Source of the DNA: a virus | IMG/VR virus record: IMGVR_UViG_3300044998_000075 | Coordinates: 1 to 32,145 of that record | Length of the DNA stretch: 32,145 nucleotides | Strand: one strand, 5' to 3' | Part shown: positions 1 to 32,145 of the stretch, piece by piece | Position numbering within the stretch: the stretch's first letter is position 1 | How the letters are laid out: the number at the start of each line of letters is the position of its first letter | Program-made: the position numbers and the translations under genes | Notes under the pieces: model-generated | What the model saw: only the letters and a program-made list of their open reading frames with translations | What the model was told of the DNA's origin: nothing | Database searches by the model: none

Positions 1-2
1 TG

Positions 3-689
3 GCCGCCCAGGTGGACACCCTGTACCCCGGGGAGAACCGCAGCATCCTGTGGTTCAACAACGAGGGCCCCGGCCGTCGCATCGTGAAGCGCGCCTTCCA
101 GGCCGCCCTGGGGGCCACCGTCGAGGATATGGTGGCGATGCGGGCGCTGCCGCCGAAGGACCCGAAGTACGGGCACCGGCTGCGCGAGGCGTATGCCGAG
201 GCGCTGGGCGGCCGCCCGGGTGTGCTGCGCGTCATGGACATCCACGACATGTGGAACCACGAGGTCGAGGCGCTGATCCAGCGCTACCGGCCGGCGCTGG
301 TGCTGTTCGACATGATCGACAACATCAAGTTCGGCGGCTCCACCCTCAACGGTGGCGAGCGCACGGACCAGCTGCTGGAGAGCATGTACCAGTGGGCCCG
401 CATGATGGGCGTGAAGCACAACACGGCCGTCATGGCGACCAGCCAAGTCAGCGCCGAGGGCGACGGGATGCAGTACCCGACGCTGCCGATGCTGAAGGAC
501 AGCCGCACTGGCAAGCAGGGCGCCGCCGACGTGATCATCACGATGGGCGCCGTCAACGACCCGACGCTGGCGAACAGCCGGTACCTGGGGACCACGAAGA
601 ACAAGAAGGCGCGCACCGGCGTGCCGGCCAGCCCGCGTGCTGAGGTCTACTTCGACGCTGACCGATGCCGTTTCAAGGAGTTCGGATGA
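3..689 (+). CDS. Replicative DNA helicase, DnaB-like C-terminal domain (5' end outside window)
   Basis: The frame is open to the left edge (Ala-Ala-Gln precede a GTG that encodes an internal Val), so only about the last 229 residues are present. A hydrophobic strand ending in an Asp (LVLFDMID, near nt 297-320) looks like the Walker B motif of RecA-fold hexameric helicases. It is followed by an ATSQVS strand resembling the helicase H3 sensor motif and a late RYLGTTKNKK segment that could hold the Arg/Lys finger. The Walker A motif, and any primase domain, would lie upstream of the window. The protein should unwind DNA at the phage replication fork. It sits just before the DNA polymerase genes, as in phiKMV-like phages. 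The stop overlaps the next ATG (ATGA), suggesting coupled translation. The family is fairly secure; whether it is fused to a primase cannot be seen. Confidence 0.85.
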   Translation, partial: AAQVDTLYPGENRSILWFNNEGPGRRIVKRAFQAALGATVEDMVAMRALPPKDPKYGHRLREAYAEALGGRPGVLRVMDIHDMWNHEVEALIQRYRPALVLFDMIDNIKFGGSTLNGGERTDQLLESMYQWARMMGVKHNTAVMATSQVSAEGDGMQYPTLPMLKDSRTGKQGAADVIITMGAVNDPTLANSRYLGTTKNKKARTGVPASPRAEVYFDADRCRFKEFG

Positions 690-1240
690 AGAAGGTGTAC
701 GTGATCGGTTCCCTCAGGAACCCCGACGTGCCATTCGTGGCCGCGCAGCTGCGTGAAGCAGGCTTCGACGTGTTCGACGACTGGTACGCCGCCGGCCCGG
801 AGGCGGACGACCATTGGAAGAAGTACGAGGAGAGCCGCGGCCATACCTACGAGAAAGCGCTCGATGGGTTTGCCGCGAACCACGTCTTCAGCTACGACAA
901 GTTCCACCTGGACTCGGCCGACGCCGCAGTCCTGGTCCTGCCGGCCGGGCGCTCGGCGCACTTGGAGGCCGGGTACATGATCGGCAAGGGACGGCCCGTG
1001 TTCATCCTGCTGGACGAAGTCTCCGGGAACCTCCGTTGGGACGTGATGTACAAGTTCGCCGCCGGCGTGACGCGCGACATCTCCGTCATCGCGGATGGCC
1101 TGAAGCGCGCCCTTGCGCCCGAGAACGATCCGGCCCTGGGCCCACTCGCCACCATGCTCAGCGGGCCCTTCCAGGCGCAGGGCCCAGCCCTCGGGGCCGC
1201 TGGTAACTGGCGTGACATCGCGCAGAAGGAGATTGAGTGA
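686..1240 (+). CDS. Nucleoside 2-deoxyribosyltransferase-like protein
   Basis: This 184-aa protein starts with a Rossmann-like MKKVYVIGSLRNP strand. It has an internal DDWYAAGPEADD segment and a conserved-looking LPAGRSAHLEAGYMIGKG motif, in which Glu94 corresponds to the catalytic Glu of nucleoside 2-deoxyribosyltransferases and related DUF4406-type proteins. That family exchanges or hydrolyses the base on deoxynucleosides or nucleotides. The ATG at 686 is chosen over an in-frame ATG at 665 because AAGGAG (675-680) lies five bases upstream and the ATG overlaps the helicase stop. Its place between helicase and polymerase suggests nucleotide salvage or nucleotide-pool editing during replication. 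The substrate cannot be inferred. The C-terminal 40 or so residues have no recognisable motif. Confidence 0.72.
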   Translation: MKKVYVIGSLRNPDVPFVAAQLREAGFDVFDDWYAAGPEADDHWKKYEESRGHTYEKALDGFAANHVFSYDKFHLDSADAAVLVLPAGRSAHLEAGYMIGKGRPVFILLDEVSGNLRWDVMYKFAAGVTRDISVIADGLKRALAPENDPALGPLATMLSGPFQAQGPALGAAGNWRDIAQKEIE

Positions 1241-2658
1241 GGTCCTGGGACATCGAGACTGGCACCCGCGCGAAGCTGAAGCGCAAGGCCAGCCCGTTCA
1301 ACGCCGGCAACCACGTCGTGGTGCACGCATGGAAGGACCTGGCGCAGCCCAAGGTCCATGTGCGGTACTTCGGCCGGACGCCTCCGAAGCCGGGCTGGCT
1401 GGGCGAGGTCCTGGAGGGCACCAAGCTGCTCGCCGGGTTCAACATCAAGTTCGACCTGCTACACGCCCTGCAGTGCCCGGTGAACCTGGGGCTGTGGATG
1501 GAGTGGGTCGCAAACGGCGGCCAAGTGTGGGACTGCCAGCTGGCCGAGTACCTGCTCAACGGCATGGGCCGCGCAGACCACATGCTGTCGATGGACGAGG
1601 TCGCGCCGCGCTACGGCGGCAGCCTCAAGGTGGACGAGGTCAAGGCCCTGTGGGCGGCCGGAGTCCAGACCGAGGACATCGACCCGGGCCTGCTGGAGCG
1701 CTACCTGGCCGGCGGCCCCGACGAGGACGGGGTCGAGCAGCCCGGCGACATCGGCAACACCGAGGCCATCGCCCTGGCGCAGATCAGGCGGGCCCGCGAA
1801 GCCGGGCAGCTGAAGAGCATCATGCTCAACATGGGCGCGCTCCTGTTCAGCGTCGAGGCCGAGCGCAACGGCATGTACGTGGACATGGAGCTGGGCCTCA
1901 AGCTGGCCGAGGAGCTGCAGGCCAGGGTCCAGGAGCTGAGCGCGAAGCTCAACAGCTTCCTGCCCGAGCTGCCTGAAGGCTTCGAGTTCAAGTGGTCCAG
2001 CCGTCACCACAAGTCGGCGCTGATCTTCGGCGGCACGATCCACTACCCGCGCCGGGAATGGCAACTGGCGGACGGTTCGTGGACGTTCGAGGCCCCTCCG
2101 CCGGCCGACATGGTCGGCTCCAGCCTGCACCCGGAGTTCGCCTACGCCCAGAAGGACGAGACGCACTACGTCTTGGAGGACGGCACCACGGCCGAGTGCT
2201 CGTGGTGGGAGCACTGCCGGGACACGGAGTGGCAGGGCAACCCGCCGCCCGGCAAAGACCGGGCCGTGTTCAAGGGCGGGAAGAACGCCGGCGAGCCGAA
2301 GACGAAGAAGGTCAAGGCCCCGGACTACTCCAAGCCCAAGAGCCGCATGGGCACCGGGAAGTTCACGTTCCCGGGCTTCACACGCCCGAAGCCTGAGTGG
2401 GAAACGTCCGAGCCTGGCGTGTACTCCGTGAACGACGAGATCATCGAGGAGCTGGGCTCACGCAACATCCCGTTCCTCAACGCCCTGGCCGAACTGCAGG
2501 CGACGACCAAGGACCTCGGCACGTACTTCATCGTGCGCGACGAATCCGGCGGCGCCAAGGGGATGCTGTCCCTGGTGGACACCGACGGTGTGGTGCACCA
2601 CAAGATCAACCACAACAGCACGGTCACCGGCCGCCTGAGCAGCAGCGACCCGAACCTT
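1237..2658 (+). CDS. DNA polymerase, family A (T7 gp5-like), exon 1
   Basis: Exon 1 encodes residues 1-474 of a predicted 813-aa spliced polymerase. The start is a GTG overlapping the preceding stop. The 3'-5' proofreading motifs are visible: Exo I as Asp5-Ile-Glu7, the same positions as in T7 gp5, and Exo II as NIKFD with Asp73. The fingers/palm entrance follows, ending in RLSSSDPNL, the first half of the family A PNLQNxP template-binding motif. Translation of unspliced RNA would stop at the TGA (2659-2661) that forms the first three intron bases. Joining codon CTT (2656-2658) to CAG (3355-3357) restores PNL-QNLP in frame. The polymerase copies the phage genome with the neighbouring helicase and SSB. 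The annotation is secure; the exact splice site is inferred from the protein motif and the P1/P10 pairings. Confidence 0.93.
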
Positions 2659-3354
2659 TGAACTGGAGGTTCTAAAACTCCGTGAACTCAGGGGACACCC
2701 AGACCGGGCAATCCTGAGCCAAAGCCACCATATCTCCCGCGGAGGGACACGATGGACATCAAGCATTACTACGAGAACACCGACCTTACGCTGGCGCAGA
2801 TCGCAGCCAGAGTGGGCACCTCCTACAAAGCGGTGTTCAGGTATGTCGCCGACCACTACAGCAAGGCGCACCGTCAGGCGCGCAAGAGGAACAGTTACCG
2901 GCTCTCGAAGCTGGGCGACTTGAATCCGATGCATGGCAAGCTGCGCGAGCAGCACCACAATTTCATCGGTACTGTGGCGGACGGCAAGGGGTATCTGATG
3001 ACTCTCAAGCCCGAGTGGTACACCGGGCGCAAGGGCAGCAAGCATGTGTTTGTGCATCACCTCGTGATGTGCGAGCACGAGGGCCTGTCTGAGATTCCCG
3101 CAGGATGGTGCGTGCACCACTGCGACGAGAACCCCCACAACAACGACATCTCGAATCTCGTACTGATGACTTTGGGCGAGCACGCAGCACTGCACTCGTG
3201 GCTAGGCGCAACGACTATCTCGAAAGAGAGTACAGCCAAGTGGCTGGAAGCGCGGAGGGCAGCCAAGGCTGCCATGATATAGTCTCCTCTGCATGGGAAC
3301 ATGCAGCAGCCCATTAGGGCGGGCACAGCGTAACGACCTGTGCTGAAGATACAG
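2659..3354 (+). ncRNA. Group I self-splicing intron in the DNA polymerase gene
   Basis: This 696-base intron lies inside the PNL|QNLP codons. Exon 1 ends in U and the intron ends in G, as group I introns require. Pairings visible by eye: P1 2652-2658 with 2666-2672, closing with U-G at the splice site; P10 2663-2665 with exon bases 3355-3357; P3 2678-2682 with 3253-3257; P4 2687-2692 with 2713-2718; P5 2698-2700 with 2706-2708; P7 3213-3218 with 3279-3284; a P7.1-like stem 3218-3221/3226-3229 with a GAAA loop; a P7.2-like stem 3233-3237/3242-3246; P8 3258-3263/3268-3273; P9 3289-3295/3300-3306 with a GGAA loop; and two more 3' hairpins (3309-3320 and 3323-3343). The GGGCAATCCTGAGCC core (2706-2720) is a classic group I signature. 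The extra P7.1/P7.2 stems suggest subgroup IA, as in T4 and SPO1 phage introns. Confidence 0.93.
2752..3282 (+). CDS. Intron-encoded HNH homing endonuclease
   Basis: This 176-aa protein has a helix-turn-helix-like N-terminus (residues 12-34, LTLAQIAARVGTSYKAVFRY). A C-terminal HNH nuclease domain shows His122-His123, Asn127/Asn130-Asn131 and Asn135 within a VHHCDENPHNND...NL pattern, then His144 and His148. GGAGGG at 2741-2746 precedes the ATG. Such enzymes cut intron-less polymerase alleles of related phages so that repair copies the intron in. Its lower GC and different codon use compared with the polymerase fit a mobile insert. The reading frame lies in the P6 loop of the intron, but its last 23 or so codons (from 3211) run through P7, P3, P8 and into the second P7 strand, and its TAG stop (3280-3282) sits inside that strand. 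Translation and RNA folding therefore compete for the same bases. Confidence 0.9.
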   Translation: MDIKHYYENTDLTLAQIAARVGTSYKAVFRYVADHYSKAHRQARKRNSYRLSKLGDLNPMHGKLREQHHNFIGTVADGKGYLMTLKPEWYTGRKGSKHVFVHHLVMCEHEGLSEIPAGWCVHHCDENPHNNDISNLVLMTLGEHAALHSWLGATTISKESTAKWLEARRAAKAAMI

Positions 3355-4374
3355 CAGAACCTGCCGAAAGGCAGCAAGTCCGACGTGAAGCGCGTCTTCG
3401 TGTCCCGCTTCGGGCCTGATGGCAAGATCGTCCAGTCGGACTACAAGTCCCTGGAGGTCTACGTCCAGGCGATCCTGACGGAGTGCGCGCAGCTGGTCGC
3501 CGACTTGAAGGCCGGCCTGGACATGCACGTCAAGCGCCTGGCCCTGAAGGAGGGGATGCCGTACGACGAGGTCCTGAAGCTCTGCAAGGGGGACGGGGAC
3601 ACGCCTCCGGACCCCGAGTGGGACAAGAAGCGGACGGCAGCGAAGGTCATCTCGTTCCAGCGGGCCTATGGCGCCGGCGCTCCCAAGATCGCGGCCAGCA
3701 CTGGCCTGCCGGTCGAGGACATCGCCGCCATGATCCTTGCGGAAGACGAGGAGTACCCGGAGATCGAGGAGTACTACCGGGCTCTGACCCGCACCCTGGA
3801 GGAGAACCGCAGGCCGACCGGCCGCGCGATACCGCACCCGGAGGCCAAGGGGGTCATGTGCCACCTGGGCGAATCCACCTTCCGCACGCCGGACGGCAAG
3901 CTCTACAAGTACCAGGAGCAGCCGGTTCCCGAGTTCGCGCTGAAGCGCGGCAAGACGAGCGGGTTCTCGCCGACCGAGATCAAGAACTACGTCGTGCAGG
4001 GCACGGGCGGCGAGTGGATGAAGGCGGCCATGTGGCTGCTGGTCCGGGCCTTCTACGCTCGCAAGAACTTCGACGGCAAGGCCTTGCTGGTCAACACCGT
4101 GCACGATTCTGCGATGGCCGACGTGCACCCGGACGTGGCCTTCGAGGCAGCTGCCCTGATCCATGCTTGCATGGAGGCCGCTTCCGACCTGATGGCCTGG
4201 CACTTCAGCTGGGACATCGCCCTCCCTGTGCCCTCGGACACGACCTGGGGGCAGTCCATGATCGAAGAACTCCCAATCCCCGGCATCAACTCCCGGGCCG
4301 CTGAGCTGCGCGCGGAACTGCGCGCCACGTACATGAAGGGCTTCGTGCCCAACTACCTGAAGGAAACCCAATGA
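3355..4374 (+). CDS. DNA polymerase, family A (T7 gp5-like), exon 2
   Basis: Exon 2 encodes residues 475-813 of the spliced enzyme: QNLP, then motif A (SDYKSLE, Asp503), motif B on the O helix (Arg567, Lys571, Phe575, Tyr579-Gly580) and motif C (VHDS, His724-Asp725-Ser726). Aligned to T7 gp5, Phe575 sits where T7 has Tyr526, and Ser726 replaces the usual Glu of HDE. All main catalytic Asp and Lys residues are present, so the enzyme should be active. A GTG codon at 3340 could be mistaken for a start, but it and the following four codons are intron. There is no ribosome site there and the protein would lack the whole exonuclease domain. The stop overlaps the ATG of the SSB-like gene (ATGA). Confidence 0.93.
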   Translation, partial: QNLPKGSKSDVKRVFVSRFGPDGKIVQSDYKSLEVYVQAILTECAQLVADLKAGLDMHVKRLALKEGMPYDEVLKLCKGDGDTPPDPEWDKKRTAAKVISFQRAYGAGAPKIAASTGLPVEDIAAMILAEDEEYPEIEEYYRALTRTLEENRRPTGRAIPHPEAKGVMCHLGESTFRTPDGKLYKYQEQPVPEFALKRGKTSGFSPTEIKNYVVQGTGGEWMKAAMWLLVRAFYARKNFDGKALLVNTVHDSAMADVHPDVAFEAAALIHACMEAASDLMAWHFSWDIALPVPSDTTWGQSMIEELPIPGINSRAAELRAELRATYMKGFVPNYLKETQ

Positions 4375-5207
4375 GCATCGACTTCACCAAGCTGGGCGCC
4401 GCTGTCGCCGCCGAGAACAACATCGACATGACCAAGCCCCAGCGCGGGGGCAGCGGCGACTACGTCCCGCCAGCGGCCGGTCGTTGCCGGCTCCGCTTCG
4501 TCGGCTACGTCGAGCTTGGCCGTCACGAGGAGAAGTACATGGGCCAGCCGAAGGTCGCGGACAAGGTCCGGCTGTTCTTCGAGCTGAGCGGCAAGAACCA
4601 CCAGCCTCGCGAGTACGAGGGCAAGAAGGTGCCGCACGTCATCAGCTTCGAGATGACGTACTCCCTCAACGAGAAGTCCAACTTCTTCAAGCTGTTCCAG
4701 CGCATGAACTACGCCGGCGACGCGGTGCACATGGTGCAGCTGCTGGGCCGCGCCTACCTGGGCGAGGTCGTGCACCGGAAGTACAAGCGAGCGGACGGCA
4801 GCGAGGGCGTGGCGGCCGAGCTGCAAGACAAGGCTCGCGGCTTCCTGATCGAGCCGCCGCGCGTCCTGGACTCCGAGACCGACACGCTCGTCGAGGTCAA
4901 GGTGGCCGCGCCGCTGAGCCCGATCAAGGTGTTCGTGTGGGCCAAGCCCGACAAGCTGCAGTGGGACTCGATCTTCGTGGACGGCGAGTGGGAGGCCGTG
5001 ACCGACGACAGCGGCAAGGTCATCAAGCCGGCCAAGTCCAAGAACGTGTACCAGGAGAAGATTCGCGCCGCCCTGAACTTCAAGGGCAGCCCGATCCACG
5101 CTCTGCTCAGCGGCGCCGGCGACGACGACCTGGACATCCCCGAGGCGCAGGACGGCGCTGACGCCTTGAACGGCCTGGCCGACGACGACGACGGCATCCC
5201 GTACTGA
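4371..5207 (+). CDS. Single-stranded DNA-binding protein, T7-like phage type
   Basis: This 278-aa protein has the composition expected of phage SSBs related to T7 gp2.5. The body is rich in beta strands and aromatic residues (for example VRLFFEL, HVISFEMTY, NFFKLFQRM). A strongly acidic C-terminus with several Asp clusters ends in DDDDGIPY, which echoes the DDDIPF tip of bacterial SSB that recruits partner proteins. It would coat single-stranded DNA and contact the polymerase and helicase. The ATG overlaps the polymerase stop by four bases and the stop overlaps the next ATG by one base, placing it firmly in the replication operon. The identity rests on tail, length, context and overall pattern, since SSBs lack short catalytic motifs. 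Confidence 0.78.
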   Translation: MSIDFTKLGAAVAAENNIDMTKPQRGGSGDYVPPAAGRCRLRFVGYVELGRHEEKYMGQPKVADKVRLFFELSGKNHQPREYEGKKVPHVISFEMTYSLNEKSNFFKLFQRMNYAGDAVHMVQLLGRAYLGEVVHRKYKRADGSEGVAAELQDKARGFLIEPPRVLDSETDTLVEVKVAAPLSPIKVFVWAKPDKLQWDSIFVDGEWEAVTDDSGKVIKPAKSKNVYQEKIRAALNFKGSPIHALLSGAGDDDLDIPEAQDGADALNGLADDDDGIPY

Positions 5208-6139
5208 TGGACAAGGCCCTGCTCGACAGCATCGAAGCAGCGGCAGCGGCGGCACCGATGGTCCGAGCGTCCTCGGTGCCTGGCCGCGTGCTGTTCGCTG
5301 ACGGCGACGGGCTGGCGTACTCGTGCGCCGGCTCGGACGCCACCGATCCCGGTGAGTCTCGGGACCGCCTGTTGCTCCGCCTTGACGAGGCCCGCCGGGC
5401 CAGCGGCGCCAGCGACGTAGTGGTCCTGCTCACCGGGCAATCCTCACACAAGGGTTACCGGTACGCCGTGGCCGCCCGCGCGCCGTACCAGGGCAAGCGC
5501 GCCAGTTCCCGCCGGCCGCGGAACTGGGAGTACCTGCGGCGCCTCATGGAGGACGGGGACATCCCGTTCCCGGTGGACATCACGTTCACGTCCGAGGCAG
5601 ACGACCTGTTCGCCAAGCACTCCAAGGCGCACGGCTGGGACAAGACGGTCATCTACACCGAGGACAAGGACATGCGCATGGTGCCAGGCCTGCACCTGGA
5701 CTGGAAGGACTACGTCATGCACCCCCTGCCCGAGGGGACGTTCGAGTCCGAGTTCAACGGCAAGGTGTACGGAGAGAAGTGGTTCTGGCTGCAGTGCCTG
5801 CAGGGGGACTCGACCGACAACATCCCCGGCCTGCCGTTCTTCCGGGCGCACGAAGGCGCCAAGCTGGCGCGTGTGGGCCCGGTGACAGCGGCCCAGGCGC
5901 TGGCGCCGGCGACCTGCCGGAAGGAAGCGCTGGAGATCGTCCTGAGCATGTACGGTTCCTTCTACGACAACGGCCGGGCCGAGGTCGAGCTGCTGGAGCA
6001 GGGCATCCTGCTGTGGATGCGGAACGACCAACAGTCCTGGTTCCTCAACGTGTGCCAGGACGGCAACCCGATGGAGGCCCTGCGCTGGGCATCCTTCGAG
6101 ATCGTGGAGCGCGTTCACAGGAGCGTGGGATGTCACTGA
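5207..6139 (+). CDS. 5'-3' exonuclease (FEN/PIN-like)
   Basis: This 310-aa protein shows the full set of metal-binding acids of the structure-specific 5' nuclease family: ADGDG (Asp32, Asp34), a YQGKR helical-arch-like segment, SEADDLF, YTEDKDMRM and LQGDSTDNIPGLP. The last is the GDxxDNIPG helix-hairpin-helix entry typical of the 5'-3' exonucleases of Pol I and of T5/T7-like phages. It probably removes RNA primers or degrades host DNA and acts in recombination, as T7 gp6 does. Its ATG overlaps the SSB stop (TGATG). The N-terminal 25 residues are Ala-rich and look like an extension before the first strand. Its 3' end overlaps the next gene by ten bases. Confidence 0.9.
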   Translation: MDKALLDSIEAAAAAAPMVRASSVPGRVLFADGDGLAYSCAGSDATDPGESRDRLLLRLDEARRASGASDVVVLLTGQSSHKGYRYAVAARAPYQGKRASSRRPRNWEYLRRLMEDGDIPFPVDITFTSEADDLFAKHSKAHGWDKTVIYTEDKDMRMVPGLHLDWKDYVMHPLPEGTFESEFNGKVYGEKWFWLQCLQGDSTDNIPGLPFFRAHEGAKLARVGPVTAAQALAPATCRKEALEIVLSMYGSFYDNGRAEVELLEQGILLWMRNDQQSWFLNVCQDGNPMEALRWASFEIVERVHRSVGCH

Positions 6140-6513
6140 GGAAGCTGAAGTACTCGGAGGTCGCCGCCGTGCGCCAGGAGCTGCTGCTCAAGCAGAAGCG
6201 GGTGTGCGGGGTATGCCGGGGCCTGATAGCCGACGAGGACGCCGTGCTGGACCACGACCACGACACCGGCGCGATTCGTGGGGTACTGCACAGATCGTGC
6301 AACGCCCTGCTGGGCAAGATCGAGAACAACTACCGGAGGTACGGGGTCAAGAACCTGGCCGCCTTCCTGCAGGGCGCTCCCAGCTACCTGCAGAAGCACC
6401 AGACCAACCGTACCGGGCTGCTGCATCCGACGCACAAGACGCCCGAGGAGAAGCGCCTCGCCCGTAACGAGAAGGCCCGAAAGGCACGGGCCGCACGCAA
6501 AGGAACGAAGTGA
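6130..6513 (+). CDS. Recombination endonuclease VII-type Holliday junction resolvase
   Basis: This 127-aa protein carries CGVC (Cys26, Cys29), then LDHDHDTGAIRG (Asp41, His42, His44), then LHRSCN (His54, Cys57, Asn58). This is the His-Me/zinc finger layout of T4 gp49 endonuclease VII. The fourth zinc ligand appears to be His54 instead of Cys, giving a C2HC pattern. Asp41, His42 and Asn58 correspond to the catalytic trio. The tail is Lys/Arg-rich (KRLARNEKARKARAARKGTK), suited to DNA binding. It would cut branched DNA before packaging, the job of endonuclease I (gp3) in T7. The ATG at 6130 begins inside the exonuclease 3' end. An HNH homing enzyme is the alternative, but the length and motif fit endonuclease VII better. 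Confidence 0.85.
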   Translation: MSLRKLKYSEVAAVRQELLLKQKRVCGVCRGLIADEDAVLDHDHDTGAIRGVLHRSCNALLGKIENNYRRYGVKNLAAFLQGAPSYLQKHQTNRTGLLHPTHKTPEEKRLARNEKARKARAARKGTK

Positions 6514-7298
6514 GCGAACCCAAGATCGGACTGATCGACATCGAGACCGCGCCCATCGGGGCCAGCGTGTGGGGCCTGTTCGACCAGAACGTCGGCCTGA
6601 ACCAGATTCACCAGGAGTGGAGCATCCTGAGCTTCTGCTACAAGCGGCTCGGCGCCCCTCGCAAGGAGCTGATCTACCTGGACACCAGCAAGGAGAAGGA
6701 CGTCCGGAACGACTCCGCCATCGTCGCCAAGCTGTGGGAGATCATGGACGCCGACGACTTCCTGATCGCGCAGAACGGGAAGCGATTCGACCTTCGCAAG
6801 ATCAGGGCCCGGATGCTGATGCACGGGATGCCGCCGCCGGCGCCGGTGAAGGTCATCGACACCATGCTCATGGCGAGGGAGGTCGCCGCGTTCACCAGCA
6901 ACAAGCTGGAGTGGCTGAGCACGTACCTGAGCCGTGTGAAGAAGTCCTCGCACCGGCAGTTCCCCGGCTTCGAGCTGTGGTCCGAGTGCCTGGCCGGAAA
7001 CCAGAAGGCGTGGGATGCCATGCGCCGGTACAACATCCCGGACGTGCTGGCGATGGAGGAAGTGTACCTGCGGCTGCGGCCGTGGGTGGCTAACCACCCG
7101 AACGTCGCTGCGCATGTGGACGACGAAGAACCCAGGTGCCCGCGCTGCGGCAGCACAGAGGTTACCAGGCGCGGCTACGCCTACACCAACGTGGGCAAGT
7201 ACCCCAGGTACCACTGCAACTCCTGCCTTGGCTGGTCCCGCGGCAGGTACTCCGAGGCGTCCCTGGGCAAGCGCAAGGCCACCCTGGCCTCCATCTGA
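6510..7298 (+). CDS. DnaQ-like 3'-5' exonuclease with C-terminal zinc ribbon
   Basis: This 262-aa protein starts at a GTG overlapping the endonuclease VII stop, with AAAGGA upstream. The RNase H-fold exonuclease motifs are clear: LIDIET near residue 10 (Exo I), QNGKRFDLRKI (Exo II), VIDTMLMAR, and YNIPDVLAM with the Tyr-x3-Asp of Exo III. The C-terminal part carries two Cys pairs (CPRCGS and CNSCLGW) forming a zinc ribbon that probably binds nucleic acid. It resembles YprB-like/RNase H-like predicted exonucleases found in phages. It is a stand-alone second proofreading-type nuclease, distinct from the one inside the polymerase. Whether the target is DNA or RNA is unknown. Confidence 0.8.
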   Translation: MSEPKIGLIDIETAPIGASVWGLFDQNVGLNQIHQEWSILSFCYKRLGAPRKELIYLDTSKEKDVRNDSAIVAKLWEIMDADDFLIAQNGKRFDLRKIRARMLMHGMPPPAPVKVIDTMLMAREVAAFTSNKLEWLSTYLSRVKKSSHRQFPGFELWSECLAGNQKAWDAMRRYNIPDVLAMEEVYLRLRPWVANHPNVAAHVDDEEPRCPRCGSTEVTRRGYAYTNVGKYPRYHCNSCLGWSRGRYSEASLGKRKATLASI

Positions 7299-7308
7299 GG
7301 AGAACGGC

Positions 7309-7740
7309 ATGAGTGACATCGAGGTACTGTACCCGAACGTCGGCCGCGGGCCGGGGCCAGACGAGCTGCCCACCCGCCAGACGGAGGTGCCTGGCCGCAA
7401 GGACGACAATGGCAAGCTGGACATCACCCTGCTGTTCGACGACCTGCCACACGCCCTGGAGGCGGTGACCGAGGTCCTGCAGTGGGCCATCACGAAGAAG
7501 CAGCCCGTGCCCTACGAGCGCGGGTCCTGGCAGGGCGTCGAGCCGTTCCAGCTGAGGTACCGGGCGGCCCAGCTTCGGCACATGCTGGACGCGGCCAAGG
7601 AAGCGAAGATGACAGGGGTGCCCGCGCACCTGACCCGGGACAAGGAGACCGGCCTGCTTCAACTGGCGCACGTCGCAACTGACGCCATGTTCCAGCTGGA
7701 GATGGCGATCAGGGAGCTGCAGTCATGCAAGACCACCTGA
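7309..7740 (+). CDS. dATP/dGTP diphosphohydrolase N-terminal domain protein
   Basis: This 143-aa protein contains the pattern RKDDNGKLDITLL, then LPHALEAVTEVLQWAITKK, then YERGSWQGV, then a helical stretch. This is the typical start of the small phage and prophage family annotated as dATP/dGTP diphosphohydrolase N-terminal domain (all-alpha NTP-pyrophosphatase type). It would cleave pyrophosphate from certain dNTPs and so tune the nucleotide pool. The ATG at 7309 has AGGAGA a few bases upstream. It lies in the same transcript as the deoxyribosyltransferase-like gene, so the two may work on the same pool. The catalytic acidic residues cannot be assigned with certainty by eye. Confidence 0.65.
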   Translation: MSDIEVLYPNVGRGPGPDELPTRQTEVPGRKDDNGKLDITLLFDDLPHALEAVTEVLQWAITKKQPVPYERGSWQGVEPFQLRYRAAQLRHMLDAAKEAKMTGVPAHLTRDKETGLLQLAHVATDAMFQLEMAIRELQSCKTT

Positions 7741-7991
7741 CCGATCATCCGCTGGCGCTGACCCTGGCCGTGGTCATCGACGCCTACACGTTTGACGTTC
7801 CGGAGGAAGCCCTGGAGCGGCACATCTACCTGGCCTTGGACGATTTCTTGCCCAACTGGCCGGACGAGCGGCTGGCCGACCTGTACTCCAGACTGGTCGA
7901 GTCCGTGGAGTTCCGAGACACCTTCTCGGAACTCCACCGAAAGGTCAACGACGCCCTGAACCGTAGCGACGAGGAGTACTTCCGTGAGTGA
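7725..7991 (+). CDS. Small acidic hypothetical protein
   Basis: This 88-aa acidic, mostly helical protein has no signal peptide, membrane segment or motif I recognise. The ATG overlaps the previous gene by 16 bases and its stop overlaps the ligase GTG by eight bases, so it is translated within the operon. Its codon use matches its neighbours. No function can be assigned; the context suggests an accessory role in replication or a small host-takeover factor. Confidence 0.65.
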   Translation: MQDHLTDHPLALTLAVVIDAYTFDVPEEALERHIYLALDDFLPNWPDERLADLYSRLVESVEFRDTFSELHRKVNDALNRSDEEYFRE

Positions 7992-8868
7992 ATACCGCAT
8001 CCTGAAGGCTGTGGAGTACGACAAGCTGTCCGCCAGCACCCGCAAGGAGTACCCGTCCCTGAAGTCCATGGTGGCGGCCGGCTGGGCCTACCAGCCGAAG
8101 TACGACGGCGTGTTCGGCATGGTCCGAGTCCCGGAGGACGGGGAGGAGTGGCGCATCGAGACCCGGACGGGGCAACCGATCCTGTCTTGCGAGCACATCC
8201 TGGAGGGGATCAAGGGCCTGTGCCTGTCGCCAGGCACCCTGCTGCTTGGTGAGCTGTGGGTGCCCAACACGCCGCAGGCAAAGATCAGCGGGATGGTCCG
8301 CAGCTACGATCTGCAGACGGACCTGGACTTCGTGCTGTTCGACATGGTTCTGGACCCGACCGACCCGTACTGGTTCCGCTACTCCCAGCTCCAGTCCCTG
8401 TGCCCGCAGCTGGGCCTCGGTGGGCCCGGCGACTCCCTGTTTCACACGATCAGCTTTCGGTCGGAGCATGTGGACCCGGAGGAGGAATCGAGGTACTGGG
8501 CCGAGGAAATTGGGTATGACGGGATCATTCTCCGAGACCCCGAGGCCCCGTACACCACCGGCCTTGCCAAGGCGGGGCAGATCGTAAAGGTCAAGCCCAC
8601 CCTCACAATCGACCTCGCCGTTGTCGGGGTGGAGGAGGGCAAAGGGAAGCACGCCGGCAAGATGGGCGCCCTGCTGCTGAAGCTCGGGGACAAGGTGCAG
8701 CGCGTGGGCACCGGCTTCTCCGACGCCGAGCGTGACTACTGGTTCAACGCCCCGCTGGACCCGTCACCTATCGTCGAGATCGAGTACATGGGGATGACCG
8801 AGGCCGGCCTGCTCCGGGAGCCCAGGTTCAAGGGGCAGCGGTTCGACAAGGAGCGGCCCGACGCATGA
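7984..8868 (+). CDS. ATP-dependent DNA ligase
   Basis: This 294-aa compact ligase starts at GTG. The nucleotidyltransferase motifs are present in order: motif I PKYDGVFG with adenylated Lys39, motif Ia-like ETRTG, motif III-like ELW and FVLFDMV, motif IV YDGIILRDP, and motif V VKVKP (Lys202, Lys204). An OB-fold-like domain covers the last 85 or so residues. At 294 aa it is somewhat smaller than T7 ligase (359 aa) and resembles minimal phage and bacterial LigE-like enzymes. It seals nicks on the lagging strand and during recombination. It sits between the nucleotide-metabolism genes and RNA polymerase, and its stop overlaps the polymerase ATG (ATGA). Confidence 0.92.
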   Translation: MSEYRILKAVEYDKLSASTRKEYPSLKSMVAAGWAYQPKYDGVFGMVRVPEDGEEWRIETRTGQPILSCEHILEGIKGLCLSPGTLLLGELWVPNTPQAKISGMVRSYDLQTDLDFVLFDMVLDPTDPYWFRYSQLQSLCPQLGLGGPGDSLFHTISFRSEHVDPEEESRYWAEEIGYDGIILRDPEAPYTTGLAKAGQIVKVKPTLTIDLAVVGVEEGKGKHAGKMGALLLKLGDKVQRVGTGFSDAERDYWFNAPLDPSPIVEIEYMGMTEAGLLREPRFKGQRFDKERPDA

Positions 8869-11300
8869 TGACCCAGGTCGAAGTCGAGGAGAAGATGTAC
8901 CTTGACGGCCGGTCCCGGATGCTCGCCAAGCTGGACGAAACCGAGGTCAAGGGGCGGGCGGGGGACGCCCCCTACGCCGGCCACGTGTATCGGGCCTTCG
9001 TCCAGCCGCTGGCGGAGATCATCCGGAAGGCGGTCGTCAGCCCGGAGCCTGGGCAGGGCATGGCGCACGTCGCCCTTATGAAGCCGCTCGACCCGGACGC
9101 CGTGGCCTACCTGGCCGTGCGGCACGCCCTGGCGGCGCTACTGACCGGCGAGGAGCAGCACCACCGCGGCCTGGGGTACGCTCTCGGCCGCACCGTGCAC
9201 CGGGAGCTGGTCCTGGAGCGCTTCGAGGACCTGGCGCCGGACCTGTACCACACGCTCGCCAAGGACTTCGCCAGGCGCATGAGCAAGAGCGAGCGGCACC
9301 GCATGGCCGTGTACGCCATGCAAGCGAAGAAGGCCGGCCTGGACCTGAACGCCTGGGGCATCGGCGCCCGGGACCAGGTGGGCCTGTGGCTGCTCGGGCG
9401 GCTGGAGGGCCTGGGCATGGTCATCATCGGCCCGAGCCTGCAGCGCGTGAACTACAAGCGAGAGTACCGTGTCGTGACCCTGGCGCCGGAAGTCCGGCAG
9501 ACCCTGGTCAAGATCAAGGACTACCTGGCCGAGACCAGCCCGACGCTGGGCCCGTGCGTCGAGCGCCCGCTGCCGTGGAACGGCAACACCGGAGGCGGCT
9601 GGCACACCCCGCGGATGCGGAAGGCGCACCGCTACCTGGTCAAGGCGCACGCCAGCGCCCGCCCGGCCGTGGCCGCCGCTGACCTGAGCATCCCGTGCGC
9701 CGCCGTCAACGCGCTCCAGAACACCGCCTGGCGGGTCAACAAGCGGGTCCTGGAGGTCGTCCTGGCGGTCGCCAAGACCCGACACAGCCTCGGCGAGATC
9801 GAGACCCAGGTGGAGCCTCCGAAGCCCGAACGGATGCCCTGGATGGACGCCGAGCTGCCGAACGGCATGACGCCGGAGCAGGAGGCCCAGCTGCGGGCCT
9901 GGAAGAGGGCGATGGTCAGCTGGTACGAGGAGGTCAAGCTGCGCGGGACCAAGTTCGGCCGGTTCTACACGGCCACCCGGCAGGCCCTGATGTTCAAGGA
10001 CTACCCGGAGCTGTTCTTCGTGTACTTCCTGGACAGCCGCGGCCGGGCGTACCCGCAGACCTACGGCCTCAACCCGCAGGGCAGCGACCTGCAGAAGGCG
10101 CTGCTGGAGTTCGCGGAGGGGAAGCCGCTGCGTACGGACTCCGCGGTGCGCTGGTTCCTCGTGCACGGCGCGAACAGCTGGGGCTTCGACTCCGCCCCGC
10201 TGCCGGAGCGTGAGCAGTGGGTACGGTCGAACCGGGACCTGATCCTCCGGATCGCCGCTGACCCGGAGAACAACCTGGAGTGGGCCGACGCCGACAACCC
10301 ACTGCAGTTCCTGGCCTGGTGCCTGGAGTTCGAGCAGTGGATGCGCGACCCCCACGGGTTCGAGTCCCGCATCCCGGTGGCCCTGGACGGGTCCTGCAAC
10401 GGGCTGCAGCACTTCTCCGCCATGCTGCGCGACGAGATCGGCGGGGAGGCCACGAACCTTACGCCGTCCGACACCAAGAGCGACGTGTACGCCAGGGTCG
10501 CCGAGGCCGCACAGGCGGACCTGGAGGCCGACCCCGAGCGCTCTGAGCTGGGGGACCGCTGGCTGGCCCACAAGATCAACCGGAGCGTGACGAAGCGCCC
10601 GGTCATGACCACACCCTACGGGATCAAACCCAGGAGCGCCCGCGAGTACGTAGTCGAGGACTACCTCAAGCCCGGCAAGGCGCCCGAGTTCGAGCCGCAT
10701 GAGTACTGGGCCGCTGCTGGCGAGGCCATGAAGTACATTCACCCCGCCATCGGCAAGGTCGTCGTGAAGTCCAGGGAAGCCATGAACTGGCTGTCCGCTG
10801 CCGGCAAGCTGGTCTCCGACCGGCTAGCCCAGGTCGCCGACGATCCGGTCCTGACGTGGGTCACGCCTAGCGGCTTCGTCGCGTCCCAGGCGTACTTCGA
10901 CGTGCAGGTGCACCGCATCCGCACGCACCTGAACGGCACCGTCCGCATCCGTGTGCTGAGTGAGAACGACAGCCCGGACTGCAGGCAGCACGCCCAGGGC
11001 ATGGCGCCGAACTTCGTGCACAGCATGGACGCCGCGCACATGCACCTGACGACAGCCAGGCTGGCTGCCGAAGGTGTGCGAAGCCTGGCGATGGTGCACG
11101 ACTCGTTCGCCACGCACGCCGCCGACACCGACCGCATGGCGCGCGTCCTGCGCGAGGAGTTCGTTGCCATGTACCGGAACCACAACCCACTGGAGGACTT
11201 CCGAGCCAGGTTCCTGGAACTCGGTGATCTTCCTCCGGTTCCCGCTATGGGTTCACTGAACCTGGAGGGAGTACTCGACAGTGAGTTCTTCTTCAGCTGA
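8865..11300 (+). CDS. T7-type single-subunit DNA-directed RNA polymerase
   Basis: This 811-aa enzyme (T7: 883) has all catalytic landmarks: motif A DGSCNGLQHFSAMLRDE with Asp508 (T7 Asp537); motif B TKRPVMTTPYG with Lys577 and Tyr585 (T7 Lys631 and Tyr639, identical spacing of eight); NFVHSMDAAH; and motif C MVHDSF with Asp746 (T7 Asp812). AAGGAG lies about 12 bases before the start; a second ATG follows at once. It should transcribe the middle and late genes, most likely from the repeated 16-base element found at 11308, 15092 and 28781. Its position directly ahead of the structural genes is the phiKMV-like arrangement, unlike T7 where it is early. The C-terminus ends in EFFFS, matching the aromatic foot of T7 polymerase. 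Confidence 0.96.
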   Translation: MMTQVEVEEKMYLDGRSRMLAKLDETEVKGRAGDAPYAGHVYRAFVQPLAEIIRKAVVSPEPGQGMAHVALMKPLDPDAVAYLAVRHALAALLTGEEQHHRGLGYALGRTVHRELVLERFEDLAPDLYHTLAKDFARRMSKSERHRMAVYAMQAKKAGLDLNAWGIGARDQVGLWLLGRLEGLGMVIIGPSLQRVNYKREYRVVTLAPEVRQTLVKIKDYLAETSPTLGPCVERPLPWNGNTGGGWHTPRMRKAHRYLVKAHASARPAVAAADLSIPCAAVNALQNTAWRVNKRVLEVVLAVAKTRHSLGEIETQVEPPKPERMPWMDAELPNGMTPEQEAQLRAWKRAMVSWYEEVKLRGTKFGRFYTATRQALMFKDYPELFFVYFLDSRGRAYPQTYGLNPQGSDLQKALLEFAEGKPLRTDSAVRWFLVHGANSWGFDSAPLPEREQWVRSNRDLILRIAADPENNLEWADADNPLQFLAWCLEFEQWMRDPHGFESRIPVALDGSCNGLQHFSAMLRDEIGGEATNLTPSDTKSDVYARVAEAAQADLEADPERSELGDRWLAHKINRSVTKRPVMTTPYGIKPRSAREYVVEDYLKPGKAPEFEPHEYWAAAGEAMKYIHPAIGKVVVKSREAMNWLSAAGKLVSDRLAQVADDPVLTWVTPSGFVASQAYFDVQVHRIRTHLNGTVRIRVLSENDSPDCRQHAQGMAPNFVHSMDAAHMHLTTARLAAEGVRSLAMVHDSFATHAADTDRMARVLREEFVAMYRNHNPLEDFRARFLELGDLPPVPAMGSLNLEGVLDSEFFFS

Positions 11301-11307
11301 ACAGGAA

Positions 11308-11323
11308 CGGTACCTATACTGGC
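11308..11323 (+). promoter_or_regulatory. Putative phage RNA polymerase promoter 1
   Basis: The element CGGTACCTATACTGGC lies in the gap right after the RNA polymerase gene, 17 bases before the next ATG. Its core CCTATACTGGC is repeated exactly at 15097 and 28786, with a G and a T also shared just upstream (consensus YGRTMCCTATACTGGC). It recalls the TATA-G layout of T7-type promoters, and no proper -35 box is present. It would start the morphogenesis transcript. Confidence 0.75.
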
Positions 11324-11339
11324 CTACTAGGAGATCGCT

Positions 11340-11528
11340 ATGGAAGATTCCAAGAACCCTACTAAGGTACGGGAAGTAGTACGTCTCACCAAGGAGATGT
11401 ACGAACACCTGGAGAAGACACTCCCTCCCCCGATTCTGACTGACAAGACTACCGACCTGTCAGCCGGCTACATCTTGGGGGTTCAAGCAACCCTCAAGAG
11501 ACTTCGGGAAGGATTCGTAGTAGGATGA
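11340..11528 (+). CDS. Small hypothetical protein at the start of the late operon
   Basis: This 62-aa soluble protein has charged helical segments (VREVVRLTKEMYEHLEKTL) and a hydrophobic YILGVQATLKRL helix. AGGAG (11329-11333) precedes the ATG. Being the first gene behind a phage promoter suggests high expression. Codon use is less GC-biased than its neighbours. No family is recognised. Its stop overlaps the next ATG. Confidence 0.7.
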   Translation: MEDSKNPTKVREVVRLTKEMYEHLEKTLPPPILTDKTTDLSAGYILGVQATLKRLREGFVVG

Positions 11529-12445
11529 CTACTCTCACTCTGAACGGTGTGGCGTTCGCCCGCCCAAGCGCCCCAGGGTACAAGCCTGGGCAGCGCATCA
11601 TCGTGGACGCTACCCTCACCCTTAGCCAGGCGTTCAAGGACGCCGTTGACGCCCAGGGCGGCGGGTCCTACAGCGCCAGCGTCGCGCTAACCTCCGTAAC
11701 CTACAAGCGAGACACCGGCCAGGTCCTGCAGACCATCAACACCGGCCTGGGGTCGGTGACCGTGACCGCCGGGCAGCTGCAGCGCGGAGCCTCAAGCGGC
11801 GAGCGCCTGGTGTCAGCCCTGATCGAGGACTTCAGCGTCGGGGACACCTGGTACACCGGCACGTCGTACTGCACGGCGTGGGCCCAGGTCGGGACGCTGA
11901 TCCTGGCGGAGGACGTGGAAGCGGACCCGCCCACGTTCACGCCCGGTGGCCTGCTCGTCCGGTACTACAACAACCTGGACCGTGTCGGGCAGCCTGTGTA
12001 CGAGGGCATCGAAGTACCGAACATCTATTGGGACAGGTTCACTTCGCCCCAGCCTGGTGTCGCGCTCAACTTCTCGTCCAGGTGGACTGGGAGCATCAAG
12101 ATTCCGGAGACCGGGCAGTACCAGTTCAGACTCGGGCACGACGACGGCGCCCAGCTCTACATCAACGGCAGGATCGCCATCGACAACATGAACAACGCCG
12201 CCGCCTGGGACTACACCGGGGTGTTCAACTTCGTGGAAGACCAGTTCGTCCCGGTGTGGATCGAGCACTTCGACGGGCAAGCTGACGCCGGCGTGTTCTT
12301 TCATTGGCGCACGCCCAGCAACCCCAACTTCGTCGCGGTGCCAGGAAGCGTCCTCTACCCGACCAACGGGGCGGAATATCAACCCACCGAGATTCGCCCT
12401 GGCATCCAGGGCCGCTTCTCGGCGGCACCCGTCAACCGTTACTGA
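11525..12445 (+). CDS. PA14-domain protein, possible virion carbohydrate-binding protein
   Basis: In this 306-aa protein, residues 1-138 are Gly/Ser/Thr-rich and beta-like, without a known motif. Residues 140-280 form a PA14 domain: GLLVRYYNN opening, SSRWTGSIKIPETGQYQF, then GHDDGAQLYINGRIAIDN, then an aromatic WIEHFDG strand and VFFHWRTP. Asp206-Asp207 match the paired Asp that binds calcium and sugar in yeast flocculin PA14 domains. There is no signal peptide. Placed between the late promoter and the portal genes, it could be a minor capsid or tail decoration that binds host surface glycans. That role is inferred; only the fold is well supported. Confidence 0.78.
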   Translation: MTTLTLNGVAFARPSAPGYKPGQRIIVDATLTLSQAFKDAVDAQGGGSYSASVALTSVTYKRDTGQVLQTINTGLGSVTVTAGQLQRGASSGERLVSALIEDFSVGDTWYTGTSYCTAWAQVGTLILAEDVEADPPTFTPGGLLVRYYNNLDRVGQPVYEGIEVPNIYWDRFTSPQPGVALNFSSRWTGSIKIPETGQYQFRLGHDDGAQLYINGRIAIDNMNNAAAWDYTGVFNFVEDQFVPVWIEHFDGQADAGVFFHWRTPSNPNFVAVPGSVLYPTNGAEYQPTEIRPGIQGRFSAAPVNRY

Positions 12446-12456
12446 AGGAGGACACT

Positions 12457-12798
12457 ATGCCTGTGATTCTCGGAGGACTGGCTGTCGCTAGTCTCGCGGC
12501 CGGCGCCGCATCCAACCGCAGCGCGAAGAAGCGCGCCGCCAAGCAGGCGTTCCTCGCGGAGCGCCAGCTGGCGCAAGAGGCCGCCTCGGCGGAGCGCGAG
12601 CTGTTCGTCCAGGCCGAGGCCGCGAACACGCAGCGGAAGTTCATCCAGGACAACCTGCTGCTGGAGGCTAAGGCCAAGGAAGAAGCCGAGCGCCAAGCTC
12701 GGGCCGGTACGGCCGAGATCACCCTCGGCGACACGGCCGAGGAGCGTGAGGCCGCCCGTCGTCGGCGGAGGGAATCGTTCGCGGAGGTCTCGCGATGA
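12457..12798 (+). CDS. Small virion morphogenesis protein upstream of portal
   Basis: This 113-aa protein has a hydrophobic small-residue N-terminus (GGLAVASLAAGAAS), then a long charged coiled-coil-like helix rich in Ala, Glu and Arg, then a conserved-looking ITLGDTAEE and RRRRRESF tail. Position and build match the small tail-assembly or head proteins found just before the portal in T7-like phages (T7 gp6.7/gp7.3 region). AAGGAGG (12445-12451) strongly supports the ATG at 12457. A role in head or tail assembly is inferred from context. Confidence 0.65.
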   Translation: MPVILGGLAVASLAAGAASNRSAKKRAAKQAFLAERQLAQEAASAERELFVQAEAANTQRKFIQDNLLLEAKAKEEAERQARAGTAEITLGDTAEEREAARRRRRESFAEVSR

Positions 12799-14345
12799 GC
12801 CAAGAGAACGCCCTCCAGCTGTGGACTCGGCTGGACGCGGAACGCGCGACGCTGATGCATCGCATCGAGCGCTTCGCGTCCCTGACCGACCAGACCCTGC
12901 TCACCCCGGAAGGTGGAGACCCTGACCGCGACGGTACTGCCAACGACTGGCAGAGCCTCGGCGCGATGGTCCTCAACCACCTGACCACGAAGATGATCCT
13001 GGCGCTGTTCGCGCCGAGCCGGCCGTTCCTGCGGCTGGACCCCGGGCCGGCGCTGCTGGCCGCCGCGGAGGCGGAGGGGATGTCCATCACCGACCTGGAG
13101 GCTTCCCTGGCGGCGGCCGAGCGCCGGGCCGTGAAGCGAATGGACCAGCTCAGCATCCGCCCCAAGCTGTTCGAGGCCATGAGCCACATCCTGGCCCTCG
13201 GCAACGTCCTGGTCATTCTCGGCCAGGATGACAAGGACCCGCCCATCCGGGTCCTGAACCTGAAGCGCTACGTCGTGAAGCGCGACATCGCCGGGCGCCT
13301 GCACACCCTGGTCATCCGGGAGCGAGTGCAGTTCGACGAGCTGTCGATGGAAGCCCAGGAGGCGTGCCCTCCGCACATCCAGGCCCGCTACCGCAACCAC
13401 GTCGGCCCCGCCGGCATGGTGGACTTCCTGATCCTCGTGCGCCGCGGCCCGGACGGCAAGATGGTCGAGACCCAGTGGGTCGATGACTTCGAGCTTCCCG
13501 GCTTCGGGGCCACGTACTCGAAGGACCAGGATATGCCGTACCTGGTCCTGACCTGGCGCCTGGCCGACGAGGCGAACTACGGCAGCGGCCTGGTACAGAC
13601 CTGCGAAGGCGACCTGGAGGCGCTGAGCACCCTCAGCCGCGCTGTCATCGAGGGCGCTATCCTGGCCTCCGAGTACAGGTGGCTGCTGTCGCCGGCCGCC
13701 GCGTACACCCCGGAGGACTTCAAGGAGTCGCAGAACGGCGAGGTCCTGCGTGGGCAAGAGGGCGACCTGTCGCTGGTGAACAGTGCCGGCCAGGTCGGCG
13801 CTGCCATGCAGGTGCAGATGGCCGCAGCGAAGGAGTACATCCAGCGCATCGGCCGCGTGTTCCTGCTGTCGTCCGCGATGACCCGGGACGCTGAGCGCGT
13901 CACCGCCGAGGAAATCCGGATGATCGCCACGGAGCTGGAGACCGGCCTCGGCGGCGGCTACAGCCGGCTAGCGGTGGACATGCAGCTGCCGCTGGGCCTG
14001 TGGCTGCTGCGCAAGGAGAAGATCACCTTCACCAAGGACGAGATCGAACCTACTGTGGTGACGGGGCTGGACGCCCTCTCCCGCAACGGGGACTTCGAGA
14101 ACTTGGCAAGGTTTCTTGACAAGGCCGTGAACGTGGGCAACCTCCCACCCCACGTCTCGAAGTGGCTGAAGCTGGACAACCTGTTCACGGACTTCGCCAC
14201 CATGTGCGGAGTGGACGCGAAGCGCTACGTGTACTCCGCCCAGGAAGTTGAACAAGCCGACGCCGCGCAGCGCGAAGCTGAAGTGCAGGCGGAAACCGCC
14301 AAGGCCGCGGGGCAAGCCGCGGCGCAAGGAGCAGTGCAAGAATGA
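12795..14345 (+). CDS. Portal (head-tail connector) protein, T7 gp8-like
   Basis: This 516-aa protein (T7 gp8: 536) matches podoviral portals in length and pattern. It has an early helical region with DWQSLGAMVLNHLTTKM, a stem, and the diagnostic RDAERVTAEEIRMIATELE...GLGGGYSRL segment near residues 360-395. The C-terminus is Ala/Gln-rich and helical, as in the portal barrel. It forms the twelve-subunit ring through which DNA enters and leaves, and docks terminase and the tail tube. It overlaps the genes on both sides by four bases. Confidence 0.95.
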   Translation: MSQENALQLWTRLDAERATLMHRIERFASLTDQTLLTPEGGDPDRDGTANDWQSLGAMVLNHLTTKMILALFAPSRPFLRLDPGPALLAAAEAEGMSITDLEASLAAAERRAVKRMDQLSIRPKLFEAMSHILALGNVLVILGQDDKDPPIRVLNLKRYVVKRDIAGRLHTLVIRERVQFDELSMEAQEACPPHIQARYRNHVGPAGMVDFLILVRRGPDGKMVETQWVDDFELPGFGATYSKDQDMPYLVLTWRLADEANYGSGLVQTCEGDLEALSTLSRAVIEGAILASEYRWLLSPAAAYTPEDFKESQNGEVLRGQEGDLSLVNSAGQVGAAMQVQMAAAKEYIQRIGRVFLLSSAMTRDAERVTAEEIRMIATELETGLGGGYSRLAVDMQLPLGLWLLRKEKITFTKDEIEPTVVTGLDALSRNGDFENLARFLDKAVNVGNLPPHVSKWLKLDNLFTDFATMCGVDAKRYVYSAQEVEQADAAQREAEVQAETAKAAGQAAAQGAVQE

Positions 14346-15094
14346 GTGACCAGAACGATCTGAACAAGACCGAAGGCACCAACGAGACCGTCCCCGGGGC
14401 GCCCGGAGAAGCTGGCACCCAGGGCCAGCCCGAGGGGAAGCCAGCGGGCAACCCTCCCATCGACCTGAACAAGCAAGAGCCGGTCGAGGAGATCAAGACC
14501 GGCGCCGCCGCGCTGGACGTGAGCCTGCAGTTCCTGGCCCAGGCAGGCCTGAAGCCTTCGGACCCGCTGGTCAAGGGCGCCCTGGAGTCCGGTGACTTTG
14601 GCCCCGTCAAGGCGTGGCTGACCGCGAAGGACGTGAAGGGGTTCGAGCCGTTCCTGGCCTTGGCCGAGGAGCACGTCGAGGCCAAGGCTGCCGCGGAGAA
14701 GGCGGCCCGTGAGGCTACCGCCAAGATGGTGTACGAGGTCGCCGGCGGCGAAGAGCAGTGGGGCAAGGTGCGCGCCTGGGCGGCCGACAAGGCCGACGAG
14801 TCCGAGCGCGACGCCATCAACGCCATGATGAAGGCCGGCGGCCTGCAGGCGAAGATCGCGGCGAAGTACCTGGTGTCCGCCTACGAGGCGGCGCACGGCA
14901 AGGCGCCCGAAGCCAAGCCCGCTGCCCTGCCGGCCACCGCTGCCCGCGGACAGGCGGCTCCGACTGCCGCCCTCGACCCGGCCAGCTTCCGCACCGAGCT
15001 GGCCTCGCTGACCGCCCGCATCGGTACCAACGCCCTGGCCCGAAGCCCGGAGTACAAGGCGCTTTTGCAACGCCGTGCCGCGTATCGCGGTTGA
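14342..15094 (+). CDS. Capsid assembly scaffolding protein, T7 gp9-like
   Basis: This 250-aa protein has a disordered, acidic, Pro/Gly/Glu-rich N-terminus (residues 1-55), a helical Ala/Glu/Lys-rich centre and a basic C-terminal helix (SPEYKALLQRRAAYRG) of the kind that binds the capsid floor. Composition and location between portal and major capsid identify it as the scaffold that templates the procapsid and is then released. The stop lies just before the second phage promoter, whose first bases start within the gene's last codons. Confidence 0.88.
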   Translation: MSDQNDLNKTEGTNETVPGAPGEAGTQGQPEGKPAGNPPIDLNKQEPVEEIKTGAAALDVSLQFLAQAGLKPSDPLVKGALESGDFGPVKAWLTAKDVKGFEPFLALAEEHVEAKAAAEKAAREATAKMVYEVAGGEEQWGKVRAWAADKADESERDAINAMMKAGGLQAKIAAKYLVSAYEAAHGKAPEAKPAALPATAARGQAAPTAALDPASFRTELASLTARIGTNALARSPEYKALLQRRAAYRG

Positions 15095-15107
15095 TCCCTA
15101 TACTGGC
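15092..15107 (+). promoter_or_regulatory. Putative phage RNA polymerase promoter 2 (capsid promoter)
   Basis: TGATCCCTATACTGGC overlaps the scaffold stop codon and lies 32 bases before the capsid ATG. Its 11-base core is identical to those of the other two copies. Its place equals that of the strong T7 phi10 promoter, which boosts capsid mRNA. Confidence 0.75.
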
Positions 15108-15139
15108 ACAGTCACTGACTTCCTGAAAGGACCTTTCAA

Positions 15140-16144
15140 ATGGCTTTGGACGACATCTTCAATGTCACTCGTCCGAATGCTGCCAACGGCGGCACGGACC
15201 CCCTCGAACTCGTCATCGAGCGCTTCACCGGCATGGTGGAGGGCACGCTCCTCCGTCGCTCCGCCCTGCAGGGCTGGGTTCCCATCCAGACCGTTCGCGG
15301 CACCGCCACGATCCGCGACGACGCGGTCGGCCAGTCCACGATCCAGGTGCTGGACCCCGCTGGCGCTTCTCCGGACGGCACCAAGAACGACTTCGCCAAG
15401 AACACGCTGACCATCGACACCGTGGTCCTGGCTCGCGCCGTCTTCCCGCTGCTGGAAGTCTTCCAGACCAACTTCGACAAGCAGCGCGAGGTCGCCAACG
15501 AGCACGGCAAGGCCCTCGCCAAGCTGTGGGATCAGGCCATGTTCATCCAGGGCATCAAGGCGTCCCTGATGACCGAGTCTGCCTTCAGCATGGGCGTCTC
15601 CGGCAAGCCAGCCGGTCACTCTGGCGGCAGCATCGAGACCCTGGCGAACGCCGGCGACGCTGCTGACCCGGCCAAGCTGGTCGCTGCGCTGGCCCGCCTG
15701 ATGGTCAAGCTGGAGCTGAAGGACGTCGATCCGCAGAACGACGACGTCATCGCCGCCTGCCGCCCGGACGTGTTCTACACGCTCCTGCAGGCCGAGCAGC
15801 TGATCAACCAGGAATACATCACCGCTGACGGCAACAAGATCAGCGGCATGGTCCTGAAGGCGTATGGTGTTCCCGTCCGCCGGTCGAACAACTACCCGGC
15901 TGGTCAGAACATCACGGCCCACCCGCTGAGCACGCCGAACAACAACAACGCCTACAACGGCAACTTCACGAAGGCCGTGCTTACGCTGATGGCGCCGCGC
16001 GCCCTGCTGGCTGGCGAGACGATCCCGCTGACCACGGACGTCTTCTACGACCGCACGCAGAAGAAGCACTTCGTGGACGCGCACATGAGCTACGGTGCGA
16101 CCGTCCGCCGCGCCGAGTTCGCGGGCTCGATCTACAAGCCCTAA
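15140..16144 (+). CDS. Major capsid protein, T7 gp10A-like
   Basis: This 334-aa protein (T7 gp10A: 345) carries the HK97-fold pattern of podoviral capsids: FTGMVEGTLLRRS, then the E-loop region VRGTATIRDDAVGQ, the spine helix DKQREVANEHGKALAKLWDQAMF, and the C-terminal YDRTQKKHFVDAHMSYGATVRR segment. GAAAGGA (15125-15131) precedes the ATG. It has its own promoter upstream and a strong terminator downstream, so it should be the most abundant late product. There is no frameshift product or slippery site like gp10B; the frame ends cleanly in TAA. Confidence 0.95.
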   Translation: MALDDIFNVTRPNAANGGTDPLELVIERFTGMVEGTLLRRSALQGWVPIQTVRGTATIRDDAVGQSTIQVLDPAGASPDGTKNDFAKNTLTIDTVVLARAVFPLLEVFQTNFDKQREVANEHGKALAKLWDQAMFIQGIKASLMTESAFSMGVSGKPAGHSGGSIETLANAGDAADPAKLVAALARLMVKLELKDVDPQNDDVIAACRPDVFYTLLQAEQLINQEYITADGNKISGMVLKAYGVPVRRSNNYPAGQNITAHPLSTPNNNNAYNGNFTKAVLTLMAPRALLAGETIPLTTDVFYDRTQKKHFVDAHMSYGATVRRAEFAGSIYKP

Positions 16145-16153
16145 TCGGCCAAG

Positions 16154-16192
16154 AGCCCCGTTCATCCCTCCAAGGATGGCGGGGCTTTTTTT
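16154..16192 (+). terminator. Intrinsic terminator after the capsid gene
   Basis: AGCCCCG (16154-16160) pairs with CGGGGCT (16180-16186), with an inner CATCC/GGATG stem, followed by a run of T (16186-16192). It matches T7 T-phi in position. Genes downstream are probably read by partial read-through. Confidence 0.93.
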
Positions 16193-16217
16193 CGCTTTTG
16201 CATTAGGAGGTTGCCCA

Positions 16218-16802
16218 ATGCTCACTGAACTCGACATCGTGAACGCCTGCCTGGCGAGCATCGGGCAGGCCCCTCGCACCAGCCTGGCGCGGCCCGACAG
16301 GTACACGTCGGCCATCGTGGCCTTGATCAAGAAGACCCTGAAGGACCTGCAGGAGACCCCCTGGTGGTTCAACACTCGGCTCGTGGATGTTGTTCCAGAC
16401 GAAGACAACGACTGGCGGGTTGACGACCAGCTGCCGTGCAACGTGCTGGACGTGGTCTCTGCTGACGGCGAGCCCCTGGCCTACCAAGTACCGGGTATCC
16501 TGGTCTCTATCCCAGGAGGGGAAACGATCAAGACGAAACGCACGATCAAGTGCGTGTTCGAGCTGAACTTCCAGGACTTGCCGCACGCGGCGCAAGCGGC
16601 CGTACACGACGCAGTCGTCCTGAAATTCCACGAGGCCTACGGGAGCGGTGACCGCCAGCACCTGGTGCGGGAGGCGGCGGGCTCGGCGCTGCGCCTCCGG
16701 ATCGCCCAGGACCGGCACTATCGGACCAACCTGCTGCACCGGCCGCTGACGGCCTACAACGTCCTCCGCGCCCGCGGCAGCCGCCCGTACATCCGCTACT
16801 GA
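16218..16802 (+). CDS. Tail tubular protein A, T7 gp11-like
   Basis: This 194-aa protein (T7 gp11: 196) opens with LTELDIVNACLASIGQAP and continues with ETPWWFNTR, both hallmark segments of the podoviral gatekeeper/adaptor ring. The C-terminus RARGSRPYIRY is typical. It joins the portal to the nozzle. AGGAGG (16205-16210) supports the ATG at 16218, not the longer frame that begins inside the capsid gene. Confidence 0.95.
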   Translation: MLTELDIVNACLASIGQAPRTSLARPDRYTSAIVALIKKTLKDLQETPWWFNTRLVDVVPDEDNDWRVDDQLPCNVLDVVSADGEPLAYQVPGILVSIPGGETIKTKRTIKCVFELNFQDLPHAAQAAVHDAVVLKFHEAYGSGDRQHLVREAAGSALRLRIAQDRHYRTNLLHRPLTAYNVLRARGSRPYIRY

Positions 16803-16812
16803 GGAGACCTTC

Positions 16813-19800
16813 ATGCTGAACTTCAGTTTGCCCACCGTGCTCGGGGGAGTTAGCCAAAAGCCCCCGTACCTCCGGCGCCCGGAGCAGCACGCGGACCAGA
16901 TCAACATGTTCTGCGACCCGGTGCGCGGGCTCGGCCGCAGGCACGGCTCCAAAGTGCTGGACTTCAAGTCGGACACCCTGGGCGGCGAAGTAACCCCCGA
17001 AGACGCTGCGTCGTTCCGGGCGTACCAGTTTAGCGTCGGCGAGAACGACTACGAGGTCGTCACCAGGTACAGGGCCAAGGACCCTGCCTCCAGCGCTCCG
17101 CCGTTCATCGTGGTGAACCGCGAGACCGGAGAGCTGCTGGACGTGAACACGCCGCCCTCGGACGACGTGCTGGACGCCATCGAGAACAACGGCGTGGCCG
17201 CGGCCACCGCTGTCGGCCGCTTCATCGTCATGGCCCCGAAGGGCCTGGCGCCGGCGTACACCCGGACGGCAACGTGGGCAGTCGAGGCCAACCAGCGGCA
17301 CCACGCCGTGTGGGTCAGGGGCGGCGCGTACAGCCGGCCGTTCAGCATCACGCTGATCAGAGGCAACCAGAAGTTCACGGTCACGTACACGACCCGCCAG
17401 GCCAGCTACCCCGGAGTGCTGGACACGTCTGACCTGTTGCCCAACGACCCGGAGTACACGAAGAAGGTCAACGACCGCACCAACCAGTTCAACAGCTGGG
17501 CCACCCGGTGGGCGGGCGAAGCGCTCGCGGACGCGACCCCCGAGAACATCGCCCAGCGCCTGCGGGACCTGCTCGTCACCAGCGGCTTCCTGTCGCCGGG
17601 CAGCACGGTTACCGTGCGGGATTCGACCGTCGTGATCGACGACCCGAGCGTCGAGGAGATCGAAGTCTCGGACGGCGGGGACAACAGCCTCATCCGCGGC
17701 ACCGGGAACACCGTCAGCTCCCCCGAGGCGCTGACCACGGTGGCTCTTCCCGGCAAAGTCGTGAAGGTGCGCCCGACGAACGACGCCGCCGGCGTCACCT
17801 TCTACGTGAAGGCGGTCGCGAAAGACCAGTCCACGGGCGCCCCGGCCCAAGTGACCTGGGAGGAGACCGCGGGCTCGCGCATCGACATCAACCAGCTGTT
17901 CGCAGTCGGCACGGTGCACAACGGCGAGTTCTACATCAGCTCCGACCTGGACTGGCTGGAGAACGCAACCGGGCTCTCCCTCCCGAACTACGTGCCCAGC
18001 GACTGCGGCGACGAGGATTCAGTGCCCACCCCGGCGTTCCTTGACGTGGGCGTCACCGGCCTCGGAGTGTTCCAGGACCGCCTCATCATCGGCACCAGCG
18101 GCGGCACGCTGGCGACCTCCCGCACCGGGGACTACTTCAACCTGTTCCCGGGCAGCGTGGTGACGTCGGTCGCGTCTGACCCCGTCGGGTTCCAGATTCT
18201 CGGCGGCGAAGACGACGCGCTCCGCAGCATGGCCGTGTACGACCGCAGCCTGATGATCAACGGGGACAAGCGGCAGTACGTCATCCCCGGGCGCCAGGCC
18301 CTCACGCCGGCCACGGCCTCAGCGTCTGTGCTCGCCAGCATCTCCGGCGCAGGCGGGGTCCCAGCCTTCGTGGCCGGGAACTTCATGTTCCTGCTGAAGG
18401 ACAGCGCCGGAAGCGCCGCGCTGTACCAGGTGCGCCCCGGCCTCGTCGAGAACAGCCCGTTCCTGCTGGAGCTGTCGGCCGAGCTGGACAGCTACCTCAA
18501 GGGCAAGGCTGTGTCCCTGACCGTCGGCGACACCCCGGACGTGGTCGTGATCCGGACGGACGGCTCTCAGGACCTGTTCCTCTACCAGTTCGTGGACCGG
18601 GACGGCGACCGCGGCCCCCAGCGGGTCATGGAGGCTTGGCACAGGTGGAACATCGCCGGGTTCCCTGGCACGCGCATCCTGTCCGCCTCGATCCGGGACG
18701 GCAAGCTGCTTCTGGTGGCCGCCGTGTTCGCGGGCGGGGAGAAGGACCTGGTGTGCACTATGTCGATCCCGCTGACCGCGGACGTGAGTGACCTCCCGTA
18801 CCTGGACTTCCTGCACCAGTCCACGACGTTCGTGTCGGCCCCCGGCCCGGGCGTCGGCAACAAGCGGCTGCAGGCCCGCGCAACCGGTCGCGTGGGCGGC
18901 TACCAGGGCGTGACCCGGCTGGCCGACCTGGCAACCCCAGGGCTGGTGCCCAGCGCGACCTGGCACGGGTTCATCTACACGTCCGAAGTCTCCTTCACGT
19001 CGCCACAGGTGCCCGCAGACGGGCCGTCTCAGCTGGCGACCGAGACCGTTGTCAGCACGGCGACGGTGCAGCTGGCTTCTTCCGGCGGGGTGGCCTACGA
19101 CCTGGCGTCCCGCAACGGGCAGTCGTTCTTCCACACCTTCCGCGGCAGCAAGGCCCAGCCGCTGCTCGACCCGACGGGCGTGGAGTGCGAGACCTACGAC
19201 AACATCGGCTACCCGTGGTCGGAGTGCACCACTGCGAACGCCGCGTTCCTTGTGCTTCTCGGCGGCGACACGTGGCCGTGCGACAACGGGTGGATTGGTG
19301 TCGGCCTTCCTGCCAACCTGACGCCCCCAGACGGGGTGTCGGGAAACGCTGTGGTGGTACAGGAGTTCATCGGCCCGGAACCCATTTCCGAGGTCCTAGC
19401 GCTCGGCACCGCCACCGCTGCCGCGCCGCCGGATTCATTGGCCGCGAAGATAGAGTATGGAATGTCGGACGATGTCGCGGTGGCGGACTGGGGGAACCTG
19501 CAAGGGCTTCCAGTGTCGCCCGAGGAGGTTACTCGCGTAGGATGGTTCAGTTTCCCGGACCTGGTGGAGGAAGGCCCTGGAGCCTACCGCACCTTGGAAG
19601 TGGTCCCGGATGATGACATCATGATAAATAACCACCGGCGTGGCGCACTGATCGGTGTCGGCGCTACCGGCTTTCCTGTCGGGATTGAAAGTTTCTTCAG
19701 CGTCCCATGGTTTGGCGGGTTCCCTGAGGCAGGCACAGCCATGGAGGGCTTCGAGGCTCTACGAGACACGTATGGGGCCACCCCGAGCTTCGTGTGGACC

Positions 19801-19929
19801 TCGGTCACCGTCGAAGTGGACGGCGAGGAGGTCCCTGTGGTGATCATCGTCGGCAAGGAGTACGACACGGACCTCGGGGAAACGATCACCAAGTTGCACG
19901 TCATGATTGGGACGTTGGAGTACCTATGA
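16813..19929 (+). CDS. Tail tubular protein B, T7 gp12-like, with long C-terminal extension
   Basis: This 1038-aa protein is well above T7 gp12 (794). The N-terminus LPTVLGGVSQKPPYLRRPEQ...NMFCDPVRGLGRR is diagnostic. The middle follows the nozzle pattern (GLGVFQDRLIIG, SRTGDYFNLFPGS, DDALRSMAVYDRSLMINGDKRQY, FLYQFVDRDGDR...AWHRWNI). From about residue 780 to the end (about 19150-19929) I see no familiar gp12 features, and the usual C-terminal end with adjacent Trp-Glu and Arg-rich residues is missing. The DNA of roughly 19430-19700 has visibly lower GC. The extension may be a replaced or added host-contact domain. The overall role as tail nozzle is secure; that of the extension is unknown. 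Confidence 0.92.
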   Translation: MLNFSLPTVLGGVSQKPPYLRRPEQHADQINMFCDPVRGLGRRHGSKVLDFKSDTLGGEVTPEDAASFRAYQFSVGENDYEVVTRYRAKDPASSAPPFIVVNRETGELLDVNTPPSDDVLDAIENNGVAAATAVGRFIVMAPKGLAPAYTRTATWAVEANQRHHAVWVRGGAYSRPFSITLIRGNQKFTVTYTTRQASYPGVLDTSDLLPNDPEYTKKVNDRTNQFNSWATRWAGEALADATPENIAQRLRDLLVTSGFLSPGSTVTVRDSTVVIDDPSVEEIEVSDGGDNSLIRGTGNTVSSPEALTTVALPGKVVKVRPTNDAAGVTFYVKAVAKDQSTGAPAQVTWEETAGSRIDINQLFAVGTVHNGEFYISSDLDWLENATGLSLPNYVPSDCGDEDSVPTPAFLDVGVTGLGVFQDRLIIGTSGGTLATSRTGDYFNLFPGSVVTSVASDPVGFQILGGEDDALRSMAVYDRSLMINGDKRQYVIPGRQALTPATASASVLASISGAGGVPAFVAGNFMFLLKDSAGSAALYQVRPGLVENSPFLLELSAELDSYLKGKAVSLTVGDTPDVVVIRTDGSQDLFLYQFVDRDGDRGPQRVMEAWHRWNIAGFPGTRILSASIRDGKLLLVAAVFAGGEKDLVCTMSIPLTADVSDLPYLDFLHQSTTFVSAPGPGVGNKRLQARATGRVGGYQGVTRLADLATPGLVPSATWHGFIYTSEVSFTSPQVPADGPSQLATETVVSTATVQLASSGGVAYDLASRNGQSFFHTFRGSKAQPLLDPTGVECETYDNIGYPWSECTTANAAFLVLLGGDTWPCDNGWIGVGLPANLTPPDGVSGNAVVVQEFIGPEPISEVLALGTATAAAPPDSLAAKIEYGMSDDVAVADWGNLQGLPVSPEEVTRVGWFSFPDLVEEGPGAYRTLEVVPDDDIMINNHRRGALIGVGATGFPVGIESFFSVPWFGGFPEAGTAMEGFEALRDTYGATPSFVWTSVTVEVDGEEVPVVIIVGKEYDTDLGETITKLHVMIGTLEYL

Positions 19930-20621
19930 GCGGGGTGATCGCGCACGTCTACCCGCGGGCCGGGTCCGAGTGGCGAGCCATGTTGCGCCCCGCCCTGGGG
20001 CTCCCGGGCCCGGTTGTGCTCGGCGTGGTACAGGGGCCCGGGCTGGAGCCCGTTTCCGAGGTTCAGGTCCTGGCCCCAGGCGCCGTGGTCCACACCACGA
20101 CGGACCCCAGGCGCCAGTGGGAGGCGAGTACGTTCGAGACCAGCGTGCGCATCCTGAAGGACCTCGGGTGCACCGGGCAGGTGTACTACTCGCACAGCAA
20201 GGGCTGCTCCGACCGCTGGCCGCCGGCACGCGCGTGGATCGGGAAGGCGTGGGGGGAAGCCATGCACTCCGCGCTGGTGGGGCACACTCCCACTAACCCG
20301 TTCACCTGCGCGTGGCTGGTCACCGCCCCGGGCCCCAACGCCTGGGCGCCTGACGGCAACTTCTTCTGGTTCGACATCGACGCCGTCCCTAGGGACCTAG
20401 GGCTCAGCTGCCCTTGGTCCGTCACTCATCTGCCGCATCGGTTCTTCTCGCGAGATCAAGTGACCGTGCTGCGCGGGGTGAACCAGCCCCTCCGAAAGCC
20501 GTCATTCTGGCACAACTTCAGCTACAGGAGCACTCGCGATGAGCATTACACTGACCAAGGCGTGCTGGCCGCCGGGCTGCACCGGAAGGTGGCAACCCCC
20601 GGCGGCAATCCCCGCGCCTGA
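19926..20621 (+). CDS. Glycosyltransferase-like protein (YxHsKG / GNFxW family) in the tail module
   Basis: This 231-aa protein has no T7 counterpart. It contains FETSVRILKDLGCTG, then VYYSHSKGCSDRW, then RAWIGKAWGEAM, then DGNFFWFDID. This recalls a family of predicted glycosyltransferases in capsule loci and phages that share an HxKG motif, a downstream Trp-rich helix and a GNFWW-like motif. If so, it could modify a virion or host glycan. No signal peptide or membrane segment is present. Translation is coupled to tail tubular B (ATGA). It occupies the place of T7 gp13, so a virion role is also possible. The match is from memory of the pattern and has not been verified. Confidence 0.45.
   Translation: MSGVIAHVYPRAGSEWRAMLRPALGLPGPVVLGVVQGPGLEPVSEVQVLAPGAVVHTTTDPRRQWEASTFETSVRILKDLGCTGQVYYSHSKGCSDRWPPARAWIGKAWGEAMHSALVGHTPTNPFTCAWLVTAPGPNAWAPDGNFFWFDIDAVPRDLGLSCPWSVTHLPHRFFSRDQVTVLRGVNQPLRKPSFWHNFSYRSTRDEHYTDQGVLAAGLHRKVATPGGNPRA
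20526..20530 (+). promoter_or_regulatory. Ribosome binding site deciding an overlapping start
   Basis: AGGAG lies eight bases before the ATG at 20539, inside the 3' part of the preceding gene. It supports an 83-base gene overlap in a different frame instead of a later start. Confidence 0.6.
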
Positions 20622-20886
20622 CACCAGCGGCCAGGTCGTGCCAGGGCAGGGCGGGGACCCCCTTGACCCGGCCGAAGTCGGAGACGTCCTAGAGCCTTTG
20701 ACGGCCGACCCGGACACCGACGCAATCACGGAACTAGGCCCCCTGCAACACGCCACTCTTACGATTCCGATTCTGGCCGCCCCCACTGACTACGTCCTGC
20801 GAGTGCAGGCATCCCTGTGGGCCCCGATGACCATCGTCGGTATGGACTACACCGTGAACCTCAAGCAACGCGCAAGGAGACTCTGA
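20539..20886 (+). CDS. Small hypothetical protein, possible internal virion/tail accessory
   Basis: This 115-aa protein has a Cys/Trp/Pro-rich N-terminus (ACWPPGCTGRWQPP), an acidic middle and a C-terminal beta-like part (DYVLRVQASLWAPMTIVGMDYTVNL). It overlaps the upstream gene by 83 bases in another frame and the downstream ATG by one base. Its place before the gp14-like gene is that of T7 gp13, but I see no sequence resemblance. The stretch of shared DNA means its first 27 residues are constrained by the upstream protein. Function unknown. Confidence 0.6.
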   Translation: MSITLTKACWPPGCTGRWQPPAAIPAPDTSGQVVPGQGGDPLDPAEVGDVLEPLTADPDTDAITELGPLQHATLTIPILAAPTDYVLRVQASLWAPMTIVGMDYTVNLKQRARRL

Positions 20887-21620
20887 TGGCCGACACCAAG
20901 ACTTCGGCCCCCAAGCAGGGGAACAACCTGGCGGTAGCCTTCGCCGGGATGCAGCTGGCCGGCGCGTTGCTGGACGCCAAACACTCCCGGGACATCGCCA
21001 GCATCAACCAGAACGTGTTCAACGCCGAGGCCGCGGCGAAGAACAAGGTGCGCACGGCGAGCACTTTCGCCAGCGCCGCCACGACCGGCCTCGCCAGGTT
21101 CGTTCAGGACGTGAACAACCGCCGGCGAGTGGACCAAGGTGCCGAGCGCCGCGACGCCTTGATAGGGGCTATGTTCCTTGCCAAGGAAACGGTGGCAGCT
21201 AACAAAGCCGACCGGCGCATCCGGGCCCAGGAGGCCCTTGGGGCCCAGGCTGCCGCCTCGGCCTTCGCGGGCACCGTGTCCACGGCGAACCCGCTGGACA
21301 CTGCCATCGCCCTGCAGACCGCGCGGGCCGAGCAGCGGGAGTTCGCGGCGGCCGAGCGCCGCAGCATCTTCCTCGGCCGGGACGCCGGCGACGCCCTCGG
21401 CGGCGCCTACGTCGGCCAGGACCTGAGCACCAAACTGCCGACCGTTCAGGACCCGAACATCACGCCGCGACAGGCGGAGCCCGGGATGTCCAACCTGGAA
21501 GCCCTGATGAACGCCGGGCTGAACATGCGGGACATCATGCTCAGCGCCGGCGACATGTCGAAGTTCCTGAAGCAGAAGTGGCAGGAATGGCGCAACCCAC
21601 AACCCCCGCAAGGAGGATGA
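20886..21620 (+). CDS. Internal virion (core/ejection) protein, T7 gp14-like
   Basis: This 244-aa protein (T7 gp14: 196) has a small hydrophobic helix near residues 16-28 (AVAFAGMQLAGAL), followed by long Ala-rich charged helices, the usual build of the ejection protein that forms an outer-membrane channel. It is directly followed by the gp15- and gp16-like genes, as in T7. The ATG overlaps the previous stop. Identification rests on composition and order. Confidence 0.78.
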   Translation: MADTKTSAPKQGNNLAVAFAGMQLAGALLDAKHSRDIASINQNVFNAEAAAKNKVRTASTFASAATTGLARFVQDVNNRRRVDQGAERRDALIGAMFLAKETVAANKADRRIRAQEALGAQAAASAFAGTVSTANPLDTAIALQTARAEQREFAAAERRSIFLGRDAGDALGGAYVGQDLSTKLPTVQDPNITPRQAEPGMSNLEALMNAGLNMRDIMLSAGDMSKFLKQKWQEWRNPQPPQGG

Positions 21621-21623
21621 CCT

Positions 21624-23864
21624 ATGAACAGCTTCGCCCCTGAACCGGGTCAAGCACCCGACATCTTCCTGCCACAAGGCAGGCCTGAGGTCTCCACCGG
21701 CGTCCAGCACCAGGTTGCCAACCCCGACCTGGGCGTGAACTTCCAACCGGCCAAGGCGAGTCCCTTGATCGGGAAGCTGATGTCCTTCGTCGCCCCGGCG
21801 GTCGCCAAGAAGGTGGCCGAGCAGGAGCAGACCAAGTTCATCGAGGGGATGCTCAAGGTCGCCAGCGGGATGACCGCCAAGGAGATCGCAGAGCAGCACC
21901 CTGGCTGGGCCTCCGTCTTCGGCGAAGGCGCCGGGGTCCAGGGCGCCCGCGTGTACGAGGGCCTGCAGGACGCGGCTGCCCTGGAGCGGAAGTTCCAGGA
22001 GGCACTTCCGGAGCTGCGGACGCTGAGCCCGCACGAGCACGCGAAGTACCTGTCCCGCATCCTGGCGGGGAGCATGGCCGACGACCCGCTGCGGAACACG
22101 GCCATGCAGACTGCCTTCCTCAAGGCTGCCCCGCAGTGGCTGAAGATCAGCACGGCCGAGCACGTCAAGTTCAACCAGGAGCAGGCCGTCCTGGCGAAGC
22201 ACAAGTTCATCAGGACCGCCGTCCAGAACTTCGAGAAGTGGGACCAAGAGGCCCGGTCGCCCGGGACCACTCAGACCGCCGAGGACCTGGAGCGTCACAC
22301 CGGCCTCCTGATCTCGCAGATCACCCCGCAGGCCGGGGACGACTTCGAGAACCACGGTCGCCTGCTGACCCAGGTCCTGGAGGAGTCCATGCGGGCGGGG
22401 AACTTCGGCGCGGTCGGCGCCCTCCGCCGCAACGGGCTGTTCGACGCCCTGCCCCCGGCCGACCGTGACCGCCTGGAGCACATGTACCGGATCGAGGGCC
22501 AGCGCGTCCAGTCCGAGCTCCTGCACAAGGCCATCGTCAAGAACCCGGCGGCCGGTTCGATTGTCACGGCCGCTGCCGCGCTGCGGGTCGATCCGCCAGT
22601 GAACCCCAAGGCGCTGGCCGACGCCGTGGCGAAGATCAACAAGGCCGCCCGGGATGTCACCGGCGTGGACGTGGACTACATCCCGCCCAGCGAGCTGGAC
22701 AACCTGCTGGCCCGCGGGCTCAACGCGGAGCAGCAGAAAGCCGCAGCGGCGGCCCGGGAAGCCGCAAGCCGGCGCGACGCGGTGGCCGCCGCCCAGGCCG
22801 AGATGGCAAAGGTCTCGCGGATGGACGCCTTCCTGTTCCAGCCGGGCTTCGCTGACGGAAGCGCCTCCACGGAGGCCTCCCTGGACGAGGGCGGGGTGCG
22901 CCTCATGCAGAGCCGCGCTGCCGCCCTGTGGACCCAGCTGCCGCCGGAGGGCCAGGCGCTGATGCTACGCCGCGCCCAGGATCACAGGCTGCTCGTGCCT
23001 GCCCAGCAGATCACCAACACGCTGGCCTCGAAGACCTGGAACCCGAACATCGACAGGATCGCGCAGGTCCTGGAGGCTGCCGGGCCCGCGAAGGCGCACT
23101 ACATCAACCGCGAGCAGGAGGTCCTGCTGGAGGACTACAGGAACTTCCGAGCCGGGAACCTGACGCCGGACGCCGCCTGGGAACGGGCCCGCCAGGAGGG
23201 CCAGATTCGCGCCATGCGAGTGGACCTGCCGGCCGAAGATGCCGCCGCCGTGGCGGAGTGGGCGAAGAAGTTCGACCAGTCTCCATGGTTGAAGGACCGG
23301 GTTGGCAAGCACGGTCGCGCGGGGCTGCAGTTCATCCTGGCTGCCGCCATGAAGGATGCGCCCGGGCACACTTCCGAGCTGAGACTGCAGAACGCTCTCG
23401 TGACGCTGAAGCGGCGCGGGGTCGAGTTCTTCAAAGACTTCGGAGCAGTTCGACGTGATCCGGCTATCCCGGAGAACTGGCGCACCAAGCTGAACGAAGG
23501 CGCCGGTGAGAAGAACGAGACCATCGACAAGGCTCTGGGCCAGCTGCTCAACGAGATGTTGAAGCTGCACCCCAACATCAAGACCGACATGATGGGCCGC
23601 GCTGGTGTGGACATCCCGATGATCAACATGGTCCCGGACCCGAACAAGCCCGGGGAGTTCATGTTCGTCTTCGACTACCAGGTCCTACCCAAGGACGACT
23701 TCGGCGGCGAGTTCCGCCGGGCCAGGATCACCAGGTCACAGCTCCAGGCCAGGATCAACCACCTGAACGGTTTAGAAGCTGCCTACAGCACGATGAAGAA
23801 GTCCGGGGCCCTGCAACAAGGGGTGCCCGATGTCACCGGCGGAGCTACCTTCGTCGCACCCTAA
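21624..23864 (+). CDS. Internal virion (core/ejection) protein, T7 gp15-like
   Basis: This 746-aa protein is almost exactly the length of T7 gp15 (747). It is largely helical and soluble, with repeated Ala/Glu/Lys-rich helices and a C-terminal beta-containing part (MINMVPDPNKPGEFMFVFDYQVLP). AAGGAGG (21610-21616) gives a strong start. Within the core stack it would form the tube in the periplasm that links the gp14-like pore to the gp16-like inner-membrane protein during DNA entry. It has no catalytic motif that I can see. Confidence 0.85.
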   Translation: MNSFAPEPGQAPDIFLPQGRPEVSTGVQHQVANPDLGVNFQPAKASPLIGKLMSFVAPAVAKKVAEQEQTKFIEGMLKVASGMTAKEIAEQHPGWASVFGEGAGVQGARVYEGLQDAAALERKFQEALPELRTLSPHEHAKYLSRILAGSMADDPLRNTAMQTAFLKAAPQWLKISTAEHVKFNQEQAVLAKHKFIRTAVQNFEKWDQEARSPGTTQTAEDLERHTGLLISQITPQAGDDFENHGRLLTQVLEESMRAGNFGAVGALRRNGLFDALPPADRDRLEHMYRIEGQRVQSELLHKAIVKNPAAGSIVTAAAALRVDPPVNPKALADAVAKINKAARDVTGVDVDYIPPSELDNLLARGLNAEQQKAAAAAREAASRRDAVAAAQAEMAKVSRMDAFLFQPGFADGSASTEASLDEGGVRLMQSRAAALWTQLPPEGQALMLRRAQDHRLLVPAQQITNTLASKTWNPNIDRIAQVLEAAGPAKAHYINREQEVLLEDYRNFRAGNLTPDAAWERARQEGQIRAMRVDLPAEDAAAVAEWAKKFDQSPWLKDRVGKHGRAGLQFILAAAMKDAPGHTSELRLQNALVTLKRRGVEFFKDFGAVRRDPAIPENWRTKLNEGAGEKNETIDKALGQLLNEMLKLHPNIKTDMMGRAGVDIPMINMVPDPNKPGEFMFVFDYQVLPKDDFGGEFRRARITRSQLQARINHLNGLEAAYSTMKKSGALQQGVPDVTGGATFVAP

Positions 23865-23899
23865 CCACGGCAAGCCTAGCGCTGCTCTGAGAGGAACAC

Positions 23900-26800
23900 A
23901 TGGTCAACCGCACACTGCAAGACGCCCTCGGCATGGCCGGCGGGCTGGATGAAACCTCGGCCCTGAGGGACGGCCCGCCCGTCCCGGGCCCCACCATCAC
24001 CGCCCCGGCCGTAAAGCCGGCAGCCGAAGGCCTCAGCGCAAAGCTGGTGAAAGCCGCCGTCAAGGCACGCGCTCTCCAAGGCTTCGAACGGGTGGCCGCC
24101 GGCGAGGAAGGCCCGCCGGCTCCAGTGCCCGACATGCAGGGCCAGCTGATCGCGCAGCAGGAAGCCGAGCAGAAGAAGGCCAACGAAACCGGCTTCCTGG
24201 ACGTGGTCCGCGAGGCGTCGCAGGACGACCGTGTGATGTCCATGCATATCCTGAACCAGCTGTTCGGGGAGAAGCCAGACGACGCCCCGGCGGGCTGGCG
24301 CTGGACGCTGGAAGTGCGCAACGAGGCCATGAAGGGCCTGCAGAGCGACGAGGAGCGGGAGCTGATGGACGAGTGGGGCCCGAAAGGTCCCGCCTACATC
24401 AACCGGGCCCGCGCCATCATCGAGATGCAGCGCGCGCAGAACGAGGTCTACGGCCGCGCCGGTGGCATCGCCACGTTCTTCGGAACCCTTGCGGCCGGCT
24501 CGATGGACCTCCCGAGCTGGGTCGCCGGCCTCGGCCTGAACAAGCTGTTGCAGCTGGCCCGCGTGGGCTCCGGGGCGGCCATCCGGGCCGGCAAGGCTGC
24601 GTCGGCCGTGCGTCGGAACGTGGCCGAGAACGTGCTGTCGGAAGTCGGCATCGAGCTTGCTAACGACTACTTCGGCCGCGTCTCCCAGGCCGAGGATTAC
24701 GCGATGGCTACCCTCGGCGCGGCCGGCTTGACGGCGGTGACCTCTCGTGGGGTCTGGCGTGCGGCCCAAGAGCAGGCTGCCCTGAACCTGGTGCGCAAAA
24801 TCTACGAGGAGCGGTTTGTCGCGCCGAACGCCGAGAAGATGACGCCGGAGCAGCGGCAGGCCACCGAGATCGCCATGATCGAGACGGCCAAGAAGCCGAT
24901 GGACGGGCGCGTCCAGGTCATCCCTGAAGACGTAAGGGCGGAGTTGGACAAAATCGACAACAGGTTGCCCGAAGTCCAAGAGGTCAAGATGACCGCGGAG
25001 GAGTTCGACAAGCTGTTCCCCGAGGCGGCCAAGACCCCGGAGGCCCCGCCAAAGGCCACGGAGTCCGCCACGCCGGCGGCAGGCAAGGCCGCGGATACTC
25101 CGCTCCCGAAGATCGAGGCGGACAAAGTCCCGGTTGGCATCTCCACGGAGGCTCAGTACATCAAGGAGCTGACGGCCCGCGTTAGCCGCCTCCTGAAGGC
25201 CCACGAGGCCGGGGACACCAGCAGGACCCGCGCCGAGCTGGAGCCGCTGATGAACCACCCGGACTTCATGCTTGACGATGCGCCTCCGCCGGTAGCACAG
25301 GCCGCCTACCGACTGTGGGCCGAAGCCGAAGACCCGGGAGTGCGGGAGCAGCCCGGCTTTCGTGACGGCACGTTCAACGGTCGGGTCGTCAGAGCCTTCA
25401 TGCGCGCCGCTACTGACGAGGAGGCGCTGCGGTGGGCGCGGGACCAGGGCGATGAAAACATGGCCGCCGTGCCGAACGCCCGGGACTGGGAAACCACCAC
25501 CCTCCGTACCCTGCTCACGGAGTACTCGCAGTCCAACAACCCGTTTGACCTCGGGCACAGGCAGGTCGCCAAGTACCTGCTGAACAAGCTCAAGGACGAC
25601 CCGATCCTGGACAACGTGACCGTGATGCTCCGGGGCCCGGACGCTTCGGGCAAGCTGTCCCGTGGCGCCGCAGACTTGTCCGGGCGACTGCAGACGCCGC
25701 TTCGCAAGTTTGACACTGGGAGCGGGAACACGCTCAGGGATTCCATCAACGCCGCCGGCGGGTGGGAATACCACACGATCCTGCACGAATCCCTGCACAT
25801 GATCACCCAGCCGAAGATCGAGCTGTTCCTCAAGGACCCGATGAAGCTGGACCCCACGCTACGCGGGGCGTTGCAGGTGGCGCAAGACGCGCTCGAAAGG
25901 GTGCGCGCCCAAGTTGAACGCGACAAGGCCAACGGGCTCGACGTGGACTTCCGGGTGGAATACGGCACCACAAACCTCCACGAGTTCTTCTCGATGTTCG
26001 TGGACAGCCCGAAGTTCCAAAGGTACCTGGCGAAGGTACCGGCCGCCAGCAGCTTCGGGGGCCGCCTGACCTCCGCGTGGCACGAAGTCATGCGTGCGGT
26101 CAAGGCGATGCTCAAGATCGAAGACGCGCACAAGACCGCCTTTGACGAAATCGCGTGGTCGCTGGAAGTCATGCTCGACCGGCGTGGCGGCGGGGTCAAG
26201 ATGACTGACGGCACGCCTGTGATCGGCTGGTCCGGGGCGACCCTCCACAACCGGCAGGTGCCGGTGGCGGCCACTCCGCGTGGAGGCGCAGCCTCCCTGT
26301 CGGCGCTCGGAAGCGCTCCTGCCCCGCAGTCCATCAACCCGATGCAGGCCTTGCAGACGAACCGGCGGCTCTCGGCTCGCATGTACCAGCACGCCAGGGA
26401 CTTCCTCAAGGCGCACCCCATCGACCAGAGCAAGCTGCAGGTTGCCACCAAGTTCATCGGCAGTATGTCCGACGCGCTCGTCATGGCTGCCAGCAAGAAC
26501 CCGATCATGCAGATGATCGCTTCGCTGGTGACGGAGTCTACGACCGGCGCTGCCGGCCGGCTGGTGAACGTGGCGATCCGCAAGGAGAACCTGAACACGA
26601 AGCTGACCGGCGACGGTGTGCTGGACTACCACTCCGCCTACGACTCCTGGGGCAAGCGCAACGGGCGCAGTCTGATTGACGACCTGTGGAAGGGCGAGAA
26701 GCGCCGGGAGTTCGACCGCCTGGTGTACCTGGAGATTCTGTCCCGGGGCAAAGACGGCATCCCGCCTGCGACCGACCCGGATGTCCAGCGCGCGGCAACG

Positions 26801-28759
26801 GCCCTGGAGGGCGTCTTCGACCGTTCGCGGGTTGCGCAGCAGGAGGCGGGCACGCTGGGTGCGGACGCCCTTGGCAACACCTCCCGAGGCTACATCCCGC
26901 AGGCCCTGGACGGACGCAAGCTGGCCGGCCTGGACCGGGCTGAGATCGCCGCCTTGGAGGACGTGCTGGCCCAGCACTGGCACGACGTGCTGGACTGGGA
27001 CATCGACTTCGCCCGCCAGTTCTCCTCGTTCTACATCAACCGCGCCCGCGAGCGCGCGATGGGTACCCGCGGAGTGGAGATCGCGCCCCAGGCCGGGAAC
27101 TCCGCTGACATCATCCGGCAGATGCTGGAGGAGATGCGGGACGCCGGCGGGCTGGGCTTCGCTCCTGACGAGGCCCTGCAGAAGCTGGCCCGCGCCAGCA
27201 AGTTCGGAGTCGGCCACACCCGCAAGCGCCTTGACGTGGACATGACCGCCAAGCTGCCGAACGGCAAGATCGTCCTGGACTACTACGACGACGACGCCCT
27301 GGGCCTGGCCCGGAGGTACGTCAACCGCACCAGCGGGATCGTGGCCCTGACGGAAGCCGGCATCCACGGGCCGACTGGCGTGCGGCACCTGCGCCGCGTC
27401 CTGACGGAGCCCGCGGAGAAGGCGGAGGAAACGCCCACGCTCGCAGAGCTGGAGGCGTTCGACCGCGTCACCAGCGAAATCCTCGGCGAGCCCGTGCACG
27501 GGGAAGTCGTTGCGAAGTCCGCCACGGCCCTGCGGCTGTTCACCGGCCTCGTGCGTCTCGGCGGGATGGGCTTCACCCAGGCGGCCGAAACTGTCCAGCT
27601 CGCCCACCATCTCGGTATGGGATCCCTGCTTCGCGGGGTCGCCATGCTCCCGAAGATGATGGGGGAGGTTGGGCGGATCGCCAAAGGCAAGCCGCGCACC
27701 CGGCACATCCTGACCGACATCGAGAAGTGGGGCGGGGACATCGGCATGGACATGCACAAGATGATCTTCCCGCTGGACCCGCCGGACTCGCGCATCGCCA
27801 CCTACGGCCATGATCCGGGCCTGGTGTCCCGGCTGCTGACCGGGGCGAACTACATCCAGGCCAAGGTGTCGCTGTTCCGGGCGATCCGCGCCGCCCAGCA
27901 CCGCATGGTGGCGGAGCAGATCGTGATGCGCGCGGCGCGCATGATCCGGGACGCCGAGCTGACCCCGGACGGCGTGGTCTTCAAGGACGCCTCCAACCTG
28001 AAGGCCCTGCAGGACATGGGCTTCACGGACGAAGTCATCGCGGCCGTCAAGGTTGACCTCGACAAGGTCGCCGCCTGGGACCGCAACGGGGACCTGGTGG
28101 CCTTCGACATCACGAAGCTGAGCAACCCGCTGACCGCGGAGGCTATCGTGCAGGCCGTGCACCGGGGCGTGGGGCAGATCATCCAGGGCACCTTCATAGG
28201 CGAGCGAACGAAGTGGATGCACAACGACTACTTCAAGCTGATCGCCCAGCTTCGGGTGTTCGGCATCACCGCTGCCGAGAAGCAGTGGGCCCGCACCCGG
28301 ATGCGCGAAGGCGGCGGGGTGCGGGGCTACGCCTACGCGGCCGGCATCCTGCTGGCGCAGGCGGCGATGGTACTTCCGATCCACCTGGCGCGGGTGCACC
28401 TGGCGGCCATCGGCCGTGAGGACCAGGACGAGTACCTGGAGAAGCACTTGTCGCCTGAAGCGCTGGCCCGCGCCACCATGAACTACGCCTCCGTGTCCGG
28501 CTTGCTAGGGGACTTCCTCGACATCGTCGGGGGCCTGAGCGGCGGGTGGGCGAAGCAGGCCGGGGTCGCCGGAGACCTCGTCGGCGGCCGACAAGGTCCG
28601 CAGTCCTCCAGCGTCACCGGAGCCATCCCGGCTCTGGGCCTGGTGGACAGCCTCGGGCGCGCCGCCACGGGGAACAGCACCCTGTACAACGCGCTGCGCA
28701 GCCTCCCGTTCTCGAACCTTCCGATGGTCATCCCCATCATCAACCTGACCAAGGAGTGA
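23900..28759 (+). CDS. Large internal virion/ejection protein, T7 gp16-like, with HExxH metallopeptidase-like domain
   Basis: At 1619 aa it is longer than T7 gp16 (1318). Position after the gp15-like gene, size, a helical Ala-rich build and hydrophobic stretches near residues 188-215 and 1476-1500 mark it as the ejection protein that reaches the inner membrane. The N-terminus does not show the transglycosylase pattern of T7 gp16. Instead residues 629-633 read HESLH in a TILHESLHMI helix, with Glu695 in TNLHEFFSMF 62 residues on. This is a zinc-binding HExxH...E layout like the metallopeptidase-like domains of large phage polyvalent proteins. Residues 350-420 form a low-complexity linker rich in Pro, Ala and Lys. 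GAGAGGAA (23889-23896) precedes the ATG. Confidence 0.85.
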   Translation: MVNRTLQDALGMAGGLDETSALRDGPPVPGPTITAPAVKPAAEGLSAKLVKAAVKARALQGFERVAAGEEGPPAPVPDMQGQLIAQQEAEQKKANETGFLDVVREASQDDRVMSMHILNQLFGEKPDDAPAGWRWTLEVRNEAMKGLQSDEERELMDEWGPKGPAYINRARAIIEMQRAQNEVYGRAGGIATFFGTLAAGSMDLPSWVAGLGLNKLLQLARVGSGAAIRAGKAASAVRRNVAENVLSEVGIELANDYFGRVSQAEDYAMATLGAAGLTAVTSRGVWRAAQEQAALNLVRKIYEERFVAPNAEKMTPEQRQATEIAMIETAKKPMDGRVQVIPEDVRAELDKIDNRLPEVQEVKMTAEEFDKLFPEAAKTPEAPPKATESATPAAGKAADTPLPKIEADKVPVGISTEAQYIKELTARVSRLLKAHEAGDTSRTRAELEPLMNHPDFMLDDAPPPVAQAAYRLWAEAEDPGVREQPGFRDGTFNGRVVRAFMRAATDEEALRWARDQGDENMAAVPNARDWETTTLRTLLTEYSQSNNPFDLGHRQVAKYLLNKLKDDPILDNVTVMLRGPDASGKLSRGAADLSGRLQTPLRKFDTGSGNTLRDSINAAGGWEYHTILHESLHMITQPKIELFLKDPMKLDPTLRGALQVAQDALERVRAQVERDKANGLDVDFRVEYGTTNLHEFFSMFVDSPKFQRYLAKVPAASSFGGRLTSAWHEVMRAVKAMLKIEDAHKTAFDEIAWSLEVMLDRRGGGVKMTDGTPVIGWSGATLHNRQVPVAATPRGGAASLSALGSAPAPQSINPMQALQTNRRLSARMYQHARDFLKAHPIDQSKLQVATKFIGSMSDALVMAASKNPIMQMIASLVTESTTGAAGRLVNVAIRKENLNTKLTGDGVLDYHSAYDSWGKRNGRSLIDDLWKGEKRREFDRLVYLEILSRGKDGIPPATDPDVQRAATALEGVFDRSRVAQQEAGTLGADALGNTSRGYIPQALDGRKLAGLDRAEIAALEDVLAQHWHDVLDWDIDFARQFSSFYINRARERAMGTRGVEIAPQAGNSADIIRQMLEEMRDAGGLGFAPDEALQKLARASKFGVGHTRKRLDVDMTAKLPNGKIVLDYYDDDALGLARRYVNRTSGIVALTEAGIHGPTGVRHLRRVLTEPAEKAEETPTLAELEAFDRVTSEILGEPVHGEVVAKSATALRLFTGLVRLGGMGFTQAAETVQLAHHLGMGSLLRGVAMLPKMMGEVGRIAKGKPRTRHILTDIEKWGGDIGMDMHKMIFPLDPPDSRIATYGHDPGLVSRLLTGANYIQAKVSLFRAIRAAQHRMVAEQIVMRAARMIRDAELTPDGVVFKDASNLKALQDMGFTDEVIAAVKVDLDKVAAWDRNGDLVAFDITKLSNPLTAEAIVQAVHRGVGQIIQGTFIGERTKWMHNDYFKLIAQLRVFGITAAEKQWARTRMREGGGVRGYAYAAGILLAQAAMVLPIHLARVHLAAIGREDQDEYLEKHLSPEALARATMNYASVSGLLGDFLDIVGGLSGGWAKQAGVAGDLVGGRQGPQSSSVTGAIPALGLVDSLGRAATGNSTLYNALRSLPFSNLPMVIPIINLTKE

Positions 28760-28780
28760 GCAGTGTAGGGGCCGGTTCTT

Positions 28781-28796
28781 CGGTCCCTATACTGGC
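28781..28796 (+). promoter_or_regulatory. Putative phage RNA polymerase promoter 3 (lysis/packaging)
   Basis: CGGTCCCTATACTGGC is the third copy of the element. It lies in the 77-base gap between the gp16-like gene and the holin, where T7 has phi17. The rest of the gap (28760-28780 and 28797-28836) holds no other clear signal except GGAG near 28822, the likely holin ribosome site. Confidence 0.75.
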
Positions 28797-28836
28797 TTAC
28801 CCAACCTTCCCACAACTGATTCGGAGCCCCCTTTCC

Positions 28837-29040
28837 ATGAAAGACCAAGCTGCTGACCTCGCCGTCAAGGCCAGCGTACCCGCCGGTGTGTCCGGCCTAA
28901 CTGTGCTGGGGGTTTCCCTGCCTGACTGGGTACTGCTTCTGACCACACTCTACACGGTGCTGGCCTTGTGGGCGCTCATCAGGGACAAGTACATCGCTCG
29001 TTGGAAGGAGCGCAGGGATGCAAAAGACCGCAACCACTGA
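28837..29040 (+). CDS. Holin, T7 gp17.5-like
   Basis: This 67-aa protein is the same length as T7 gp17.5. It has one clear membrane helix (about residues 30-48, WVLLLTTLYTVLALWALI), preceded by a mildly hydrophobic VSGLTVLGVSL segment and followed by a basic tail (ARWKERRDAKDRNH), the build of small class II/III holins. It would form the inner-membrane lesion that times lysis and release or activate the SAR endolysin at the window's right end. It is the first gene behind promoter 3 and overlaps the small terminase gene by 23 bases. Confidence 0.87.
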   Translation: MKDQAADLAVKASVPAGVSGLTVLGVSLPDWVLLLTTLYTVLALWALIRDKYIARWKERRDAKDRNH

Positions 29041-29314
29041 CGACCTCTCTACAGTCCACAAGCTGCTGACTGACTGGTGCATTCGCCTTCTCAACGGTCA
29101 ACTGACTCGGCCCGTGACGGATTCCGAGGGCAACGTGACCGAGGTTGTCGTGCACCCCACCGCGTCGGACCTGGCTGTGATCCGTGCCTTCCTCAAGGAC
29201 AACAACATCACGGCCTCGCCTGGCAGCGGCAACCCGCTGGCCGAGCTGGAGCGCGCGCTCTCCGCGCAGTCTCGCGCCGCCCTGCAGTTCGACCCTGAAG
29301 TGGGTCTCCAGTAA
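29018..29314 (+). CDS. Terminase small subunit, T7 gp18-like
   Basis: This 98-aa protein (T7 gp18: 89) has an N-terminal helix followed by VVVHPTASDLAVIRAFLKDNNIT, a pattern repeated across podoviral small terminases. It recognises the concatemer for packaging. The ATG at 29018 lies inside the holin 3' end (GGAG upstream), and the TAA overlaps the large terminase ATG by one base. Confidence 0.88.
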   Translation: MQKTATTDDLSTVHKLLTDWCIRLLNGQLTRPVTDSEGNVTEVVVHPTASDLAVIRAFLKDNNITASPGSGNPLAELERALSAQSRAALQFDPEVGLQ

Positions 29315-31101
29315 TGGAGACCCCGGTCGCTGCAGCGGTGCGCGAGCTGAAGCGGCGCACGCTGGCAAAGCACTACCCCAAGTTCATCCCGTTCCTCGTG
29401 GACGGGATGCGTTTCCTCGGGTTCAATACCAGCGACCTCCAGAAGGACATCGCGGACTTCCTGGAGAACGGGCCGGACAGCCTGCTGATCCAGGCGCAAC
29501 GTGGACAGGCCAAGACCACCATCGTGGCCCTGTTCTCGGTGTGGACCCTGATTCACCACCCGAACGCCCGTATCATCATCACGTCCGCCGGCGCGACCCA
29601 GGCCACCGAAATCAGCACGCTCATCGTGCGCATCATCATGCGGTGGGACATCCTGGAGTGCCTGCGACCGGACCCGATGGCGGGCGACAAGACCTCGGTC
29701 GAGCACTTCGACGTTCACCACTCCCTGAAGGGCGTGGACCGTTCGCCCTCCGTGGCCTGCTTCGGCATCGGGGCCAACATGCAGGGCAAGCGAGCGGACC
29801 TGCTGATCGCCGACGACGTGGAGTCCTCCAAGAACTCCCGCACGGCGGTGCAGCGGGCGCAGCTCGTGCACCAGACCCTGGACTTCGCCTCGATCCTCAT
29901 GGGCCGGGAGAACCTGCGCCCGAGGGTCATCTGGCTTGGCACCCCGCAGAGCACAGACAGCATCTACAACGGCCTGCCCGGCAAGGGCGTGACCGTGCGT
30001 GTCTGGCCTGGGCGGTACCCAACTCCGGAGCAGCTGCCGAACTACGGGCCGTTTCTGGCCCCGTACATCCGGGAGCGTCTGGAGAAAGACCCCAGCCTGC
30101 AAACTGGCGGCGGGCCCCTGGGCGACCTGGGGCAGCCAACCGACCCGTCGTACCTCGGCGAGCACGTTCTCCAGCGCAAGGCCCTCGAACAGGGCATGGC
30201 GTACTTCGAGCTGCAGCACATGCTCAGCACGAAGCTCTCGGACGCAGCCAAGTACCCGCTGAAGACCAACCGCCTCCTGGTCATGCGCCTCAACAAGACG
30301 CGCATGGTGCCCCTCTCGGTGATCCCGAGCGTGGACGTGACCGGCCTGCGGCAGTATCAGCACGGGGACCACACGTTCTTCGTGAACACCCCGATCCCGT
30401 CTGACGTTGCACTTGGCCGAATCGAATCCTTGCACATGTACGTGGACCCGGCGCCCGGCGGCGCCAACGGCGACGAGACCGGGTACTGCGTCAGTGGCGT
30501 GATGAACGGCAACCTCTACCTGTTCGATGTCGGCGGCATCCCCGGAGGCTACGAGCTGGACAAGATGGAGCGCCTGGCGCAGATCGCCGCGGAGTGGGAG
30601 GTCAACGGCGTTACGGTCGAGAAGAACATGGGCTACGGTGCGTTCACCGTCGTGTGGCTGCCCGTGCTCCGGCGCATCGCGCCAAAGGCCACCGTGCTGC
30701 CGGACGACCTGGTGACCGGCCAGAAGGAGACGCGCATCGCGTCCGTGCTGGAGCCGATCCTCGGTCGTGGTAGTCTCATAATCAACGAAGACGTGATCGA
30801 GAGCGATTGGGCCACCGCTCAACGGTACGCCAGCCATCACGCCGTGACGTACACGTTCTTCCACCAACTCGCCAAGCTGACCCGGGACCGGAACTCCCTG
30901 ATGCACGACGACCGTCTGGACGCCGTGAGCGGGGCTGCGCGGTTCTGGCAGAAGCATCTGGCCGCCGACCAGGAGCGCGCGAACGCAGAAGCGGAGCGTG
31001 CAGCCTACCGGCGCCTGACTGAGGACCCGCTTGGGTACAAGAAGCACCGGCCGCCGACGATGCGGATGTCGATTCTTCAACGGAGGCTCGGACGACGATG
31101 A
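29314..31101 (+). CDS. Terminase large subunit, T7 gp19-like
   Basis: This 595-aa protein (T7 gp19: 586) has a Walker A motif AQRGQAKTT (Lys67), Walker B LLIADDVES (Asp167-Asp168) and a C-terminal RNase H-like nuclease beginning at YVDPAPGG (Asp378), with later acidic residues including DDRLDAV near the end. It pumps DNA into the procapsid through the portal and cuts the concatemer. The family is secure from motif order and length. Confidence 0.97.
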   Translation: METPVAAAVRELKRRTLAKHYPKFIPFLVDGMRFLGFNTSDLQKDIADFLENGPDSLLIQAQRGQAKTTIVALFSVWTLIHHPNARIIITSAGATQATEISTLIVRIIMRWDILECLRPDPMAGDKTSVEHFDVHHSLKGVDRSPSVACFGIGANMQGKRADLLIADDVESSKNSRTAVQRAQLVHQTLDFASILMGRENLRPRVIWLGTPQSTDSIYNGLPGKGVTVRVWPGRYPTPEQLPNYGPFLAPYIRERLEKDPSLQTGGGPLGDLGQPTDPSYLGEHVLQRKALEQGMAYFELQHMLSTKLSDAAKYPLKTNRLLVMRLNKTRMVPLSVIPSVDVTGLRQYQHGDHTFFVNTPIPSDVALGRIESLHMYVDPAPGGANGDETGYCVSGVMNGNLYLFDVGGIPGGYELDKMERLAQIAAEWEVNGVTVEKNMGYGAFTVVWLPVLRRIAPKATVLPDDLVTGQKETRIASVLEPILGRGSLIINEDVIESDWATAQRYASHHAVTYTFFHQLAKLTRDRNSLMHDDRLDAVSGAARFWQKHLAADQERANAEAERAAYRRLTEDPLGYKKHRPPTMRMSILQRRLGRR

Positions 31102-31418
31102 CAGCAAAACCAGTCACCCCGGCCCGACTACGGGCCCGAGTGCGGAAGTACGCGCACCTGTTGGACCTGCCCCCGTTGGTGATCTACCCGAGCGTGCTGC
31201 ACCGTGCCTACGGCATGAGCTTCGTGAGCAGCGCCGGCGTTGTGGTGATCCTCATCGAGGACCGTACCCTGCTCGAAGACGAGTTCCTGGACCGTGTGGT
31301 CCTGCACGAACTGGCGCACGCAGAGTGCGCAAAGCGCTTCGGCTCCCTGCGACACGACGCGCGCTGGCGCGCTGTCTGCCGGCGGCTCTCGGCCGCCACC
31401 AACCTGAAGGTTACCTGA
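31098..31418 (+). CDS. SprT-like zinc metalloprotease (minigluzincin)
   Basis: This 106-aa protein contains VVLHELAHAECAKRFGSLRHDARWRAVCRRL. The HExxH helix has His70, Glu71 and His74, with a third ligand at His86, followed by Trp90. This spacing fits the SprT/Spartan-like family, whose eukaryotic members cut proteins off DNA. Only the protease core is present, without the zinc ribbon of longer relatives. It overlaps the terminase stop (ATGA), so it is expressed late with packaging genes. A role in clearing protein from packaging DNA or in maturation is speculation. Confidence 0.78.
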   Translation: MTAKPVTPARLRARVRKYAHLLDLPPLVIYPSVLHRAYGMSFVSSAGVVVILIEDRTLLEDEFLDRVVLHELAHAECAKRFGSLRHDARWRAVCRRLSAATNLKVT

Positions 31419-31612
31419 TGCGAATGGAAGACATGCCCACCCCGGGCTTCATCATCAACGGCTTCGCTCTCGTGCGCGAGGCCAAGAAGGCCATCGACTA
31501 CGCCAGCACTCAAGCTGACCTGACGCCTGATTCCACCTGTGGCAGTGACCTTCGGGCGTTCTTCTTGAAGTGCGCCAAGGCGTGCCCGAAACCCATCAAG
31601 GAGAAGAAATGA
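31418..31612 (+). CDS. Small hypothetical protein
   Basis: This 64-aa protein has no membrane helix. Two Cys residues (KCAKAC) lie near a basic C-terminus (PKPIKEKK), and another Cys lies mid-protein. Its ATG overlaps the protease stop by one base; an in-frame ATG at 31424 is an alternative start. Composition is close to that of its neighbours. Function unknown. Confidence 0.6.
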   Translation: MRMEDMPTPGFIINGFALVREAKKAIDYASTQADLTPDSTCGSDLRAFFLKCAKACPKPIKEKK

Positions 31613-31797
31613 GCACTCCCGACACCCTGCCCGCCGTTGCGGACCTCGCGCTGAGCAACCAGCTGCGCAAGATCGTGGCCCTCGCCATCGCCGAAGCGCA
31701 GCTGGAGAAGGACGTGTCCGGTACGCACACGAAGGCCACCAGCCTGGCTGCGTTCCTGACCGCCGCGTCCGCGGTCGTAGACGACATCATCTCGTGA
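31609..31797 (+). CDS. Small hypothetical protein upstream of the endolysin
   Basis: This 62-aa helical acidic protein has a mildly hydrophobic C-terminal half (SLAAFLTAASAVVDDIIS), too polar to be a convincing membrane segment. GGAGAAG lies just before the ATG, and the gene overlaps both neighbours (ATGA type). Being next to the endolysin might hint at a lysis role, but nothing in the sequence shows this. Confidence 0.62.
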   Translation: MSTPDTLPAVADLALSNQLRKIVALAIAEAQLEKDVSGTHTKATSLAAFLTAASAVVDDIIS

Positions 31798-32145
31798 TGA
31801 AAGCCCGCATCGCCGTCGCAGCGCTCGCCGTGAGCGCCGGCGGTGTCGGCCTGATCGCTACCCACGAGGGCAACGTCCTTCGTGGGTATCTCGATCCCGT
31901 GGGCATCGTGACAGCCTGCCGCGGCCACACCGCCAGTGCCCAGCTTGGGCGCATCTACACCGAGAAAGAATGCGACGCCCTGTTCCGGGCGGACATCATC
32001 GTGGCAGAGCGCGCCGTTAAGCGGGCTGTCACGATTCCCTTGGCCCAGCCAACCTACGACGCCATCGTGAGCTTCACGTTCAACGTCGGGGAGGGTAACC
32101 TACGTCGCAGCACTCTGCTGCGGAAGCTGAACGCCGGCGACATCG
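31797..32145 (+). CDS. SAR endolysin, GH24 lysozyme family (3' end outside window)
   Basis: The first 116 residues are present. Residues 5-21 (IAVAALAVSAGGVGLIA) form a weakly hydrophobic, Gly/Ala-rich signal-arrest-release segment. The catalytic triad of T4/P21-type lysozymes follows: Glu24 in HEG, Asp33 in YLDPVG and Thr39 in IVTACRGHT. The later FTFNVGEGNLRRSTLLRKLN segment is typical. It cuts the glycan backbone of peptidoglycan after release from the membrane. T7 itself uses an amidase, so this is a phiKMV-like trait. The partial gene lacks its C-terminus only because the window ends. Confidence 0.93.
   Translation, partial: MKARIAVAALAVSAGGVGLIATHEGNVLRGYLDPVGIVTACRGHTASAQLGRIYTEKECDALFRADIIVAERAVKRAVTIPLAQPTYDAIVSFTFNVGEGNLRRSTLLRKLNAGDI

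Follow-up and report, generated by a model that had tools for sequence, protein, structure and literature searches.

I-TevI, the endonuclease of the phage T4 td intron, is a GIY-YIG enzyme. In the td system, I-TevI translation is held down by a hairpin covering the ribosome-binding site; without this hairpin, ribosomes enter the core and splicing suffers. A stop codon close to the 5′ splice site is usual (reviews PMC2988022 and PMC3073962). Group IA2 introns with HNH endonucleases have been described in the family-A DNA polymerase genes of phages SPO1, SP82, and Bastille (I-HmuI, I-HmuII, and I-BasI) and phiI and W31 (I-TslI; PMC3428280). Splicing of the Pf-WMP3 intron has been shown in vivo as well as in vitro, and the endonuclease it encodes introduces nicks close to where the intron is inserted (PMC3428280). 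For Xanthomonas phage phiL7, a DNA polymerase intron with the endonuclease gp45 was reported by Lee et al. (2009, AEM 75:7828); PMC3428280, which cites that work, places the intron at site 676 of E. coli Pol I.

Here, we analyzed a 32,145-nt stretch of viral DNA (IMG/VR record IMGVR_UViG_3300044998_000075, positions 1 to 32,145), hereafter the window. Judging from its sequence, we put at roughly 97% the probability that positions 2659 to 3354 represent a 696-nt, IA2-like group I intron that interrupts a family-A DNA polymerase gene and carries an HNH gene. The interrupted gene is arranged as follows:

1237 to 2658, plus strand: 5′ exon of the DNA polymerase, ending ...SSSDPNL (PF00476, PHROG 9556, and the homology boundary in relatives)
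2659 to 3354, plus strand: group I intron, 696 nt (exactly absent from an intron-minus relative; core and covariation)
3355 to 4374, plus strand: 3′ exon of the DNA polymerase, starting QNLPKGSK..., stop codon included (PF00476 and alignment with the intron-minus relative)

The 5′ exon matched PHROG 9556 with an E value of 1.9e-128 and PF00476 with an E value of 3e-7 (30.1 bits, below the cut-off of 34.3), while the 3′ exon matched PF00476 with an E value of 1.1e-20. In relatives with an intron at site 676, the exon homology ends at base 2658. The insertion follows the leucine of DPNL|QN, which corresponds to E. coli Pol I site 676 and thus to the phiL7-type site, and it falls within the conserved RLSSSDPNLQN motif of the polymerase. 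The intron opens with UGA, an in-frame stop for the first exon, and its final base is G3354, the terminal omega-G of group I introns. The preliminary description of this DNA had emphasized a high-GC setting; the GC content is indeed high, but that of the intron (58%) is below that of the exons (67 and 65%). It had also rightly taken the class as not new. The insertion site, which it had considered worth describing, is not peculiar to the present copy, as the phiL7 intron was already published at site 676 (PMC3428280).

The ends of the intron are defined by a natural empty site. The IMG/VR contig 3300044994_000060 (L026) matches the window with 98% identity on either flank and lacks exactly the 696 nt. 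When the exons were joined at 2658/3355, they aligned with L026 over 2442 nt with 0 gaps and 98.65% identity, and the 3′ exon from 3355 onward was 99.0% identical. The joined exons encode PNL-QNLP, as had been predicted for this junction from the window alone, and the intron-minus allele confirms both ends. The polymerase exons are open reading frames and, compared with L026, are under purifying selection (dN/dS of 0.11). A further contig, 3300044961_000001 (L009/L025), carries the intron and is 99.94% identical to the window across the gene and the intron. Thus, a single site is polymorphic for presence and absence, as is characteristic of mobile introns.

At the junction, the window and L026 differ in a single base, the last of the exon, which is T in the window and G in L026; the change is synonymous (CTT/CTG, Leu). 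T at -1 is the base required by the U·G pair of P1. Restriction of this T to intron-bearing alleles was not strict, since the intronless L045 also has it. Downstream of the site, the L026 mismatches lie at positions 15, 33, and 63 and are slightly denser within 63 bases; as a co-conversion tract, this slight local excess was unconvincing. The T in the window as opposed to the G in its sibling possibly reflects copying of the intron together with its flanks, although the co-conversion idea is weak.

Base-by-base reading of 2652 to 3357 recovered every element of the ribozyme core that the preliminary description had traced (P1, P10, P3, P4, P5, P7, P7.1/P7.2, P8, and P9), and its assignment of a group I intron is further upheld by the empty site, by covariation in P3 and P7.2, and by the Rfam matches of ORF-less relatives. 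All elements lie on the plus strand:

2652 to 2672, plus strand: P1, GAACCUU (2652-2658) with GAGGUUC (2666-2672) (sequence)
2663 to 2665, plus strand: P10 guide strand CUG, 3 bp with CAG of the 3′ exon at 3355-3357 (sequence)
2678 to 2682 and 3253 to 3257, plus strand: P3, CUCCG with CGGAG (covariation across 50 introns)
2687 to 2692 and 2713 to 2718, plus strand: P4, CUCAGG with CCUGAG (sequence; 278/288 pairs)
2698 to 2700 and 2706 to 2708, plus strand: P5 (two-sided changes in L015, L022, and L039 by inspection)
2719 to 2720 and 3205 to 3206, plus strand: P6, CC with GG, approximate (analogy with L024 and L063 as aligned to the Rfam model)
2724 to 2726 and 3200 to 3202, plus strand: P6a, GCC with GGC, approximate (same analogy)
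3213 to 3218 and 3279 to 3284, plus strand: P7, GACUAU with AUAGUC (sequence; invariant in 50 introns)
3219 to 3228, plus strand: P7.1, CUC-GAAA-GAG (sequence and fold)
3230 to 3232, plus strand: linker GUA between P7.1 and P7.2
3233 to 3246, plus strand: P7.2, CAGCC/GGCUG (covariation and fold)
3258 to 3263 and 3268 to 3273, plus strand: P8 hairpin (fold of 3195-3354)
3289 to 3306, plus strand: P9, 7 bp with a GGAA (GNRA) tetraloop (partial Rfam match and fold)
3309 to 3312 and 3317 to 3320, plus strand: P9.1 (fold)
3322 to 3328 and 3338 to 3344, plus strand: P9.2 (fold)

The conserved helices of group I introns (P3, P4, P6, P7, and P8) are all present, with P3 and P7 formed across the intron. 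P1 ends in the U2658·G2666 pair typical of the 5′ splice site, and the internal guide sequence forms its 3′ strand. In 11 of 11 tested introns at site 676, P1 spans 6 to 7 bp and includes the U·G pair; at -7, a G-C to C-G change involves both sides. P10 measures 3 to 7 bp in 11/11 and covaries with the 3′ exon (CAG/CUG and CAAA/UUUG). The presence of P7.1 and P7.2, joined by GUA between P7 and P3′, is diagnostic of subgroup IA2 (PMC3428280). Folding of 3195 to 3354 alone produced P7.1, P7.2, P8, P9, P9.1, and P9.2 (z = -3.0), and by inspection, P8 changes in sequence among the relatives while keeping its self-complementarity.

For covariation analysis, we extracted the core from 50 distinct related introns. 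Because these rows were picked by core motifs, P7, most of P4, and the 5′ base (G) of the last P3 pair were fixed, while the remaining four pairs of P3, as well as P7.2, were free to vary. In the window, about 570 nt separate the two arms of P3. This helix was paired at 250/250 positions in the 50 introns with 25 distinct arm pairs; random re-pairing of the arms, which ignores relatedness, reached at most 94/125, and 0/2000 shuffles came near the observed value. Similarly, P7.2 was paired at 248/250 positions with 10 distinct arm pairs and was matched by 0/2000 shuffles, again regardless of relatedness. P4 and P7 are nearly invariant and thus provide no evidence of covariation; they were dropped as support because their variation is too small.

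At the gathering score, Rfam gave no match anywhere in the window. The Intron_gpI model (RF00028) scored 18.4 bits against a gathering cut-off of 50, in a partial match at 3274 to 3304 that covers only P7′ to P9. This low score is probably due to the 530-nt ORF inserted in P6, as 64 to 79 bits were obtained for L004, L006, L024, and L063, which share the core but have only a short insert or none at all. The Rfam model can miss such introns when an ORF is present. Among these relatives, L004 (Xanthomonas phage Valrath) has an ORF-less, 272-nt intron at the same site, and L024 is also ORF-less; both have kept the RNA core.

The same region could alternatively be read as a split, two-subunit polymerase with a free-standing HNH gene between its halves and no splicing. 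In phiL7, L13.2, BF25/12, phiB1_1, and others, the annotation gives a polymerase gene on either side of an HNH gene, and the GTG at 3340 could start a second half. However, this reading leaves unexplained both the covariation of the core and the exact P1 and P10 pairings at the exon ends, it breaks the polymerase inside its conserved motif although the L026 gene is unbroken, and the records of PS3 and PhAPEC7 show this arrangement as one joined gene. We therefore regard it as very improbable. The locus also indicates that unrecognized introns are the source of the split "DNA polymerase" annotations found in many phage records.

The ORF within the intron and the structure preceding it were annotated as follows:

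2735 to 2747, plus strand: hairpin UCCC-GCGGA-GGGA enclosing the Shine-Dalgarno sequence GGAGG at 2741-2745 (conserved in relatives)
2752 to 3282, plus strand: HNH homing endonuclease gene, 176 codons, stop codon UAG at 3280-3282 (PF13392 and PHROG 7545)

The ORF, which accounts for three quarters of the insert, matched PF13392 with an E value of 6e-9 and PHROG 7545 with an E value of 1e-49. The motif VHH.D....NN...NL.......H, which contains the histidines and asparagines of the HNH motif, is invariant in eight relatives. Searched by sequence against solved structures, the HNH protein gave no relative, only a meaningless match at an E value of 0.08. The ORF spans P6′, P7, P7.1, P7.2, P3′, and P8, and its UAG stop codon lies inside the 3′ strand of P7. 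The stop position is identical in L001, L002, L011, L014, L015, L017, and L022; in the remaining relatives, it lies -7 to +54 nt from the start of P7′ and is earlier only in L040 and L041.

The HNH ORF is under purifying selection for its protein sequence in its family. Outside the core, dN/dS was 0.07 to 0.19 in the five comparisons that yield a defined ratio; for L001, synonymous sites are saturated in codons 1 to 146, so that no ratio is available there. Synonymous divergence from the window dropped from 1.5 to 3 in codons 1 to 146 to 0.12 to 0.25 in codons 152 to 176, the latter being a rough estimate from 25 codons. RNA-level constraint on these bases would be expected to cause such a drop.

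These results also bear on whether the element could be a decayed group I intron that has lost splicing, which would leave the polymerase inactive in the present genome. Splicing is deduced here from sequence, and the record is a 32-kb virus contig, both of which leave room for this reading. Against it, the core helices are all intact and the variable pairs have been kept, the ORF is under purifying selection in its family, the constrained exons have stayed open, and the second contig is nearly identical across the gene and intron. Decay is consequently no more credible than a split polymerase. Least credible of all is a free-standing HNH insertion or an intein-like protein element, because, despite the large share of the insert taken up by the HNH gene, the in-frame UGA at its start makes an intein impossible and the ORF-less copies retaining the RNA core exclude either form.

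The hairpin lies directly 5′ of the HNH start codon. A 4-bp Watson-Crick stem on the Shine-Dalgarno sequence was found in 20/21 distinct relatives with 9 distinct stems, while shuffling of the bases upstream of the Shine-Dalgarno sequence gave 2.3 on average and never more than 7/21. By analogy with T4 td, this hairpin may mask the ribosome-binding site. The passage of PMC3428280 on the ribosome-binding site of Pf-WMP3 does not mention such a hairpin, which may be described in other papers. While the hairpin and the overlap are established as sequence features, it is a tentative suggestion, to which we give slightly less than even odds, that the unusually deep overlap of ORF and ribozyme makes translation and splicing of one RNA mutually exclusive, with the covarying hairpin acting as the switch. 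The preliminary description mentions neither an HNH gene overlapping the ribozyme core nor the hairpin.

Based on its relatives, the group I intron would be expected to act as follows. The transcript with the polymerase message would fold into the P3-P8/P4-P6 core, and an external guanosine bound in P7 would attack after U2658, the U of the P1 U·G pair. The freed 5′ exon would then attack after G3354, with P10 aligning the 3′ exon, to join the exons as ...DPNL-QNLP... and give a message reading ...CCGAACCTT-CAGAACCTG... Low-level synthesis of the HNH protein would lead to a nick or cut near the site in the polymerase genes of co-infecting phages that lack the intron, into which recombination or repair would copy it, possibly with its flanks. 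Two features probably restrict translation of the core region: the in-frame UGA with which the intron opens and the hairpin on the ribosome-binding site. The near-identical phage pair with and without the intron makes direct tests of homing, splicing cost, and co-conversion possible.

The core is common, as 237 phage records contain DNA similar to 3200 to 3320. Among the loci fetched, related HNH introns occupy site 676 in the window, L001, L002 (phiL7), L003, L005, L011, L014, L015, L017, and L034, and, by inspection, a position about 6 nt upstream in L019-L023, L033, L035-L041, and L044. In the HNH tree, the 674 and 676 site classes cluster, with 3 changes and poorly supported deep branches, which leaves the number of site changes loosely defined; a single origin of the classes was not adopted. 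L042 (Vibrio phage MJW) encodes a relative of the HNH protein; because a search for core motifs found none of them there, it was left out of the family.

The intron is a clear copy of a published family, ordinary in kind and located at the phiL7 site. What is new is the present copy itself, its near-identical intron-minus sibling, and the family-wide hairpin and deep overlap of ORF and core. The phiL7 intron shares the site, the core, and the ORF stop inside P7, and its HNH protein is 68% identical over the full length. It comes from another phage, has 682 nt compared to 696 here, starts with UAA instead of UGA, and diverges in sequence in P8 and the P9.1/P9.2 region; in addition, an intron-minus sibling is available for the present copy. 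PhAPEC5 and PhAPEC7 (N4-like) have the same core and an HNH protein that is 64% identical, but their introns lie 6 nt upstream; these are annotated in the records, and we found no discussion of them in the literature surveyed. The Pf-WMP3 intron (I-PfoP3I) is likewise of group IA2, and its HNH protein has the C-terminal motif and is 48% identical. Its ORF also begins in P6a and passes through P7, but its site is 674, 6 nt upstream, and its ORF ends before P8 (PMC3428280). The introns of SPO1, SP82, Bastille, phiI, and W31, likened here by description rather than by sequence, differ in their sites (674 and 881). Last, T4 td/I-TevI resides in another gene yet similarly has an ORF in P6 that reaches the core and a hairpin-masked ribosome-binding site (PMC2988022 and PMC3073962). 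Its overlap with the core is limited to about the last 20 nt, compared to about 80 nt here, through P8 into P7. The overlap of ORF and core and the conserved hairpin extend the principle known from td/I-TevI to DNA polymerase introns of the HNH type.

Directly upstream of the DNA polymerase gene lies one further ORF of the window:

665-1240, ORF with a match to PHROG 12607, nucleoside deoxyribosyltransferase.

In the public records of the related phage loci L001, L002 (Xanthomonas phage phiL7), L003, L005, L033, L036, and L037, the HNH gene is flanked by two separately annotated DNA polymerase genes. Both look like exons of a single gene, and the split annotation in these records is probably an artefact.

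Xanthomonas phage Valrath carries a 272-nt intron (2720-2991) at the same insertion site as that of the window, which retains the RNA core and has no HNH gene. An HNH gene of Vibrio phage MJW (2399-2974), 48% identical to that of the window, lies close to the polymerase motif, and a search of this locus for the core motifs found none. The MJW gene would be a relative of the window's HNH enzyme at the site, without a window-type ribozyme.

Given the standard 5' splice site, the terminal intron base in four IMG/VR contigs (L010-L013) would be A and not G. Placing the 5' splice site one base upstream (CCT|T) would yield a terminal G and keep the PNLQN coding. The guide sequence of these contigs is GGGG, in contrast to GAGG in the others, and thus a U·G pair is possible at CCT|T. 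The splice register of L010-L013 looks shifted by one base.

The same core was also found in other genes or sites. In Pseudomonas phage Drael01 (~2960-3790), it splits a gene annotated as RNA polymerase immediately before MTYVYGA and houses a different ORF. A third insertion site in the polymerase, KVFSFQR|AYGAG, is occupied by the core in Xanthomonas phage CP1 (~2980-3300), where no relative of the window's HNH gene accompanies it. Last, a short, ORF-less copy in the related locus L024 (~2400-2660) is inserted at PYQFC|NLTEV, in a gene that, judged by its translated sequence, looks like ribonucleotide reductase.
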